Part shown: positions 1-64,000 of the stretch, in pieces | Layout: each line of letters begins with the position of its first letter | Numbering within the stretch: position 1 is the first letter of the stretch | Virus record (IMG/VR): IMGVR_UViG_3300008469_000001 | Location: 1-64,000 of that record | Length of the DNA: 64,000 nucleotides | Reading direction: 5' to 3' (one strand) | Source of the DNA: a virus | The notes under the pieces: generated by a model | Seen by the model: the letters and a program-made list of their open reading frames with translations, nothing else | Databases searched by the model: none | What the model was told of the DNA's origin: nothing | Made by a program: the position numbers and the translations under genes

Positions 1-996
1 AGGACCATCAGGACCATCTTGTGGATCTTGTGGATCTTGTCTTTGTGGATTTCCAGATTCACCACTATCATCAGGCATATCATCTCCCATCTGATCCATT
101 TGGTCTTGCATATTTTGGGCATCTTCATCTTTAAGTTTTTCCATCTCAGATGCAACTAAATCATACATATCTTGATAATTAACAAATTCATCCCAATTGA
201 TTTTATTATTATATAATCCAATTGGTAGTTGTGTATGTCCACTTTTAATCAATGTATGATTAATAATGTAATCCATAACATAGTTAGATAATTTAGGGTC
301 ATTACCATTATTTTTGGATTCTAAAAAATCACCATTAGCATAATGAGATAATTCATGTAACAATACAAATTCACAATATAGGTATTCATCAGGTATATCT
401 CCACCCTGTGATTCATACTTAGCACTATGTGCATTTTTAGGGTCTGCTTTTATACCCTTTATGTGAGCATGTGTTATCAATCCTTGCATAAAATCTTTAT
501 TGAAAACCATTTTTGCACCTGGTGTACAAGCAGCTGTACCAATACCATTGAATTCGGGCATTAATGGATCTGGAATAACCCAAACAGTAGGGTTTATTCT
601 CTTTGGTTGAAAACCATTTGATAATGGGTAAAATTGTGGTGAATCAGATTTTACTTCTTGGAATAAATCTTCAAAAATTCTCGTTTCAAATTTAATTTCT
701 GGTTCGAGTTTTGATGAAATTTCATAAGCAGCTGTTTCATACACATTTTTTAATGCAGTTTCACCTAATATTTTAGATTTACTTAATGTCTCGGTTTGTT
801 GTGCAGCAATATTTTCTATTTGTGCAATAATTTGTTCTCTTGTACCCATTTTTTGTTCAACAGCTTTATCAATAATTGCTTGGACAAAGAAATCATCCAT
901 AGATGATTCCAAATAGTCCACTTTCTTTCTACTGTAATCAAGTCCAGCTTCTGCTAGATATTTTCTTATAACTTTATCTATATCTTTTTCAAACAT
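1..996 (-). CDS. Putative metallopeptidase/VWA-type partner of the MoxR ATPase (3' end cut by window)
   Basis: The reading frame starts at the ATG at 996 and runs 332 codons off the window start, so the C-terminal part is missing. I see a helical N-terminal 100 residues, then a domain with an HExxH zinc-peptidase motif, LLHELSH, with H214, E215 and H218. The visible 3' end encodes a linker rich in Asp, Gln, Pro and Gly. This architecture fits the DUF2201 type (putative metallopeptidase domain followed by a VWA-like domain), which is commonly paired with MoxR-type AAA+ ATPases. The ATPase gene lies 5 nt upstream at 1002-4181, which supports a two-gene functional unit. The VWA-like part would be outside the window, so it is inferred, not seen. 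Confidence 0.65.
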   Translation of the reverse strand, partial: MFEKDIDKVIRKYLAEAGLDYSRKKVDYLESSMDDFFVQAIIDKAVEQKMGTREQIIAQIENIAAQQTETLSKSKILGETALKNVYETAAYEISSKLEPEIKFETRIFEDLFQEVKSDSPQFYPLSNGFQPKRINPTVWVIPDPLMPEFNGIGTAACTPGAKMVFNKDFMQGLITHAHIKGIKADPKNAHSAKYESQGGDIPDEYLYCEFVLLHELSHYANGDFLESKNNGNDPKLSNYVMDYIINHTLIKSGHTQLPIGLYNNKINWDEFVNYQDMYDLVASEMEKLKDEDAQNMQDQMDQMGDDMPDDSGESGNPQRQDPQDPQDGPDGP

Positions 997-1001
997 ATCA
1001 A

Positions 1002-4000
1002 TTACCTTTTTGGTTTAATACCGAATTCTTCTAATAAATCTCTAATCTCTAATGCTAATTTTCTACCTTTATCTAAAGCAGTTTTATCCATAGTTGCTTC
1101 TTTTCTAAAGAAATCCAAAATACCTTGTTTAGTCATGAAATCTCTACCAATTTGTTGTAATGATGTATATAAGTTTCCTAAGTATTGACCAGTTCTTTGA
1201 GCTTCTCTAACTTTACTAGCATGTTCAGCTTTCTTAGTCATTACCATAAGAATAACTTTAACATATTCTAAGTAATTTGTATACAATCCAATCTTTTTAC
1301 CAGCTATTTTAGGTCTACTAACCATACTACCATCTGGTGTAACATACTCTTCTTCACCATTAGGAGTATTTTGTTCTAAATCAACTATTTTATCAGCCAT
1401 AAAGTCTGCAATTTCTTGAGTAAACTTTTGTGGTGCTGTTATATTAGCCGCTAAATAATTATCAAAATGTGTTGAGTTATAAAGTTCACTTGGATTATCA
1501 TAAAAAGCATTAAACATTTCATCAATTGTTTTAACACCTTCAATTTTTAATGATTTAATTGCTTCATATTGATCTCTTACAAGATTATTTTTCATAATAA
1601 AACCAGTTGTAATTGATAAGAAGTTTGCAGGATCAATTTCTTGTTTCTTACATGTAAAACTCATTTTACCAGCCCATGCATCTCTTAATTCATCAATTAT
1701 AGCATCAATAAATATATCAAAATCTTCTTCAGAATATGTATATTTTGGATTGAAAATACCCTTTTCTTTATCAACTTTTTGAGCTGTTGCATTCGAGTCT
1801 TCTGATTGAGCCATCATTGCAGCAATAAAATCATCATCACTCATATCAGTCATCTCATCATTAACAGTTGTATTCAATTTAGATGCTACACCTACTTTAG
1901 TTAATGTTGTTAATATTGCTGCATTTGTTGTTGAAACAATATCTGTAAGCTCTCTTGGTGATACATATATAACATTTCCACCTTCCATAAGATTAAACAT
2001 TCTTTCTTCTTTAACTACTGGATTACCTCTCCAATCTTCATCTCTTGATTGGTATTGTGCTAATACAGCTTTAACTGCACCTACAGTTGCACTATTACAA
2101 TCAAATCCTAATGCATCTTCTAAACCTGTTGGTCTTTCTTGTCCTAATAAGTAACTTTCAGTTTTTGCCCAACTAGCTCTTGCTGGAATAATATCAACAA
2201 CATCTCTTGTGTGTTTAGTTAATTCTCCAACTCCTTCATCTTCTGGATTAAGAGCACCAACAACCATAATCTCAGCTGGTAAATCATATTTTTCATTAAA
2301 TGATTTTTCTAATAATAATTTTCTAATAGAGTTAAATACTTGGGCATCAGCTCTTGTTAATTCATCAAATAATAATAAGAATTTGTATTTACCTTTACCT
2401 TTCTTTCTTTGATCTTCTGGGAAAATTGAATCTTCAGCTATAGCTTCTTCCATTTTCTTTTCAATTAAACCTAATAACTCAGGTTTTGAAAACTCTGTTT
2501 TCATAATTGGATTACCATCTTTATCAACCAAAGCATGTCCATCTTCTACAACTTGTGCAGCTTTTGGAATACCAGTTGTTGATTCTCTAGTTAATGTAGC
2601 AACATCAACATGAATAAAATATAAATCCAAATTATCAGCAACTTGACTCATATGAGCAGTTTTACCAATACCAGGCTCACCAGATACAACAGGTATATAT
2701 TTTCTAGCTTCATCTTCAACAGTTTTAGTATTCGAATCCATTTTGATTTTTGTTGCTAATTGTTGTTCTAAAACATCTTTCCATTCAGTTTGGTTATGTG
2801 TACTACCATCAAAATCTACACCAGATGTTTCTTTAACCAATTCTACAACAGCTTTTTGAATTTTAGGGAATAAATCCGATACTTCTCCTTCAATATAATT
2901 TCTAAAGTTTACTTCAACATTAGACATAAGGATTTTGGCTTCTTTAACATTTGCAACTGGTAAATTAGCATTAATATAAAGTAACAATTGTTCCCATCTT
3001 CTTGGTGAACTTCTTACATCAGCATTCTCATCATCATGAGATAAATCATTTTGATTTAAAATATCATAAAACTTATTATAAACCCTGTGGTCTAATTTAA
3101 TATCTGGATGTTTTTTATCATCATTTTCTTCATATTTTTTAAGTATATAATCAAACCATTGTTCTTTGTCCGGTGCTTTGAATTCCATTTCTTCAAAGTC
3201 ATTATTCATAGGAATATCTTCTAATCCATCATCATCTAAGTTTGATGCGTATACAATAAATGTTCCTTTTGGAATTCTGTCATTACCAATTCTACCATTT
3301 AATATATTTCTAAGAATATTTCTAATTTTCATATTGTCATTTCTGTAATACTCATCTAAGAATAATATACAGTTATATGAATCTCTAACACTATCAATAG
3401 ATCTTTTGAAATTACCAAATATATTTCTTAAATTCTTATCTTTTGCAACAGTAGTCAAATGTTCCATATCTTTCATTTTAAAATTTTTCATTGTTTTCAA
3501 CTTAGTAACTAAGTTTGATTCTGCTTGAACGATTTCAAATGATTCAGCTTCATCTTCTAAAGTATGATTGCCTGCTATTTCCAATGCAGCACTATCTTTT
3601 TTAACTTTATTACCTTTAATAATCATGAAAGGAATATTAATAATGTGTTCTTCTGTAATGTGTGGAGCTTCTACTGTTACTAATGGTAAACCTAATAATT
3701 TAGCAAAACTTCTAATGAATGATGTTTTACCAACACCAGGATCACCAGTAAGCATTAATGAGTTTTTAACACCATTTGCTGCTGCTTGACCTTCCATATT
3801 TGTAAGCATTTTTTGAACTTGTTTTGAAAATAAGTTATTGTTAGTTACTTTTGGTGCTCTAAATTTCCTTGCTTTTTTAGTTAAAGAATTTGAAATTTTA
3901 CCACCAGTAACCAATGTGCCTTTTGAATCCTGTGCATATTTAGTTGCAACAGACCCATCAACATTCAAGAATTTTTGTTTCTTTGCTACTTCAACATATT

Positions 4001-4181
4001 TCTCCAATGATGATTTACTAATACCTAATTCTTTTGAAAAGTTACTAATATTACTATCATCAATCTTTTGATCATCTGAATTAAGAATAGTGTCAATCAA
4101 TCCACTAAATGTTATTTTAGCTCTTGATGTAATTTTATCTGTAATTTTTGCTTCTGTTAATAACGATGTATATATACTCAT
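1002..4181 (-). CDS. Twin-domain MoxR-like AAA+ ATPase
   Basis: This 1,059-residue protein carries two AAA+ modules. Module 1 has Walker A GDPGVGKT at residues 146-153 and Walker B ILFLDE at 272-277. Module 2 has Walker A GEPGIGKT at 501-508 and Walker B LLLFDE at about 602-607, followed by an LTRAD stretch and GALNPEDEG, typical of MoxR/dynein-like AAA proteins. The N-terminal about 110 residues are a small helical region. MoxR proteins usually act as chaperones or metal-insertion machines with a VWA-domain partner, and such a partner gene follows directly on the same strand (1-996). Most MoxR proteins have one AAA module, so the duplication is notable. In this phage it may remodel virion or host complexes; the substrate is unknown. 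Confidence 0.85.
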   Translation of the reverse strand: MSIYTSLLTEAKITDKITSRAKITFSGLIDTILNSDDQKIDDSNISNFSKELGISKSSLEKYVEVAKKQKFLNVDGSVATKYAQDSKGTLVTGGKISNSLTKKARKFRAPKVTNNNLFSKQVQKMLTNMEGQAAANGVKNSLMLTGDPGVGKTSFIRSFAKLLGLPLVTVEAPHITEEHIINIPFMIIKGNKVKKDSAALEIAGNHTLEDEAESFEIVQAESNLVTKLKTMKNFKMKDMEHLTTVAKDKNLRNIFGNFKRSIDSVRDSYNCILFLDEYYRNDNMKIRNILRNILNGRIGNDRIPKGTFIVYASNLDDDGLEDIPMNNDFEEMEFKAPDKEQWFDYILKKYEENDDKKHPDIKLDHRVYNKFYDILNQNDLSHDDENADVRSSPRRWEQLLLYINANLPVANVKEAKILMSNVEVNFRNYIEGEVSDLFPKIQKAVVELVKETSGVDFDGSTHNQTEWKDVLEQQLATKIKMDSNTKTVEDEARKYIPVVSGEPGIGKTAHMSQVADNLDLYFIHVDVATLTRESTTGIPKAAQVVEDGHALVDKDGNPIMKTEFSKPELLGLIEKKMEEAIAEDSIFPEDQRKKGKGKYKFLLLFDELTRADAQVFNSIRKLLLEKSFNEKYDLPAEIMVVGALNPEDEGVGELTKHTRDVVDIIPARASWAKTESYLLGQERPTGLEDALGFDCNSATVGAVKAVLAQYQSRDEDWRGNPVVKEERMFNLMEGGNVIYVSPRELTDIVSTTNAAILTTLTKVGVASKLNTTVNDEMTDMSDDDFIAAMMAQSEDSNATAQKVDKEKGIFNPKYTYSEEDFDIFIDAIIDELRDAWAGKMSFTCKKQEIDPANFLSITTGFIMKNNLVRDQYEAIKSLKIEGVKTIDEMFNAFYDNPSELYNSTHFDNYLAANITAPQKFTQEIADFMADKIVDLEQNTPNGEEEYVTPDGSMVSRPKIAGKKIGLYTNYLEYVKVILMVMTKKAEHASKVREAQRTGQYLGNLYTSLQQIGRDFMTKQGILDFFRKEATMDKTALDKGRKLALEIRDLLEEFGIKPKR

Positions 4182-4184
4182 TTT

Positions 4185-4577
4185 CTACTCCCAATTCATA
4201 ATCTTTTTGAAATCTTCTGGTGTATTAACCAACATCTGCATATGTTTTGAATAAACATAAACATAGTCTTCTGTGGCATAATCCAACCCAGGAATTACAA
4301 ATCTTTTTTGTGTCTGTGGATTTTTAATACCACCATACATACCTATAATTATTGATCTTCTATCTTTTCCATTTGTGTCTATTGAAACAACCGAATCTAA
4401 TACTTCTGAGTATTCCTCATCAGTTAGATCAAATGTTATATCATCATACTCTTTAGTTGATGAATCAATTGGATTATATTCCGGAATTGATGCTATTCTA
4501 TTCTCATGCAAATGTTTAATTTTTGTTTTAGATTGAACTGTTTGCTTCGATTTAAGTAAATCTGTAAGTTTACCCAT
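4185..4577 (-). CDS. Hypothetical protein upstream of the MoxR ATPase gene
   Basis: A 130-residue protein that I do not recognise. It has a basic N-terminus (GKLTDLLKSKQ) that resembles the start of virion-associated phage proteins, then an acidic central part and a C-terminal alpha/beta region. No signal peptide, transmembrane segment or catalytic motif is visible. It is preceded by a GGAG-like ribosome site and by an exact late-type TATAAATA box at 4619-4626, 42 nt upstream. It therefore seems to be the first gene of a late transcript that continues into the ATPase and metallopeptidase genes, with 3-5 nt gaps between the genes. Confidence 0.7.
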   Translation of the reverse strand: MGKLTDLLKSKQTVQSKTKIKHLHENRIASIPEYNPIDSSTKEYDDITFDLTDEEYSEVLDSVVSIDTNGKDRRSIIIGMYGGIKNPQTQKRFVIPGLDYATEDYVYVYSKHMQMLVNTPEDFKKIMNWE

Positions 4578-4618
4578 ATTATGCTCCTATTTTATCAATT
4601 TTAATCTTTAATTTCACT

Positions 4619-4626
4619 TATTTATA
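4619..4626 (-). promoter_or_regulatory. T4-type late promoter box TATAAATA
   Basis: An exact TATAAATA on the minus strand, 42 nt before the ATG of the 130-residue protein. It matches the box used by T4 gp55 sigma, and a gp55-like gene is present at 18974. Confidence 0.6.
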
Positions 4627-4676
4627 CAGAAATTCTTTTATTTTTTGATATTTAAAGTTAATATGGGATTTTTTAA

Positions 4677-5366
4677 TTAATCACCAAATATTGTTTCTTT
4701 AGTGGTTTCTTTAACCTTATCCTTTACAGTATCAGTTGCAAGTTTTTTGATTTTATTAGTTGTTTCATCTATCTTTTCAACAGATATTGTAACCGTATTA
4801 TCAAATCTAGCTTTTAATCCTTTAACAAAACTTTTTTTATTTATTGTGTCTATTTGGTTGTTATAAGTTTCTCTAGCAAATTTATTTCTCTGTAATTCAG
4901 TTACCATTTCATCCAATGTTATCACTACATAAGTTGTATTTGATTCTGGTGTAAAATTGTCTGTAAGTTTCTTTGCTTTTATATTTGGTTTATAAATGAA
5001 TTTAGGACAAATCCTATCTACCAAAATCCTCTTTTTAACTCTTTTAAAATGTGATGTTTCAGGTTCACCTAAAATAACTAATGCTTTATTAGATTCTTTT
5101 ACACCAGAATTGAATGTCTGTCTTGCTAGTTTGTTTCTTTCTAATGATTCTATAAATGAATCTAAGTCAGTAACAACTGATGTTACCGATATATCATAAT
5201 TAGTTGAATATTTTTTTCCATCAATTACTAAATTATGTGTAAATTGAGGACACTCTTTTGGTATATATTCCCTATCAACAACAGTTTCCAATCTTTTAGT
5301 TGTATCAATTCCGGCACAACCCAAAATAAAAAATGGTATTAGAATACTAATTATATAATATTTCAT
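4677..5366 (-). CDS. Lipoprotein with an internal duplication
   Basis: I place the start at 5366 rather than the upstream ATG because MKYYIISILIPFFILGCAG is a clean lipoprotein signal (basic start, hydrophobic core, lipobox ILGC, lipidated Cys17). The mature part contains two similar units. Each has a CPxF motif, then about 50 residues, then an RNKxARxTxN motif (RNKLARQTFN and RNKFARETYN), so it is a tandem duplication. The C-terminus is basic and amphipathic. A membrane-anchored phage lipoprotein could be an outer spanin or a superinfection-exclusion protein. At 229 residues it is longer than typical Rz1-like spanins, so I leave the role open. It follows the 139-residue gene by 4 nt. Confidence 0.7.
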   Translation of the reverse strand: MKYYIISILIPFFILGCAGIDTTKRLETVVDREYIPKECPQFTHNLVIDGKKYSTNYDISVTSVVTDLDSFIESLERNKLARQTFNSGVKESNKALVILGEPETSHFKRVKKRILVDRICPKFIYKPNIKAKKLTDNFTPESNTTYVVITLDEMVTELQRNKFARETYNNQIDTINKKSFVKGLKARFDNTVTISVEKIDETTNKIKKLATDTVKDKVKETTKETIFGD

Positions 5367-5370
5367 AGGA

Positions 5371-5790
5371 TTATCCACCAAAAGAGATTGTTTTACCATC
5401 ATTGAAATCTGTAGATGCAGTAACTTTTTTCTTTACCATAGATTTTCTTTCTTTAAGAGTTTTAGCAGCTTTAATTTCTCTTGCTCTCTTAGTTTGGTCA
5501 TCTTCATCTTCAATTTCATCTAATTCTTCTTTTACTTCATCTTCAGTTAATTCGGCATCTTTTAAATTAGCATCTCTAATTGCTTTAACTTTATCTTTAG
5601 TTTCATTAACTTTATCTTTAGTTTCTGATAGTTTTTCACCAACAACTTTATCTTCTTCAAGAGCATCTGCTCTCTTTTCTTCTTCATATCCTTTTCTTAT
5701 AGTATTTTCAGTATCTTTTTTATCCAAAAATCCCATAACTGATGTAATTGCTCCTAAAGCATTACTAATTAAACTCATTATTGCACCCAT
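5371..5790 (-). CDS. Hypothetical coiled-coil protein with hydrophobic N-terminus
   Basis: A 139-residue protein with a hydrophobic, Ala/Gly-rich N-terminus (residues 1-20). A long, strongly charged region follows, full of Lys and Glu heptad-like repeats such as ETKDKVNETKDKVKAI, then a basic C-terminal stretch. It starts at an ATG with a well-spaced AGGAG site. The gene lies between the giant PKD protein gene and the lipoprotein gene with very short gaps, so the three are probably co-transcribed. An N-terminal anchor followed by a coiled coil next to a lipoprotein gene would fit a spanin-like pair, but no family signature supports that directly. Confidence 0.6.
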   Translation of the reverse strand: MGAIMSLISNALGAITSVMGFLDKKDTENTIRKGYEEEKRADALEEDKVVGEKLSETKDKVNETKDKVKAIRDANLKDAELTEDEVKEELDEIEDEDDQTKRAREIKAAKTLKERKSMVKKKVTASTDFNDGKTISFGG

Positions 5791-5805
5791 AACTTTCTCC
5801 TTGTA

Positions 5806-8800
5806 TTAATTTTTATTCTTTAAATAATCTATCCAATAAGGTATCATAAAGAAATCATCATATTCATCAATAGCTTTTTGTTCCACTACCTGAATATAAT
5901 TACCTAAATTAGATAAATCATCATTTGTTAAACCATTACCAAATAACTCTTTCTGTTCTAATATAACATCTTCAATCATTGGTATATAATTCGCACCCAT
6001 TTCTACTTTTTCACTTTCCCAACCAAACACCATTTCTAGTTTCTTATTAAGCAGATAGAAATCATGATTTTTAGCTTCAAACCATTCACCAGTTGATTCA
6101 TTCATCTTTGGTCTTGTGAAAATTTGACTAAATAATATATGTTTTCCTTCACTAAGAATAGGAAAATCAAGCAATATTTTTATTTTGAAAATAAAGTCTC
6201 TTATTTTTTCAACTAACATCGATAATTTAAATGTATAACTTTTACCTAATGTTTCTAACTCTTGAATGTCTTCAATTGGAAAATATTTTAATTTATGTAA
6301 TTGCATTTTAAAGTGATTGATAGAATCATATTTTTTGAAATTATATGTATCTAACAATATTTTCATTGCTAATAATTGTTCTTCATATAATTCATTAAGA
6401 ACAGTTAAATCTACAATATTTTTAGTGAAATCATAAGCATGAATACCATTCATGTATAACTGAGAACCAATAGTGTTTTGTATTTGTGTTTTAAATTTGT
6501 TGTTTTTAGTTTTTAATGTTTCCAAACAACTTGTATCACTTACATTACATTCTCCCCACAATATTTCTCTATATTCTTTTAACCCAAATATCTTTGCTTC
6601 TAATTTATTATATTCTTCAAATAGATAATATGATGAGTTTTCTTGTTCTAATTGCAATATTTCATTCTTTATAGTTAATTGTTTTTCCATATCATCAGTA
6701 GAATTCAATTCAATATTTAATTCATCTATTCTTTCTAAACTTGCAATTAATCCTGCAAACATTTCTTTAACATCTGATTTAAATACCAATGTAGGAACAT
6801 TCAATGTTGTTTCATTTGGTTTAAATACCATTCTATCATATTTGTTTAATGAAATATTAACATGCACCTTAAATTCTATTTCAAAATAATAAGATTGTTC
6901 TTCTGTATCAGTAATTTCTCTCATATTAACAATTTCAACAACAGCATATCTTGCCATTTTGTTTTTTATAATAAGTATGTCACCTACTAAAACAGGTAGT
7001 ATATTTGATGTTATTGGTTGGAATACACTAGCATCTTCTATCTCATATACAGAATTAATTTTACTTTTTGGAGCTTTTGTAATATAATCAATAAATTTTG
7101 ATTCACTAATGTCAATACTACTTCTACCCATAATCGGATCACTTATTTTAAAATCAAATAAGAATTCTGCTTCTTCAGGCATCTCAAAATCTTCTGTAAA
7201 AATAGTATCATTATTAAATGGTAATCCAGCTATTTCTGTACCTTCATAACCCAATATAACTAAGCCTTGTTTTATAGCTAATAGTTCTGCTTCACTTTCA
7301 CTTACTGGAATAGAACCTTCATCTAAAATATCAGTAATAGTTTTATCTGCAGGTATATCAATGTTAATTGGTATAGTTATTTGTTTTCCTTCTTCACTAT
7401 CATAGTATGTAATTTTAGCAGTACTATCAATCTTAGTAATAGGTGAATACTTAAATGTTTCTGTTTTAACAGATTGACTGTTTGTAGCACCATCAACTTT
7501 AAACTCTAAGAACCTTGTTACAGTTTTACCAGAAGGATATGTCATTGTACACTTAACTTTTTGTAATCCTTCTTCATAAAATGTGTAGAAAGTTTCTTTT
7601 CCAGATTTTAAAATACCATTACCAAAATCCCACTCAAAGGTACATTTCTGCACCGATCCATCAGAGGATATATCAACAGTTTCTTCTTTTGCCTCTAATT
7701 CAACCGAAAATGGTACTGACCCAACAAATGTTTCTTGGTCAGTATATGAAACTTTCTTAGGTTTAGATATTTCATTATTAAATATAAAACCAGACCATTG
7801 GTTTTTATGTGTTGAATACAATACATCAAATTCACTTTTTAACATTTCATACTCTAATAGATTTTCGACCTTTTGAATATTATCAATATATGAATTTATA
7901 TCTAACAATGTCATATTATTATATGATTCAATATTCACAATACTTTCAGACGATACATCAACTATATTGAAATTATTATCAGATGTATATTCTACAATCA
8001 TTTTTGTTATCTCTGATAATACTCTATTCTGATTCAAAATCAATGTTTCTAATCTTTCTTTATAATCAAATTTTTCAATAATATTTTTTAATTCTGGAAA
8101 CCATATATATGATGAAACATCAATCTTTAATTTGTTGTATCTTTCTCTCATACCAATAACATTGTGATACAATCTTATGTAGTTAAGTTTCATAATTTGG
8201 TTATCAAAATAAACTTTCTTTAGGTTTTTTTCATTTATTAAAAATGCTTTTTCATTTGGTCTCTCAACTAAAACAAATTCATAATATATATCTAACTGAC
8301 TAAATAATTCATTTCTAACAACTTTATATGTCTCATCATCAAATAAATCTATAACGAAATTTAATTCAGTTTGATTTTTAAATGATTGTTTTTCACTAAT
8401 TTGTTCATCGATATAAGTATTATTCATTTTCTCAATCTTACTGAAAATACTTTCAGTTGAGATAGATAGTCTTTCTAATGAAAATAACATATTAAAATCA
8501 AATATTGATTCCTTATAAAATGTATCATAATCACTTATAAGTTTGATATACTCTTCTTTATTAAAAGAAACTTTTATATCTTCATAAAATGATTTATATG
8601 GTGTATAAATCGTTTCTTCGATAAAGTTTGTCATATCAATGAAAATATATTTTCTACTTAGATACAATATATGTTCTAATTTATCCATATGTTGTTGAAT
8701 ATCTCTTAATTTTGTTAATGCATTTTCTCTATCAGCATTAGAATTAAGTTTTATAATGTCAATACTATTTTTCTCTCTTTGGTAATTTAAATCAAATTCT

Positions 8801-10254
8801 AATTTATCTAATAAAGTTCTGTAATTATTTTCAATTGCTTCTTCAAATGTTGCCGGTGAAGTTTTTATAGCGGCATCAAAAAAGTTCATAGCTGATATTT
8901 TTAACTTTTTTTGTAATGATTCTAATGTATTCAAATACTTTTGAATTTCAAAATCATTCATAAAATCTCTTTCTTGTGCAATAAATTGGTTATATTTAGA
9001 TAAAGTTGATTTATATATAACTCTATATTCATTTATAGTATCATCACCATACTCATCTATTGTTAATTTTGAATGGGTTGCAAGATTCATTGTCATCAAT
9101 TCATAATAATAAATTTTAATATCTTTTAAAAATTGATTTGTTTGGTAAAATTCATATGTCATAACAGTAGATATACCAGTTTTATGATATTTTTGAGTAT
9201 AGTAAATTTTTCTTTTCTTATCTTTAGATTTAGAAATTAAATTTTCAACCAATGATTTAAAATTTATATCCGTTAATATATAATCTTTGTCTTCATTAAC
9301 TTTTCCATCTTCTAATAAGTACACAAATTCCTGCAATTTATCAAGATCATCAACAAATGATTTATTATCCACATAGGTTACATATAAATCATTATTCACA
9401 TAATCTTCTATTAATTCAGTATATTGAGTTTCATTTGTTTTGAATATTTTAGTTAAGGCATAAAATCTATAAACACCACTTTCGACAATTTCATACAGTT
9501 TATCAGCTAATGGTTTTTTTATTGAATTAACTTTTTCAAAATATTCTTCAGGTGTTGTTCCATATATAGCATGATATTTATTTTTCTGAGCATTTCTTAA
9601 ATCGTCTGCGAAACCATATAATTTTTCACTCAATGTTTGTTCTAATGCATCTAACTGTATTAGTGCATCTTCATTTTCAGACTTGTATAAATTGTATAAC
9701 CCATACATGTAATTATAAACACCATTAATAAATTTATCAGCAGTATCATATTCTAATCTTTGTGGGATGACAATACCTAAATCTTCATCAATATTGAATG
9801 GATTATTTGTGAAAAAGTAATATTTTTCTGTAGCTGCTGCAAATTCTCTAACATAAACCAATATGTCTTGAAGAATCTCAGAATCAATCTTCTTTAAAGG
9901 TTGTTCAACTAACATTCTCTCAAATTTATATATTCTCTCAAAGAAATTATTTTTTTCATCAAAAGATTCTAATTCTTTAATATAACTTTTAACAATAAAT
10001 TCATCTTTGTATTTTTCAAAATTAGCGTCTAATTCGCCAAGTTTTTTTTCTATTTCCTGTAATAAACTAACATTAGTTTGATCAATACTATTCAAAACTA
10101 AAACTAAATTATGTCTAAGTGTATTGTATTCATCAACCACAGTTCTATAGAATTTTACTTGGTCAGCAGTAGTTTCAAAATTAGGAGTTAATTTTCCTTG
10201 TAATATAAAATCTTCAATAGCTACAACTAAAGTGTTAAATTTTTCTTTAAACAT
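5806..10254 (-). CDS. Giant coiled-coil protein with a PKD domain, probable virion component
   Basis: About 1,482 residues. I choose the ATG at 10254 because GGAG lies 7 nt upstream of it (GGAGAAAAAGT-ATG), while the in-frame ATG at 10272 has no site. The first about 800 residues are helical and rich in Glu, Lys, Tyr and Asn. Residues about 830-920 look like a PKD/Ig-like beta sandwich (FEWDFGNG, then YTFYEEGLQKVKCTMTYPSG). A mixed region follows, and the last about 300 residues are helical again. PKD domains in phages occur on exposed virion proteins. The gene overlaps the end of the 10247 gene by 8 nt, so the two giants are translationally coupled. No enzymatic motif is seen. Confidence 0.7.
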   Translation of the reverse strand: MFKEKFNTLVVAIEDFILQGKLTPNFETTADQVKFYRTVVDEYNTLRHNLVLVLNSIDQTNVSLLQEIEKKLGELDANFEKYKDEFIVKSYIKELESFDEKNNFFERIYKFERMLVEQPLKKIDSEILQDILVYVREFAAATEKYYFFTNNPFNIDEDLGIVIPQRLEYDTADKFINGVYNYMYGLYNLYKSENEDALIQLDALEQTLSEKLYGFADDLRNAQKNKYHAIYGTTPEEYFEKVNSIKKPLADKLYEIVESGVYRFYALTKIFKTNETQYTELIEDYVNNDLYVTYVDNKSFVDDLDKLQEFVYLLEDGKVNEDKDYILTDINFKSLVENLISKSKDKKRKIYYTQKYHKTGISTVMTYEFYQTNQFLKDIKIYYYELMTMNLATHSKLTIDEYGDDTINEYRVIYKSTLSKYNQFIAQERDFMNDFEIQKYLNTLESLQKKLKISAMNFFDAAIKTSPATFEEAIENNYRTLLDKLEFDLNYQREKNSIDIIKLNSNADRENALTKLRDIQQHMDKLEHILYLSRKYIFIDMTNFIEETIYTPYKSFYEDIKVSFNKEEYIKLISDYDTFYKESIFDFNMLFSLERLSISTESIFSKIEKMNNTYIDEQISEKQSFKNQTELNFVIDLFDDETYKVVRNELFSQLDIYYEFVLVERPNEKAFLINEKNLKKVYFDNQIMKLNYIRLYHNVIGMRERYNKLKIDVSSYIWFPELKNIIEKFDYKERLETLILNQNRVLSEITKMIVEYTSDNNFNIVDVSSESIVNIESYNNMTLLDINSYIDNIQKVENLLEYEMLKSEFDVLYSTHKNQWSGFIFNNEISKPKKVSYTDQETFVGSVPFSVELEAKEETVDISSDGSVQKCTFEWDFGNGILKSGKETFYTFYEEGLQKVKCTMTYPSGKTVTRFLEFKVDGATNSQSVKTETFKYSPITKIDSTAKITYYDSEEGKQITIPINIDIPADKTITDILDEGSIPVSESEAELLAIKQGLVILGYEGTEIAGLPFNNDTIFTEDFEMPEEAEFLFDFKISDPIMGRSSIDISESKFIDYITKAPKSKINSVYEIEDASVFQPITSNILPVLVGDILIIKNKMARYAVVEIVNMREITDTEEQSYYFEIEFKVHVNISLNKYDRMVFKPNETTLNVPTLVFKSDVKEMFAGLIASLERIDELNIELNSTDDMEKQLTIKNEILQLEQENSSYYLFEEYNKLEAKIFGLKEYREILWGECNVSDTSCLETLKTKNNKFKTQIQNTIGSQLYMNGIHAYDFTKNIVDLTVLNELYEEQLLAMKILLDTYNFKKYDSINHFKMQLHKLKYFPIEDIQELETLGKSYTFKLSMLVEKIRDFIFKIKILLDFPILSEGKHILFSQIFTRPKMNESTGEWFEAKNHDFYLLNKKLEMVFGWESEKVEMGANYIPMIEDVILEQKELFGNGLTNDDLSNLGNYIQVVEQKAIDEYDDFFMIPYWIDYLKNKN

Positions 10255-12427
10255 ACTTTTTCTCCATATCATTCCATATTTTATTTACTTTGTCCATATT
10301 TTCAATTTCAATATCGACCAACCTAAATGATTTATTTTTTTCGAATACATATGATTTTACAACCATTGTAAATTCACTAAATGTAGATATAATATTTTCT
10401 CTAGTTTCAATATTTTCACTTATTCTAAAAATTAAGTTATCAGAATAATCAAAAATATCTGTGTTTATTTCTATATTTTTATTGGCATCAAATGCATAAT
10501 CAACCAATTTAGAAAAGTTTTTGAAAATATTCTCCAATTCTACTGAAACATTTTCATAGAATACTAAATCATAGGTTTTGTCGAGTATAAATTTATGAAT
10601 TTTCACATATAATTCTCTTAATTTGTTATCAATGTAATAGCTATAATATTCCACTTTTTTTATGGACATTATTTCATGATTAAACTCTATTTCCCATTCA
10701 TTCATCATACTCATATTCAATTTATCAAGGATAGTTTCATAATGGGTAAATAATTTATGTTTATTATCGACATTCCACCACAATATATTTGAATTATAGT
10801 TTTTTATAATATCAAATTTTTCATTAAATTCTTTATAAAAATTTCCATCAATTAAATCAGAGATACCATCTTTCTCAGTTATTTCAATATTCTGTGTAAA
10901 AAATGTTATTCTCGAATCAAAATATACTAGGTATTCATTGATTTTATCAGAAATTAATTTTTCAACTTCAAATAATTTCGATTTTAAAAGTGTCAGTTCA
11001 TCATTATTTGCATTTAGTTCTATTTCTATCTTATCTTTTAATACCGTTAGTTCTGAAATTTTTCTTTTAATATCTATTTTTTCTTCTTTATAAAAATCAA
11101 TTTTCTCATTTGTATGTTCATTAGATCCTGACTCTTTTTGAAAATCTCTAGATATAGCTAACACAACTATATCATACTTTCTTCTAATATCTGTTAATAA
11201 TGATTGGTATCTCTCCAAATCATAATAATAATTCCAATAAGTTGATTGAGACATTTTTGTTTTTACAAATTCATAATCCGCTTTAAATGTTAGCATTTTT
11301 GATGTATATGCATCTAATAGATCTTGATCTATAGTGTTATTCAATATATTTTTATATATATGCTCTCTTTTAAGTTGTATTAATTCAATATATTTGTAAT
11401 AATTTTGCTCTTTAGTAAGTGATATAACCGATCTTAATGCAGAGGTTTTATCTTGAACTAAGTTCTCTATTAATGGAATATCAATATTTAATATTTTTTT
11501 TCTTTCTTCTTCTACAGCTCTTGTGAAATCTAATTTATCAAATGTTTCTCTTTCCTGGAGCCAAGCCATAGAATACTCTTTAAGCTGTTTTTCATATTTG
11601 AATTCATATGTCTTAAATAATGTTTGTTTCCATAATGAATAAACATTTTCTATCTCTTTTTTCTTAGCATCAACATGTGTTATTTTTTCACCATATGCTA
11701 AGCTTTGACCGTATGTCCAAGAACTTTCATATTCATCTTTAAAATAAGATGTTAGTGCTTGGTAATACTCTTCTTGTCTATTTTTCCAAGCTTCATAATG
11801 ATTTCTTAATGAAATCTCTTCATACCCACCATATGAAGCAACAGTAGCAAGTTCATTAATATAATTTGATACCTTATTAGATACAGAATCAGCATAATAA
11901 GCTTCATCGGTTGTATTCTGTAAAATTACATCATCAATAATTTGTAATCTTTCGGTTGTTTCATCTATATACCCATCACTATATTCAAAGGTTTCATCAA
12001 TCAATTGACTTTCATAAAATAATATGAGTGCATTGATCTTTTCCAAATCAGAATTCATAACAGCAATATTATTTGAGGAATAATCAAAATCATTCTGAGA
12101 TGTTTCAACTGTTGTCGTATAAATTTCTACTTGCCCTTTAAGGTTTTTATATGATACTTTTAATTTTTCATAATCATCAATAATCAATTGACCTTCATTT
12201 TCAAAACCTTTTATAAATGATGATAGTTTTATAATAAATGTGTGTAAATCTCTATCAAATTTTAGAGTTTGATTTTTGTGATTGTTTATATTGATAGCAT
12301 CTTCATCAGATAGTCCATAGTTACTAATAAATTCATCAGATAATCCTTTGAAATATTCATCAACACTACTATTATAGGGATAACCTGGTACAAATTTGTT
12401 ATTTTGTCTTATTTCAATGCTAACCAC
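10247..12427 (-). CDS. Large helical coiled-coil protein, probable virion component
   Basis: A protein of about 726 residues, almost entirely charged and aromatic-rich helix with heptad-like stretches. No catalytic motif is visible and I do not recognise the family. The frame is open from an ATG at 12439, but that ATG has no ribosome site. A GTG at 12427 is preceded by GGAG at 6 nt (GGAGAAAATT-GTG), so I take the GTG; the difference is four residues. A late-type box AATAAATA lies at 12456-12463. It overlaps the downstream giant gene, and the shared style (long Tyr/Asn/Lys/Glu helices) suggests the two products work together, perhaps in the tail or baseplate. Confidence 0.65.
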   Translation of the reverse strand: MVSIEIRQNNKFVPGYPYNSSVDEYFKGLSDEFISNYGLSDEDAININNHKNQTLKFDRDLHTFIIKLSSFIKGFENEGQLIIDDYEKLKVSYKNLKGQVEIYTTTVETSQNDFDYSSNNIAVMNSDLEKINALILFYESQLIDETFEYSDGYIDETTERLQIIDDVILQNTTDEAYYADSVSNKVSNYINELATVASYGGYEEISLRNHYEAWKNRQEEYYQALTSYFKDEYESSWTYGQSLAYGEKITHVDAKKKEIENVYSLWKQTLFKTYEFKYEKQLKEYSMAWLQERETFDKLDFTRAVEEERKKILNIDIPLIENLVQDKTSALRSVISLTKEQNYYKYIELIQLKREHIYKNILNNTIDQDLLDAYTSKMLTFKADYEFVKTKMSQSTYWNYYYDLERYQSLLTDIRRKYDIVVLAISRDFQKESGSNEHTNEKIDFYKEEKIDIKRKISELTVLKDKIEIELNANNDELTLLKSKLFEVEKLISDKINEYLVYFDSRITFFTQNIEITEKDGISDLIDGNFYKEFNEKFDIIKNYNSNILWWNVDNKHKLFTHYETILDKLNMSMMNEWEIEFNHEIMSIKKVEYYSYYIDNKLRELYVKIHKFILDKTYDLVFYENVSVELENIFKNFSKLVDYAFDANKNIEINTDIFDYSDNLIFRISENIETRENIISTFSEFTMVVKSYVFEKNKSFRLVDIEIENMDKVNKIWNDMEKKYV

Positions 12428-12455
12428 AATTTTCTCCATTAGATTTATTTTTCTT

Positions 12456-12463
12456 TATTTATT
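12456..12463 (-). promoter_or_regulatory. Late-type promoter box (AATAAATA variant)
   Basis: AATAAATA followed by AAGAAA on the minus strand, directly upstream of the two giant coiled-coil genes. It differs from TATAAATA at the first base. Confidence 0.4.
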
Positions 12464-12542
12464 AATTAAATCACTATTTTCAATTAAACATCTTTCTCTA
12501 ATCTATTTATTACAGCATACACTCATAAACAGAAACTTTTCT

Positions 12543-12553
12543 ATTGTATAATA
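12543..12553 (+). promoter_or_regulatory. Early-type promoter, ATTGTATAATA
   Basis: A consensus -10 TATAAT (12547-12552) in the recurring 11-mer ATTGTATAATA, 20 nt before the ATG of the kinase-like gene. No TTGACA-like -35 is seen 16-18 bp upstream. Confidence 0.6.
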
Positions 12554-12572
12554 TACAATAAAAAGGCTTATA

Positions 12573-13118
12573 ATGTCATATTTGATAAATTTTATAGCTG
12601 GTCCAGGGGTGGGCAAGTCTGTTATGACTTCTTTAATTTTTGCTAAACTTAAAATGAAAGGTTATAATGCTGAAATTGTACCAGAATATGCTAAACAATT
12701 AGTATGGACTGAAGAATTTGAATTATTAAATAATCAATATCATGTGTCATATTATCAAAATAAATTGTTAAAATCATTAGTTGGTAAAACTGATTATATT
12801 GTAACTGATGGATCATTAGTTCATGGATTAGTTTACAATATGGTGAATACAGATAATACATCAGATAAAGATAAAACAAAAAGTGCCATACTAGAGTGGC
12901 ATAATAGTTTCAAAAATATCAATATATATTTAGAAAGAAATATTAAGTTAAAATACCAACAAGAAGGTAGAATTCAAAGTTTAGAAGAAGCGACCCACAT
13001 CGATAATTTAATTAAATTCCAATTATTTGATAATAAACTTGAGTATAAATCTTTTTTAAGTGCTGAAGATAGTGTTAATAGTATCATTGAATATATTGAA
13101 GAAAAGACTAAAAATTAG
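12573..13118 (+). CDS. P-loop ATPase/kinase-like protein (AAA_28/NadR-kinase type)
   Basis: A 181-residue protein with Walker A GPGVGKS at about residues 10-16, then VPEYAKQLVW, a pattern seen in the NadR C-terminal kinase/AAA_28 group (P-loop, then EYAR). It also has TDGSLVHGLVY and a basic ERNIKLKYQQEGR segment, which could be the lid. Phages often encode such small kinase-like ATPases; the substrate could be a nucleoside or nicotinamide riboside, but the sequence does not decide this. It is an isolated + strand gene with its own early-type promoter, and it ends in a hairpin shared with the convergent gene 13108-13443, whose coding region overlaps it by 11 nt. Confidence 0.7.
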   Translation: MSYLINFIAGPGVGKSVMTSLIFAKLKMKGYNAEIVPEYAKQLVWTEEFELLNNQYHVSYYQNKLLKSLVGKTDYIVTDGSLVHGLVYNMVNTDNTSDKDKTKSAILEWHNSFKNINIYLERNIKLKYQQEGRIQSLEEATHIDNLIKFQLFDNKLEYKSFLSAEDSVNSIIEYIEEKTKN

Positions 13119-13129
13119 AAGTCTTTTCT
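13100..13129. terminator. Bidirectional terminator spanning two convergent stop codons
   Basis: Stem AGAAAAGACT (13100-13109) pairs with AGTCTTTTCT (13120-13129) around a 10-nt loop. The + gene stop (TAG, 13116-13118) lies in the loop, and the minus gene stop (13108-13110) lies at the top of the stem. Both genes end inside one hairpin. Confidence 0.6.
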
Positions 13130-13443
13130 CCATTTGATTTTTTTCTCTGTAAATCTGCTTCACAGTCATATATAAATTCTGCTGTAACAGTACCACATTC
13201 TTTAATAACTATTGAGTTTTCTTTCAACTCATGAATCTTACCATCATAAGGTACTTGTACTTCATCTTTATCAAAGTGATGGTCTTCCTTAAATTCAGCA
13301 ACAGTATAAACCTTTTCAGGCAACATATGTATTACACAATTTTTTGGAAAATCATCCATATGACTAAAAACATTTTTAATTTGACCATTTTCAATGTGTA
13401 TATGGAAACAACCTTTAATACCAGTTTCTTCTCTTCTTGGCAT
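13108..13443 (-). CDS. Hypothetical protein downstream of dnaK
   Basis: A 111-residue protein that I do not recognise. It has a beta-rich pattern with several His and Cys residues: GCFHIHIENG, a DHHFDKDEVQVPYDG stretch and two later cysteines (about C83 and C94). This could allow metal binding, but no known zinc motif is formed. The C-terminus is basic and charged. It follows dnaK by 50 nt, with an AAGG ribosome site. It is probably the last gene of the chaperone block, ending in the bidirectional hairpin at 13100-13129. Confidence 0.6.
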   Translation of the reverse strand: MPRREETGIKGCFHIHIENGQIKNVFSHMDDFPKNCVIHMLPEKVYTVAEFKEDHHFDKDEVQVPYDGKIHELKENSIVIKECGTVTAEFIYDCEADLQRKKSNGEKTSNF

Positions 13444-13493
13444 ATTTTAAATCCTTTTTTGTCTCCTATTTTACATTTTTATAAAAATAGATG

Positions 13494-15392
13494 TTAATCA
13501 GAAATCTCAGCATCAATAATATCTTCATCAACAACATCATTTGTGTTTGCTTTTGCAGTTTCAGGTTGTGCTTTAGTTTGTTGATTTTCATATATTTTAG
13601 TACCAACTTCTTGATACTTAGTCATCAGAGTATCTTTAGTAGTTTCTAACTCAGATTTTGTATGATTTTCATTAGCAAGAATTTCTTTAGTTTTTTCTAA
13701 TGCTGTTTGTAACTCAGAAGTATCTACAGATTCATTCTCTTTAATAAATTTTTCAACTTGTGAAACGGTTGCATCAACTTCATTTCTAACTTTTATAGTT
13801 TCCACTTTATCTTTATTTTTTTCATTATCAGCTTCTGCATCAGCTACCATTTTAGCAATTTCTTCATCTGATAATCCAGATGATCCCGAAATAGTAATTG
13901 AGTTTTCTTTACCAGTTGCTTCATCTTTAGCAGAAACATTAAGAACACCATTAGCATCAATATCAAGAACAATTTTTATCTTTGGAATCCCTCTTGGGGC
14001 GGGAGCAATACCACCTAATTCAAAATTACCTAATAATTTATTAGATTCAAATAATTCAGCTTCACCTTGTGCTATTCTAACAGACACAGCTGGTTGGTTA
14101 TCTGCAGCAGTTGAAAATGTTTCTGATTTCTGTACAGGTATTGTTGTACCTTTTTCAATAAGTTTAGTCATAACTCCACCCATTGTTTCAATACCAATTG
14201 ATAATGGTGTAACATCAAGCAACAATACATCTTTAACATCACCTCTTAAAACACCACCTTGGATAGCGGCACCAGCAGCAACAACCTCATCAGGGTTTAC
14301 AGATTTATTTAATTGTTTACCATTAAAATATGATGTAACTTTCTCTTGAACTAATGGGATTCTTGTTGAACCACCAACCATTACAATTTCTTCAATATCA
14401 GTTGTTTTCATTCCTGCATCTTTTAAAGATGTTTTAACATGTTCAATTGTTTCATCTACAATGTTTTCAATCATAGATTCAAATTTTGCTCTAGTCAATT
14501 TTGTTACCAAATGTTTAGGTCCACTTGCATCAGCAGTGATAAATGGTAAGTTAATATCAGTTTCATTTGTTGCAGATAATTCTTTTTTAGCTTTTTCCGC
14601 TTCATCCATCAATCTTTGCATAGCCATATTGTCATTTCTAATGTCAATACCATTTTCTTTTTTGAATTCATCAGCCATATAATCTACGATTAATTTATCT
14701 GCGTCTTTTCCACCAAGAAAAGCATTACCATCTGTTGAAAGAACCTCAAATGTACCATCACCAGCTTCAATAACTGAAACATCAAATGTACCACCACCAA
14801 AATCGTAAACTAACAATGTTTCTTCTTCTTTTTTATCAATTCCATAGGCTAATGAAGCTGCTGTAGGCTCATTGATAATTCTAAGTACATTTAATCCTGC
14901 AATTGTACCGGCTTCTTGAGTAGCTTTTCTTTGTGCATCATTGAAGTATGCTGGAACTGTGATAACTGCATCAGTTACCTTTTGTCCTAAGTAAGACTCT
15001 GCATCTTCTTTAAGTTTTGAAAGAATTTTTGCAGAAATTTCTTGAGGTGTATAAATTTTATCCCCTACTTCAACTGCACATGCACCATTTTTATTAATTA
15101 TATTGTATTGTGTTTTCTCATCTGCTTCTTTTGCTTTTGGTTCAGCAAACATCATACCCATAATTCTTTTAATAGAATCAATTGTTTTCAATGGATTTGT
15201 TACAGCTTGTCTCTTTGCAGATTCACCAACTAAAACTTCACCCTTATCTGTGAAAGCTACAATTGATGGTGTTGTATTTTTACCTTCTTTATTAGGAATG
15301 ATTTTATATGTACCTTGTTCATACACAGATACTGCCGAATTTGTGGTTCCTAAATCCACACCAATGCATACACTATTAATTTTGTTACTCAT
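13494..15392 (-). CDS. dnaK: Chaperone DnaK (Hsp70), full length
   Basis: 632 residues, the usual bacterial DnaK length. The nucleotide-binding domain is intact: GVDLGTTNS near residue 10, [38 protein letters not shown] and [10 protein letters not shown]. The linker [11 protein letters not shown] and the substrate-binding domain ([15 protein letters not shown]) are present, and the C-terminus ends in an acidic tail with [11 protein letters not shown]. Stretches such as [18 protein letters not shown] and [16 protein letters not shown] resemble campylobacterotal DnaK as I recall it, suggesting acquisition from such a host. It sits in a block with hsp20. T4-type phages normally recruit host DnaK, so a phage copy is unusual. 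A TATAAT box lies at 15425-15430 and AAGGAG precedes the ATG. Confidence 0.97.
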
Positions 15393-15424
15393 TTTAATTT
15401 CTCCTTAATATTTTTAAAAAACAT

Positions 15425-15462
15425 ATTATAATTGATTTAAGTTCAAATGAACCTTAAATCAA
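15425..15462 (-). promoter_or_regulatory. dnaK upstream region: -10 box and hairpin
   Basis: On the minus strand a TATAAT (15425-15430) lies 33 nt before the dnaK ATG. Immediately upstream is a long dyad (15432-15462) whose 10-bp outer arms are TTGATTTAAG and CTTAAATCAA around an inner GTTCAAATGAAC. It overlaps the stop codon of the 169-residue gene. It could be the terminator of that gene, an operator for dnaK, or both. Confidence 0.45.
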
Positions 15463-15963
15463 ATATTCTGGATGCTCAGTAATCAAATTTTCTAAAAAAT
15501 TTGGATTAACTTTTTTTCCATACCTATACCTTATCAACTCATAATAAATTGGGTCAATATCTTTGATATAATTACTTAATTTACCTGTCAAATAAATGGC
15601 CTCTATTAAATTACTTTTAGTGTAATTTAATTTTAGTTCATCTATAGGTTTTAGTTTTGAAACATCTATAATGGTTTCAAATAAGGGTTTTGTTTCTTTT
15701 GGTAAATTTGTAGCTTCATTACCACCACTCACATCATATCTATTTTTATAAAATTGCTGGTTGGATATATCATAAATCATTTCTGCTTTATACATAAGAT
15801 CCATTGGTCTTATAAGCATATCGCCAGATTCATGATAATTATCTCTAACAAATTTCAATTTTATTATGGTATAACCATTTTTAACTCTTTTAGAGTAATC
15901 ATTATAACATTCTATATTTCTTGAGTGATTTTCATTAACAACAGCTACAAATATATTTTTCAT
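15454..15963 (-). CDS. Hypothetical protein between hsp20 and dnaK
   Basis: A 169-residue protein that I do not recognise. The N-terminal half looks alpha/beta (MKNIFVAVVNENHSRN, then YTIIKLKFVRD), and the C-terminal half is helical with a charged end. No signal peptide, zinc site or nucleotide-binding motif is visible. It starts at an ATG preceded by AAAGG. It sits 9 nt after hsp20 and about 60 nt before dnaK, so it is probably transcribed with hsp20. The position invites the idea of a co-chaperone, but there is no J-domain (no HPD) and no GrpE-like coiled coil, so this is only context. Confidence 0.6.
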   Translation of the reverse strand: MKNIFVAVVNENHSRNIECYNDYSKRVKNGYTIIKLKFVRDNYHESGDMLIRPMDLMYKAEMIYDISNQQFYKNRYDVSGGNEATNLPKETKPLFETIIDVSKLKPIDELKLNYTKSNLIEAIYLTGKLSNYIKDIDPIYYELIRYRYGKKVNPNFLENLITEHPEYLI

Positions 15964-15972
15964 TCAAAACCT

Positions 15973-16386
15973 TTATTTTATCTCTATTTGTTTTGGTTTC
16001 GTTTCCTCTGGTATAAATGGTACTAACTTTATTTTTAATATACCATCATTAAACTCAGCATCAACAGATTCTACATCAAACATCAAACTATAAGACTTTT
16101 CAAAATTTCTTGTAGCAATATCTTTTTTGATATAGTTTCTATGACTTGTATCTTTTTTCAAAGATTCACCTTTAACAGTTAAAGTATTCGAATCAACTGT
16201 AATCTTTATCTCATCCTTTGAAAATCCTGCAACAGCAATTTCCATATAAGCAATTCCATCTTCATCATAAACATCTGTAAGTGGATACTTAGAATTGGCT
16301 TTCTGATTATTAAAAGCATCTCCAAAAAATTGTGCTATCATATCATCAAGCATAGCGTGTTGTGGGTATAACATTGTGTGTCTCAT
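15973..16386 (-). CDS. hsp20: Small heat-shock protein, Hsp20/IbpA family
   Basis: 137 residues with a complete alpha-crystallin domain at about 38-130: YPLTDVYDEDGIAYMEIAVAGFSKDEIKITVDSN in outline, then TLTVKGE, then FEKSYSLMFDVESVDAEFNDGILKIKL. The short tail ends in an I-x-I motif (IEI) used for oligomer contacts. The N-terminus (LYPQHAMLDDMIAQFFG) is like IbpA-type proteins. It holds unfolding proteins for refolding by the DnaK system. A strong AAAGGAGG site precedes the ATG. It is the first gene of the chaperone block and has a long upstream region (16387-16785) with dyads and no late box that I can see. Confidence 0.92.
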   Translation of the reverse strand: MRHTMLYPQHAMLDDMIAQFFGDAFNNQKANSKYPLTDVYDEDGIAYMEIAVAGFSKDEIKITVDSNTLTVKGESLKKDTSHRNYIKKDIATRNFEKSYSLMFDVESVDAEFNDGILKIKLVPFIPEETKPKQIEIK

Positions 16387-16785
16387 CCCAAATTCCTCCT
16401 TTAAGCGAATTTTTTAAAATATTCTTTGAAGCGACTCATATGAGTACGCCTCATTTGAACATTCTAATAGGTTTTTATAATGTTAATTATATTGAAAATA
16501 GTCTTAAGAAGGGATTAATTGTATGTATAGACAGTTTAGTAGTGTTTCATTTTCTACTATTTTATTTTTATCTCTATGATAACATCGACCAAAATCATTA
16601 CCACATATCCAAAACAATAACTAATAAGTCTATTGTGTTTACAATGAATCTCTTAATTAAGACAATTCACAAATTTTGAAGACCACATTGTGCATCTCCA
16701 TATTATTATTTATATTTATTTTACAAAAAATTTCAAATAATAATGAAATTTTTTGTATTATATACACTAGTTACCTAAATTAACT
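16387..16785. other. Non-coding region upstream of hsp20
   Basis: About 400 bp without a credible gene. It holds a perfect 12-bp palindrome ACTCATATGAGT (16434-16445), flanked by GCG and ACGC. Next to it, TCATTTGAAC (16451-16460) reads GTTCAAATGA on the minus strand, a motif also found upstream of dnaK. A terminator-like hairpin is at the distal end (16722-16757). The rest is AT-rich with nothing recognisable. Confidence 0.5.
16722..16757 (-). terminator. Terminator-like hairpin after the acidic repeat gene
   Basis: ACAAAAAATTTC pairs perfectly with GAAATTTTTTGT around a 10-nt loop. It lies just past the stop codon of the minus-strand gene 16786-17403 and before the chaperone block. Confidence 0.5.
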
Positions 16786-17403
16786 TTAACCAACTAATTT
16801 TTTTATTGCTTTTAAAGCCGCTAATTCAACTTCAGATGGTTTACCATTTGCCAATTTATCTTGGATCTCACCTAATAATGGTAAAATACCAATACCTTCT
16901 TTTGATGTTTCAACTTCTTTTTTTGGTTCTTCAGATGCATCTCCATCTGCATCTCCATCTGCATCTGTTTCAGTTGGAGTTTCTTCTGATGGTGCATCTA
17001 AACTTAATTCTTCTCCATCTGTTTCAGTTGGAGTTTCTTCTGATGGTGTATCTAAACTTAATTCTTCTCCATCTGTTTCAGTTGGAGTTTCTTCTGCTGG
17101 TGCAGCTAAAGTTAATTTTTCAGTTGCATCTGTTTCAGTTGGAGTTTCTTCTGATGGTGTATCTAAACTTAATTCTTCTCCAGTTTCTGATGGTGCTTCA
17201 GTATCTAAACTCAATTCATCTGCTTCTTTTAATTTAATTTGCATATATTCATCATCTTGTGATGCATTAGTTAGTACCCACATATCTTGTTCTGATAACT
17301 CAACATCTGCATAATTTTTCATTTTTAATGTTTCTAAAAAAAATGCTCTATCATCTGTTTTCGTTTCAGATAATACTTTTAAGTATTCATATACTTTTTT
17401 CAT
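16786..17403 (-). CDS. Acidic repeat protein
   Basis: 205 residues. Residues about 1-60 form a charged helical region, residues about 65-155 are an acidic low-complexity region, and the last 40 residues are helical (ILPLLGEIQDKLANGK). The low-complexity part contains four near-identical 18-residue units of the type GEELSLDTPSEETPTETD, encoded by near-identical 54-57 bp DNA repeats, plus a DADGDADGD run. Net charge is strongly negative. A second Glu/Thr/Pro-rich protein is encoded at 36033-36677. Acidic Glu/Asp-rich proteins occur in phage prohead cores and as linkers on virion proteins, but I cannot assign a role. A late-like box (CATAAATA, 17436-17443) lies upstream. Confidence 0.65.
   Translation of the reverse strand: MKKVYEYLKVLSETKTDDRAFFLETLKMKNYADVELSEQDMWVLTNASQDDEYMQIKLKEADELSLDTEAPSETGEELSLDTPSEETPTETDATEKLTLAAPAEETPTETDGEELSLDTPSEETPTETDGEELSLDAPSEETPTETDADGDADGDASEEPKKEVETSKEGIGILPLLGEIQDKLANGKPSEVELAALKAIKKLVG
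16964..17182 (-). repeat. Four tandem 54-57 bp coding repeats
   Basis: Units at 16964-17017, 17018-17071, 17072-17128 and 17129-17182 (the third is 57 bp and more diverged) each encode an 18-19 residue Ser/Glu/Thr/Pro unit in the acidic protein. Confidence 0.8.
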
Positions 17404-17469
17404 ATTGATCTCCTATTAATCATTTATATTATATCTATTTATGTTAGAAATATTTTTAATTCAATTTAA

Positions 17470-18114
17470 TTATATAAGGAAACCTTTTTCTTCTAATTCT
17501 ATTAATTGGTTTGGTGAAAGAGATGTATAATATTTCTTACCAGAATCCTTTACAACAGCTAGGTTTTCACCCAATGAAATTACTTGTGAACCATAAGGTA
17601 TCTCATTTGAGAATTTCTCTTCTAAATCTTTTTGTTTGAATAAACTAATATGTAGATTGTGTGTATCTTTCGAGAATATAGTTGTTGATACAAAATAATC
17701 CTTACCAGATGATTCATTATCAGCTTCAACTAAATATTCAATTTTTTCCAATTCTTCTTTAAGAGTGTAGTAATTTTTTTCTAAGTGATTTACCGATGTA
17801 GATATTGAATCATTTATAACTACATCGGCAAATTTTTGTAAGTGTGAGTATTTTGTTTCAAATAATCCATCAACAAATTCTTTTTGATTTTTATCATTGA
17901 ATAAGGTCATTACTCTTTCAATCATCAAATTATATTTTTCCATTTTATCTTTGAATACATCAAAATGTGTAATAACAGTTTTTTGTTCATCAATTATTCT
18001 TTGTTTTTCTTTTAGGATTTGAGTTTGTTCTTCTTTGATAAGTTTTGGTAGAGGGTTTTCTACTGATTTTGTTTCCTGTAAACCAGCTAAAATTCTTAAA
18101 TCTTCTGTTAGCAT
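17470..18114 (-). CDS. Hypothetical coiled-coil protein
   Basis: 214 residues, not recognised. Residues about 25-130 are a charged, heptad-like helical region (KEEQTQILKEKQRIIDEQKT and onward). The C-terminal about 65 residues look like a small beta domain: PYGSQVISLGENLAVVKDSG, then YYTSLSPNQLIELEEKGFLI. The gene has its own exact late box at 18151-18158, 37 nt upstream, so it is expected to be expressed late, separately from the clamp gene before it. A structural or assembly role is likely from timing alone. Confidence 0.6.
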   Translation of the reverse strand: MLTEDLRILAGLQETKSVENPLPKLIKEEQTQILKEKQRIIDEQKTVITHFDVFKDKMEKYNLMIERVMTLFNDKNQKEFVDGLFETKYSHLQKFADVVINDSISTSVNHLEKNYYTLKEELEKIEYLVEADNESSGKDYFVSTTIFSKDTHNLHISLFKQKDLEEKFSNEIPYGSQVISLGENLAVVKDSGKKYYTSLSPNQLIELEEKGFLI

Positions 18115-18150
18115 TATCTCTTATCCCTTATTTTTAATATTTGTTTATGT

Positions 18151-18158
18151 TATTTATA
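18151..18158 (-). promoter_or_regulatory. T4-type late promoter box TATAAATA
   Basis: An exact match on the minus strand between the clamp gene and the coiled-coil gene at 17470-18114, 37 nt before its ATG. Confidence 0.6.
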
Positions 18159-18179
18159 AGGGAAGAAGAGATTTTTTTA

Positions 18180-18911
18180 TTAAGAAGCTTTTTTAATCAT
18201 ATAAAATTGGTAATCTGCTATGTTATTGGACTTAATAATTCTTACTAAATTTTGTTTTTCAGAAACTGCTAATGTAACACCCTCAGAACCTACTTTTAAG
18301 ATTGCCATTAATCTTTCTAAGTCAATTTTAAATGGTTCATCTAAGATCCCATCTTCAACATCATAATCAGTATCAAAATCTACTGTATCGACATCATTAG
18401 TCAATTTAAATGATAGTTTACCTTTAGAACTCTTAGTTAAAAAGACGCTTGCATTAAAAATTGATAAGCTTAAGAACTTAGTTATTGCTGCAATATCTCC
18501 ATCTGTTAAATCAACAGTAATATCACCTTCAAATGCACTTAATTTGCTTGGTGTAGCTGGTAATAATGATTTAGCAACATTCTTTGCTTTAATTGTTGCT
18601 GTATCAATTTTGAATGTTGTTTCAACAGCTATTTCATCATTCTCTTTAAATTTAACAGATGATTTACTACCTGCTGATTCTAAGTTAATGATTTGTTTAA
18701 TAAAATCTAATTGTGAAAAACCTTGAATCTGAGGCATATCAATATTTGGTATATCCTTATAGTTCGCAACAATAATCAAAGATCTTGTAGCTTCATATGC
18801 AACTGCTAATAATTCATTGTTTTCAACATCCTGTTCTACTTTGATAATCTCAATCATTTTAGATACTCTAAAGTTGTTGTTTATATCATCTAGGAATTCA
18901 AAATATGTCAT
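18180..18911 (-). CDS. 45: Sliding clamp (T4 gp45-like DNA polymerase processivity factor)
   Basis: 243 residues from the ATG at 18911. The frame extends to a TTG at 18956, but that TTG lies inside the promoter, so I reject it. By eye it aligns with T4 gp45 (228 residues). The N-terminal half ends in an IQGFSQLDFIKQIINLES segment like LNGFLGILSLVN of gp45. The second half has DGDIAAITKFLSLSIFNASV, GKLSFKLTN, FKIDLERLMAI and a last strand ADYQFYMIKK, matching the repeated beta-alpha-beta layout of clamps. In T4 the clamp tethers the polymerase and also activates late transcription. Here it is encoded just downstream of a gp55-like sigma factor, which fits both roles. An early-type promoter lies at 18947-18956. 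Confidence 0.75.
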   Translation of the reverse strand: MTYFEFLDDINNNFRVSKMIEIIKVEQDVENNELLAVAYEATRSLIIVANYKDIPNIDMPQIQGFSQLDFIKQIINLESAGSKSSVKFKENDEIAVETTFKIDTATIKAKNVAKSLLPATPSKLSAFEGDITVDLTDGDIAAITKFLSLSIFNASVFLTKSSKGKLSFKLTNDVDTVDFDTDYDVEDGILDEPFKIDLERLMAILKVGSEGVTLAVSEKQNLVRIIKSNNIADYQFYMIKKAS

Positions 18912-18946
18912 GTGGTGTAACCTTTCTTTTTTAATTTGTTTTATAT

Positions 18947-18956
18947 TATTATACAA
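18947..18956 (-). promoter_or_regulatory. Early-type promoter TTGTATAATA for the clamp gene
   Basis: Matches 10 of 11 bases of the recurring ATTGTATAATA motif. The -10 hexamer lies about 37 nt before the clamp ATG at 18911. Confidence 0.55.
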
Positions 18957-18973
18957 AAAAACTAGTGAAAAGT

Positions 18974-19594
18974 TTATCTTTCACTAGTCATTTCCATTCT
19001 TTCTTTCTTTCTCTTAATAGATTCAAAATCTACATCAACATCAGAATGTTGATCAAGTGCCATTTCTATTGCCTGATCTTTAATTTCTCTATTCTTTTTT
19101 TCTTTTTTAAGAATTTGTCTGAATGCATTTGTAATAATTTGTGTTAAGTAAGAAAAAGATGAACTTTTCTGACCTGCATCATTCACTTTATCAAGAGAGA
19201 ATTTATTAATACCTCTAATAGATTGATATATTGCTTCAGCTTTCATATCATCTAAGTAAGTATAGTGTCTAAATTTTGTCTGTGTTCCCACTCTATCAAC
19301 AGTTAATACAACAATCTCACCTAACCTTGCAGTACAGTAAGTTTTTGTTTTAGCTCTTGCTATGTCTTCTTCAGCTTCTTTTCTTAAAGCTTCTTTCTCT
19401 ACATCTGTAGAAACGGCATCTATTTTCTTCTCCCAAGAAGCTTCTAATTCGGTGATAGTTTTTAATGCTTTAGCTTTTGATAATGCAATTTCATCTCTCA
19501 ATTCACTCTCTTTAACATAGTGTTCTGATTTAGGTCTACCTTTCTTCTTTGGTTCCGGTTTAACTTCTTCTGTATTAGTAGTATCTGTACTCAC
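18974..19594 (-). CDS. 55: Late-transcription sigma factor, T4 gp55-like
   Basis: 206 residues from a GTG at 19594, chosen because GGAG lies 7 nt upstream; the frame continues to a TTG at 19621 without a site. The N-terminal part is charged, with a KKKGRPKS AT-hook-like stretch. Residues about 100-175 match T4 gp55 by eye. YTYLDDMKAEAIYQSIRGIN with FSLDKVND corresponds to gp55 [25 protein letters not shown], and SFSYLTQIITNAFRQILKKEKKNRE corresponds to [20 protein letters not shown]. This is the sigma-2-like core. gp55 directs RNA polymerase to TATAAATA promoters, which are present in this window. Unlike T4 gp55, the C-terminus lacks an SLDFLY-type clamp-binding tail. Confidence 0.8.
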   Translation of the reverse strand: MSTDTTNTEEVKPEPKKKGRPKSEHYVKESELRDEIALSKAKALKTITELEASWEKKIDAVSTDVEKEALRKEAEEDIARAKTKTYCTARLGEIVVLTVDRVGTQTKFRHYTYLDDMKAEAIYQSIRGINKFSLDKVNDAGQKSSSFSYLTQIITNAFRQILKKEKKNREIKDQAIEMALDQHSDVDVDFESIKRKKERMEMTSER

Positions 19595-19608
19595 AATACC
19601 TCTCCTTT

Positions 19609-20115
19609 TTAATTTTTCCAAAAATTTTTATAATCTAAACTAAATTTTAATGGATTAACTTTATTCAATCCTAAAGCATAAAAAATAAATGATGAAATTC
19701 CAGAACCTCTCATAAGATAAACACTTTTATTTTTACTATCTAAGTGTCTCTTTAAAAGAAATGCAATTTTTAATAACAAAACATTGTGTTCAGCATTTTT
19801 AATATATTCATATTCTTCTAAAATAAAATCTTTGAAATCTGGCATGTCTGTAATTAATCTCTTTATTTCCATATCAACATTAATCATACCATCTAAAGAA
19901 TAGTTAAATTCCTTTGGTTGTTCATCAAATATTTTTATCCCTAAAGATTTAGCATAAAGTAGGTCTCTTTCATCATCAGATAAATATTCTGCATATACAC
20001 CAAGGTTGTCGGAAACGTGTTGTAAATTCAGGCCTGAGTTCATGATGAAATCATTTGAATAGAATAACTTATTTAGTTCTGGGTAAAACACAAGTCCTGA
20101 TGCTAATTGATTCAC
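19609..20115 (-). CDS. DnaE-like palm fragment, N-terminal half (RGS motif)
   Basis: 168 residues. The last about 55 residues align by eye with the palm of bacterial DNA polymerase III alpha. SVYLMRGSGISSFIFYALGL, then NKVNPLKFSLDYKNFW, corresponds to DnaE [20 protein letters not shown], then ITDLDPLEFDLLFERFL. A hydrophobic helix precedes it (NVLLLKIAFLLKRHLD), as in DnaE. The protein stops just before the position where DnaE has its catalytic PDFDVDF motif. That motif seems to begin another gene, 43324-43965. There is no PHP domain. The gene sits directly before the gp55-like gene and has an ATTGTAAAATA promoter-like box (20145-20155). It could be half of a split polymerase-like protein or a non-catalytic derivative. 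Confidence 0.65.
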   Translation of the reverse strand: MNQLASGLVFYPELNKLFYSNDFIMNSGLNLQHVSDNLGVYAEYLSDDERDLLYAKSLGIKIFDEQPKEFNYSLDGMINVDMEIKRLITDMPDFKDFILEEYEYIKNAEHNVLLLKIAFLLKRHLDSKNKSVYLMRGSGISSFIFYALGLNKVNPLKFSLDYKNFWKN

Positions 20116-20144
20116 TTTATTAATCCTTTAGTTAGATTTACATA

Positions 20145-20155
20145 TATTTTACAAT
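20145..20155 (-). promoter_or_regulatory. Early-type promoter variant ATTGTAAAATA
   Basis: One mismatch to ATTGTATAATA, 30 nt before the ATG of the DnaE-like N-half. The same variant lies 29 nt before the DnaE-like C-half (43994-44004). Confidence 0.45.
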
Positions 20156-20174
20156 AAATTATTTTTTATTATGT

Positions 20175-20525
20175 TTAAAGGTATTTTAATAAGAGGTCTG
20201 GGTCTGTTTCAGTATATAAGTTTAAAAGTTGTTTGGCTTTTTTTGCTGCTATTTCATATTCATCGGTTAAAAACATATCTGGATATTTAAGTGTATTCTC
20301 ATAGTCTTGTAAAATCATTATAGACCAGAAAATATCTGCTGTTTTTTTATCGGGATACACATCTTCTTCCCTTAATTCAAATTCTCTATTTTTATATTTA
20401 ACTAGGTAATCTCTTTTCTCACCATATACATTACTAAATGAAGAAATAGTGTTAATAACTCTTGTTTCTTTTGGGGTATCAAAGGGGTGAATAACTACCC
20501 ATATGGTTTCATCTATTTGGTACAT
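20175..20525 (-). CDS. Hypothetical protein, paralogue of its upstream neighbour
   Basis: About 116 residues from the ATG at 20525, which has GGA 6 nt upstream; an in-frame ATG at 20570 would overlap the previous gene by 62 nt. It aligns along its length with the 124-residue product of 20509-20883. Each has a WVVI or WIVV strand near the start, a central strand pair ending in a basic turn, a DKKTADIFWS or DTKQEAEIYS helix, and a C-terminal helix ending in LLNLY or LMEYY. The pair therefore arose by tandem duplication. I do not recognise the fold family. The genes lie between the helicase and the DnaE-like half, suggesting a replication-period role. Confidence 0.6.
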   Translation of the reverse strand: MYQIDETIWVVIHPFDTPKETRVINTISSFSNVYGEKRDYLVKYKNREFELREEDVYPDKKTADIFWSIMILQDYENTLKYPDMFLTDEYEIAAKKAKQLLNLYTETDPDLLLKYL

Positions 20526-20883
20526 TTCCCATCCAATGATATAGGAATCTGTCAGGCATTTCTTGTTCATAGTATTCCATTAATCTATGAGCATCAATTA
20601 GGATTTCATCATCAACACCTTCAGATATAGTGAATGGGTCAAATGAATAATATAATTTTATTAGATTTATCGATGAGTATATTTCTGCTTCTTGTTTTGT
20701 ATCAAAGAGCAAATGGTTAGGTACACATACTCTTTTTCCATCAAGTAAAACAAATGAAAGTTTCTTCCCTTTATCAGATTCTTTACTAACATATTTTACT
20801 TGTTTAGGATATAACATTTTTTCTATTTGTTGAACTACTATCCATAATTTATCATTTTTATTATATTCATTAACATTTATCAT
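20509..20883 (-). CDS. Hypothetical protein, paralogue of its downstream neighbour
   Basis: 124 residues. It shares its layout with the following gene: KLWIVVQ, then a basic KKLSFVLLDGKRVCVPN beta hairpin, then the helix TKQEAEIYSSINLIKLYY and a final helix. No catalytic motif is visible. Its coding region overlaps the next gene by 17 nt, consistent with translational coupling. The ATG at 20883 lacks a clear ribosome site. A near-palindrome CATAAATAGATTTATG sits at the start codon and includes a CATAAATA late-like box only 6 nt upstream, so the true start could lie downstream. Confidence 0.55.
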   Translation of the reverse strand: MINVNEYNKNDKLWIVVQQIEKMLYPKQVKYVSKESDKGKKLSFVLLDGKRVCVPNHLLFDTKQEAEIYSSINLIKLYYSFDPFTISEGVDDEILIDAHRLMEYYEQEMPDRFLYHWMGNVPNR

Positions 20884-20913
20884 AAATCTATTTATGATAA
20901 AAATGGTGATAGA

Positions 20914-22734
20914 TTAATACTTTGCGAAATCATCTACATCTAAGAAACCTTTTCTAATTCCATTGTCAACCATTCTTTCCATTTTACCTTTATAAAACAG
21001 TTCACTCATATCTGAATTTGGTAGATCCCATATACATAAATTAGTTTTTGGTCTTGTTACAGCTGTGTAAACAACTCTTTTTTCTTCTTCTAAGTCATAG
21101 AAATCATTCTCAACTTGTTCCAATAATGAAAAATCATATATGAAAATAACACTATCCCATTGTAAACCCTTAGATTTATGAACTGTCATTAATTGTACTT
21201 TTCCAGCTTGTTTTTCTTCTAAGAATTGTGCTTCAAATAACAATTCTTCAAGAGCTTCCATCCATGATGATAATCCTTCTTTGGTTTTAACTTCATTTAA
21301 ATCTCTATAAAATCTTTCCAAAGATTGTTTAATAGCTTCAGCCGGTTTCTTAGGGTTTTCCATCATTTTAGCGATTTTAGGAATAGCAGAATTAAACTGC
21401 CCTTTTTCTAAATCTGCATAAGCACTACATAACTCTGGTATCTTCTTAATATCTCTAAACATTCTATCTACCATTGCTACATTATCACATTTGTTAATTG
21501 ATGAAGCTATTTTCATAGGTACACCACCTTTAACAGCTTTAATCATATCAATCATAATTGATTTGTTATATCCATGACTAACAATTGATAACATACTCAT
21601 TAATAGTTTAACTTCTGCTCTTTTAAGTATATCATACTCAGTATGTAAGTAGTATGGTATATTCAATTTTCCAAGAATCTTTGCAAGTTGTTTAATCGCC
21701 TGATTTGTTCTTGCTAATATACATGTTTCGTGGAGTGGAGTCTCAATTAGTTTTAATTCATCTAAAAACTCTTCTACATCATAAATGTTGTATACTTCAC
21801 CCTCTTCAATACTTGAACCATGTTTAGCTTCTTTTGATGCATTTAAAGCATCATTTCCTAAATCAATTGTTTCAGCAATATCATTTGCCAAATCAACTAT
21901 CTCTGGAGCACTTCTGAAATTATAACTCATAATTTCAACAGATGGATTAAATTCTTCTGTGAATTGATTTATAATTTTTGGGTCACTTCCTCTAAATCCA
22001 TAAATAGATTGTTTAAAATCACCAACCTTTATAAGATTAGTTTTTGAATTTTCAGTAGTAAATAATGTTTGTAATAATTTAGTAAACTTATATTGTGCTG
22101 GATTTAAATCTTGAGCTTCATCAGTAATTACATATTTTATTCTACCTATAGATAATGCTACTTTAGTTTTGTGTTCATCAGTTTCCAATACAAAGTTTGA
22201 TAAATGAATCATAAAATCAAACATTACTAAATTATGTTCCACTAGGTATTGTAGTAATCTAATTGTTTCAGGTTCAGAAAAATCTTCATTCTGTAAATCT
22301 TTTGAAACTGTTTTCATAAACCTTTTGTTAAATGCACCTTTCTCCATTTTTTTACCATGGGTTTTAAATTCTTTTTCCATAAAATCTTCTGGAAATTCAT
22401 GAGTAATAGTAGGTATTTTTGTATATCCTACTTCTTTATAGAATGGTTTAATGAGCTCATTCCAACAAAAGGAATGAATAGTAGATATATATTTAAAATC
22501 ATAGTTTTCTTTAGCAAAAAACTTATTAACTCTATCTTTCAATTCATTTGCAGCCTTTCTCGTAAATGAAAATGAGATAATTTCATGTGGTTTAACACCA
22601 TTCTTTATTTTATCATTTATAAAAAAAATGATGGTATGTGTTTTACCTGCACCAGCAGATGCAAGAGCTATTATATGTTTATCTTTGGTTAATGCAAATT
22701 TTTGTTGTTCATCTGTTAAATCTGTAAATTTCAA
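20914..22734 (-). CDS. UvrD/PcrA-type superfamily 1 DNA helicase
   Basis: 606 residues, somewhat shorter than UvrD (about 720). SF1A motifs in order: the Q-motif-like LTDEQQKFAL at the N-terminus; motif I ASAGAGKT (25-32); motif Ia ISFSFTRKAANELKDRV; motif II VITDEAQDLNPAQY; motif III KVGDFKQSIYGFRGSDP; motif IV SYNFRSAPEIVDLAN; motif V VQLMTVHKSKGLQWDSVIF; motif VI EEKRVVYTAVTRPKTNL. It unwinds DNA 3' to 5' in repair or replication; T4 itself encodes the SF1B helicase Dda instead. It is the first gene after an early-type promoter at 22761-22771 and probably heads the transcript reaching toward the DnaE-like, sigma and clamp genes. Confidence 0.93.
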   Translation of the reverse strand: MKFTDLTDEQQKFALTKDKHIIALASAGAGKTHTIIFFINDKIKNGVKPHEIISFSFTRKAANELKDRVNKFFAKENYDFKYISTIHSFCWNELIKPFYKEVGYTKIPTITHEFPEDFMEKEFKTHGKKMEKGAFNKRFMKTVSKDLQNEDFSEPETIRLLQYLVEHNLVMFDFMIHLSNFVLETDEHKTKVALSIGRIKYVITDEAQDLNPAQYKFTKLLQTLFTTENSKTNLIKVGDFKQSIYGFRGSDPKIINQFTEEFNPSVEIMSYNFRSAPEIVDLANDIAETIDLGNDALNASKEAKHGSSIEEGEVYNIYDVEEFLDELKLIETPLHETCILARTNQAIKQLAKILGKLNIPYYLHTEYDILKRAEVKLLMSMLSIVSHGYNKSIMIDMIKAVKGGVPMKIASSINKCDNVAMVDRMFRDIKKIPELCSAYADLEKGQFNSAIPKIAKMMENPKKPAEAIKQSLERFYRDLNEVKTKEGLSSWMEALEELLFEAQFLEEKQAGKVQLMTVHKSKGLQWDSVIFIYDFSLLEQVENDFYDLEEEKRVVYTAVTRPKTNLCIWDLPNSDMSELFYKGKMERMVDNGIRKGFLDVDDFAKY

Positions 22735-22760
22735 TACTAATTCCTAATTATTTTTATAGT

Positions 22761-22771
22761 TATTATACAAT
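22761..22771 (-). promoter_or_regulatory. Early-type promoter ATTGTATAATA for the helicase
   Basis: An exact 11-mer on the minus strand, 27 nt before the helicase ATG. Confidence 0.6.
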
Positions 22772-22795
22772 TTTTATAATTTTCACTTTTTCTAT

Positions 22796-22803
22796 CATAA
22801 ATA
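22796..22803 (+). promoter_or_regulatory. Late-like box CATAAATA
   Basis: A one-base variant of TATAAATA, 33 nt before the ATG of the 81-residue gene and divergent from the helicase promoter. Confidence 0.35.
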
Positions 22804-22836
22804 CTAATATAGATAACTTATAAAGGAGAGTAAAAA

Positions 22837-23082
22837 ATGACTAATATAAAGAAAACCCCATTTACAAATGTTGATGATGATGTAATTAGTATGGATTTTG
22901 AAGGTAATCCGAATATTCCCACTGCAAATTATGGAAATGATACACTTAAAAATATTGATGAGGTAATCAAGAAAAAGCAAAGAGCTGAAAAGCTTAAAAA
23001 AATAATTGATCAAGAATTAACACCAGAAAAAAAAGCTCAAGAAGATGAAATGTCTTTCGCTTTTAATTTTGGTAGTATGTAA
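22837..23082 (+). CDS. Small acidic/basic protein with a clamp-binding-like C-terminus (candidate gp33-type co-activator)
   Basis: 81 residues, with a strong AAAGGAG site. The N-terminal half is acidic and unstructured, the middle is a basic helix (EVIKKKQRAEKLKKIIDQEL), and the protein ends in EDEMSFAFNFGSM. The ending SFAFNFG resembles the SLDFLFG clamp-binding tails of T4 gp43 and gp55 (shared Ser, two Phe and Gly at equal spacing). In T4 the small late co-activator gp33 binds both RNA polymerase and the clamp through such a tail. The gp55-like protein here lacks one, so a separate small protein with the tail is attractive. This is inference from one short motif. Confidence 0.55.
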   Translation: MTNIKKTPFTNVDDDVISMDFEGNPNIPTANYGNDTLKNIDEVIKKKQRAEKLKKIIDQELTPEKKAQEDEMSFAFNFGSM

Positions 23083-23098
23083 AGGTTGAGTTTATAAA

Positions 23099-23329
23099 AT
23101 GAATAATAATATGGATATTGACAATAAAGAATTGAACAAAATAACATTGAATAGAATGTTGTTCTCGGAAAGTATGAAAGACCACTTTGAAATTGATGAA
23201 GTACTAGAACTACTAGATGTTGAAACACTTCCAATCAATATCCCAATAAATAATAATCAAATCTTTATAAGAGATTTAACTAATTATTTTATTGATAATA
23301 ATTTAAAACCAAATATCCACAAAAAGTAG
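23099..23329 (+). CDS. Hypothetical small protein
   Basis: 76 residues, not recognised. It is acidic and helical, with an LLDVETLPINIPINNN loop. It follows the 81-residue gene by 16 nt and has only a weak, distant AAAGG site, so it is probably translated by coupling. Its last 27 nt overlap the convergent gene 23303-24067, and a hairpin that could end the transcript lies at 23341-23360 inside that gene. An alternative start is the Met at residue 5. Confidence 0.5.
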   Translation: MNNNMDIDNKELNKITLNRMLFSESMKDHFEIDEVLELLDVETLPINIPINNNQIFIRDLTNYFIDNNLKPNIHKK

Positions 23330-24067
23330 TGATGCGATCTTGTTATCTAAACAGATAACATTTTCTAACATCATTATTTTATATTCCATATCAAATAACC
23401 TTTTTACTGGTATTTGAATCTTATCAGGAACATTTATTCCACCAAGAATTTCAATTGGTGTATCTAACATATACTCCAGATATATTCCATCTGATGTTTC
23501 TTCTAATGTTTTATTATCTGCTAAAATTTGTTTTAAAGGTAAATATAATTTTTCAATACTATCTTCTATAGCTCTTTCTGCTTCTCTAATATAAAATTCT
23601 TTAGGAACAAATTGTTTCTCTTTACCAACAAATAAACCCCTAGGATAAGTTACTAATTTACCATCTTCTTGTTTTGCAGTATATAGATTCGTTCCATTAT
23701 ACATTTGGGTTTGTTCAACAATAGTAACCATATCCCCATTGTTAATATTAATAAAATCTTTATTTTTAATAGATGATGTTCTCATTCTTCTTTCTTCTTG
23801 TTCATCTAAAACAATATTAATATCTTCTTCACCACCAATAACATCTTTGGAAATTTGTATTACTGTAGCCCCAGAGCCAGGAGTAGCTATTGCTTCTTTT
23901 GTGAGAGTTTTGGCTTTTTCAGCAATGTCTTGTGAAATTTGACCTAGATTAACTTTTCCACCACCATTCTGCGGAGTGGTATTGGTTATAGGTTTTCCGC
24001 CTTTTTTGAAGAAAATATCATTTATATCACCAAATGATTCTCCACCAGAATCTAAATTAAATCCCAT
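23303..24067 (-). CDS. Hypothetical protein, probable virion or assembly component
   Basis: 254 residues, not recognised. The N-terminal 60 residues are Gly/Asn-rich and flexible. A KDFININNGDMVTIVEQTQ stretch at about 105-125 and the following strands look like a small SH3-like beta barrel. The C-terminal 100 residues are helical and end with hydrophobic strands (NKIASLLFVDIWF). It is the last gene of the structural block that starts upstream at the fibre genes; it follows the 235-residue gene by 3 nt. Its end overlaps the convergent gene 23099-23329. Confidence 0.55.
   Translation of the reverse strand: MGFNLDSGGESFGDINDIFFKKGGKPITNTTPQNGGGKVNLGQISQDIAEKAKTLTKEAIATPGSGATVIQISKDVIGGEEDINIVLDEQEERRMRTSSIKNKDFININNGDMVTIVEQTQMYNGTNLYTAKQEDGKLVTYPRGLFVGKEKQFVPKEFYIREAERAIEDSIEKLYLPLKQILADNKTLEETSDGIYLEYMLDTPIEILGGINVPDKIQIPVKRLFDMEYKIMMLENVICLDNKIASLLFVDIWF
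23341..23360 (+). terminator. Terminator-like hairpin inside the opposing gene
   Basis: TGTTATCT pairs with AGATAACA around AAAC and is followed by TTTTCT on the + strand, 12 nt after the 76-residue gene stop. It lies within the minus-strand coding region 23303-24067. Confidence 0.5.
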
Positions 24068-24070
24068 TAA

Positions 24071-24778
24071 TTAATCCTCAGAGGTGTCAGTTTTTTCACC
24101 AATTATAGTATTCAACATCAATGAAACCTTTTTATCATCTTTTATATTTTCAATAATTGAATTTTCATTATGACTTATGAAACCATTAGAATTTGCTGCT
24201 TGTTGAATTGAGTTATTAATAATAACTTCTTGTAAATGTCCAGGCAGCATAAAAATAGCATCCAACACACCTTTACCTATTCTACCATTGGTCATAATAT
24301 CAACTTGTGCTTCTTTTATGAATTTATTAACCCAATAAATTTCTTCACCAGTTTCATCATTTAAAATTTCTTCAGGTGTTTCATCTACTCTTTCTTTAAG
24401 TGCTTTATAATTTTCTTCCATAATTGATATTTCATATTCATGATTTGATTTTGTTTTATAAAAGGCGGATAGGTTATTTTTTCTTTTTTTAATTTGTAGA
24501 TTTAAAATCTTTTGTTTTCTATCAGATAAAGAATTAGCTTTCTCTTCTAAATCTTCTATTTCCAATTCTTCAATTTCAATATCTATTTTAAGATCATCAT
24601 AAGCTCTGTATCTTGTACCTAATTCGAGAAGAATTTGTTTCAAAATTTTGAAATCAGTCATCTTCTCATTAATAACAAAGTTGTCAATTTGGTATTTTGA
24701 CATTGTTGTAGGTTGTTTTTTTATAAGTTTTTCGATTTCTAATCTTTCTGATGTTTTCTGTACTATTTCTGTACTCAT
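24071..24778 (-). CDS. Hypothetical coiled-coil protein
   Basis: 235 residues. Residues about 45-140 form a long, highly charged coiled coil (IEIEELEIEDLEEKANSLSD and onward). The C-terminal third has a Gly-containing LPGHLQEVIINNSIQQAANSNG stretch and an acidic tail. I do not recognise the family. An early-type promoter (24800-24810) overlaps the stop codon of the preceding gene and lies 22 nt upstream of this ATG, so the gene may be expressed both from that promoter and as part of the structural transcript. Confidence 0.6.
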   Translation of the reverse strand: MSTEIVQKTSERLEIEKLIKKQPTTMSKYQIDNFVINEKMTDFKILKQILLELGTRYRAYDDLKIDIEIEELEIEDLEEKANSLSDRKQKILNLQIKKRKNNLSAFYKTKSNHEYEISIMEENYKALKERVDETPEEILNDETGEEIYWVNKFIKEAQVDIMTNGRIGKGVLDAIFMLPGHLQEVIINNSIQQAANSNGFISHNENSIIENIKDDKKVSLMLNTIIGEKTDTSED

Positions 24779-24799
24779 TAAAGATTCCTTTTTAAATTA

Positions 24800-24810
24800 T
24801 ATTATACAAT
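24800..24810 (-). promoter_or_regulatory. Early-type promoter ATTGTATAATA overlapping a stop codon
   Basis: An exact 11-mer. The stop codon of 24802-25494 is part of the -10 box, and the next gene starts 22 nt downstream. Confidence 0.5.
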
Positions 24811-25494
24811 TTTTATTTCATCAAAAATAATATTTAATTCCTCATTTGTAGTAGCAGATTTTATTCTATCAGTAAATAATTGTTTATTACCAATCAATGT
24901 ACTTATATTCCTTTTATACTCATCAGATTTACTAAGTATTTTGTTTACTAATGTTTCGATAGAAACTTTCCTAATTGCAGCTATATTAGTTAAAAATGGT
25001 GTATCCACCATATTGTCTTTCTTGAATGATTGTGCTTCTTCTAATTGTATAGCCCAAGTATCTTTCTCTAAACCATATGATGTATATAAATCTTTTATCT
25101 TAATATCATATAATCTAACTAATTCATATTGTAGTAAATATTTTTTTGCTTCAATCTGTTTAGCTACATCTTCATCAGACATAATTATTTCTAATTTCTC
25201 ATTATTTTCATTCATCTGATTATATTGGTTATATCTTTTCATGGAATGATTGATAATATTAAATGATTGAAGTCCCTTAGCAATATCATCTGGAATTTCT
25301 AACATATTAAAACCATCAATTATTATAGGTGTATAACCCACAAACCATTCTGCATCAATAGGAATACTACTAGGAATGAATGTCTTCATGAATGTATTCG
25401 GAAATTCACCCTTATTATTTGCTGTATATATAACTACTTTTTTGCCTTCTATTAAATCTGTTATTGGTAAATCTACCGCTGGTATTTCTTTCAT
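24802..25494 (-). CDS. Tail-fibre-associated protein with a fibre-assembly-type C-terminal domain
   Basis: 230 residues. The C-terminal part (about 145-228) follows the pattern common in phage tail-fibre-assembly-type proteins: WAIQLEEAQSF, then DTPFLTNIAAIRKVSIETLV, then a helix with SKSDEYKRNISTLIGNKQLF and ATTNEELNIIF. This is the arrangement TW..Q..EA..W...P.APTP.L..IA..RG...E.L...I..KA. The N-terminal 90 residues are beta-rich (KVVIYTANNKGEFPNTF). It sits directly downstream of three fibre-like genes, which supports a fibre role. I am sure of the pattern, less of the exact family name. Confidence 0.65.
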   Translation of the reverse strand: MKEIPAVDLPITDLIEGKKVVIYTANNKGEFPNTFMKTFIPSSIPIDAEWFVGYTPIIIDGFNMLEIPDDIAKGLQSFNIINHSMKRYNQYNQMNENNEKLEIIMSDEDVAKQIEAKKYLLQYELVRLYDIKIKDLYTSYGLEKDTWAIQLEEAQSFKKDNMVDTPFLTNIAAIRKVSIETLVNKILSKSDEYKRNISTLIGNKQLFTDRIKSATTNEELNIIFDEIKIV

Positions 25495-25503
25495 TTTTTT
25501 CTC

Positions 25504-25725
25504 CTAATTAAATAAATTATTAACTTTTTCTTCTAAACCATCAATTGCAGTTGTTAATGAACTAATTCTTGAATCCACCTCTGAATGTGTATAGTATCTG
25601 TCATTGTGTGAATGATTATTATCTGTAATATTTATATGAGGAGTATTTTTAACAATACCCCAATCTATATCTCCAGCTTCACTAACTATCGACTGTCCTG
25701 AAATTTCTAATTCTAATACTATCAT
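25504..25725 (-). CDS. Short tail-fibre N-terminal module protein
   Basis: 73 residues. It consists of the same N-terminal module found in the next two genes upstream: a short beta region (DIDWGIVKNTPHINI), then an NHSHNDRYYTHSEVDSR motif, then a short coiled coil. The DRYYTxxEVD motif is typical of phage tail-fibre shafts. It lacks the large receptor-type domain of its paralogues, so it may be a truncated copy or an adaptor that trimerises with them. Confidence 0.65.
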   Translation of the reverse strand: MIVLELEISGQSIVSEAGDIDWGIVKNTPHINITDNNHSHNDRYYTHSEVDSRISSLTTAIDGLEEKVNNLFN

Positions 25726-25735
25726 ATTTTTACTC

Positions 25736-26722
25736 CTAAAATTCTATTGAACTTGCGCCATTTTTATTTGTAGTTAAATCCGTTGCTGAAGAAACTGCCA
25801 ATGTCAACCATGTCAATTTATAAGCTGCAGTAGATGACTGTCCACCTAGTATCATACCATAATATTCAGTTGTTCCAACATTTGAATTGTTAGCATCCGA
25901 AACCAAAGTATTAAAAGATTGCACAACATCTGTATTATATGTATGTTCAAAATTACCATTGAGTTTTGATAACCAATATCCCTTAAATGAACTTTTATTT
26001 AAACCAATAGTAGTATCAACAGTTGTAAACTCGATAATATCTCTTGAAATACCAGATGAATATTGATATTCTCTTAACATACCTGTCCCATTACCTTTTG
26101 TATATCCAGTAACAATACTTGATAATTGTTGTCTACCAGATGCATTTACAGTTGATGATGGTTTGATAGTCCATGTATCCATCTTTATATCTAATGATGC
26201 CCATTGATTAATTCCATCATTTATAAATCCTTTTGTTTGAATAGCAAAATCAATCATTGAACCTTTAGGTATTATTGGTGCATTTGAAACATTAGTATTA
26301 ACTAATGTGAATTTATCAAATTTTGAAGCAGCTTTAGAACTATTTAAAAAAAACCCAGAATCTTTTGATGTAATCCCTGGGGTATTATTTGGTGAATTAC
26401 TCAATGTAGTTGATATTTGGCTAGTTGTTTCATTTGAAAAATTATAGTTATGTATGTTGTTGCCGGTTGATCCACCACCACCCATCATCAAATCCGTTTT
26501 ATATGCCAATTGTTCTATTTGTTCTTCTAAATCAGAAATTCTATCTTCTTGAGTTTTGAATTTTGAATTAACAATTGATGTTAAATAATATACACTATCA
26601 TGGTTATGACCACTTGCAGAAACTAAAGTTGATGGTGTATTCTTAAATCTAGTCCAATCAATTCTCTTTGAACTATTTAAAAGTTCTTTACCATCTATTT
26701 TTATTTGTGATACTTTTGCCAT
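25736..26722 (-). CDS. Tail-fibre protein, paralogue of 26735-27811
   Basis: 328 residues. The N-terminal module (DGKELLNSSKRIDWTRFKNT, then GHNHDSVYYL) is shared with both neighbours, followed by a coiled coil (about 50-75) and a Gly/Ser/Asn-rich linker. The remainder is beta-rich and contains repeated short units with G-Y-W or G-M-I-L-G-G near the ends (FKGYWLSKLNG, YYGMILGGQSSTAAYKLTWL), like kelch-type blades. Such domains on fibre tips bind surface polysaccharides. It ends 10 nt before the short module gene. Confidence 0.65.
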   Translation of the reverse strand: MAKVSQIKIDGKELLNSSKRIDWTRFKNTPSTLVSASGHNHDSVYYLTSIVNSKFKTQEDRISDLEEQIEQLAYKTDLMMGGGGSTGNNIHNYNFSNETTSQISTTLSNSPNNTPGITSKDSGFFLNSSKAASKFDKFTLVNTNVSNAPIIPKGSMIDFAIQTKGFINDGINQWASLDIKMDTWTIKPSSTVNASGRQQLSSIVTGYTKGNGTGMLREYQYSSGISRDIIEFTTVDTTIGLNKSSFKGYWLSKLNGNFEHTYNTDVVQSFNTLVSDANNSNVGTTEYYGMILGGQSSTAAYKLTWLTLAVSSATDLTTNKNGASSIEF

Positions 26723-26734
26723 TTTATTAATCTC

Positions 26735-27811
26735 CTATGATTCTGCCATACCAGCAGATGATTGAGGTATTGCTAAAGAACCACCTAAAACATTTGAAGC
26801 AGCTTCTGTCGCCCAGACCATTTTTTGTACTTTACCATGTTGAGCACCATCATATCCACCCATCATAAAACCTACTTTTTCAGACCCTAATGCATTAGAC
26901 TCTCCAAATCCTTCTGTAAAACAAACAACATTTGAAACAGAATTATTAATCATATCAATTCTCCAATTATTTGCTGTACCATAATCAATCCAATACCCTC
27001 TATCTTTATCTTTTGATAAGCCTGCTGCGTGTTGTCTTATATTTTGGGTTGTTCCAGATGAAGTACTAACAGTTAAATATTCATATTTTAGTGTAGTTCT
27101 ATCTGCCTGACCAGCTTGTGTTACATAACCAAAATTCTCAGAAGACAGTCCTTGTCTACCCATTCCATGTCCTCCAAGTGATGAAGATTCTAATGAACAA
27201 GTATCAGTCGTTACTGTTAATTTTGACCAACCTGCTCCTTCATTACAAAGATATAATTTAGATTGAGAATATATATTATATAATGTAGATTTTGTATTAT
27301 GATGTGTTATGTTACCAATGTATGATTCAACTTCTGTGAGATAAATAATTTTGTCCACATGCCTCCCAGTTCTAGTGTGTATAGAGGTATCATTTGCAGT
27401 ACTAGTCGATGTATCACCAAAATAATAACCTTTTAACTCAGAACTACCACCAGGGGAATATTGTGATGTTACAGAACCAATTTGTCCAATTTCTGTACCC
27501 GTTTCAGTAACAGTATTAAATCTTTGGACTCTTTGGGCATAAACATATCCACTTTTATATCCACCATTAATAAATCCTTTTGTTTTTAATGGTCTAATAG
27601 TTAGTGATTTCGTCATTATTGCAACTTTATTCATAATATTAGTAAATTCATCTTCTATTGCCGCTTTCGATGTGTATCTATCATCATGGTTGTGTGTACT
27701 TGTATCTACCATTGATGATGGAATTCCATGTATAGCACCATATTCAATTTTACCATCATTTCCAATAATTACTTGTCCATCAGATGATGTTATACCTTTA
27801 AGATTAGCCAT
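26735..27811 (-). CDS. Tail-fibre protein with kelch-like beta units
   Basis: 358 residues. It has the N-terminal module DGKIEYGAIHGIPSSMVD with THNHDDRY, a short helical stretch, then a beta-rich domain rich in Gly, Ser, Thr and Tyr. Units such as GGYKSGYVYAQRVQRFNT, LKGYYFGDTS, RGYWIDYG and KVGFMMGGYDGAQHGKVQKM recur at roughly regular spacing, suggesting a beta propeller. A KTKGFINxG element is shared with the next gene. It is the first gene of the three-fibre cluster, following the methyltransferase gene. Confidence 0.65.
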   Translation of the reverse strand: MANLKGITSSDGQVIIGNDGKIEYGAIHGIPSSMVDTSTHNHDDRYTSKAAIEDEFTNIMNKVAIMTKSLTIRPLKTKGFINGGYKSGYVYAQRVQRFNTVTETGTEIGQIGSVTSQYSPGGSSELKGYYFGDTSTSTANDTSIHTRTGRHVDKIIYLTEVESYIGNITHHNTKSTLYNIYSQSKLYLCNEGAGWSKLTVTTDTCSLESSSLGGHGMGRQGLSSENFGYVTQAGQADRTTLKYEYLTVSTSSGTTQNIRQHAAGLSKDKDRGYWIDYGTANNWRIDMINNSVSNVVCFTEGFGESNALGSEKVGFMMGGYDGAQHGKVQKMVWATEAASNVLGGSLAIPQSSAGMAES

Positions 27812-27827
27812 TTATTTTATTCCTCAT

Positions 27828-28454
27828 TCAAAATATGATAACACACAAACCATTCCAATAATCATTTTTGGATTCGCCTTTTGTTTTCATATCTATTTTT
27901 TCTTTGTATTTCAATTTAATATTTTCCAGACCAAACTCAATACCAACATCAACGGTTTCAAAATTATAATCATCAAATACCAACACAGAGTCTTTAAACA
28001 AACTTTCATACATCACAATAAATGTTACTATATCGTTCAATTGATGTGATCCATCATAAAAGATTATATCAAATTTACAACCATACAATTTTTCAAAAAT
28101 TCCTTTTGAAAATATGTTTCCATCAATTTGTGTTATATTATCAAGACCAGAAATATTATCTAAAAATACCTTCTTTGGTTTATTTATATATTTTTGATAT
28201 TTTTTTTCAATACTTACAACTTCTTGTTCTTCCCAACTATCTATTGTTGTAATGGTTGATGCAGATAAGGCTATTGGGATAGTGCAGGCACCACAGAATG
28301 TCCCTATTTCCAATACATTCATATCACTACACAATACATTTAAAAAGTTTTGTGTTTTTGGGCTTGTCAAACCATGAATATCATAAACCCATTGTCTTAA
28401 TTCAATTTTGTTATTTAAAGCATTTTGAACTCTATCTTGTAAGTTTATCACATT
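27828..28454 (-). CDS. Class I SAM-dependent methyltransferase
   Basis: About 208 residues from the ATG at 28454, chosen for a GGA 6 nt upstream; the open frame reaches 28523 inside the preceding gene. Motif I is NVLEIGTFCGACTIPIALS and motif II is TIDSWEE, followed by a CKFDIIFYDGSHQLNDIV segment and VLVFDDYNF, the layout of the Methyltransf_24 group. The substrate is unknown. It overlaps by 23 nt the gene for a TIM-barrel/Fe-S-like protein and precedes the fibre genes, so modification of a small molecule, a glycan or the fibres is possible. Confidence 0.75.
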   Translation of the reverse strand, partial: NVINLQDRVQNALNNKIELRQWVYDIHGLTSPKTQNFLNVLCSDMNVLEIGTFCGACTIPIALSASTITTIDSWEEQEVVSIEKKYQKYINKPKKVFLDNISGLDNITQIDGNIFSKGIFEKLYGCKFDIIFYDGSHQLNDIVTFIVMYESLFKDSVLVFDDYNFETVDVGIEFGLENIKLKYKEKIDMKTKGESKNDYWNGLCVIIF

Positions 28455-29451
28455 CATCACATTTCCAACAATCAAAATTACAGTTTTTTGTAGTTTCAAT
28501 CCATACATTAAATCTTTTATCACTTATATTATATTTATCTTTTAACAAATGAAACTCATCATATATTGGTTCATTCAATCTAAACCTTTCAATGATACCA
28601 ATACTATTCTTGAATACATTTTTAGATTCTCTTCCATGCAATTTAAATACATCAATCATACTTAAACCATCTATAAATGATTTATTAAATGGTATATTAC
28701 TTTTCTTAAATTTATAGGAGTTATCATTCTTTTCCCATTCAGTACAACTAATTTTATTCATTGATGAATTAAAAAATACATCTGATTGAGTTTCTAAATT
28801 ATTATGAGAATTATAAAGAAAGTGTTCTTCCTGAATTGGACAATTACCGACACAATTTTCATTAAACAATATACTCAAATACAATTTTTTATTCAATTTT
28901 GTTTCTGCTACTTTTCTAGCTTCATCAATAATTTTGAGTTTATTTTGGTTTCTCATTAAATTTCTATCTAAATTCACATAATCAAAACCATTCATAAAAG
29001 CATCATACACTTGTCTTGGTTCATCAAGAGCCCAAAGAACAGTATTTTTAATAAACATATCAGGAAACTCTTTTTGAATTTCACCAAACATTAACCAAGA
29101 TGTAAAAGGAATTGTTATGCTTCTAAGACCCATATTATAAAGCGGTTTTAAGTGGGTTATAAAGGTTTGTAGGTTATTGTAGTTTGGGGATATAAATTTA
29201 TTATTGAAAACTGCAGAAACAGTTACATTAGTTGCTTGTTGAATTATCAAAGCATTACCTATCATTGATACAATATCATCTTCTGAAAAGATTGTTCCCA
29301 TTGCATCTTGATCGAATGGTGGTATTCTTACAGTAAAATAAATGTCATAAATTAAATCTTTATTTTCAAAAATAAATGGTATAAGCTCTGTTTCTATATA
29401 TTCAGGTGTTAAATCAGGGTATAAAGGTAGAGAAAAAGTTTGATTTATCAT
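28432..29451 (-). CDS. TIM-barrel-like protein with cysteine motifs (U32/radical-SAM-like)
   Basis: 339 residues. The middle shows alternating helices and strands as in a TIM barrel (GLRSITIPFTSWLMFGEIQ, FDYVNLDRNLMRN), then LYLSILFNENCVGNCPIQEEH, a Cys pair similar to U32-peptidase-like and related proteins. The last 20 residues carry CNFDCWKC, an exact CxxxCxxC as in radical SAM enzymes, plus one more Cys (DEC). In radical SAM enzymes this motif is N-terminal, so here it is either an extra Fe-S site or a truncated domain. An ATTGTAAAATA box (29481-29491) lies 30 nt upstream. The next gene is a methyltransferase. Confidence 0.5.
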   Translation of the reverse strand: MINQTFSLPLYPDLTPEYIETELIPFIFENKDLIYDIYFTVRIPPFDQDAMGTIFSEDDIVSMIGNALIIQQATNVTVSAVFNNKFISPNYNNLQTFITHLKPLYNMGLRSITIPFTSWLMFGEIQKEFPDMFIKNTVLWALDEPRQVYDAFMNGFDYVNLDRNLMRNQNKLKIIDEARKVAETKLNKKLYLSILFNENCVGNCPIQEEHFLYNSHNNLETQSDVFFNSSMNKISCTEWEKNDNSYKFKKSNIPFNKSFIDGLSMIDVFKLHGRESKNVFKNSIGIIERFRLNEPIYDEFHLLKDKYNISDKRFNVWIETTKNCNFDCWKCDECDKLTR

Positions 29452-29456
29452 GGAAA

Positions 29457-29484
29457 AATAACCCCTAGTTTTTTAAGGGTTATT
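29457..29484 (-). terminator. Terminator after the giant fibre gene
   Basis: AATAACCC pairs with GGGTTATT around a 12-nt loop. On the minus strand the second arm runs into TTTTT. It lies 8 nt past the stop of 29492-36013. Confidence 0.7.
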
Positions 29485-29491
29485 TTACAAT
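29481..29491 (-). promoter_or_regulatory. Early-type promoter variant ATTGTAAAATA
   Basis: The third copy of this variant, 30 nt before the ATG of the TIM-barrel-like protein. It overlaps one arm of the terminator hairpin. Confidence 0.35.
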
Positions 29492-32400
29492 TTATTTAAT
29501 TAGTTTTTTTAACTCATCAATTTGTTTTTGTTGATCTTTAACTACTTCAACTAACATAGATGTTAGTTTAGAGTAATTCATACCTTCAACTGTTCCATCT
29601 TCTGACTTTTCAACCAATTCTGGAATAACTTTATCAACTTCTTCAGCAATAAAACCTATATCAGATTTTCCACTTTTTTTCCAATCATAAGTAACACCTT
29701 GTAATTGTGATACTTTTTCAAATGCATTTTCAATTGGTTTAACATTTTCTTTAAATCTTATTGAAGATGTTTCAACAATAGATGTTGCACTCATTGTTCC
29801 ATTTATAGTTACATCACCTGTAACAGTTCCACCAGATAAAGGTAAATAATCTAAGTTGTCAACACCTAAAGCAGTTTGTACTTGAGAAATCGTACTAGGT
29901 CTAATATAATTATCATCATCCGTATTAACTTGTGTCATAATATAACCGATTGAAGAATTAGTAGTATCATATTCACTTCTAAATAATCTAGCAGTAATAT
30001 CACTTGATGAATCCCTTATAACCACAGTTGAAGCAGTTGATGCTGTTGCTGAATTATAACCATCTAGTTTATCTGAATCTGCCGCTTTCGATGTTAATCC
30101 AAGTTTATTATCTAATGCTTCTTGTAAACCATCAACATTCGATATTGTATGATTGTGTGAATCATCAGCAACTGTTGCAGTAATAGTTATATTACTACTT
30201 CCATCAAAACTAGCAGAACCCGATAGATCCCCACCAAATGCTATAGTTCTAGCAGTTGTTAATGTATCTGCTTCTGGGTGATAATGATCAGCATAAATTC
30301 TTTGGTCGTATTTCCCAACACCATCCCAATTTGTTGTACTATCTCTTGAAATTCTATAATAAAGAGCATCTCCATCATATTCTGCATTCAACTGAATATT
30401 TGATGTAGAACCACTACCAGTTAAATTTACCATCATTCCACTATATCCTGAATAACTTACAGAATAAATACCTTGTGCTCCAACTGTATCTTCATCACCT
30501 GCATCAATATTTCCTCTGTAGTGTAAAAATTTATTATCTGATGCTGTTTGGTGATTAGATAAATTTGTTTCGATAGCACTAGATCTCGCATCATTACTTG
30601 ATACATATCCAGCAAATGATTCATCATTAGTTGTATCAACAGAATTAATTAAAGTAACAATTTCAGCAAATGAATCTTTATCTGCATCAGATGATGAAAG
30701 TATTGCATCGATTCTTGATTTTTCATTATCAATATTTGTTTGTAAAGTGTTATCTGCTGCAATTCTTGCACTTTCTTCTGAATCAATATTTGTTTGTAAT
30801 GTATTCTCACTATCTTTTGCTCTTGTGATTTCATTTGAAAGATTTGTTGTTAGTGTACTTTCACTAGATTTTGCTCTTGTGATTTCATCATTTAAATTAG
30901 TTGTTAATGTATTATCTGCTGCAATTCTTGCACTTTCTTCTGAATCAATATTTGTTTGTAATGTACTCTCACTATCTTTTGCTCTTGTGATTTCATCAGT
31001 AACTGATGATTCAATTGTAGAACTTCTAACATCATTACTAGAAACATATCCTGCAAATGATTCATCATTAGTTGTATCAACAGAATTAATTAAAGTAACA
31101 ATTTCCGCAAATGAATCTTTATCTGCATCAGATGATGAAAGTATTGCATCGATTCTTGATTTTTCATTATCAATATTTGTTTGTAATGTACTCTCACTAT
31201 CTTTTGCTCTTGTGATTTCATCATTTAAATTAGTTGTTAATGTATTATCTGCTGCAATTCTTGCACTTTCTTCACTATCAATATTTGTTTGTAATGTACT
31301 CTCACTATCTTTTGCTCTTGTGATTTCATTTGAAAGATTAGTTGTTAGTGTATTATCTGTTGCAATTCTTGCACTTTCTTCACTATCAATATTTGATTGT
31401 AAATCATTATCTGCATTTGTTCTTGCTGTAATTTCATTATTTAAATTAGTAGTTAAAGTATTATCTGCTGCAATTCTTGCACTTTCTTCTGAATCAATAT
31501 TTGATTGTAAAGTAGTTTCAGATGTTTCTGCTCTTGATTTCTCAGTATCTACATCAGTATGTACTTCATTAATTGCATTAACTAAATTTGATTGTGTATC
31601 AGTATCTAATGCAATAAGTTGTCCTTCTACATCTTTAGCTCTATCTATTTCAGCAGTTAAATTTGATGTAATAGTTATATTTGCATTTGTTCTAGCAGTA
31701 ATTTCATCATTTAATTTTGTTGTAGCACTATTACTTAAATCTGTAATAGCATTATTTAAATCACTATCAGCATTTTCAAAAGCAGTGGTTACATTTTGAA
31801 TTGCTGCTAGTCTTTCAGCATCACTAGACATTGCTGACGAAATAGAATCAAGTTGTGTTTGTAATCCATTTTCAATATCAGTTGCTCTTGTTATTTCTGA
31901 AGCTAAATCACTTGTAATTTCATTCTCTTTTGATTGTGCTCTTGATTTCTCAGTTGTTAAAGCTGTATTAATTGTATTTTCTGCAGATGTTGCTCTTGAA
32001 ATCTCTGAATCAATTGAATTTTCTAAACTATTTTCTTTAGATGTAGCTCTACTAGTTTCACTAACAATACTAGAACTTAAATCATTCTCTGATTGAGTGG
32101 CTCTTGTTATCTCATTAGATATTGTTGTTGTAATACCACTTTCAGATGTTGTTGTATTTGATACTACTTTGTTTATAGCAGAAACTAAAGATGTTGGTAA
32201 GTTACCATCATTATCTTGTAACTTATTTGATAACCCTGTTAATAATCCTTCTGTTGAAATTGCTCTTGAAATCTCATTGGTTATGGTTGTTTCGATTTGT
32301 TCTTCTTTACTTGTAGCTCTAGTTACTTCATCATTAATTAAAGTTTCTGAATCTGTATTCATTTCTATTATTTTATTATCCAATGTATCCATAGTTACAA

Positions 32401-35400
32401 TTGTATCTTGAATAATATTACCTTCACCATCAATATATGGAATTTTAACAGATGAATTAACACCTAATTCTTGCCATGTTAAAATTGGTTGAATACCAGA
32501 TGTTCCTCTATCAACACTAATAATACCATCTAAATATGGTGTATCAGTTGTTCCATCATTTAATATAATTTCATTATTTTCTACTGCAAGTGTTACAACA
32601 TTAGTTACATTTTGATCACCAATAATATTTAAATCACCTTCTATTGTAACATTTGTAGCAAAACTAACTTCACCAGTTACACTTTGAGGTGTTGTTTGAC
32701 CTTTACTCAATGAATCATCTGAAACTGTTTGTACTAAAGTATTATGTGCTGTTTCTAAATCAGTAATTGTTGCAGCTAATTCAGTTTCTACACCATCTAA
32801 CTTTGTATCCACAGTTGATTTATCATAAATATTATCTGCTGTTATATTTGTTACATTAATTTCTGATGCATTCAACGAACCATTTAATGCTAAACCAGAC
32901 TCACTAATAATTGTATTTTCACCAAGGTAAATTGTATTTGAACTTACATAAACTTCACCAATTTTCTTATCTGGTGATCCAATATTTAATATACTGTCTG
33001 TTTCAGGAACTAAATTACCTTTAAATACAATATCATCACCAGATTTAACAAACATACTATCAATTGTAGTTGATGTAGATGTTGCATTGGTATCAATCTC
33101 AGACTTTAATGAATTAATAGCTTTAGTTAAATCAGTTTTATCATTTGTTGATAAAGTTGAAATATCACCTTCGACTGTCGTTGCTCTTGTAATTTCATTT
33201 GTTAAACCATCTGTTAATGTGGTTTCAGCAGAAGTTGCTCTATCTATTTCATTATCCAAATCTATTCCAATTTGATTATCAAAATCTACTGCTCTACTAA
33301 TCTCATCATTTAATGATGATGTTAATGTGGTTTCAGAATTTGTTGCTCTTGATACTTCACTATTTACTGCAGATACAATGTTTGTAGTTACAGATGTACT
33401 TAAATTTGCTAAATCCCCTTCAACAGATTTTGCTCTGGAGATTTCATTATCCAAATCAGTTGTTAAAGTATCAGTTGTTGTATCATTTTCTAATGTTGAA
33501 ACTCTTAAATCCAATGATGAATTAAGTGTTGAAATTTCACCATCTACATAGTTTTGTGTTGCAACTGTTTTATTAACAAATTGTGATGTACCTAAATCCC
33601 ATTCAGAAATTTGAATATTAGATTGATTACCATTCTCATACCATTTAATAACAGTTTGTTCACCTTCATCACCTCTTCTAATTAAAATAGAACCATCTTG
33701 TGTTGGTGCTCCAGTAGTAACATTAGAGTTTAATATAAGTTTATTATCATCAACATCAATAGATGTTGCGTTTACAGTAGTAGTAGTTCCTTCAACGGTT
33801 AAATCTTTTTTAATAACAACACTTTCATTGATTGTTAAATCCGAGTTTAATTCTTGTTCATTTGTTGTTTTATTACTAATATAATCATCAAATTTAGTAT
33901 TCAATGTAGATTCTACATTTGTTGCTCTTGTTGTTTCAGTATCAATATTGTTTTGCAGTGTTGTATCAGCATCTGTTCTATCAGTTTTTTCTGTTGTAAT
34001 AAGACCTTGTAAATTTGTATCACCTGAAATTCTTGCATCTATCTCATTATCAATATTACCTTGTAATGATGTGTCTGCAGATGTTCTATTTGTAGTTTCA
34101 CTTGATAAATCAGTTGATATATTTGTTTCACTTAATTTAGCTCTAGATATTTCTTCATTAACTGCATTAACTAAATTTGTTTTATCATCTGTTGTCAAAT
34201 TTGTTAAATCACCTTCAACTGTTTTAGCTCTTGTAGTTTCATCAGTAATTGATGATTGTAAATCTAATTCAATTGATTCGGCTCTTGCTTTTTCTGTATT
34301 GATTGATGATTGTAGTGTTGCATCAGAATTTGTTCTTGCATCACTTTCATCTGAAAGTTGTGTTGTTAATGTATTAACATCTGTTTCTCTTTCAGAAATT
34401 TCAGTATTTAAATCAGTTCTTATGGTATCTTCAACATTTGTTGCTCTTGTTGTTTCAGTATCAATATTTGATTGAATAGTGTTATCTGATGATATTCTTG
34501 CAGATTTCTCATTATCAATTTGTGTTTGTAAATCATCAATACTATCATTAGATGTGTTTTGTAAATCAGTAATATCGTTAGCTAATATAGTTTCTTGACT
34601 TATTGCTCTTACTTTTTCTTTATTAATTTCATCTAATGTAAAAATCTTTCCAGATACTTCATCTTGTAAGAATGAACCATTTTGTTGTTTAACTGGAATT
34701 GTAACTTTATCATTTGTTTCGTCAAAAGTAACTAATGCTAAAACACCTTCATCTCCTCTATCAATCTCTAATCCAGCGTCATCTGTTGGTATACCTGAAA
34801 ACCCTTTATTAATAGTGATTATATTGTCTTCAACTGTTAATGTTGTAGTTTGAATATCTACATTCTCACCTTTGATTGTTACATTACCATCAATGTTAGT
34901 ATTTCCATCTATTTGTAAATCACCGTGAATAGTTTGATTACCACCAACTGTTACATCACTATCAATTGAAACTGTTCCATTAATAGTTGTATTATTAGGA
35001 ATATTTGTTACATCATTAGTTTCATCCCATTGAACTATAGTTGTTTTAGTTTCATCACCTCTTTCAACTTCAATCCCTGCATTTTGTGTTGGAGTTCCAA
35101 CAGCATTAGCATTTAATGTTACAATATTATCATCAAGTTTGATTTCTTCTGTTTGAATTGTTGTGGTTGTTCCTTTAACAGTTAAATCACCATTAATAGT
35201 TTGATTACCACCAACTGATAAATTACCTGTTATAGTTTCATTAGCATCAACTGTTACATCATTATTTAATGTAGTTATACCATCAACAACTAAATTGGTA
35301 TCAACATTTAAGTTACCTTTAATTTCTGCATCAAAATCAGCAATAAATTTATTAACAATTGTTACAGTTCCTTGAACTGATAAATTACCACCAATATCAA

Positions 35401-36013
35401 CACTTCCACCTAATGTTTGATCACCAGTGAATGTTGTTGCACCTTCTACATTAAAACTACCTTTAACATCTAAATCTTTTCTTAATGTAGTGTTACCATT
35501 CTTCAGTATTTCAACATAGTTAGTATCAACCTCTATGAAATAATCATTAGGGTTATTTTCATCTTCTGTTACAGCAAAGTTTCTATCGGCAACAATAAAT
35601 CTTCTATCAACCCAGTCAAATGCTTTATTAATAACTATGTAACATTGTCCCGATACTGCTTCTTCAAAAACTATTTCAATTTGATTCTCATCAACATCAA
35701 CAGTAAAATTTTTTACATATATCTTATCATTTTGATCATATATTATAATTTGTATGTTATCAGTTTGAAAATCAATTGGAATTGACCAAATTTCTGAGGC
35801 ATCAACTTTTTCATATGTAAAAATCTCTTTTCTATCTGTTAATGGAAACCATCTACCATGATTACTACTATCTAAATCAGCATAAATGAAAAGAATTCCA
35901 TCAACAACATACAATTCTCCATGTCTTGCATATCTTGGTAATTCTTTATCACTAAATGCTGCAGTTATTCTATTGTCCGTCACAATAGATTGAATCATCA
36001 ATTTTTCAGCCAT
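29492..36013 (-). CDS. Giant tail fibre with S74 intramolecular chaperone domain
   Basis: 2,173 residues. Residues 1-190 are a beta-rich attachment region. About 190-480 and several later blocks contain repeating Gly/Asn/Thr modules (VGGNQTINGDLTVKGTT, then IVTLNANA and a GIEVERGDE element), like trimeric beta-helix shafts. Most of the rest is a heptad-type region of repeats such as STLQTNIDSEESARIAADNT and EITRAKDSE, predicted as a trimeric coiled coil. The last about 100 residues are a Peptidase_S74 domain (SSIRFKENVKPIENAF, then GFIAEEVDKVIPELV), which trimerises the fibre and then cuts itself off. It is cotranscribed with the acidic gene upstream and terminated at 29457-29484. Confidence 0.9.
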   Translation of the reverse strand: MAEKLMIQSIVTDNRITAAFSDKELPRYARHGELYVVDGILFIYADLDSSNHGRWFPLTDRKEIFTYEKVDASEIWSIPIDFQTDNIQIIIYDQNDKIYVKNFTVDVDENQIEIVFEEAVSGQCYIVINKAFDWVDRRFIVADRNFAVTEDENNPNDYFIEVDTNYVEILKNGNTTLRKDLDVKGSFNVEGATTFTGDQTLGGSVDIGGNLSVQGTVTIVNKFIADFDAEIKGNLNVDTNLVVDGITTLNNDVTVDANETITGNLSVGGNQTINGDLTVKGTTTTIQTEEIKLDDNIVTLNANAVGTPTQNAGIEVERGDETKTTIVQWDETNDVTNIPNNTTINGTVSIDSDVTVGGNQTIHGDLQIDGNTNIDGNVTIKGENVDIQTTTLTVEDNIITINKGFSGIPTDDAGLEIDRGDEGVLALVTFDETNDKVTIPVKQQNGSFLQDEVSGKIFTLDEINKEKVRAISQETILANDITDLQNTSNDSIDDLQTQIDNEKSARISSDNTIQSNIDTETTRATNVEDTIRTDLNTEISERETDVNTLTTQLSDESDARTNSDATLQSSINTEKARAESIELDLQSSITDETTRAKTVEGDLTNLTTDDKTNLVNAVNEEISRAKLSETNISTDLSSETTNRTSADTSLQGNIDNEIDARISGDTNLQGLITTEKTDRTDADTTLQNNIDTETTRATNVESTLNTKFDDYISNKTTNEQELNSDLTINESVVIKKDLTVEGTTTTVNATSIDVDDNKLILNSNVTTGAPTQDGSILIRRGDEGEQTVIKWYENGNQSNIQISEWDLGTSQFVNKTVATQNYVDGEISTLNSSLDLRVSTLENDTTTDTLTTDLDNEISRAKSVEGDLANLSTSVTTNIVSAVNSEVSRATNSETTLTSSLNDEISRAVDFDNQIGIDLDNEIDRATSAETTLTDGLTNEITRATTVEGDISTLSTNDKTDLTKAINSLKSEIDTNATSTSTTIDSMFVKSGDDIVFKGNLVPETDSILNIGSPDKKIGEVYVSSNTIYLGENTIISESGLALNGSLNASEINVTNITADNIYDKSTVDTKLDGVETELAATITDLETAHNTLVQTVSDDSLSKGQTTPQSVTGEVSFATNVTIEGDLNIIGDQNVTNVVTLAVENNEIILNDGTTDTPYLDGIISVDRGTSGIQPILTWQELGVNSSVKIPYIDGEGNIIQDTIVTMDTLDNKIIEMNTDSETLINDEVTRATSKEEQIETTITNEISRAISTEGLLTGLSNKLQDNDGNLPTSLVSAINKVVSNTTTSESGITTTISNEITRATQSENDLSSSIVSETSRATSKENSLENSIDSEISRATSAENTINTALTTEKSRAQSKENEITSDLASEITRATDIENGLQTQLDSISSAMSSDAERLAAIQNVTTAFENADSDLNNAITDLSNSATTKLNDEITARTNANITITSNLTAEIDRAKDVEGQLIALDTDTQSNLVNAINEVHTDVDTEKSRAETSETTLQSNIDSEESARIAADNTLTTNLNNEITARTNADNDLQSNIDSEESARIATDNTLTTNLSNEITRAKDSESTLQTNIDSEESARIAADNTLTTNLNDEITRAKDSESTLQTNIDNEKSRIDAILSSSDADKDSFAEIVTLINSVDTTNDESFAGYVSSNDVRSSTIESSVTDEITRAKDSESTLQTNIDSEESARIAADNTLTTNLNDEITRAKSSESTLTTNLSNEITRAKDSENTLQTNIDSEESARIAADNTLQTNIDNEKSRIDAILSSSDADKDSFAEIVTLINSVDTTNDESFAGYVSSNDARSSAIETNLSNHQTASDNKFLHYRGNIDAGDEDTVGAQGIYSVSYSGYSGMMVNLTGSGSTSNIQLNAEYDGDALYYRISRDSTTNWDGVGKYDQRIYADHYHPEADTLTTARTIAFGGDLSGSASFDGSSNITITATVADDSHNHTISNVDGLQEALDNKLGLTSKAADSDKLDGYNSATASTASTVVIRDSSSDITARLFRSEYDTTNSSIGYIMTQVNTDDDNYIRPSTISQVQTALGVDNLDYLPLSGGTVTGDVTINGTMSATSIVETSSIRFKENVKPIENAFEKVSQLQGVTYDWKKSGKSDIGFIAEEVDKVIPELVEKSEDGTVEGMNYSKLTSMLVEVVKDQQKQIDELKKLIK
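30603..30745 (-). repeat. 143-bp near-identical repeat, copy 1
   Basis: Differs by two bases from 31044-31186, exactly 441 bp (147 codons) away. Both encode the SSSDADKDSFAEIVTLINSV segment of the fibre. Confidence 0.85.
31044..31186 (-). repeat. 143-bp near-identical repeat, copy 2
   Basis: Second copy of the fibre coding repeat. The high DNA identity, including silent positions, points to a recent in-frame duplication or gene conversion. Confidence 0.85.
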
Positions 36014-36032
36014 TTTCTTTATCCCCTTTTAA

Positions 36033-36677
36033 TTATTTAACTTCTAATACTTTAAAGATTTGTTTGATTTCATCAATTAATCCATTCATATTATCACTTT
36101 TAGTCATTTGACTTTTAACCATTGTTTCAATTAAAGTATCAATCGATTTCCAATACTTTGTCTTGTTTAATGATTTACCAGTAATCTCATCTTTACTATC
36201 AGCAAATGATTTCTTAACATCTTTAGTAATCAATTTAATAATTTCATTTAAAGTTTCTGTTTTCATTGATACCATTGGGTGTACAAACATTGTTTGTCCA
36301 CCATCTTCAAAATCAATAATTGTTGAACTAGTAGTATGTTGAATTTCAGTCATACCAACCATTTCTTCTATTGTTTTATCAACATCTTCAAAATCTTCAT
36401 CATCTGTTTCATCTGTTGGTTCTGATGTTTCACTATCAGTTGTTTCATCTGTTTCTTCCTCAACACCAGCATCATCATTTGCTTCTTCTGCTCCCTCTAC
36501 AGGTGCTTCATCTGCACCAGAATCTTCTGATGGTGTATCATCTTCCAAAGATGCCTCTGGGTCATCAGGTTTTTTAGCAGGTGTTTCAGCAGGTGTTTCA
36601 GCAGGTGCTTCTTCATCTGCTTCTAACAGTTTTTTATTCAAAACTGTTTCTTCAAGAATTTTATTTAATCTAGACAT
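36033..36677 (-). CDS. Acidic Pro/Thr/Glu-rich protein, possible core or scaffold component
   Basis: 214 residues from the ATG at 36677 (GGAG 6 nt upstream; the frame opens at a TTG four codons earlier). Residues 1-20 are a helix starting MSRLNKILEETVLNKKLLE, residues about 20-100 are very acidic with PAETPAETPAKKP and long Glu/Asp/Thr runs, and the C-terminal half is a folded helical domain. The start resembles that of other phage virion-associated proteins here (short helix, then acidic tract), such as the product of 16786-17403. An acidic tract next to structural genes suggests a scaffold or chaperone, but no family match is visible. A late-type box (AATAAATA) is at 36707-36714. Confidence 0.6.
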   Translation of the reverse strand: MSRLNKILEETVLNKKLLEADEEAPAETPAETPAKKPDDPEASLEDDTPSEDSGADEAPVEGAEEANDDAGVEEETDETTDSETSEPTDETDDEDFEDVDKTIEEMVGMTEIQHTTSSTIIDFEDGGQTMFVHPMVSMKTETLNEIIKLITKDVKKSFADSKDEITGKSLNKTKYWKSIDTLIETMVKSQMTKSDNMNGLIDEIKQIFKVLEVK

Positions 36678-36706
36678 ATTAAACTCCAATTAACACATTT
36701 TTTCTT

Positions 36707-36714
36707 TATTTATT
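36707..36714 (-). promoter_or_regulatory. Late-type promoter box (AATAAATA variant)
   Basis: AATAAATA followed by AAGAAA on the minus strand, 30 nt before the ATG at 36677, heading the acidic gene and giant fibre transcript. Confidence 0.4.
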
Positions 36715-36756
36715 ACAACAAACTATATTTTTTTATTAAAAAGGTATTTGACTAAA

Positions 36757-36767
36757 ATTGTATAATA
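36757..36767 (+). promoter_or_regulatory. Early-type promoter ATTGTATAATA for thymidylate kinase
   Basis: An exact 11-mer, 31 nt before the ATG. An AATAAATA sequence follows 3 bp later and may or may not be functional. Confidence 0.6.
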
Positions 36768-36797
36768 GATAATAAATAAAGAAAAAACGAGGTTTAT

Positions 36798-37508
36798 ATG
36801 AAAATTAATAAAATTATAGCTGTTGAGGGTCTTGATAAAACTGGAAAATCAACTTTTTGTGATAAATTTGATGTTATTTTCTCAAGTATGCAGGGTATAA
36901 ACTCTCAAGAACTAATGAGATACTCTTTTCCTAATGTTGAATCACCAATTGGTAAAAGAATAAGAGATGAGTTAAATTCATCATCACCAAATTTAGATAT
37001 TGTAAATACACCAAATTTCTTATCTGAAATGAGTCATTTTTGGATGGAAGAATTATTCAATAATACTAAATCAATTAAAGATAATGCAAACAGTAAAGAA
37101 CATCATATTGTTAATACAAATATTATATTCAATAAAAATTATATTTTTGATAGATATTTTATTTCTACATTAGCATATCAAGCATTTCTTAATAATAGTA
37201 GAACAGACTTAGAATTTATAAAAACAGCTTTAAGAAATAATTCTTTTCTTAAATTACCAACTGATATTATTCTATTAGATATACCAAATGATATTATAAT
37301 TGAAAGAACATTAGCTGATCATGCTTCAGGTTCAAATGACCACAATGATACAATTGATGTGGATTTAATCAATAAAAGAAGAGATGCTTTTGTACAAGCT
37401 GTTAAATTCTTTGAAGGTTCTGGGGTTAATGTTCATTGGTTTGAAGATGTTAGTAAATACACAACAGATGATTTAGTTAAAATTTTAATGGGGAAAATAT
37501 TTGGTTAA
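36798..37508 (+). CDS. tmk: Thymidylate kinase
   Basis: 236 residues with the dTMP kinase layout. The P-loop is VEGLDKTGKST (residues 9-19); an RYSFPNVESPIGKRIRDEL substrate-binding stretch follows; then FDRYFISTLAYQ (D118, R119, Y120), the DR[YH] motif of the family; then DIILLDIPNDIIIERT. It phosphorylates dTMP to dTDP for DNA synthesis. It is a single + strand gene between minus-strand structural genes, has an early-type promoter, and ends in a hairpin that contains its stop codon (37485-37518). Confidence 0.88.
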   Translation: MKINKIIAVEGLDKTGKSTFCDKFDVIFSSMQGINSQELMRYSFPNVESPIGKRIRDELNSSSPNLDIVNTPNFLSEMSHFWMEELFNNTKSIKDNANSKEHHIVNTNIIFNKNYIFDRYFISTLAYQAFLNNSRTDLEFIKTALRNNSFLKLPTDIILLDIPNDIIIERTLADHASGSNDHNDTIDVDLINKRRDAFVQAVKFFEGSGVNVHWFEDVSKYTTDDLVKILMGKIFG

Positions 37509-37518
37509 TCCCCATTAA
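37485..37518. terminator. Terminator-like hairpin at convergent gene ends
   Basis: TTAATGGGG pairs with CCCCATTAA (9 bp). The tmk stop codon lies in the loop, and the convergent 65-residue gene ends 3 nt beyond the stem. Confidence 0.5.
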
Positions 37519-37520
37519 TG

Positions 37521-37718
37521 TTACATTACTTTCAATACTTCAATCACGGTAGTTTTTCCACCAAGTTTCTTAGCAATATTTTGTAATTGTCCATATAATG
37601 ACATATCTTTTTCAGATGCTTCTCCACTTTGACACTTTGAAAGCCATGCTTTAGCATCTTTGCTTGTAGTTTTACCTTTAAATCCTGGCGCACTTTCTTT
37701 TAAGTCTTCTAATCTCAT
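37521..37718 (-). CDS. Hypothetical small protein
   Basis: 65 residues, basic, with two predicted helices (MRLEDLKESAPGFKGKTTSK, SLYGQLQNIAKKLGG). Not recognised. A late-type AATAAATA (37738-37745), overlapping the end of the gp15-like gene, lies 20 nt upstream. It may be a small late protein added after the neck operon. Confidence 0.55.
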   Translation of the reverse strand: MRLEDLKESAPGFKGKTTSKDAKAWLSKCQSGEASEKDMSLYGQLQNIAKKLGGKTTVIEVLKVM

Positions 37719-37740
37719 ATTATATATCCTTTATTTTTAT

Positions 37741-40578
37741 TTATTTATCCAAATATTTTGTTTTCATTAATTCATCAAGTTCTGGTAAATTTTCAGATAA
37801 CCATTTTGATTCAGCTTCTATACTATCTATAAACAAATGAGTTTTCTTAATATCATTCATAAACATATCAAATTGATAAGCATAATTTATATAATCACCC
37901 ATTGTTTTTGGAAGAACCTTTCTAAACAAATTCATATCATCAAGTCTTTCATCACCATTAATATTCATAAAATATTGATCTAAAAACTTACCCATTACTA
38001 TTTTATCAATATCTAATCCTTTTTTCATATACAACATTCTTTTACTTTCTTCATTCATATCAGGAACATAGTAAATTATGAAATCTCTTTCCTTAACCAT
38101 AATATATTTTATAGATTCAACAAACAATCTCATAAATATCAGTCTGTCATCTAACTCTTGTAAATCATAACCTAAAGCTTTAATTTCTTTCTGTTTTCTT
38201 TCATCATCCAAAATATCAAACCCATTACTTACTAAACCTTTTCCATACAAAATAATATAATCTTTCAGTCCTTGCATATTTGTTTTTTCAGTTAAATAAA
38301 ATAAAACTTTAAGCGAATCTATAATTTTCTTAACTCTATCTTCACTTACTTTATCAGGATCAAATCTCTTATACCATATACCATATTTTATTTCATAATC
38401 AAATTCTTCAGGATTATCAACAACTGAACCTAATATTTTTAAATCGGTTTGATTAATAAAACCATCTTTATTAACATCATATATTGGTTTACCATTATTA
38501 TCAAATGATATTGCTTGAGATAAATCAGGTACATCATTAACTTGTCCAATAGCCATATCAGTTGGACTAACTCCATCTGGTGGACTTATAATATCTATAT
38601 TATCAACAATACCATCTATAACATTTTTTAAACTACCATAATCACTTAACATGGTTTCAAATGAGCCTCTATATCTTTTTTCATAAATATCTTTATTTTT
38701 ATTTTTATTATATGATTCTAATAAACTTATATTTTCTTTTTTTGATAATCTATCAACCTGTTTACCAAGAAGAGTTGAAATAATGTAATTATCAATATTT
38801 AAAAATCTATCATTCAGAAATTCATATCCTGAATACAAGCTACCTAAATCATCTATATCTATAATGTCAAGCAATGAATAAGTTTCATCTCCTAATAATA
38901 AATCAAGATCACTTAATTTTGGTAACTCATCTTCATCAACTAATAGAACACCTATTGGTTTGAATTTTGGTGAATTGCTATCAGAAACCATAATAGCCAA
39001 TGGTACACCAACATTTATTTCAATAGGAATATCTATACTGTCATCTAGATTCTTTTTTATATTTGGATAACTATTTTTATCAGTAGTTAAGTTTAAAGTT
39101 ATATTTGATATACTTGAAAATACTCTTAATGTTGTTTGTATTTTATCTCCCACATATTCACTAAATGAATCAAGATATGTTATATTAGAACCATCATCAG
39201 ATACACTTTTATTATTAATAATTTTGAATTCTTCTGGAAACGATTCAAATGGTATCTTGTTCAAACTAAAAGTATAAACCCTTAATTTTTTATTAACAAA
39301 CTTAGATTTAATAAGTTTATCTTTATTCAGTTTTATATTTTCAACTGCAGCTAAATATGATTTCAATCTATCCAATTTATCATCAATATCAATTCTAGTC
39401 GAACCAAACATATTAAGTTTATCAGAATTACTAAAGTTTATATCAGTTTTATTAAACCCAACACTAACAACATTATGATCTAAAAGTGTCATATAAGTAT
39501 TTAAAGTATCAGTATCATCACTAAGAATTTTTTCATAAATTTTTAGATTATCTCTTTGATTATGTTTTTTAAGTGAATCTATTAACAACTCATTAGTATA
39601 TAAGAAATCAATATCTGCCATATCATCAATCAATAATTCCATCATCTGTAAACCCAATACTCTTTCTTTCCCTTTATATTCGATATTTAAAGGAGTAGTG
39701 TCAATAATTTTTGAGTCTCTAATTCTGGAATTTTCTACTAATAGATTATAAAGGTCAAGTTTTTCTCCATATTCATTAATCAATGGAGATTTTCTTATAA
39801 ATTCATCAATAGAGTTAAGTTTCTCTTCTGTTGGTAATCTTTCTGGTGGTAGGGTATTATAATCTACAATTTCATGTCCAACTGAGAAATCAGTATCATC
39901 TAAATTAGCAGGGGTATCAACACCTTTATAGTCTTTATCCAGCATTTGAAACTCAAATGACATATTTGTTGACCAAATTCTTGGTTGTGTTAATAACCAA
40001 CCATTAAGATTAAATGACATAGTTATCATAGCAGAATATTTCTGTGATTCTGGTTCTGTATCAATTTCAATACTGTCTAAGAAGACTTCACTAGTTGAAA
40101 CAGGACACTTTGGTAATGGTTCTATGGTTACTTGTTGAGGTGAATTGAAATATGGTATTATTTGTTCTGATATTTCAAATGCCTGATAATCAGATGAAGC
40201 CCAACATATTAACTCCATAGTAAATCTTATTGGTGATGGTCTCATAGCCACATAACCAGTACTATATCCTAATGGTCTTAAATCAACGGTAATAGTATCT
40301 AATGGAGCTCTTCTTTTTTCAGGATTTCTTTCTAAAGCTGTCATCCTAAAAGAGAACATTGGTACACTAATATCTTTAATTCTGTTTCTATTTTTTGTTT
40401 CCTCATTATCAACATTCATTTCTAAATGCGAAATAATATCTGATGGTGAGCCATAGTGTATAGGTACACTTTCTAAAATACCTCTTCTATTTTTGTAAGG
40501 AATTTCAGAAAATAAGCTTGCGAAACCAACTAAGTAATTTTTTATTTGTCTACCATCAAAGTAAAAATTATGATTCAT
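37741..40578 (-). CDS. 15: Tail sheath stabiliser/terminator, T4 gp15-like, with a large C-terminal extension
   Basis: 945 residues. Residues 1-205 align by eye with T4 gp15 (272 residues): FYFDGRQIKNYLVGFASLFS and VPIHYGSPSDII at the start, RPSPIRFTMELICWASSDYQ with EISEQIIPYFNSPQ (T4: NPSPIKMIYELSIFTRYEDD, IVEQILPYFQ), then SFNLNGWL (T4: TFEVNGWM). The remaining about 740 residues have no T4 counterpart. They are mostly charged and helical, with a dockerin-like calcium loop D701-V-N-K-D-G-F-I-N-Q-T-D712. gp15 caps the contractile tail. It follows gp14- and gp13-like genes in T4 order, confirming the neck module. Confidence 0.82.
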   Translation of the reverse strand: MNHNFYFDGRQIKNYLVGFASLFSEIPYKNRRGILESVPIHYGSPSDIISHLEMNVDNEETKNRNRIKDISVPMFSFRMTALERNPEKRRAPLDTITVDLRPLGYSTGYVAMRPSPIRFTMELICWASSDYQAFEISEQIIPYFNSPQQVTIEPLPKCPVSTSEVFLDSIEIDTEPESQKYSAMITMSFNLNGWLLTQPRIWSTNMSFEFQMLDKDYKGVDTPANLDDTDFSVGHEIVDYNTLPPERLPTEEKLNSIDEFIRKSPLINEYGEKLDLYNLLVENSRIRDSKIIDTTPLNIEYKGKERVLGLQMMELLIDDMADIDFLYTNELLIDSLKKHNQRDNLKIYEKILSDDTDTLNTYMTLLDHNVVSVGFNKTDINFSNSDKLNMFGSTRIDIDDKLDRLKSYLAAVENIKLNKDKLIKSKFVNKKLRVYTFSLNKIPFESFPEEFKIINNKSVSDDGSNITYLDSFSEYVGDKIQTTLRVFSSISNITLNLTTDKNSYPNIKKNLDDSIDIPIEINVGVPLAIMVSDSNSPKFKPIGVLLVDEDELPKLSDLDLLLGDETYSLLDIIDIDDLGSLYSGYEFLNDRFLNIDNYIISTLLGKQVDRLSKKENISLLESYNKNKNKDIYEKRYRGSFETMLSDYGSLKNVIDGIVDNIDIISPPDGVSPTDMAIGQVNDVPDLSQAISFDNNGKPIYDVNKDGFINQTDLKILGSVVDNPEEFDYEIKYGIWYKRFDPDKVSEDRVKKIIDSLKVLFYLTEKTNMQGLKDYIILYGKGLVSNGFDILDDERKQKEIKALGYDLQELDDRLIFMRLFVESIKYIMVKERDFIIYYVPDMNEESKRMLYMKKGLDIDKIVMGKFLDQYFMNINGDERLDDMNLFRKVLPKTMGDYINYAYQFDMFMNDIKKTHLFIDSIEAESKWLSENLPELDELMKTKYLDK

Positions 40579-40587
40579 TTATATTCC

Positions 40588-41343
40588 TTATAGTTTCATA
40601 GTCATAATATCTAGACCAGTATCAATAGATCTCTTTCTAGGTTTATTAGGTCTTGCACTATCAGTTTTCTTTTTTTCTTGTTTTATTTCTTCATTTGAGG
40701 CAGGTTTTTCAGTTCCATCCATTATGTCCAAAACAGATTCTAATTTGGTGTAAGTATCTTTGTAACTTTCATCTTCATCATATTTATCCAATTGTGATGT
40801 ATAATTATCATAAGTAACTTTAGATAATGTTACCATACAAAATATATTTTCCCAAAGGTTTGCATGACCAAAATATACATCTGCAATCTTATATCTGGTT
40901 TTATCCAATACAGTTTCAATAATATCACCAATAAGTGGTTTTCTACCCAAAATTTCTTCTACTTCATCAACATGAATGAATAATTGTTGGTCACTACCAT
41001 TTGGCATTATTACACCCCATTTAGATAAATCCATTTGATATTCTTGAGGAGTCCAGGTAGCCATCATTTCCCTTGGAGGACCTAGTTCTAAATGAGTGTG
41101 ATCTTTTAGGGAATTATCAAAATCTAATTTTAGTGTTGAGTCATTAGACTCAGGTTTTATAGGGAAGTATAGAATAGGTGCACCATCAAGTTTAACTTTT
41201 TCTCTAGCTACTCTCTTTATAAATGTTACATCTTTAGGTTTATTATTATAAACTTTTCTGGAATTAGGACCAGATTCAACTAATTCTGAATCTAGTTTAA
41301 AACCAGTTGGCATAATTTCATTTAAAAAATCGGTTCTATTCAT
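40588..41343 (-). CDS. 14: Neck protein, T4 gp14-like
   Basis: 251 residues (T4 gp14 is 256). By eye the clearest match is PLIGDIIETVLDKTRYKIAD with VYFGHANLW against gp14 [20 protein letters not shown] with WVEPYDPFYQ. An upstream GAPILYFPIKPE matches GVECYYVPREYV, and the GVIMPNGSDQQLFIHVDE region fits the gp14 central part. The C-terminus is basic. gp14 with gp13 joins the head to the tail after DNA packaging. The gene lies between gp13-like and gp15-like genes; a late-type box (AATAAATA) is at 41368-41375. Confidence 0.7.
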   Translation of the reverse strand: MNRTDFLNEIMPTGFKLDSELVESGPNSRKVYNNKPKDVTFIKRVAREKVKLDGAPILYFPIKPESNDSTLKLDFDNSLKDHTHLELGPPREMMATWTPQEYQMDLSKWGVIMPNGSDQQLFIHVDEVEEILGRKPLIGDIIETVLDKTRYKIADVYFGHANLWENIFCMVTLSKVTYDNYTSQLDKYDEDESYKDTYTKLESVLDIMDGTEKPASNEEIKQEKKKTDSARPNKPRKRSIDTGLDIMTMKL

Positions 41344-41367
41344 AACTTTTCTCCCTTATCATACATC

Positions 41368-41375
41368 TATTTATT
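41368..41375 (-). promoter_or_regulatory. Late-type promoter box (AATAAATA variant)
   Basis: On the minus strand, 25 nt before the gp14-like ATG, in the 65-bp gap after the gp13-like gene. Confidence 0.35.
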
Positions 41376-41408
41376 ACAGATTTTAATAATTTTAGAAAAG
41401 GTTATGGA

Positions 41409-42083
41409 TTAACCCATCCAAACTCCACCACAATCAATTACAGATTTATCAAACAATTCCTGTTCTAATCTTTCAATTTCTGTTTGAGCTTGTGAAATTA
41501 AATCAGAACCATTCATTGAAACATCATTTGGTGATGATACTCCAGAAAATTTGCTTCTTATTATTCCTAGATTAAATTTTGCTTGTGCTATGGCATATTT
41601 TTGAACCCAAGGATCACCATATATTGGTGCTAAGTCTTTATATCTCATAACCTTAGCTGCTACATTTTCATCAGTTGCTGGTTGAATATCTGTTTGAACA
41701 TATCTTTTACCATCTCTATGAATAATTCTACTAGGTATTGGATTAGTTACCTTTTGTAATTCATTATCTTGCAATATCATACCTAACATGGTTATTTCAT
41801 ATGCTTGACCAGTAGTTTCAGGTATCAATGTTTGTCCCATTCCACCTTTCATTTTATTCATAGATATAATAAAATCTACATCTTCTGGTACTTCATGATA
41901 ATTCTCACCAGCTTTCAATCTGATTGCAATATTTTCTTCATTCCATGCTTCAGATGAATTATGTCCATAGTAATTAATGGTGTGGTATATAATCATATCT
42001 AAATCCGAATCAGATAATTCTACATCAGTTTGTGATGCACCTAACATACCAACAATATATTGTTTTAAAAAATCTTTTGTCAT
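41409..42083 (-). CDS. 13: Neck protein, T4 gp13-like
   Basis: 224 residues (T4 gp13 is 309). The C-terminal part matches by eye: DPWVQKYAIAQAKFNLGIIR with SKFSGVSSPNDVSMNGSDLI and AQTEIERLEQEL, against the gp13 pattern of DPW.KRY..AL.K.QWG..L.KF.G...PGGV..NG..I...A...I...EEEL. The N-terminal half (YHTINYYGHNSSEAW, ENYHEVPEDVDFI) also fits. It forms the neck with gp14. It is upstream of the gp14- and gp15-like genes, the T4 order. Confidence 0.75.
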   Translation of the reverse strand: MTKDFLKQYIVGMLGASQTDVELSDSDLDMIIYHTINYYGHNSSEAWNEENIAIRLKAGENYHEVPEDVDFIISMNKMKGGMGQTLIPETTGQAYEITMLGMILQDNELQKVTNPIPSRIIHRDGKRYVQTDIQPATDENVAAKVMRYKDLAPIYGDPWVQKYAIAQAKFNLGIIRSKFSGVSSPNDVSMNGSDLISQAQTEIERLEQELFDKSVIDCGGVWMG

Positions 42084-42119
42084 TATTATACCCCCAGAGT
42101 ATTCAAAAAAAGAAAGCTT

Positions 42120-42491
42120 TTATTCAGCTTTCTTTCTTCTGCCTCTTCTTTTTGGAGCCGGTTTTTCTTCTGATTTTTCTACAATTGTATCTTCAATTTT
42201 AACTTCTACTTGTTCTATAGGTGTTTCCACTACTTCTTCAACTTTAGTTATTTTATCAGCTACCTTTGCTTTTGGTTTATTAGTAGTCACTTTTGTTGAT
42301 TGAGTTTTTTTAGGAGTTTCTTTTACTTCTCCATTGATTTCTTCAACTAATTTTAAAACTCTTAAATAACCACCTGTCAATTTTTGTTCTAATGTTACTT
42401 TAGAACCTTTAAATAATGTTACTGTTTGATCTTTACCAGGAATTGTGAAATTAAACACACCAGGCTGTATACTTTCATAAACATATTGCAT
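42120..42491 (-). CDS. Hypothetical protein with basic tail, neck-operon associated
   Basis: 123 residues. The first 60 residues look like a small beta barrel (FNFTIPGKDQTVTLFKGSKV, TGGYLRVLKLVE). The rest is low complexity, Lys/Glu/Thr-rich, and ends in KRRGRRKKAE, which could bind DNA or acidic surfaces. Not recognised. An exact late box (42524-42531) lies 33 nt upstream, so it heads the neck operon; the gp13-like gene follows 36 nt later. A head or neck accessory role is inferred from context. Confidence 0.55.
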   Translation of the reverse strand: MQYVYESIQPGVFNFTIPGKDQTVTLFKGSKVTLEQKLTGGYLRVLKLVEEINGEVKETPKKTQSTKVTTNKPKAKVADKITKVEEVVETPIEQVEVKIEDTIVEKSEEKPAPKRRGRRKKAE

Positions 42492-42523
42492 TAATACTCT
42501 CCTTAAAACACATTGTTTTCTTT

Positions 42524-42531
42524 TATTTATA
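42524..42531 (-). promoter_or_regulatory. T4-type late promoter box TATAAATA
   Basis: An exact match on the minus strand, 33 nt before the gene at 42120-42491 that opens the neck operon. Confidence 0.6.
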
Positions 42532-42545
42532 TTTTAAACGACTTT

Positions 42546-42893
42546 TTAACTTAACTCAGCTATTTTAGCATTCATGTTTTTTAAAAACCTTCTGAATTTA
42601 GATTTCTCTCTTTTTGCCTGAGCTAGATCTTTTTCTTGATTTTTTATATATAAATCATTTTTTTGCTTATGTGTTAATTGGTCTTTTTTATTAACCGTAT
42701 TGATAGTAGCATGAACAGATTTAATGATTCTATCATAGAAATGTAATAATTCATTCAGTCTAGTCTTCGCTCTTGAAAGCTCATTTCTTGTTGGATTTCC
42801 ATCCAACAACAATCTTATTTCTTTTTCATTAATAAGTTTTCTTTGAGCTTCTGCTTCAATTTCAGAACTTGGTCCACTAACACTTACTTTCAT
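42546..42893 (-). CDS. Hypothetical basic coiled-coil protein
   Basis: 115 residues, strongly basic and almost wholly helical, with a heptad-like run (ELSRAKTRLNELLHFYDRII, KDLAQAKREKSKFRRFLKNM). Not recognised. It is 12 nt downstream of the HU-like gene and probably cotranscribed with it. Its charge and company would fit a DNA-associated virion or nucleoid protein, but no motif proves it. Confidence 0.55.
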   Translation of the reverse strand: MKVSVSGPSSEIEAEAQRKLINEKEIRLLLDGNPTRNELSRAKTRLNELLHFYDRIIKSVHATINTVNKKDQLTHKQKNDLYIKNQEKDLAQAKREKSKFRRFLKNMNAKIAELS

Positions 42894-42905
42894 GATAATC
42901 TCCTA

Positions 42906-43187
42906 TTATTCAAATAGGCTTTTACCTTCTGACATCACTTTACAACCAAGCTCATCTCTAGCCTCTTTCATAAAAGTTTCACCAGTTTTAGGATTTCTAA
43001 CTTTTCTGGCATTTTTATGTTTTTTGAATACTTTGAATAGTGAACCAAATTTTACTTCACCACCCTCTTTTACTTCATCAATGATTACTTCTAAGAAACC
43101 ATTCCAAATTCTTTCACATTCAGCTTTTGAAACTTTTTCTTCACCAATTATTTCTTGTAGTTGAACTACTATATCTGCTTTTGTCAT
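42906..43187 (-). CDS. HU/IHF-family DNA-binding protein
   Basis: 93 residues, the normal HU size. MTKADIVVQLQEIIGEEKVS is the N-terminal helical start, EVKFGSLFKVFKKHKNARKV is the strand before the DNA-binding arm, and RNPKTGE is the arm tip, where HU has the Pro that kinks DNA. It bends DNA and may assist the nearby origin, recombination or packaging. It is preceded by an exact late box (43249-43256), so expression is expected late, like a DNA-compaction protein. Confidence 0.9.
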   Translation of the reverse strand: MTKADIVVQLQEIIGEEKVSKAECERIWNGFLEVIIDEVKEGGEVKFGSLFKVFKKHKNARKVRNPKTGETFMKEARDELGCKVMSEGKSLFE

Positions 43188-43248
43188 TTTATTGTCCTTA
43201 TTTTAAATTTTTAAAGAGGAAACTTTTCCCCTTATTTTATTACATTTT

Positions 43249-43256
43249 TATTTATA
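43249..43256 (-). promoter_or_regulatory. T4-type late promoter box TATAAATA
   Basis: An exact match on the minus strand, 62 nt before the HU-like ATG. A small GGAAA/TTTCC hairpin lies between the box and the gene. Confidence 0.5.
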
Positions 43257-43323
43257 TTGAAAAAAAGCCTATTTTGGAAACTTTCTATCAAAACACCTTT
43301 TAAATATACCTTTTTTTATTTTT

Positions 43324-43965
43324 TTAGTTATTTTTTAAAAAATCAATCAAAAGTACATATGCATATCCTATAGAATGCGGTTTTTTATATCTATATTTAC
43401 CATCATCTCTACCCAATTCCTTAAATTGTTCATCAAAAACTGGTATACCATAAGTTTCTCTTAGAATTTTTTGAGCTTCTTCTGATTTCTTTTTCAATAG
43501 TTTATCAGTATGAATATAATTTTTCATCTTATCATAATTAGCTACGGAACCAGGTCTAATCAACGCTAAAATAATAGCAATGTCATTTACAGATGAAACT
43601 TTAAACTCTCTAAGAATACCAGGATACTTACTCAATTGATATGGTTCATCATATTCCCACAATGTTGACCATTGGATATTTTCATTTTCTATCAGGTGTA
43701 TATATTGTATTAATTCATCTGAGGATATATCATCCAAATAACTATTATTAAGAATATCAATCTTTTGAAAATGATTTTTTTCCATTGATTTATAATCTAT
43801 AACAGCTAAATCTTGATAAGCTGGAATTGATTTATAAAAATAAACGCCAGCTGGATGAGGTTGATAATCTCCTCTATCATTCAAAACAGAAGCCCTTAAC
43901 AAACCATTTCTAATTTCATCTGAGTCCTTTGCAGGTATATCCAAATCTAAATCTGAAAATTTCAT
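43324..43965 (-). CDS. DnaE-like palm fragment, C-terminal half (catalytic aspartates, no thumb)
   Basis: 213 residues, starting at an ATG with GGAAAGG upstream. By eye it follows bacterial DnaE in order. SDLDLDIPAKDSDEI at residues 4-18 corresponds to PDFDVDFCMEKRDQV, with D7 and D9 at the two catalytic Asp. HPAGVYFYKSIPAYQDLAVI, then KSMEKNHFQKIDIL, corresponds to HAGGVVIAPTKITDFAPLY and LVKFDFLGL (third catalytic Asp). VNDIAIILALIRPGS corresponds to FEDMIALVALFRPGP, ETYGIPVFDEQ to PTYGIILYQEQ, and KPHSIGYAYVLLIDFL to KSHSAAYALVSYQTLWL. The roughly 100-residue thumb and most of the fingers are missing. It begins where the 19609-20115 product ends. Activity is unproven. Confidence 0.7.
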   Translation of the reverse strand: MKFSDLDLDIPAKDSDEIRNGLLRASVLNDRGDYQPHPAGVYFYKSIPAYQDLAVIDYKSMEKNHFQKIDILNNSYLDDISSDELIQYIHLIENENIQWSTLWEYDEPYQLSKYPGILREFKVSSVNDIAIILALIRPGSVANYDKMKNYIHTDKLLKKKSEEAQKILRETYGIPVFDEQFKELGRDDGKYRYKKPHSIGYAYVLLIDFLKNN

Positions 43966-43993
43966 ATTAACCTTTCCAACTAATGTTTATTAT

Positions 43994-44004
43994 TATTTTA
44001 CAAT
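43994..44004 (-). promoter_or_regulatory. Early-type promoter variant ATTGTAAAATA
   Basis: 29 nt before the ATG of the DnaE-like C-half, the same sequence and spacing as before the N-half. Confidence 0.45.
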
Positions 44005-44012
44005 TTTAGTCA

Positions 44013-45860
44013 TCAATCTAAGTCCGGATTCACATCTAAAGTTGAAATCCCCCTAGATTTTGTAACTAAAATAACTTCTTTTGATTTTTCTTTTATCTCT
44101 TCTCTGTGAGAAATCATATATACTCTCATCTTTTCTTGTTTTGCAACATTTTTGATAAAGTAATATACAGATTCTAATAATGTACCATTGATACCACTAT
44201 CCAAAACTTCATCCATAAACAGTGCATTAAATTCAACATTATTTTTTAGTTTAAACACTTTCATAAGTGCCAACATAATCATAATATTACCAATCCTTTT
44301 TTCACCATTTGAAAGAGTACCTGATGATACCTCTTTACCAAGCTTCATAATTCTTATTGTGAAATCTGGATTGAATTGTAAATGAATGTTAAAATCAGGA
44401 ATCAATTTTTTAAAGTTTTTGAGTATTTCATTTGATTGTTTGATAAATTTTCTTAGAAATTTTCCTCTTATTTTTTGATCATCATTCTGTTTTATAAATG
44501 ATTTAAACAACCTAACATTCTCTGAAACCCTATCAATCTCAGTCATATCTATGTTTCTAATTAACTTTGAATTAGCTTCTATTTCTGATAAGAAATGGTT
44601 GTCTTGACCTTCAATATTTGTTAATTCATTTTCTAGATTTTTAACAACAATATCAATATTATCAAGTTCTTTCTTATCAACTTTTGTTTCAACTTCTTCC
44701 ATTGCTTCTTTTATTTCAGATAATAATTCTCTTTTATCAGAAATGGAATGTTTAAGTTGTTTTTTACCTTTATCATGATCGGTAATACTTTTTTCATATA
44801 TAAGAATTTGTTTTCCATAATCAGATAATTTTTTATCACTTTCTGTTATAGCTGTTGCATCTTCCCAATCTTGATTACAAGTAGGACAAATATTACCCTT
44901 TAAACTAACATTCTTCTTTTCTTCTCTTTCATATTTCTCAGATAGAATTTCTATTTCTCTATCTTCTTTATCAATAATGGATTGTACATCTTTTAAATCA
45001 CTTCTTAATTCAGTAATTGTTTCTGTCAATTTCAATTTATGTTCTTTCAACTCATCTAAAAATGAAAATTTATCAAGTTCTTCTGCAACATTAACTGTGG
45101 TGTAATATTCAATAGATTCAACTAAACTATCGATTTGTTTTTTTCTTCTTCTCTCAAATTTTTCTGACGATTCATTTAATCTTTCTAACTGGTGGGTTAT
45201 TTGTTCATTTGCATAATTAATTTCTTTTATACTTGATTCTAATTCTGTTAATTTTATTGTATCATCTCTTACTCTATCTTTAACATCTGTAGCCATTTGA
45301 TTAGCAGCTTCAAAACTAAATATGTTTTCAAGAACTTTCTTTTGATCACCCGGTCTCATATTCAAAAATGGTTTATTATGCTCACTTGCAACTGAGAATA
45401 AAGTAGTTTGTAGGAAGGTTTCATATTTCATTCCAACAATAGATTCAATAAGATTATTGTTATCTCTTATGTCTGCTTTTGAGATATTGTCCCAAGTATC
45501 TTCTACATTTTCAACTGTTTCAACTTTTTTATAAAGATTAAGAATGTTTGGTTTTCTTCCTCTTTCAACTTTAAAACTGTGTTTATCAATATCAAATTCT
45601 AAAGTAACTACACAGTCTTTTCCTTTTATATAATTAACAACCTCATTAGCTTTAACATTTGATACAGTTTCACCATATAGTGCAAAAGTTATACCAGCAA
45701 ATATAGTTGATTTACCTGTTCCAATTTTAGCACCTTCAGTATCTTTATCAATTCCATCAATAAGTATTACTGTAGAACCAAACTCATTAAATTTCAGTTC
45801 TTGTTTACTTCCATAACTATAAAAGTTTTGCAATTCTAATTTTCTAAATTTAACTTTCAT
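44013..45860 (-). CDS. 46: Recombination nuclease ATPase subunit, gp46/Rad50/SbcC-like
   Basis: 615 residues. The P-loop GAKIGTGKST spans 43-52, followed by TFALYGETV. Two long coiled coils flank the zinc hook CPTC (C325, C328). The ABC signature LSNGEKR is at about 516-522 and Walker B FNALFMDE ends at about 551, followed by MISHRE. With gp47 (upstream, 45960-47018) it resects DNA ends to start recombination-dependent replication in T4. The protein is slightly longer than T4 gp46 (560) and far shorter than SbcC. The ATG has a GAGAG site. Confidence 0.93.
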   Translation of the reverse strand: MKVKFRKLELQNFYSYGSKQELKFNEFGSTVILIDGIDKDTEGAKIGTGKSTIFAGITFALYGETVSNVKANEVVNYIKGKDCVVTLEFDIDKHSFKVERGRKPNILNLYKKVETVENVEDTWDNISKADIRDNNNLIESIVGMKYETFLQTTLFSVASEHNKPFLNMRPGDQKKVLENIFSFEAANQMATDVKDRVRDDTIKLTELESSIKEINYANEQITHQLERLNESSEKFERRRKKQIDSLVESIEYYTTVNVAEELDKFSFLDELKEHKLKLTETITELRSDLKDVQSIIDKEDREIEILSEKYEREEKKNVSLKGNICPTCNQDWEDATAITESDKKLSDYGKQILIYEKSITDHDKGKKQLKHSISDKRELLSEIKEAMEEVETKVDKKELDNIDIVVKNLENELTNIEGQDNHFLSEIEANSKLIRNIDMTEIDRVSENVRLFKSFIKQNDDQKIRGKFLRKFIKQSNEILKNFKKLIPDFNIHLQFNPDFTIRIMKLGKEVSSGTLSNGEKRIGNIMIMLALMKVFKLKNNVEFNALFMDEVLDSGINGTLLESVYYFIKNVAKQEKMRVYMISHREEIKEKSKEVILVTKSRGISTLDVNPDLD

Positions 45861-45935
45861 TTAAACTCTCTTTTTACCTTTCAAAAATGTCTTTTCAACA
45901 CCTTTTACATAATTATACATTAATCAACTTTTTTA

Positions 45936-45957
45936 CCCTTATTAATAAAGGATTAAA
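45936..45957. repeat. TTATTAATAA palindrome, origin-type repeat
   Basis: CCTTATTAATAAAGGATTAAA between gp47 and gp46 resembles the palindromes at 47399-47414 and 47848-47863 in the origin region. Confidence 0.45.
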
Positions 45958-45959
45958 AT

Positions 45960-47018
45960 CTACTCTTGGTAAGAGTTAGATAATTCCTTTAAAAATTTTA
46001 TTGCTTCTTGGTCTTCATCAACTTTTTCGGTTGTTACTAAATTATCAATAACATAATCTGTATATGATTGATTTTCTAATTTATTAGATGTTTCTTCATC
46101 ATCTTCATCATCAAGATCATCTAAATCATCCCAAGGTGACATTTGATCATCAAGAACTAAATCATTTATTCCATATTCTAAAATCAATGATGTTTTAAAT
46201 TCTTCCAATTCACTATATTTGTATTTCTTATCAATAACTAATTTAAGATTATCTCCTTGATTAAATACTGTAGTTAATTCATCTTCCATCTCTTTCAATA
46301 CTGACATTTTGAATTTATACATTCTAGGGTGTTGGTACTCAATAAATTCATCTTCACCATTTTCACAATCTAATATAGTCCATCCTCTCTCATCATCATC
46401 TTCACCATAAAAAAATCTACACAAATTTCCAATATATGCTATTTTACCTCTTGATTGTCTTTTATGAAAATGTCCCATAAACACTTTATCATAATTTTTT
46501 GTAATTGCATTTGCATTAAGACCTTCTTCAGCTTTAACAAATTGGTTTAGCATAAAACCTTGTATTTCAATGTGACCCATTAAAAAGTTTGCATGTGGGA
46601 ATTCATGTCCTTTCATTATTTCATTTGGAAAATAAGGTAACATATAAAATGTATTATCATGAATTTCTAGTGTTTTAGGTTCATCTACCAAATGAATATT
46701 TGGATAACCAGCAAATATATGTAGGTTATGTCCATTTGAATCATATGTTTTTTTTGACATGTCATGATTACCAACCAATATATATACATTATCAAATGTA
46801 TCATTAATTTTAATAAATGCTTGTGCTAGATAATTTAAGGTTGAAGTGGATATTGATTGTTTTACATCAAGTGTATCACCTAAATTGATCATTGTAGTTA
46901 TACCATTTTGTTTCGCATGTTCACATTGTTCATAAATACCTTTAAGTATAATATGGTCAAATTTACCATTTGATTTACCAAAGTGCCAATCGGTACTAAT
47001 TGTAATTTTCTTATTCAT
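45960..47018 (-). CDS. 47: Recombination nuclease subunit, gp47/Mre11/SbcD-like
   Basis: 352 residues with the calcineurin-like phosphoesterase motifs in order: D10-W-H12, NLGDTLD (G47-D48), VGNHD (83-86), MGHIE and MGHFHKRQ. The C-terminal about 70 residues are acidic (DDLDDLDDEDDEE). It is the Mn-dependent nuclease that works with gp46 on DNA ends. It is preceded by an early-type promoter (47056-47065) and is the first gene to the left of the origin region, transcribed away from it. Confidence 0.93.
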   Translation of the reverse strand: MNKKITISTDWHFGKSNGKFDHIILKGIYEQCEHAKQNGITTMINLGDTLDVKQSISTSTLNYLAQAFIKINDTFDNVYILVGNHDMSKKTYDSNGHNLHIFAGYPNIHLVDEPKTLEIHDNTFYMLPYFPNEIMKGHEFPHANFLMGHIEIQGFMLNQFVKAEEGLNANAITKNYDKVFMGHFHKRQSRGKIAYIGNLCRFFYGEDDDERGWTILDCENGEDEFIEYQHPRMYKFKMSVLKEMEDELTTVFNQGDNLKLVIDKKYKYSELEEFKTSLILEYGINDLVLDDQMSPWDDLDDLDDEDDEETSNKLENQSYTDYVIDNLVTTEKVDEDQEAIKFLKELSNSYQE

Positions 47019-47055
47019 TCATAATTGCCTTTCATCAAGAATATATATTGATATA

Positions 47056-47065
47056 TATTATACAA
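47056..47065 (-). promoter_or_regulatory. Early-type promoter TTGTATAATA for gp47
   Basis: 10 of 11 bases of the recurring motif, 38 nt before the ATG on the minus strand. Confidence 0.55.
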
Positions 47066-47228
47066 AATTTAATCAGTAATAATTTCATAGAAAATCATAT
47101 ACAATTTGACATTAATATAATGGTGTAATTTTATCATAAATTCTTGTGTGAAAATCAAACATAATTATGACCTAAATTATAAGTGTATTTCAAATCAATT
47201 TTTTTAAAAAATAAATTCAATGGCTATG

Positions 47229-47259
47229 CCAGAGGACGAAGTCCAAGGTACGAAGTACT
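47229..47259. other. Two C-GAA-G mini-hairpins
   Basis: GGAC-GAA-GTCC (within 47231-47244) and GTAC-GAA-GTAC (within 47246-47259) lie side by side in a locally GC-richer patch. C-GAA-G loops form unusually stable single-strand DNA hairpins. Confidence 0.5.
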
Positions 47260-47347
47260 ATATCTATCTTTATATCATATTTAGGCACTTATAGCGGACA
47301 ATTCACTAGGCAATAATAAGGGGGTTTATAGCGACACCCCAAAAAAA

Positions 47348-47390
47348 TCGTGTAAGCTTTGTGGAATTGTCGTGTAAACTTTGTGAAAGC
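47348..47390 (+). repeat. Iterons A1 and A2 (diverged)
   Basis: TCGTGTAAGCTTTGTGGAATT at 47348-47368 in outline (start TCGTGTAAG, end GTGGAATT), and a second copy at 47370-47390 starting TCGTGTAAA, separated by 1 bp. Confidence 0.7.
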
Positions 47391-47481
47391 ATTTTTTCAC
47401 CTTATTATTAAGGTCTTAAAATGCGAAAAAAAAGGCATGTTTTAACTCAAAAAATTTTTCTGATGTTTTTAGGGTACTAAA

Positions 47482-47718
47482 TAACTCAAAATTTGAAGTT
47501 GATTAATTTTAAGTTTTTTTTAAGGTGATGTTTTAACTCAAAATTTGAACTTGATGAATTTTCTAAAAACAGTAGTGTATATAGTAGTTCGAGCAGTCTT
47601 ATCGTGTAAGTCTTGTGGAGTTAAATCGTGATTGTAACCAAAAGTTTCTCTATTTGTAAATAACTCAAAATTTGAACTTGATGAATTTTCAAAAATAACT
47701 CAAAATTTGAACTTGATG
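47482..47718 (+). repeat. Iteron family B, four copies
   Basis: Direct repeats beginning TAACTCAAAATTTGAA at 47482-47510, 47534-47562, 47661-47689 and 47696-47718. The second and third are identical over 29 bp. Confidence 0.75.
47602..47622 (+). repeat. Iteron A3 (consensus)
   Basis: TCGTGTAAGTCTTGTGGAG plus TT, identical to A4 and A5. It is followed 4 bp later by TCGTGATTGTA, which also follows A5. Confidence 0.8.
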
Positions 47719-47731
47719 TATGAGGGTTTTT

Positions 47732-47760
47732 TAACTCAAAAATAAAAGTTGAGTTATTTA
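47732..47760. repeat. 29-bp inverted repeat, left arm
   Basis: The exact reverse complement of 47976-48004. Each arm is itself a dyad (TAACTCAA and TTGAGTTA at its ends). Confidence 0.8.
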
Positions 47761-47798
47761 GACCTATTTTTCTTATAAATAACTTAGAAATTAAAAAA

Positions 47799-47819
47799 TC
47801 GTGTAAGTCTTGTGGAGTT
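47799..47819 (+). repeat. Iteron A4 (consensus)
   Basis: Identical 21-bp copy, 197 bp after A3. Confidence 0.8.
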
Positions 47820-47847
47820 TAAAATTTATTTAGTAAAGTCTTAAAAC

Positions 47848-47863
47848 ACCTTATTAATAAGGT
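47848..47863. repeat. Perfect palindrome ACCTTATTAATAAGGT
   Basis: A 16-bp perfect palindrome. A one-base variant lies at 47399-47414 and a related copy at 45936-45957. Confidence 0.6.
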
Positions 47864-47899
47864 ATTAAATAAAATCACCATTTGATAAATGTTAAAAAA

Positions 47900-47920
47900 T
47901 CGTGTAAGTCTTGTGGAGTT
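47900..47920 (+). repeat. Iteron A5 (consensus), adjacent to the rep promoter
   Basis: Identical 21-bp copy, 101 bp after A4 and 11 bp before the promoter 11-mer. This would suit autoregulation of rep. The TTGTGG in the iteron lies at -35-like spacing (18 bp) from the -10. Confidence 0.75.
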
Positions 47921-47930
47921 TAAAATCGTG

Positions 47931-47941
47931 ATTGTATAATA
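47931..47941 (+). promoter_or_regulatory. Promoter ATTGTATAATA for the rep gene
   Basis: An exact 11-mer, TATAAT at 47935-47940, about 115 nt before the rep ATG. It is flanked by iteron A5 and the inverted repeat arm at 47976-48004. Confidence 0.6.
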
Positions 47942-47975
47942 GGGTATACACGATAATTTGATAAGATTTCCAATG

Positions 47976-48004
47976 TAAATAACTCAACTTTTATTTTTGA
48001 GTTA
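47976..48004. repeat. 29-bp inverted repeat, right arm
   Basis: The exact reverse complement of 47732-47760, between the rep promoter and the rep start. A Rep or repressor dyad site is a natural reading. Confidence 0.8.
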
Positions 48005-48056
48005 TTTTCTAAATCTATAGAATTATAAAAAAAACTTATAAAAAAGGTATTAAAAA

Positions 48057-49388
48057 ATGACAGTAAAAACAACAAAAAAATCACTCCAAAAATCGGCTGG
48101 TTTGAACCTAGAATTGAAGAAACCATCTCAACTTTGTCAAGTACTATTTTATAAAGATTTCAACAAGGAAGAATATGCAAATCTTACACCATTACAAATT
48201 GATATTATCAATGTAACCTTTAGATTTGTTTCTGATATTATGGAAAAACAAGACTTAACTAGAGAAGAATTATTTGAATGGGCTAACTTAAATCACTTTG
48301 AAATAAATTTACAATCGATTTCTGATGTTCTTGGTAGATATAAGAATGGATATTATGAACCAATAGTACATAATTTACAGGAATTAACTAAAATTCAGGT
48401 TTTAACAAATACTCTACACAAGAATAAAACACAAGAATCAATTTTATTTCACTTTATTAGAAAGATAAGTTGGTTAAAAGACAAACAAACAACCAGTAAA
48501 AGAGTTAAAGTTTGGATTGAACCAGAACTTTTATCAATGTTTTTAAATCTCAAAGACTATTACAGTAAAATGTATTTACCTATTCAATTAGGTCTTAAGT
48601 CCAAATATTCTAAACTATTATATGAAATTCTTAAAGATTATTCTAAATTAAAAGAGATAACTTTAGATTTTGATATGTTGAAAGCATTACTTAATGTTGA
48701 TGTAAAAGAGAAACCTAGTTTAGATGCTTGGTCTAATTTTAATAGAGATGTATTAAAAAAAGCTGTTAAAGAAGTTTCTGAAAAATCAGATATTAAAATT
48801 GAGTATACTCCAATAAAAGAAAAATTAGATAAAAAAAGTGAAGTAACTAAAATTAAATTTACTATGAGGAAACAAAGATCTATATTAATTGATGAAGATG
48901 ATATTGATGAAATGTCATTAGATACACATATTGTTTCTGATGATGATGTTAGAACAAAAGAGTTATCAGCTGAAGATATTAAATATATTGAATTAGCACA
49001 ACAAAGGTTAGATGATGCTAAAGTATTTGGAACTCAGATAAAAAATGAACAAGCTTATTTAGAAACCATAATTGAAAATCTTAAAAAAGAGAAAAAAGAT
49101 ATTCCAAATATGCTTCTTATAGATGATATTATCTTAGAATTAAGAGAAGCTTTTGAAGAATTTAAAAATAATAATAACCAACTTATTGTTTTAGAAAATA
49201 TTGATTCGTATCCAGTTGTTTCTATTAGTAGTGAGTATTTACTATATTCACCAGTAGATAAATCTAATATTACGAAAAGTGTTGAAGAAACAATAAATAA
49301 GATAAATAAATTCAAAACAGAAGATGGGAAATTTAATATTATTGAGACTCCAGCAAAAATAAAGGAGCTTGATATTTCTTATCTTTAA
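48057..49388 (+). CDS. rep: Rep_3-family plasmid-type replication initiator
   Basis: 443 residues. Residues about 20-270 have the two-winged-helix layout of Rep_3/RepB initiators: LTPLQIDIINVTFRFVSDIM near the start, then IQLGLKSKYSKLLYEILKDY, ITLDFDMLKALLNVDVK and FNRDVLKKAVKEVSEKSDIK with IEYTPIKE and VTKIKFTMRK, the signature of the second domain. The C-terminal about 170 residues are an acidic, partly coiled-coil extension. Rep_3 proteins bind iterons and open the origin, and an iteron region lies directly upstream. The gene is followed at 22 nt by virion genes, which is unusual for a plasmid module. Confidence 0.85.
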   Translation: MTVKTTKKSLQKSAGLNLELKKPSQLCQVLFYKDFNKEEYANLTPLQIDIINVTFRFVSDIMEKQDLTREELFEWANLNHFEINLQSISDVLGRYKNGYYEPIVHNLQELTKIQVLTNTLHKNKTQESILFHFIRKISWLKDKQTTSKRVKVWIEPELLSMFLNLKDYYSKMYLPIQLGLKSKYSKLLYEILKDYSKLKEITLDFDMLKALLNVDVKEKPSLDAWSNFNRDVLKKAVKEVSEKSDIKIEYTPIKEKLDKKSEVTKIKFTMRKQRSILIDEDDIDEMSLDTHIVSDDDVRTKELSAEDIKYIELAQQRLDDAKVFGTQIKNEQAYLETIIENLKKEKKDIPNMLLIDDIILELREAFEEFKNNNNQLIVLENIDSYPVVSISSEYLLYSPVDKSNITKSVEETINKINKFKTEDGKFNIIETPAKIKELDISYL

Positions 49389-49409
49389 TATATAATATGG
49401 AGCGCAGAT

Positions 49410-50381
49410 ATGGGAAACAATATGAATGAAACGCAGATTGTAACTGATATAGAACAGAATACAATCTTGAATATAGACCCAAGTATTATTAGTGAAAACA
49501 AAATGGCTATTAATCTATTTGGTGAAGATTTATCTGAGATGGCACCAGCTATTAATGAAAATTTCATTAGATTGATACAAAATTTTTATGGTGAATCTTC
49601 ACCGCTTAATCCATTAATTGGTCAACAATGGTTAAATAAAGAAGATAATATTTTGTATAGATGGATTGGTAACAATTGGGTTCAAACAGAAAGAGATAAC
49701 ACATTTGATTCATTTATGTTTGTTATGTATAACATTGGTGATACTAGTGAATTTGTTTTAGATGAATTTGTATTTAACTTTACTATTGAAAATATCAAAT
49801 TATATAATCAAGATATGAATGATGTTAAATTTGTTATTGACCCATTTGATTCTAGAAAGATAATTTTAAAAGAATCAAATATAACTACATTATATATAAT
49901 GGTATTTCATCCAGAAGATAGAATTACAAATCCTTTTAAAAACAGAAAAGTTGAAATTTTTACAGAATCCGGACAAACCCAATTCGATATTGAATCATTT
50001 TTATTAGGTTCAGATATTAATACTCTGAGTGTTTCATTAAATGATGTAATGTTAAAAAATAATGAATTTACTGTAACTAATAATATATTAAGTATAAATG
50101 GTATGATTTATAGAGTTAGGGAAAATGATAAATTAACAATTTGGAAACATGGTGGAAGTTTGTCTTCATATTATTCAACATTTACTACAACTGTTAATTC
50201 TAGAGAAAGTTATGTTAGAATACCAAAGTTTTTCAAAAATATTATGACTATGGAAATTTTAGATTTAGATACAAATACTATTATTAATCCTATTGAAGTT
50301 AATGAATTTGATGACTATTATCACTTTGAGTTTTTAGATAAGAAAAATATTAAGATTAATTCTAAAATAAGAATTATATAA
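49410..50381 (+). CDS. Baseplate or fibre-type structural protein
   Basis: 323 residues with a GGAG site. Residues about 25-75 carry the pattern ENFIRLIQNFYGESSPLNPL with IGQQWLNKEDNILYRWIGNN, common in T4-type baseplate/fibre proteins (a GQxWxN... LY.W.G..W module). The rest is beta-rich with a central YxIM.F.PEDRIT segment and an IFTESGQTQFDIESFLLGSD element. It starts a three-gene + strand cluster that shares the W.N... G.. module and sits before the sheath gene. I cannot tie it to a single T4 protein. Confidence 0.6.
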   Translation: MGNNMNETQIVTDIEQNTILNIDPSIISENKMAINLFGEDLSEMAPAINENFIRLIQNFYGESSPLNPLIGQQWLNKEDNILYRWIGNNWVQTERDNTFDSFMFVMYNIGDTSEFVLDEFVFNFTIENIKLYNQDMNDVKFVIDPFDSRKIILKESNITTLYIMVFHPEDRITNPFKNRKVEIFTESGQTQFDIESFLLGSDINTLSVSLNDVMLKNNEFTVTNNILSINGMIYRVRENDKLTIWKHGGSLSSYYSTFTTTVNSRESYVRIPKFFKNIMTMEILDLDTNTIINPIEVNEFDDYYHFEFLDKKNIKINSKIRII

Positions 50382-50392
50382 GGAGAGTTAAA

Positions 50393-50788
50393 ATGGTATA
50401 TCCTTTTGTAGCTAATAAAGTTGAACAATTAGAATTAGACCCAATAAAAAAAGTAGATGGGTATATATGGTATAATACAGTTGAAAAAGTTTATAAAACA
50501 TGGGTTGGAAATACAATTCAAATTTTCATTACAGACTTTAGTTTTGGTCAAAATGTTGATGAGATGGTGCAGGATAAACTTGATACTAAACAATTTACTG
50601 TTGGATTTGATTCTGTATATAGTTTGATTATAAAACATAATAAAAATTCACATTTCTTTAATTACACTATTTTTGACACTATTGATAATGTTCAAATAAA
50701 TTCATCAGTAGAAATTATTAATGATAATGAAGTTAAAGTTGACTTTACAGATCCAGTAACTGGTCATATTTTTATGTATTTCCAATAA
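50393..50788 (+). CDS. Small baseplate or fibre-type structural protein
   Basis: 131 residues with a GGAG site. It begins with KKVDGYIWYNTVEKVYKTWV, a short form of the module seen in its neighbours, and ends with NDNEVKVDFTDPVTGHIFMY, a beta domain similar to part of the N-terminal region of the giant fibre (NQIEIVFEEAVSGQCYIVIN). It may be a connecting or fibre-attachment subunit. It lies 11 nt after the previous gene. Confidence 0.6.
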   Translation: MVYPFVANKVEQLELDPIKKVDGYIWYNTVEKVYKTWVGNTIQIFITDFSFGQNVDEMVQDKLDTKQFTVGFDSVYSLIIKHNKNSHFFNYTIFDTIDNVQINSSVEIINDNEVKVDFTDPVTGHIFMYFQ

Positions 50789-50843
50789 TAATAATAAATT
50801 GAATAAATAAATAAAAATATAATCTAGGGGAAAGGATATTAAC

Positions 50844-52448
50844 ATGATTAAAAGTAAATTACATAATCCAATAATTGCAAATAATTCACACATTGAAAAT
50901 GCAGTTGTAGAAAAAGTAAACTTAACAAATGAAAAAGTGTTCTCAGATTTGGGAAATGCAACACCAATCGTACCAGAAACTGGTAGAGTTTGGTTTAATA
51001 CTGAATCAGGAACATTTAAATTTGCTAATATAGGTTTAGGTGGAGATGGTGAAAATTTTGTAGATGAATTTTTATCTAAAACAGATTTAAGACCTCAAAC
51101 AGTTGATTCAAAAGTTGATTTTAAAGATACTGTTAAAGTATTAAATACAGATGGAAGCGAACAATTAGTTATTGATTCTACAAGTAAAATTTTAACTATT
51201 GATAATTCTATCGCTGTGCAAGTAACAAGTGATAATATCACAACAAATGTTATTGGTAAAGTATCGGTGACAGATGGGACAAATGATAAAATTGTTGCAG
51301 ATAATACAGCTAATTCATTTGATTTAAATTATAATACTATAAACACATTAGGTCAGGATGTAAAGTTTACATCATCAAACTCTGTAGTTATAAATGATGG
51401 TGTTTCTGATAAATTTATTATTGATAACAGTAGTGATAGTGTAACATTGAGTTATGCTACTGTAACTGCTAATACTACATCAACAACATTAAATGCAACT
51501 GATACAACTTTTAATGTATCAAATACATTAAAATTAACAGATGGGACAAATGATAAAATAGTTGCAGATAATACTAATAACGCATTAAATGTTACATATG
51601 CTGAAACTACTGTAACAGGTAATGCAACAGTTGATGGTAATATGGTTGTAACTGGTGATTTAACTGTAGGTGGTCAAACTACTAAGGTTGATGTTGCCTC
51701 TGAAAGTATGGTAATCGCAGATAATGTAGTTGTATTGAATAGTAATTTAGATGATACAGTTGATCCTAGGTTAGCATCTGCAATTGTTGATGGTACAGAT
51801 GTAGATCATGATGCAGGTATCGCTATTAATAGAGGTAGTGAAGGTATTTTAGATTTAATTAAATGGTTAGAGTCAACTGATACTACTACAACTGAAACTT
51901 TAAAAGAAGGAACAGCAAATATTTCTATATGGAATTATGAAGCTGCAACACCTGCTTATGAATTACACCAAATCATTGATGAATATACATTAGGTAGACA
52001 AGTTAATGGTTTGTCTGGTTCTGGTTGGGTTGGTTACGATGGTGAGATTGGAACTAATTATGCTAATGCAATTGGTGCAGGAGCAACAGATGGTGAAGCA
52101 TCAGAATATGCATTTAAAATTGATGCCGGAAAGCTAGATGATACAATTGATCAAATTGTTCAAGAAATAGATACTGTTAAATTTGATGGTATGAATTCTG
52201 CAAGAGTTGGTGAAACACCATCTGCTGGAACAGAATTTGTAATAACTCATAACTTAGGTACAGTATTTGTTGATGTCAAAGTTCAAAGAGAGGAAGATAG
52301 TAATTGGTATTATGATGTATTACCGATTCAAATTATTGATGCTAATACAATTAAAATTGTTGCTACTGAAACAACAAAAATAAGATATATGATTTCTGCT
52401 ATTCAAGGGTTTGATGTTAATCAAGCAACCGAATTAACAATTTCTTAA
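50844..52448 (+). CDS. Fibre-type structural protein
   Basis: 534 residues. An N-terminal GRVWFNTESGTFKFANIG module is followed by repeated Asn/Thr/Asp-rich beta units (VTDGTNDKIVADNT occurs in near-repeat) and a VTGDLTVGGQTTKVDV block with VVVLNSNL and AGIAINRGSEG. That block matches the modules of the giant fibre at 29492-36013. The C-terminal domain (FVITHNLGTVFVDVKVQRE, then YMISAIQG) is a beta domain of the same type as in its neighbours. It likely forms a trimeric shaft at the baseplate. AATAAATA sequences precede it (about 50802-50813), and a terminator follows. Confidence 0.65.
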   Translation: MIKSKLHNPIIANNSHIENAVVEKVNLTNEKVFSDLGNATPIVPETGRVWFNTESGTFKFANIGLGGDGENFVDEFLSKTDLRPQTVDSKVDFKDTVKVLNTDGSEQLVIDSTSKILTIDNSIAVQVTSDNITTNVIGKVSVTDGTNDKIVADNTANSFDLNYNTINTLGQDVKFTSSNSVVINDGVSDKFIIDNSSDSVTLSYATVTANTTSTTLNATDTTFNVSNTLKLTDGTNDKIVADNTNNALNVTYAETTVTGNATVDGNMVVTGDLTVGGQTTKVDVASESMVIADNVVVLNSNLDDTVDPRLASAIVDGTDVDHDAGIAINRGSEGILDLIKWLESTDTTTTETLKEGTANISIWNYEAATPAYELHQIIDEYTLGRQVNGLSGSGWVGYDGEIGTNYANAIGAGATDGEASEYAFKIDAGKLDDTIDQIVQEIDTVKFDGMNSARVGETPSAGTEFVITHNLGTVFVDVKVQREEDSNWYYDVLPIQIIDANTIKIVATETTKIRYMISAIQGFDVNQATELTIS

Positions 52449-52473
52449 TAAAATTCCACTAAAAGTATAATTT

Positions 52474-52508
52474 AATACACCCATCAATTCATTGGTTGGT
52501 GTATTTTT
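52474..52508 (+). terminator. Terminator after the fibre-type gene
   Basis: AATACACC pairs with GGTGTATT and is followed by TTTAT, 25 nt past the stop of 50844-52448. Confidence 0.7.
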
Positions 52509-52593
52509 ATATTCAAAAAAATTAATATTTATACTAACAAACTTTTTTTCAAAAAAACACTTTTTCAAAAAACACATATTTTTACATTATACT

Positions 52594-52601
52594 TATAAAT
52601 A
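52594..52601 (+). promoter_or_regulatory. T4-type late promoter box TATAAATA for the sheath
   Basis: An exact match, 46 nt before the sheath ATG and after a terminator, so the sheath gene has its own late promoter. Confidence 0.7.
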
Positions 52602-52646
52602 AAATTGAAAATAAAAAAACAATCTTTAACTATAAGGAGAAATATA

Positions 52647-55217
52647 ATGTTAGTAGGTGTAGAAACAAAACTAATCGACAATTCACCATCATTTGTAGGT
52701 GGTGGTTCGAGCTTTATTCCAACTATTGTAACATTCGCAAGCAAAGGTCCAGTAAACCAACCATATTTATGTGGTTCTGCTAGTGAGGCATTACAAATTT
52801 TTGGTGAAGCAGATTTAAGTAAAAAACAATATGGTATGTTCGCAGCATACGAATTTTTTAAACAAGGTTCAAGTGCTTGGATTGTTAGAGCTGGTGCGGA
52901 TACTCCGGGCTTTGCTGAAACAACAATCAAAGCTAGAGATGGTAAACCATTAATGACAATTAGAAGCAAAAATTCTGGTGAATTTTATAACTCATTTAGA
53001 ATTGTATTCCAAGATATTAACCCTATCAATTTTGATGGTGTTGTAACAATGCAAATCTTAATTGAAATGAAAAATCCATTAACTCCAGATGAGTGGGCAG
53101 AAACTGAAACTACTCCATTCCCAGAGTATATTCCTATTCCAGGAAAAAACAGATTTAATGTTGATTTTGCAACTCAAAGAGTTTATTCAGCAATTGATGA
53201 TGTAGATCAAGTAAACCATTTTGGTGAATATTTATATGATGCAGTATCTGATTCTTGTATTAAACAAGTTAATGAAATTGTTAAAATGAATGAAACTGAA
53301 GATTTTATGTTTATTTTTGAAAGAGAACCTTTCACATCAACTATTGTAATTGAAAAATTAAAAGCACAAGTAAACTTTGCTGGTGGTTCAAATGCTATTG
53401 AAACTGCATGGGCACCAATCTTCAACTTAGCTGGATTTAAAAAATATGATGCTGCTAGAAGAGAATTTAGAGCTGAATCTGATTTATATACTATGGCTAA
53501 AAATGAGTATGTTCAATTACCAGTAAATGTACAAAAATATAACAAAGATAATAACATTTTAGTAATTGGTGGATTAACTACCAATGGTATAAAAAAAGAA
53601 GTTGTTTACCAAGATAAATTAGTTGATTGGGGAACATATAACAATGTAGATACTGTTAAAGGTTCTGTAGCATTTGCAACTGCTGAGCCAGTAGTAAGTA
53701 ATCCAAATGTTGGAGATGATGCAACAGTAACACTAAGAGATAATGATGGTGTTGAAATTGATGTAAGAGTTGGTGATATTAGAGAATTTGTTATGCCATT
53801 AGGTGGAGATGTAAATACACATAATTACTACTTAAATATTGATGAAGATAAATTCTTATTACAAGAGTTGTATAAAAAAGATTGTCCTCAAGTTGATGAT
53901 GGACCTGAATCTTTACCTGCTATTGATGGAACAGGTAGATATTATAATGTTACAGTTCAATTTGCAAATGCAATGGAAAAATTAGCAGAAATCATTGAAA
54001 AAATGAATAACATTAAAAAAGATGTAGCGAACCAAGCATATAGAGTAGATGCATGGTCTCCAGGTGAATGGGGTAATAAATATCAAGTATCTGTTGATTA
54101 TGATCCAGGTGTTGATGAAGTTACTATTCATATATTTGAAGAAAGAGGTGCTGAATTAGTAGAAGTTGAAAATGGTGTTTCTCAATCATTTAAAGCTGAT
54201 CAATTAACATTTAAAAATGCTAAAATTTATATTGGTACACCAGTAGAAGTAGCAGTATCTAATACTTATCCAGTTAATGATGTTGATCCTGATACAGGTG
54301 CTGAACAACCTATGCCATTAATGGGTGGTGCTGATATGTTTACTGATAAAGATTATAATAATGATCAAAAATTAGCTCCTTACATTGCTGGTTCAGTTGC
54401 ACATCAAACTGGTGTATGGGCTGTATTCAACTTTGAAGAATTTGCATATAAAGCATTAGCTTGTCCTTATTTCTCACAATTTGGTATGGTAAGTGGTGAA
54501 ATGGTTTCTATGGCAGAAAACAGAAGAGATTTCCATTGTATTATTGACACACCTGATTTAATTGCTCCAGCAGCAGTTAATTGGAGAACAAGTGGTAATC
54601 ATAATTCTAAATTTGAATCAATTTATTTCCCATGGTTAATGAAATTAGATACTTATACTAAGAAAGTAGTTCCAGTTCCACCAAGTGGTTCAGCATTACA
54701 ATCTATGGCATTAACTCAAAGGAATGGTAAAATCTGTGATGCTCCAGCAGGAACAACAAGAGGTATGATTTTTGATGCTGTTGCAGTATCAAAAGATATT
54801 AAATTATCACAAGTAATGAGAGATAGATTATATGGTATGGGTATCAATCCAATTGTCAAAGGTTTAACTACTGGTATTTGTGTTATGGGTCAAAAGACTA
54901 CATATGCTAAAACATCTCCAATGCAAAAAGTTGGTACAATGATTATGATTGAACAAATTGTAAGAGATTTAACTTTATCTGGTAAAAATTACTTATTTGA
55001 TTTATCTGTTCCAAGTTTATGGAATACAATTCAAGGTGATTTTCAATCATATTTAAATACATATATAGCAAATGAGTGTTTATCTGAAGCTGAAGCGAAT
55101 GTAAGTGCGGAATTTAACCCACCAATCGTATTAGCACAATCTAAGTTAAATGCATTAGTTAGAATTAAACCAAGTCCTTATATGGAACATTTAATAATTC
55201 CGATTTCTTGTGAATAA
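52647..55217 (+). CDS. 18: Contractile tail sheath protein, T4 gp18-like
   Basis: 856 residues from the ATG at 52647 (AGGAG 7 nt upstream; the frame opens at a TTG inside the leader). The N-terminal region has PTIVTFASKGPVNQPYLCGS with EALQIFGEADLSKKQYGMFA and SSAWIVRAGAD, the start pattern of gp18-like sheaths. The C-terminal domain has VMRDRLYGMGINPIVKGLTT, GICVMGQKTTYAKTSPMQKV, and then the final strands to IPISCE. The protein is longer than T4 gp18 (659), with insertions in the middle (about residues 330-560). It polymerises around the tail tube and contracts at infection. Confidence 0.93.
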   Translation: MLVGVETKLIDNSPSFVGGGSSFIPTIVTFASKGPVNQPYLCGSASEALQIFGEADLSKKQYGMFAAYEFFKQGSSAWIVRAGADTPGFAETTIKARDGKPLMTIRSKNSGEFYNSFRIVFQDINPINFDGVVTMQILIEMKNPLTPDEWAETETTPFPEYIPIPGKNRFNVDFATQRVYSAIDDVDQVNHFGEYLYDAVSDSCIKQVNEIVKMNETEDFMFIFEREPFTSTIVIEKLKAQVNFAGGSNAIETAWAPIFNLAGFKKYDAARREFRAESDLYTMAKNEYVQLPVNVQKYNKDNNILVIGGLTTNGIKKEVVYQDKLVDWGTYNNVDTVKGSVAFATAEPVVSNPNVGDDATVTLRDNDGVEIDVRVGDIREFVMPLGGDVNTHNYYLNIDEDKFLLQELYKKDCPQVDDGPESLPAIDGTGRYYNVTVQFANAMEKLAEIIEKMNNIKKDVANQAYRVDAWSPGEWGNKYQVSVDYDPGVDEVTIHIFEERGAELVEVENGVSQSFKADQLTFKNAKIYIGTPVEVAVSNTYPVNDVDPDTGAEQPMPLMGGADMFTDKDYNNDQKLAPYIAGSVAHQTGVWAVFNFEEFAYKALACPYFSQFGMVSGEMVSMAENRRDFHCIIDTPDLIAPAAVNWRTSGNHNSKFESIYFPWLMKLDTYTKKVVPVPPSGSALQSMALTQRNGKICDAPAGTTRGMIFDAVAVSKDIKLSQVMRDRLYGMGINPIVKGLTTGICVMGQKTTYAKTSPMQKVGTMIMIEQIVRDLTLSGKNYLFDLSVPSLWNTIQGDFQSYLNTYIANECLSEAEANVSAEFNPPIVLAQSKLNALVRIKPSPYMEHLIIPISCE

Positions 55218-55233
55218 CAAAATTCTAATATGA

Positions 55234-55262
55234 AAAAAAGGTGAGTTTAACTCACCTTTTTT
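55234..55262. terminator. Strong bidirectional terminator
   Basis: AAAAAAGGTGAG pairs with CTCACCTTTTTT around TTTAA. It ends the sheath transcript (+) and the convergent gp26-like transcript (-). Confidence 0.85.
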
Positions 55263-55269
55263 ATTGACT

Positions 55270-55500
55270 TTACTTTGAAGACTTCTTAATTTCTTCACTT
55301 TCTTTTTCTCTTTGTTTAATTAATTCTTCGATCCAAAATTTTCTTTCATTTGGTGTCATCATCATAGTTTCGCTTCTTTGTGTATTCATATGATAATTCA
55401 ATGCCCATATTTCAAATAAAATATTATCATTTTGATTTTTTAGTGACTCGAGGACTGGAACTACATCTTTTGCTGTAAAGTTCTTCAGTCCTCTTCTGAG
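55270..55500 (-). CDS. -1 frame extension of the gp26-like gene (gpT/gp51-like part)
   Basis: This 76-codon open frame has no plausible start codon of its own: an in-frame TAA lies immediately upstream of the slippery site, and only CTG or internal TTG/ATG codons follow. It is in the -1 frame relative to 55485-56276 and is entered exactly by a slip on T-TTT-TTC. It encodes NFTAKDVVPVLESLKNQNDN, then ILFEIWALNYHMNTQRSE, a TPNERKFWIEELIKQREKE segment and a Lys-rich end. The fusion would be about 335 residues. Acidic/basic helical T extensions of this kind coat the tape measure during tail assembly in other phages. In T4, gene 51 follows gene 26. Confidence 0.65.
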   Translation of the reverse strand, partial: LRRGLKNFTAKDVVPVLESLKNQNDNILFEIWALNYHMNTQRSETMMMTPNERKFWIEELIKQREKESEEIKKSSK

Positions 55501-55506
55501 AAAAAA
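55452..55506 (-). promoter_or_regulatory. Programmed -1 ribosomal frameshift signal
   Basis: The slippery heptamer T-TTT-TTC (55506-55500) is in the correct zero-frame phase. An 8-nt spacer follows (55499-55492), then an 11-bp stem: GGACTG (55491-55486) with CAGTCC (55457-55452), and GAACT (55483-55479) with AGTTC (55462-55458), with a 2-nt AA bulge and a 16-nt loop. Confidence 0.75.
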
Positions 55507-56276
55507 TTAGTAATGTCTACCACAACATCAGTTTTCTCTTTGAATCCACAATTAGCACATTTTACATCTAAATCCATAACAGTACCAATCTTATTTACTT
55601 CTGTAAAGTGATCTATGATAAATTTAAAATCTTTTGGATTTACTTGTTCCACCCATTGTGCAATAAATCTTTTATCTGTAACTGATTGTTTACCATCATC
55701 AGTTTCAACATCAACTCTTTGAATACAACTAACAATCTTGTCTAACTGTTCTGCAACATCATTGTCATTTGCTTTTTGAATTTCAACCGCTTCTTTAAAA
55801 ATTATTGGAATCATATATATTTCAAAGTTCTTAAATTTTAACATAAGTTCATCAAAGCTATTTAACATTTTTATTGGTAATTTAGTGTAATCAACATTTA
55901 ATTCATTTTCATGGTTGCACTCAGAACATGTCCAACTAACTTTTGTCATTTTACCATAAGTTAAAACCCTTGCTTGTAATAACATAGCTTCAACATCGGC
56001 TCTAATTAACAGTTCTGGTTTTTTTAAACCCAATATTGTATTTTTTAAAACAATCATTGGTGCTTTTAGTTCTTCAACTAATTTTTGATCTGTCCAAATA
56101 AGTTCATCTTTAGTTGTTAAGGCTCTAACTTGAACCATACCATCAGATGAAAGAGCACCTTGCTCAAAAATATCATCTAATACACCATCTTGGGCGTATG
56201 GAATACCTTTAGATGGTAATTTCATTTCGTAATATGTTGGTTCTTTTGACTGTAATAATGGATTATAATTACTCAT
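55485..56276 (-). CDS. 26: Baseplate hub/tail assembly protein, T4 gp26-like
   Basis: 263 residues. It aligns by eye with T4 gp26 (208 residues): DGMVQVRALTTKDELIW (gp26 GSVEVRPLTMKEYKNIL), then VSWTCSECNHENELNVDYTK (gp26 YTCPKCGHRVSVRLNYTK), then FEIYMIPIIFKEA, then CIQRVDV with an acidic region, and DVKCANCGFKEKTDVVVDIT ending NFF (gp26 ACDGCGERSVHIIRGLKEFF). Two CxxC pairs probably bind zinc. A -1 frameshift near its end would add a 76-residue extension, giving a gpG/gpGT-like chaperone pair. An early-type box is at 56305-56315, and the gene opposes the surrounding + strand late genes. Confidence 0.82.
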   Translation of the reverse strand: MSNYNPLLQSKEPTYYEMKLPSKGIPYAQDGVLDDIFEQGALSSDGMVQVRALTTKDELIWTDQKLVEELKAPMIVLKNTILGLKKPELLIRADVEAMLLQARVLTYGKMTKVSWTCSECNHENELNVDYTKLPIKMLNSFDELMLKFKNFEIYMIPIIFKEAVEIQKANDNDVAEQLDKIVSCIQRVDVETDDGKQSVTDKRFIAQWVEQVNPKDFKFIIDHFTEVNKIGTVMDLDVKCANCGFKEKTDVVVDITNFFSEED

Positions 56277-56304
56277 ATATCTCTCCTGAATTAATTTTAG
56301 TACT

Positions 56305-56315
56305 TATTATACAAT
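56305..56315 (-). promoter_or_regulatory. Promoter ATTGTATAATA for the gp26-like gene
   Basis: An exact 11-mer, 29 nt before the ATG on the minus strand. An assembly chaperone with an early-class promoter is unexpected. Confidence 0.55.
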
Positions 56316-56363
56316 TAATATATGAAATATTTATATTAAAAAAAGACAGAATTCTGAAATTTG

Positions 56364-56371
56364 TATAAATA
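56364..56371 (+). promoter_or_regulatory. T4-type late promoter box TATAAATA (first of two)
   Basis: Exact match, 69 nt before the ATG at 56440. Confidence 0.55.
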
Positions 56372-56395
56372 AATAAAAAATAAAGGTTAATTCTT

Positions 56396-56403
56396 TATAA
56401 ATA
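56396..56403 (+). promoter_or_regulatory. T4-type late promoter box TATAAATA (second of two)
   Basis: Exact match 32 bp after the first and 37 nt before the ATG at 56440. Tandem late boxes suggest high expression. Confidence 0.6.
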
Positions 56404-56439
56404 AAATAAAGAAAAATGTAAATCCCAAGGAGAATGATA

Positions 56440-57483
56440 ATGAAATTTGTTGAAATCGTAGAGACAGTAGAGAGTATTGAAAGTAAATTAGATACTTTAT
56501 CTGAAGCAAAATTAGAATTGTTAGAAACAATTTTAGAAGAGGGTGCAGATATTGAATTTGATACAGTACACCATATGGATTATTTAATTGAGTTTGTTGA
56601 TGCTCACACAGATGATAATGCAACAGTAATTGCTGAGTCAGTTGATTGTGGTACTGTTTTAGAGACTATTTTAGAGTCAGCTAGAAAAAACCCAACTGAT
56701 ATAGAAACATTTATTGCTGAAGCTATCGAAGCTGCTGGAGAAATTGAGATTGCTGAGTTAGATGATGAAACAGAAACAGCATCTGTGACATTATTATCAA
56801 TTGTAACTAATACTTTAACAGAAATGTTAGGTGAAGAAGCTGTTGAAGCATTACCTGCTGAGATGGTATTCGATATTGTTTCTGAAGCAAAAGATTTAGA
56901 TATTTCTGATGATGCAACTGATATGAATTTAGTTGAATTAGTAGAAGAAATTTCTACAAAATTGGAAACAGCTATTTCTGAAGGTGTAATAGATTTAGAT
57001 TCTGAAGATTATGAAACAGAAACTTTAGCTGAATTCTTAAATGATTATGCTGATACAGAAGATTTATTAGAAGAAATGGCACAAGTTAATGAAGAAATTT
57101 TAGCAGAATCAGAAGATGAAGCTGGTGCAGATTTAATGAGAAAAGCTAAAGAAGCTACAACAATAGTTGAAGCAAAAATGGAAATATGTAAACCAAGTGA
57201 TATGAAATGTAAACAAGAGAAAGCTAAAAAAGCTAAAGCTTACTTTGCTAAAAATGAAATGCCTGGTGGGGGAAAAGCAAAAGATTTTGCTATGGATAAA
57301 ATTTCTGGTGACTTAGCTAAGCATGTTAAAAATGCTGCTAAAGCATCAAAAAAAGCTACTGGTAAACCACTTTCCAAAGAATATATTCAATATGTTTTAG
57401 TTCCAGGAATAATTAAAAGAATGAGAATGAGAGGTATGAAATTAAAAGCAAAAGATATGAAGAAAAAAGCAGGAATGAAATAA
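56440..57483 (+). CDS. Acidic protein with basic C-terminus, probable scaffold or virion protein
   Basis: 347 residues from the ATG at 56440 (GGAG 7 nt upstream; the ATG at 56434 is only 1 nt from the site). Residues 1-230 are extremely acidic and helical (Glu/Asp with Ala, Leu and Thr). Residues about 240-347 are strongly basic (KKAKAYFAKNEMPGGGKAKD and a tail rich in Lys, Met and Arg). Two tandem late boxes suggest an abundant late product. This charge polarity resembles prohead core/scaffold or internal proteins, but no family signature is visible. It ends near a hairpin at 57501-57521. Confidence 0.6.
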   Translation: MKFVEIVETVESIESKLDTLSEAKLELLETILEEGADIEFDTVHHMDYLIEFVDAHTDDNATVIAESVDCGTVLETILESARKNPTDIETFIAEAIEAAGEIEIAELDDETETASVTLLSIVTNTLTEMLGEEAVEALPAEMVFDIVSEAKDLDISDDATDMNLVELVEEISTKLETAISEGVIDLDSEDYETETLAEFLNDYADTEDLLEEMAQVNEEILAESEDEAGADLMRKAKEATTIVEAKMEICKPSDMKCKQEKAKKAKAYFAKNEMPGGGKAKDFAMDKISGDLAKHVKNAAKASKKATGKPLSKEYIQYVLVPGIIKRMRMRGMKLKAKDMKKKAGMK

Positions 57484-57500
57484 TCCTAACTTTTTCTTTC

Positions 57501-57521
57501 TGAGAGAGAATTTCTCTCTCA
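57501..57521 (+). terminator. Hairpin after the acidic protein gene
   Basis: TGAGAGAG pairs with CTCTCTCA around AATTT. The following tract is only moderately T-rich, so termination may be partial. Confidence 0.45.
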
Positions 57522-57567
57522 ACCTTTCTTCAAACTCTACAATAAATAAAACAAAGGAGAATTTGTT

Positions 57568-58239
57568 ATGATTGTGAGAGTAAAACCCAAATTAGACCCC
57601 AAATTAAAAAAACTTTTTGATAGATTACTCAACACAGAAGATAAAACTCTACCCCTGCACTTTAAATTCCTTAAAAATATGACATCAGAGTTGAGAGATC
57701 AGTTTATGGAATATTTCTCATATACTACAAAATATGACCTTAAAGAATACGAATTAGTCAAAAGAAGATTTAAGAATAATGAAAAACTGTTGATTGATAA
57801 TATGCTGGATATTGTTACTGATTATAAAGATAGTGAAATATGGAAAACAGATCAACTTAAACAAGTAAGAGGAATATATTTAGGGTCTATGTACCAAATC
57901 AAATATAAAAATTATCAACATGATCCGTTTCCGTTGGCTTTATTTCTAAATACTTATGATAATACCCATCAGAATTTCCAAGCTATCAATTTGCATTATT
58001 TTGTTCCTCAATTTAGAACTTATTTTATTGATAGAATCCTACAACTTAACAAACCTAGGATAGTAACAGATAAACCACCTATTTTAACTATGGATATGGT
58101 TAATACTATTATTCCTAATTTAGGTGTTGCATTCAGAAATTATAAAGCAGAAGAGATAAAGGTTATAGAAAAAATTAATCATTCTAGATGGAAAACCTAT
58201 CTTGAAATTGATAGAAGAAATATAAAGATTAAAAAATAA
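57568..58239 (+). CDS. Conserved T4-type phage protein of unknown function
   Basis: 223 residues, AAGGAG site. The region GSMYQIKYKNYQHDPFPLAL with FLNTYDNTHQNFQAINLHYF and VPQFRTYFIDRIL, followed near the C-terminus by FRNYKAEEIKVIEKINHSRW, follows the pattern G.MY.F.Y......DPFPL....N....F.GINLHYL....R, which I recall from proteins of T4-type phages of marine and other hosts. The function there is also unclear to me. The N-terminus is basic (MIVRVKPKLDPKLKKLFDRL). Its position before the tape-measure gene and late-like box (about 57540-57548) suggest a tail or virion role. Confidence 0.65.
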   Translation: MIVRVKPKLDPKLKKLFDRLLNTEDKTLPLHFKFLKNMTSELRDQFMEYFSYTTKYDLKEYELVKRRFKNNEKLLIDNMLDIVTDYKDSEIWKTDQLKQVRGIYLGSMYQIKYKNYQHDPFPLALFLNTYDNTHQNFQAINLHYFVPQFRTYFIDRILQLNKPRIVTDKPPILTMDMVNTIIPNLGVAFRNYKAEEIKVIEKINHSRWKTYLEIDRRNIKIKK

Positions 58240-58308
58240 CTTCTTAATATAAAAAACACAATTTTTTGAATAAATAGAATAAAGAAACTATTTTTAAGGA
58301 ATATTATT

Positions 58309-58788
58309 ATGGGTATATTTAATAAATTAAAACATATGACAGGATTTGATGCTCAAAGAAATGAAGATGGTAAGATTATTGATATTAAAAAATGTCTTAT
58401 TGAAGTTAAAATGAAAAAAGCTGAATTTATAATGTTAGCAAAATACTATTATAGAGGACATACTTCATACTCATCATATTATAAATTTGTATACCTTAAA
58501 AGAGTTAAAAAAATTATTGCTATTATGGATGCTGCTAAGAAAAAGGCTGATAATGGTTGTGCTATGGATGCAACTTATATTAAGTTTTATTACAATTCTA
58601 CACATTTTATAGAACTACCTTTTGAGGTATTTGCTGATAAGAGAAATATGAATATCAATATTAGAAATACTAAAAGATGGAATGAATTAAATATAAAGAG
58701 AATTTTAAAATTGTATCCTGATTTTATTGAATATGAAAAAAGTTTAATATCGGAAAATGACATCATCTCAATATTAGAAATTGACTAA
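58309..58788 (+). CDS. Hypothetical protein before the tape measure gene
   Basis: 159 residues, basic and mixed alpha/beta: MGIFNKLKHMTGFDAQRNED, then a Lys/Tyr-rich region (AKYYYRGHTSYSSYYKFVYL) and an acidic C-terminus. Not recognised; it does not look like a T4 gp19-type tube protein. A GAATAAATA late-like sequence lies about 33 nt upstream, and the tape-measure gene starts 11 nt after its stop. Confidence 0.55.
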   Translation: MGIFNKLKHMTGFDAQRNEDGKIIDIKKCLIEVKMKKAEFIMLAKYYYRGHTSYSSYYKFVYLKRVKKIIAIMDAAKKKADNGCAMDATYIKFYYNSTHFIELPFEVFADKRNMNINIRNTKRWNELNIKRILKLYPDFIEYEKSLISENDIISILEID

Positions 58789-58799
58789 AATAGGATCAA

Positions 58800-61700
58800 A
58801 TGATGAGTAATTATAATGATAAGCAGGGTACAGCAACACCAGAAATTATGGCCGCAGAATATAAGGGATTATTTTCTAAAATACAAGAATTAGCTAAGGC
58901 TCAAAAAGCAGAAACATTAGATATTAGTTCTGATGCTGATATTCTAAAAGAAATATTAACTCAAAAAATTGATGATAATGCAGAAACAACAAAAACTATT
59001 TCTGATGAAATTGGTACTCTATTAGGTGCTAATAAAGTTAGTGATAAAGTTGGTTTTGTTAAAAAAATTCTTGAAAAAATAACTGATGAACAATCAAAAG
59101 AATTATATGACAAATTTAATGAAAGAGATACATCAACACAAAATATAAATATAAAGGACTTTGTTGATGATGTAGTCAATGAAATTCAGAAAAAATCTGA
59201 TAATACTCCATCTTCTAATCAGGTTGAAAATGTTTTTGATGCCGAAATAGGTATGTCTTTTGATAGTGTTAGTGAAGGTTTCAGAAGTGAAACAGAAAAT
59301 GTATTTAATATTTCTGATGATGGTAAAACCATTGAAATAACAGACAAAGATGCTGCTTATGCACATGCTGGTGATATAGCTGAAAAGGCGTATGCAGAAA
59401 TAGAAGAAGCTGATGCACAGAAAATAAAGTTACAAGAAGAACTTAATAAAACTTCTGATGATGATTTAGAAGAACAAAAAAGAATAAGAGCAGAGATGGA
59501 ACTGCTTACTAAAAAATCACAAACTGCAGAAAAAATACTATCAAGTGTACAAGGACTTGATAAGACACAGATGAAATCAGATCAAGCAGGAAAAATTAAT
59601 GGAGCAACTAACAAACAAGAAATAAAAAATCAACAAAAAATGGCTAAAGCTTCAAAAGAAACAATTGGAGCATTTGGCAGAATAGTTCAAGGTTCAACAG
59701 GATTTTCAACAGCACTTAGTGAAGCTAATCAAGCTGTAGGTGGATTAACAGATGCATTAGGTTCAGCAGGTGGGGCTTTAGGTGCCCACACTAGTACCCT
59801 TTCAAGTAATTTTTCAGGTTTACAACAAACTGTATTGATGACTGGTGGTGTTCTTGGTATGTTTTTGGGAGCTATGACGCTTGCAACTACAGCAATAAAA
59901 GGTTTTTATGAAAAATTAGATATTGCTAGAGATATGGGACAAGGTGAAGAATTTGTTGAATCACTTAGAGGAATGGAATTAAATACCCTTCTACCACCAG
60001 ATCAACTTAAAGCTATGTCTGAAACAATGTCTAAAAATTTAGGTATGTCATTAACAAACAATTCAAAAAAAATGGAAAGATTGGCTATCAAACAAAGAAT
60101 GTATGAAAGAATGAATGGTAAAGAAAATGCTGCTCAAATGTTAGATTCTTTAGATTCATTAAGACATGTATTAGGTTCAAACAGTGCTGATGGAATGATG
60201 GCAGAATTATCAGCACAAACTAACTCGTTGGCTGCTACTTTAGGTATAAGCAATAAGTTAGCATTGGATCAAATAAAAAGATTAGCTGAGAATACAGAAA
60301 TATTAACAAAAGGATTGGATAAAGATACAGCTGCAGAGATCCAAAAAGTTATGAAAGATGAATTTGCTGGATTATCCAAAGTATATGGTCAGGATGCTGC
60401 AGAAAGAATTACAAAAAAAGCAGCAGAGGCTATTTCAAGTAAGGAGAATGTTAGAAACCAAGCAAATAAGATGATACAAATAAAAGGTCTTGGTGGTAAA
60501 GGTGCGGAAAAGATAGATGAAACAAGAAAAGAATTACATCTGAGTAAAAAAGATGTTAATGCTTTATATGCTAGAGCATCTACAATGGATTTCAAAGCAT
60601 TAACACCAGAAGATCAAAAACTATTGGAAAAATTATCTGTAGCCATGACAGAAGCAGAGAATATTACTGTACAAGATTTACAACAAAGAAAGAAAGAGAT
60701 TAATGCAAAACTTAAAAAAGATCCACAAAATAAAGCATTACAAACTGAGTTACAAGGTATACAAACTAAAATTCATTTAGCATCGAATATTGGACTTGAG
60801 GGTGATCAGGATGTAGCCAATGCACTTAACACCATGTCTGTTAAACAAATTAATAAAATGGAAAAACAAGGAAAGGTTGAATCTGCACAAAGATTGGTTG
60901 GTAACACTGCCATGATAGAAATAAATAAACTTATTGGTATGCAAGGTCCAAAAAATGTAAAAGATTCGGCAAAAATGCTCAAAGCATTAAAAGAAACTCA
61001 GATTGCAAAAGCAGCAAAAGATGATCCAAAAAAACTTGAACAATATAAAAATACAAAACAGAGTTTATTAGCAAGTAAAGCTCAAAAAATGGGAATCAAA
61101 GATACAGATGGTAAATCATCTGAGGAACTTATAAAATTATTAAAAGAAAAAAAAGTTACATCTGCTGAAATAGAAAAAATAGACACTACAGCTTTTGCTT
61201 CAACAATTGGTCCAGCATTAGCTAAACAAATTAAAGATGGTAGGGAATCTGGAAAGGGAACAACAAAGATAGCAGGTGCTAAAACTATAGATAATGCTAA
61301 ATTTAAAAAAGCAGATGAGGATGGAACATTAGCGAAAAATCAGACTAAAGGTAAAAGTACACAATTGGAAAATGATCATGATAAGGCAGCTAGATTAGTT
61401 ATTGAAGCAAATCAGGCTATGGAAAGAGGTGTTATGTCATTAGTTAATAGTGTTTTACCAGCTTTACATGATGCTCTTGATTGGGTAAAAGATAATTTTC
61501 AACTAATAGGTGCTATTCTAGGTAGTGTATTTGCAGCTAAATTATTATGGATGATAAAAGGACCATTAGGATTTTTAGGAAAAGGTATTATGGGTATAGC
61601 AAATACTATTGGTGGAGCAGCATTCACTATTACTAAAGGTATCGCAAAAGGTATTCTAGCAGCACCCAAATTAATAATTTCTGGTATAAAAAATGGTATG

Positions 61701-64000
61701 TCTCTTCTTGGTAAAACATTTAGTATTGCCGGACAAGGTATGAAAGCTGCTTGGAAAGCAAGTAGTTTGATGATAAAAGGTGGAGCAAAACTTGCCAATG
61801 CTGGAATGTCTATTCTAAAAGCACCAAAGAAATTATGGGATGGAATAAAGAATGGTTTTTCTGGATTTACAGATAAAGCATCAGGATTATGGGATAGTGT
61901 TAAATCAGGTGCAAAAGGTATGTGGGATACTGTCTCTAAAGGTGCAAAAGGTATGTGGCAAGGTATCAGTAGTAAATTACAAAATATTGGTGGTGGAGCT
62001 ACCATAACTAAAGATTCTGATGGAAATGATGTTGTTAATGAAACAATGTTTAGTAAATTTGAGAAAGACTCAGATGGAAACGTAAAAAAAGATAAGAGCG
62101 GAAAAGCTATAAAGAAAGGATTATTTTCATCTGTTGGTGAAGGTCTTAAAGGTTTGGTTGGACCAGCAGCCTTAGCTGGTGTAGCACTGAAAGCATTCCA
62201 AGGTGGTATGGAAGGTTGGGGAAAAGCTAATAAATGGTTTGGTAATTCTCTTAATGATACTGGTGATGCATTAACTAAAAATACAAAATATTCTGAAAAT
62301 TTAGCTAAATCAATTAATGTAAATGCAAAATGGGATGAAAAGAAAAAACAATGGGTTGATGAAAATGGTGAAGCTATAAAATCACAAGGAGATTTATTAA
62401 AAGAAAATACAGCTGATGGTTTAAAAATGGCAGAATCACTATCTAAAACGGGTAAAGCGATGTGGGATGGTACTAAATATGTTGATGATTTGGGTAATGC
62501 TATAGTTCCATCAGCTTCATTAGCACAAAAATCTGCATCAGCTGTTGGTGGTGCATTAGAAGCATTATCATTTGGTATGTTAGATGGTAATGAAATGGCT
62601 CATAAAACTGCTGATGCATTTTCATGGATTGGTAAAAAAATGGATGAACTTGGATTAACGGAAACTTTTTCTGAACTCGGTGCATCATTAGCAGCTATTG
62701 GTAAGGTTATTATGTCTGTTGTAGGAAAAATTTTCAATGTTTTATCACCAGTATTTGATGTTGCTGTTCAAGTTTTCTCAGGTATATTTAAGTATATAAG
62801 AGGATTCTTCCAAATATTAACTGGTATATTCTCAGGAGATTTATCAAAAATTGGTGAAGGTGTTAAAACCATTATGAGTGGATTTGTAGACTTAATATTA
62901 TCACCAATAACATTGGTCACTGGATTTATTGATAAAATATTTGGTACGGATATTACCACTAGTGTAACAAATTTTGGTAAATACATTAGTGATTTCTTTG
63001 GTGGATTGGTTGATTTTGTTATGTCACCATTTGAAAGTATTAAAAAATTGTTTGCTGGTTTTGGTGTTGATATAATGAAACCAATTGAGGCTGTAAGTAA
63101 CTATTTCTCAACAATATTTGATAGTGCTATTAAAGGTGCTTTTTCAATTTGGGATGGTTTAACAGATATGGTTACTAAACCATTTGATTTAATCATGGGT
63201 TTTATTGATGGAAAATTTACATTTAAAGAAATGGTTTTGGGTATATTTGATTCTGTTATAAATGGTGTTACTAATATATTTGGTGGTTTTATAGATATAG
63301 TAACAGCACCATTTAAAGGTATACTTTCATTTATAGATACTATGTTTGGAACAAATTTATTAGGGTCATTTTCAACTGTTTTAGGTGGTTTGGTTGATGG
63401 TGTAAAAGGGTACTTCACAAGTATATCTGATGGTGTTATGAATATTGTTGGTGGTTATTGGGATATTATTACTTCTCCTTTCAAAAGAGTTATGGCCTGG
63501 ATTGATGGTGAATTAACACTAGGTCAAATGGTTAAAGGAATTTTTAGTGATATGGTTACTGGTGTTACAGAAATTTTTACTGGCTTCTTGGATATTATTA
63601 CTGCACCATTTAAAGGTATTGTAACATTTATTGATAGTATATTTGGGACTGATTTACTTGGTTCATTCACTCTTGTTAAAGATAATATATTGGGTGTATT
63701 TGATGGTTTTATAGATTTAGTAACAGCTCCATTTAAAGGTCTTATTTCATGGATTACTACTGATATGTCATTTACTGATGCAATGAGTCAAGCATGGGTA
63801 GATGCTAAAGCAGCTTTATCTAAAATATGGAATAGTATTACAGATGTTATCATGATACCTGTTAATAAAGCTATTGATTATATAAAATCATTAAATCCAT
63901 TTGCAGATAGTAAGGAAGATGAAACTACTGATAAATTACAAGAAAATGCTACAGATGACCAAAAAAAATTAGGTGCAGATTTATATAAGAAATTAGGTTT
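58800..64000 (+). CDS. Tail tape measure protein (3' end cut by window)
   Basis: The frame is open from the ATG at 58800 (or 58803, better spaced from AGGA) to the window end, 1,733 codons without a stop. The first about 300 residues are acidic and helical, and a hydrophobic segment at about 335-370 (GLQQTVLMTGGVLGMFLGAM) follows. Residues about 370-860 are charged helix. After that come Gly/Ala/Lys-rich amphipathic helices (KGLFSSVGEGLKGLVGPAAL) and then at least seven copies of a G[FYL]xDxxxxPF unit such as GFIDIVTAPFKGI. This composition, with late position after a gp26/51-type locus, marks a tape measure. It sets tail length and lines the tube; it is already three times T4 gp29 (590). Confidence 0.85.
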   Translation, partial: MMSNYNDKQGTATPEIMAAEYKGLFSKIQELAKAQKAETLDISSDADILKEILTQKIDDNAETTKTISDEIGTLLGANKVSDKVGFVKKILEKITDEQSKELYDKFNERDTSTQNINIKDFVDDVVNEIQKKSDNTPSSNQVENVFDAEIGMSFDSVSEGFRSETENVFNISDDGKTIEITDKDAAYAHAGDIAEKAYAEIEEADAQKIKLQEELNKTSDDDLEEQKRIRAEMELLTKKSQTAEKILSSVQGLDKTQMKSDQAGKINGATNKQEIKNQQKMAKASKETIGAFGRIVQGSTGFSTALSEANQAVGGLTDALGSAGGALGAHTSTLSSNFSGLQQTVLMTGGVLGMFLGAMTLATTAIKGFYEKLDIARDMGQGEEFVESLRGMELNTLLPPDQLKAMSETMSKNLGMSLTNNSKKMERLAIKQRMYERMNGKENAAQMLDSLDSLRHVLGSNSADGMMAELSAQTNSLAATLGISNKLALDQIKRLAENTEILTKGLDKDTAAEIQKVMKDEFAGLSKVYGQDAAERITKKAAEAISSKENVRNQANKMIQIKGLGGKGAEKIDETRKELHLSKKDVNALYARASTMDFKALTPEDQKLLEKLSVAMTEAENITVQDLQQRKKEINAKLKKDPQNKALQTELQGIQTKIHLASNIGLEGDQDVANALNTMSVKQINKMEKQGKVESAQRLVGNTAMIEINKLIGMQGPKNVKDSAKMLKALKETQIAKAAKDDPKKLEQYKNTKQSLLASKAQKMGIKDTDGKSSEELIKLLKEKKVTSAEIEKIDTTAFASTIGPALAKQIKDGRESGKGTTKIAGAKTIDNAKFKKADEDGTLAKNQTKGKSTQLENDHDKAARLVIEANQAMERGVMSLVNSVLPALHDALDWVKDNFQLIGAILGSVFAAKLLWMIKGPLGFLGKGIMGIANTIGGAAFTITKGIAKGILAAPKLIISGIKNGMSLLGKTFSIAGQGMKAAWKASSLMIKGGAKLANAGMSILKAPKKLWDGIKNGFSGFTDKASGLWDSVKSGAKGMWDTVSKGAKGMWQGISSKLQNIGGGATITKDSDGNDVVNETMFSKFEKDSDGNVKKDKSGKAIKKGLFSSVGEGLKGLVGPAALAGVALKAFQGGMEGWGKANKWFGNSLNDTGDALTKNTKYSENLAKSINVNAKWDEKKKQWVDENGEAIKSQGDLLKENTADGLKMAESLSKTGKAMWDGTKYVDDLGNAIVPSASLAQKSASAVGGALEALSFGMLDGNEMAHKTADAFSWIGKKMDELGLTETFSELGASLAAIGKVIMSVVGKIFNVLSPVFDVAVQVFSGIFKYIRGFFQILTGIFSGDLSKIGEGVKTIMSGFVDLILSPITLVTGFIDKIFGTDITTSVTNFGKYISDFFGGLVDFVMSPFESIKKLFAGFGVDIMKPIEAVSNYFSTIFDSAIKGAFSIWDGLTDMVTKPFDLIMGFIDGKFTFKEMVLGIFDSVINGVTNIFGGFIDIVTAPFKGILSFIDTMFGTNLLGSFSTVLGGLVDGVKGYFTSISDGVMNIVGGYWDIITSPFKRVMAWIDGELTLGQMVKGIFSDMVTGVTEIFTGFLDIITAPFKGIVTFIDSIFGTDLLGSFTLVKDNILGVFDGFIDLVTAPFKGLISWITTDMSFTDAMSQAWVDAKAALSKIWNSITDVIMIPVNKAIDYIKSLNPFADSKEDETTDKLQENATDDQKKLGADLYKKLG
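62877..63760 (+). repeat. Seven hydrophobic repeat units in the tape measure
   Basis: Units GFVDLILSPI, GLVDFVMSPF, GLTDMVTKPF, GFIDIVTAPF, GYWDIITSPF, GFLDIITAPF and GFIDLVTAPF are spaced unevenly; the later ones are separated by FIDxxFGTxLLGSF-type stretches. Confidence 0.75.

Follow-up and report, generated by a model that had tools for sequence, protein, structure and literature searches.

A fused double-AAA variant of the phage MoxR/DUF2201 gene pair and its possible role in virion assembly

Gene pairs of the gp24/gp25 type are core genes of N4-like phages, and gp24 and gp25 of N4 itself were entered as unknown and vWFA domain (PMC4193335). For the jumbo-phage MoxR-vWA-metallopeptidase pair, a role in virion assembly and processing was proposed by Iyer et al. 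2021 (PMC7824862), by analogy with the tail of the Acidianus two-tailed virus. The pair itself is therefore already known from both sources. No experimental work on any member of the pair was found in the literature searched, and no tested function was found there for the gp24/gp25 type, though the pair recurs in unrelated large phages.

We analysed a 64,000-nucleotide stretch of viral DNA (the window), comprising positions 1 to 64,000 of IMGVR_UViG_3300008469_000001, a record of 87.9 kb from a large T4-like virus of bacteria. By its sequence, the pair at the start of the window is a variant of the phage gp24/gp25 (MoxR/DUF2201) pair and not a plain member, because its ATPase has two AAA domains and those of the seven single-AAA relatives have one each. 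A twin MoxR protein in phages was not described in the titles and abstract openings searched, which lay mostly outside subscription journals. Three features look new: the fused double-AAA form, its splitting in relative L014, probably through a split intein, and the presence of ClpS and ClpA downstream of the pair in a near relative, L015.

The twin ATPase, its partner and their operon

The features of the locus are collected in Table 1. A preliminary description had named a twin MoxR-type AAA+ protein, and this assignment was borne out by Pfam AAA matches in two stretches (E 1.4e-13), by a match to AAA_5 and by matches to the PHROG ATPase family phrog_1297, again in two stretches (E 9e-35); the bpMoxR Pfam score was 18.4 bits, under the cut-off of 27. 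The Walker A Lys, the Walker B Asp-Glu and the sensor-1 Asn were kept in both domains of all 13 aligned twins, which diverge down to about 30% identity. Because these residues are kept in both, both AAA domains are, on the evidence of the alignment, under selection. HMMs of domain 1, domain 2 and the single-AAA gp24 recognised one another, and the comparison indicated that domains 1 and 2 are homologous. Predicted models were of modest confidence (pLDDT of 63.7 for the twin and 67.2 for the partner). The twin model matched RavA (3nbx; Z 11.3, 238 aligned, 3.8 A), NorQ (9qh8; Z 11.2, 236 aligned, 5.3 A) and CbbQ2 (6l1q; Z 10.7), with ClpA, NSF and dynein tying in Z with these MoxR chains. At the position of the gp24 arginine finger in alignment A2, domain 1 had D, Q or E in 13/13 twins; an Arg was present close by in domain 2 of 10/13 twins (Lys, Ser or Gln in the rest), and a profile alignment placed the Arg two residues off. 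The placement is too uncertain for a dead site to be claimed.

Table 1. Coordinates of features of the locus within the window
Feature	Positions	Strand	Evidence
Partner, N-terminal part (332 aa): N-terminal region, DUF2201_N HExxH domain and linker start	1..996	minus	ORF, Pfam, relatives
Start of Gly/Asp/Pro/Gln-rich low-complexity linker	1..84	minus	sequence, relatives
HExxH motif (HELSH, residues 214-218)	343..357	minus	alignment
Twin MoxR-type AAA+ ATPase, 1,059 aa	1002..4181	minus	ORF, Pfam, PHROG, alignment, fold match
Walker B, AAA domain 2 (FLLLFDE)	2361..2381	minus	alignment
Walker A, AAA domain 2 (GEPGIGKT); probable split-intein site in relative L014	2658..2681	minus	alignment
Walker B, AAA domain 1 (CILFLDE)	3351..3371	minus	alignment
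Walker A, AAA domain 1 (GDPGVGKT)	3723..3746	minus	alignment
130-aa protein, first operon gene; homologue at same place in L014, L015 and L016	4185..4577	minus	ORF, phmmer
TATAAATA, T4-late-promoter-like box, 42 bp upstream of operon	4619..4626	minus	sequence
1,488-aa protein with weak PKD-like stretch (under Pfam cut-off); homologue upstream of operon in L014, L015 and L016	5806..10272	minus	ORF, Pfam

The partner matched PF13203 (DUF2201_N, 'putative metallopeptidase') over the gathering score (E 6e-7). The HExxH motif was kept in 12/12 aligned twin-linked partners, that of the window included, and all 12 had an invariant Asp at +9 from its first His. Loss of this motif in relatives, which the preliminary description had named as evidence against its reading, was seen in none of these proteins and once (HQILH, Atu_ph07) among seven single-AAA partners. 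No fold-library match to the HExxH domain was present among the matches listed, which is not proof of a new fold. PHROG 1314, which matches the window partner, is labelled 'HNH endonuclease', and several such partners are so labelled in public records; relabelling partners of this type would bring the family into view.

The partner gene is cut by the start of the record itself, leaving 332+ aa. The VWA domain is unreadable in it because the record starts inside the linker, and no exact repeat joining the two ends of the record was found. At least four contigs end inside this repetitive linker (those of the window, L014, L016 and L036). What lies beyond the cut is very probably a VWA domain, since such a domain with a complete MIDAS (DxSGS) was present in 7/7 aligned twin-linked partners that reach it. 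The HExxH/VWA-type assignment made beforehand thus holds, with HELSH and PF13203 seen in the window and the VWA domain taken from the relatives, and the absence of a VWA domain, the other observation named as adverse, was not encountered in these seven. In L015, a predicted model of the partner C terminus matched VWA domains (1t6b_Y; Z 13.1, 149 aligned, 2.7 A), and the Pfam DUF2201 VWA model had no match at E 0.01 in the partners of L015, L019, L035 and L037. No VWA match was detected elsewhere in the 306-kb L014 record; a matching VWA half was found on L049, another contig of the L014 sample, whether or not of the same genome.

Three minus-strand genes, encoding the 130-aa protein, the twin and the partner, are separated by gaps of 3 and 5 bp, the latter confirming the adjacency of the pair, and form one operon. 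Of the shared late promoter postulated earlier, the common transcription unit stood, late expression is plausible, and we infer the promoter from the box, at 4626-4619. Before window genes, TATAAATA occurred in 8 sense copies versus 1.66 expected (0/500 shuffles), with 3 antisense copies; across the whole window it was not in excess (15 seen versus 20 expected). An exact copy was absent within 150 bp of the operon in L015 and L016.

Relatives of the pair and their gene neighbourhoods

A tblastn search of both window proteins against 50,697 phage records gave no matches at E 1e-5, and weak matches alone at E values up to 10 (best listed, 1e-3 and 4e-3). Pattern scans of IMG/VR with the whole window proteins did not find relatives, which were recovered with shorter protein pieces. 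The fused form was detected on 15 further contigs. A partner of the VWA-bearing family with HExxH lay beside the twin on 14/16 twin-bearing contigs, and L027 and L029 had a twin without a partner on their contig fragments. Duplicates of other contigs (L017, L025, L030, L031, L032, L034, L046 and L048) were left out, as were two unannotated phage contigs from faeces (L012 and L013) and L047 (a 24% match). Alignment A6 was made without L018 (twin 3 residues off that of L019), L038 (twin identical to that of L028) and the split L014 twin. Seven single-AAA phage loci, hand-picked from the lists of weak tblastn matches, had the same gene order and partner architecture as the twin pair; DUF2201_N and DUF2201 VWA-like domains were present in 7/7 partners, and each of the seven ATPases had one P-loop, that of S-TIM54 having a second, loose pattern match.

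In L014 the twin was encoded by two ORFs, broken at the second P-loop, with a stop codon, a terminator-like hairpin and TATAAATA between them. The break carries an intein signature (Cys start, HHN end and Thr at +1). Up to the HN, its C-part could be aligned with an intein in the TerL of Serratia phage Kevin (28% over 78 aa, pairwise E 1e-7) in a comparison covering 2 of the 11 matches found, and both the break and the Kevin intein lie at GK|T. For the N-part, which has 29 residues, no significant match to the Kevin intein was obtained (E 2.0), and neither part matched a Pfam or NCBIfam intein model. The second P-loop of L014 is probably interrupted by a split intein, and the twin would be made in two pieces.

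Of 15 loci examined, seven (L019, L028, L029, L033, L035, L037 and L038) had a recognisable gene for a tail, prohead-protease or terminase protein close to the pair, and five of these genes carry PHROG names. None of the structural genes searched for was detected in the first 16 kb of the window or in the 7 other loci. In RaK2 and PHA46 the pair comes after head-closure and virion genes; in N4 and PG11 its neighbours are not virion genes but genes for RNA polymerase, DNA polymerase or dCTP deaminase.

Virion assembly and the competing explanations

We favour a late-expressed virion-assembly machine, consisting of a MoxR motor with two fused AAA domains and a putative VWA adaptor-protease (probability of about 0.5), because tail, prohead-protease or terminase genes lie near the pair in some relatives. 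AAA chains would form a ring gripping the VWA domain, and ATP-driven motion may pull or twist the linker, as in the NorQ-NorD model (PMC13036017). Such motion would either remodel a client or bring it to the zincin-like domain, the client most likely being a head or tail protein that needs folding, assembly or clipping. Through the fused form, the pair is connected in some relatives with tail, prohead-protease and Clp genes, which narrows the choice of clients. The fused form also holds its two domains together in one chain, where mutating one P-loop at a time can show what each AAA domain contributes. Among the roles suggested in the preliminary description, virion remodelling is thus favoured by context and has already been proposed for the single-ATPase pair (PMC7824862). 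Opening of the cell found no support, the nameable neighbours in relatives including tail, head-protease, terminase and Clp genes.

The Clp genes suggest an alternative, which we consider unlikely, that the pair unfolds and clips proteins, host or misassembled virion proteins among them, and that phage ClpS and ClpA pass the new N termini to host ClpP in a viral N-degron pathway. Directly downstream of the L015 partner are genes for ClpS (PF02617, E 6e-27) and a ClpA-like protein (TIGR02639, 844 bits, under the 993 cut-off), L049 runs from the VWA half into ClpS-like and ClpA-like genes, and the window phage encodes a full Hsp70 (PF00012, E 4e-230). However, the linkage was seen in only two phages, and in one of these it was pieced together from two contigs of a single sample. 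Neither ClpS nor ClpA was detected by phmmer in 4.9 to 6.7 kb past the partner in L019, L026, L028, L033, L037 and L038; a ClpA query was unmatched in the 88-kb window record, L014 (306 kb) and L016 (172 kb), all of them fragments; and L050 has a viral ClpS locus without a visible twin. ClpS and ClpA of jumbo phages are reported separately (PMC7824862). A more specific version has only a slim chance of being correct: a viral N-degron pathway encoded by a single transcription unit, in which a two-engine MoxR ring would drive a VWA-tethered zincin, ClpS and ClpA would deliver N termini to host ClpP and, in one relative, motor assembly would be gated by trans-splicing of the second P-loop.

It is improbable that this is an ordinary gp24/gp25 pair in which the AAA domain was doubled by a neutral duplication. 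The pair is widespread and its two domains are homologous, but the conservation of the Walker and sensor-1 residues in both domains of 13/13 divergent twins argues against neutrality. A counter-defence or host-takeover device, the former also raised in the preliminary description, is more improbable still. Bacterial conflict systems include MoxR-VWA modules (PMC7159879), and the region around the P-loop of domain 1 is matched by IetA-type defence ATPases; these matches, however, span about 30 to 60 residues, and the NCBIfam one scored 39.7 bits where the cut-off is 510. Beside the pair we recognised no defence or anti-defence gene, PADLOC being the sole search for one. For the twin, PADLOC returned nothing but P-loop-region or weak matches; the window partner gave a single capH match of 19 bits, and two complete partners gave no match. 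We took these matches for P-loop noise or for too weak to support counter-defence. Least probable is a chaperone that inserts a cofactor and so activates a metalloenzyme of the phage or its host, in the manner of NorQ-NorD, CbbQ-CbbO or CobS-CobT, as the fold matches to NorQ and CbbQ2 and a weak CobS-like match of domain 2 (TIGR01650, 14.8 bits versus a 558 cut-off) are offset by the spread of MoxR folds among chaperones of unlike clients, by partners of the NorD, CbbO and CobT type that to our knowledge have no HExxH domain, and by the twin loci, where no metalloenzyme gene was noticed beside the pair among partly annotated neighbours.

Comparison with known systems

One of the closest known counterparts is the jumbo-phage pair ASV44729.1/ASV44728.2 (Atu_ph07, L010), the example given in PMC7824862, which has the gene order, DUF2201_N domain, linker and DxSGS VWA domain of the twin pair and its relatives. 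The Atu_ph07 ATPase has 417 aa and one AAA domain, whereas that of the window has 1,059 aa and two fused domains, and the HQILH of its partner contrasts with the HExxH of the window partner. Gp24/gp25 of Escherichia phage N4, core genes of the Schitoviridae, likewise comprise an ATPase adjoining a DUF2201_N/DUF2201 partner, but the ATPase is a single-AAA protein of 352 aa, the partner (380 aa) has no long linker, and the pair lies outside the structural block. RavA-ViaA and NorQ-NorD combine the MoxR fold, to which the twin model came as close in Z as to ClpA, NSF and dynein, with a VWA-domain partner. RavA and NorQ have one AAA domain per chain, in agreement with the chain lengths of the matched structures, and we know of no HExxH domain in their partners. 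The MoxR of the Acidianus two-tailed virus has a single AAA domain. The p618/p892 of this virus are also a viral MoxR and partner, tied to tail development in papers citing that work, but according to PMC7824862 they have no peptidase domain such as the putative one of the window partner. Dynein and midasin-type chains, like the twin, carry several AAA domains in one chain. In both, six AAA domains form one ring, and the C terminus of midasin is a MIDAS-bearing VWA domain. The twin has two AAA domains and, unlike midasin-type chains, its VWA domain is on a separate chain.

Doubled ATPase and its HExxH partner

The source record is a viral fragment of 87,921 bp, of which the window covers the first 64,000 bases. 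A twin AAA+ ATPase adjoining an HExxH protein, as noticed in the preliminary description, was confirmed: two AAA stretches were detected by Pfam in the 1,059-residue ATPase, two stretches matched the PHROG ATPase family phrog_1297, and the partner, separated by a 5-bp gap, carried HELSH and matched DUF2201_N ("putative metallopeptidase domain") with a score above the Pfam gathering cutoff. Relatives were retrieved from IMG/VR with short pieces of both proteins, and more were retrieved with the twin alignment. Sixteen contigs carried a twin (the window, L014, L015, L016, L018, L019, L026, L027, L028, L029, L033, L035, L036, L037, L038, and L039), with L018/L019 and L028/L038 being near-copies and L039 coming from a genome bin titled Omnitrophota. 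The Walker A Lys, Walker B Asp-Glu, and sensor-1 Asn were invariant in both domains of 13/13 aligned twins (alignment A6; 29 to 63% identity to the window protein). As the HMM built from single-AAA gp24 proteins and those of the two twin domains recognized each other, the twin sequence most likely originated by duplication or fusion inside the gp24-type family. The AAA part of a modest AlphaFold model of the twin (mean pLDDT, 63.7) matched RavA, NorQ, and CbbQ2, with ClpA, NSF, and dynein equal in Z.

The partner was found on 14 of the 16 contigs, as the immediate neighbor in 12 and one gene apart in L035 and L037; none was present on the available contig fragments of L027 and L029. Loss of HExxH in relatives, which the preliminary description had named as refuting its proposal, was not seen among twin-linked partners: the motif, and an Asp nine residues past its first His, were retained in 12/12 of those aligned. 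The expected VWA domain was borne out in relatives, with DxSGS and the MIDAS Thr and Asp in 7/7 aligned partners extending that far (L015, L019, L026, L028, L033, L035, and L037), but the window partner, its ORF interrupted by the record end, stops in the linker before this domain. In an AlphaFold model of the L015 partner (mean pLDDT, 67.2), residues 557 to 729 formed a VWA fold (Z of 13.1 to 1t6b_Y, 149 residues aligned, 2.7 Å). Since the window, L014, L016, and L036 contigs all end in the linker, which in L015 contains a perfect 15-bp tandem repeat, an assembly break is the preferred reading of the truncation. L049, a second contig from the L014 sample, begins in a VWA half with DTSGS. In L039, where the linker lies in a new ORF, HExxH and VWA may be encoded by different genes.

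The partner from phage Atu_ph07, the published metallopeptidase-vWA example, may be catalytically dead because HQILH replaces HExxH. Above the Pfam cutoff, DUF2201_N and DUF2201 were the only domains matched by the seven scanned partners, and the "HNH endonuclease" label carried by PHROG 1314 and by the N4 gp25, RaK2, Atu_ph07, and PHA46 records looks wrong for DUF2201_N/VWA partners. A second, small HExxH protein, with HELTH in all three cases, was encoded shortly upstream of the twin in L019, L028, and L033; that of L019, whose gene directly followed a virion-protein gene, had no Pfam match.

Positions of features in the window and compared loci
Feature	Position	Strand	Remark
Operon	window 4577 to 1	-	genes of 130, 1,059, and 332+ aa; intergenic gaps of 3 and 5 bp
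Hsp70/DnaK, complete	window 13494-15392	-	PF00012, E 4e-230
Partner ORF	L039 10508-11850		stops at 377 aa; linker opens new ORF
Atu_ph07 partner	L010 5923-7212		ASV44728.2
Small HELTH protein	L019 3474-4289; L028 6531-7346; L033 1825-2649		upstream of twin
Probable split intein	L014 7100-8010 (IMGVR_UViG_3300035665_000001)		P-loop of AAA domain 2; 29-residue N-part
ClpS + ClpA-like	L015 9718-12344; L049 1075-3917		L049 genes by eye and match to L015 ClpS
Viral ClpS	L050 3825-6312 (IMGVR_UViG_3300021083_000174)		43% to L015 ClpS
Repeat proteins	L019 1-1490, 9802-11358, 13019-15151		K/LERYGV-type units
Very long protein	L003 1-6558		record about 76.0-84.6 kb

Split twin in L014

The L014 twin was encoded by two genes. 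The first continued after GEPGIGK with a 29-residue tail beginning with Cys and then ended; the second opened with a 139-residue stretch ending in HHN before Thr, followed by the rest of domain 2. Between them lay a stop codon, a terminator-like hairpin bearing a T run (a single hit, versus none in shuffled sequence), the T4-late-promoter-like box TATAAATA, and, 41 bp after the box, a new start. The C-terminal stretch aligned up to HN with the terminase intein of Serratia phage Kevin (28% over 78 residues; pairwise E, 1e-7), which likewise interrupts a P-loop between GK and T. In a search of the phage collection, this match had an E value of 0.03, the 29-residue N-part had no significant pairwise match in the Kevin terminase, and the intein models of Pfam and NCBIfam gave no hit; hence, the support for an intein comes from the pairwise test, the exactness of the boundaries, and the relatives in which the gene is uninterrupted. 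The split point is probably a split intein. Short N-inteins exist, as in AceL-TerL. Split inteins have been published for jumbo phages (MIJ3, PMC6892783).

Expression, neighboring genes, and function

Sense copies of TATAAATA in intergenic positions ≤120 bp upstream of genes numbered 8 in the window versus 1.66 expected, a count reached by 0/500 shuffles; antisense copies numbered 3. The single late promoter proposed earlier is plausible: one sense copy lay 42 bp before the window operon, and L014 had copies before its 130-aa gene and its second half-gene, but an exact copy was absent before the operon in L015 and L016.

T4-type matches in the window phage comprised portal, head protease, major head protein, tail sheath, SbcC/D-like, and DNA-end-protector proteins. 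In the best of the matches listed, its major head protein was 33.7% identical to that of a known phage; among the matches listed for its Hsp70, the proteins of uncultured huge phages shared 50 to 56% identity with it. A very long protein (>2,100 aa within locus L003 alone), encoded after a baseplate-wedge-like gene, contained recurring His/Asp/Glu-rich motifs, e.g., GHDEFxxDExYH.

Searches with a set of 15 proteins, 13 of which were structural and two not, recognized a structural or packaging gene in 7/15 loci: tail sheath stabilizer and tail tube in L019, L028, L038, and L033, prohead protease in L029 and L035, and terminase in L037. No structural or packaging gene was recognized with these 15 queries in the initial 16 kb of the window. 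Several L019 proteins with repeated units look like homing endonucleases whose genes are dispersed through the tail block.

We favor, at a probability of roughly one-half, a late-expressed motor acting with a VWA-tethered, zincin-like protein to assemble or trim virion proteins. An unlikely alternative is a proteolysis pathway in which the pair clips proteins that phage ClpS and ClpA pass to host ClpP. It draws on L015, where the partner was immediately followed by ClpS (PF02617; E, 6e-27) and then a ClpA-like gene, and on L049, with such genes in the same order after a VWA half; no ClpS or ClpA was found after the partner in six other loci with 4.9 to 6.7 kb readable downstream. Another viral ClpS, in L050, has neighbors that look like ClpX and Hsp20, and no twin was seen in this 12-kb locus. 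Cell opening and counterdefense, both suggested in the preliminary description, gained no positive support.

Comparison with known systems

A 2011 study by Scheele et al. reportedly concerned Acidianus two-tailed virus. Iyer et al. (2021, PMC7824862) described, for jumbo phages of group 2.2, a MoxR-vWA pair that includes a metallopeptidase domain at the N terminus and proposed virion assembly with processing; N4 gp24 and gp25 are core genes annotated as "unknown" and "vWFA domain" (PMC4193335). The pair itself is therefore already known. The MoxR gene of cyanophage S-CREM1 was assigned by its authors to the CGN subfamily (PMC9964418). No description of the doubled ATPase, the split form, or the ClpS-ClpA linkage was found in the literature searched. 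The pair is largely known in kind, and what is new, and worth testing, is the architecture: the Atu_ph07 ATPase, from the example of Iyer et al., has one AAA domain, whereas the window ATPase has two. NorQ-NorD has been proposed to act through force on the NorD linker (PMC13036017); by analogy, the linker that here joins the protease-like and VWA domains would be the candidate pulled element.
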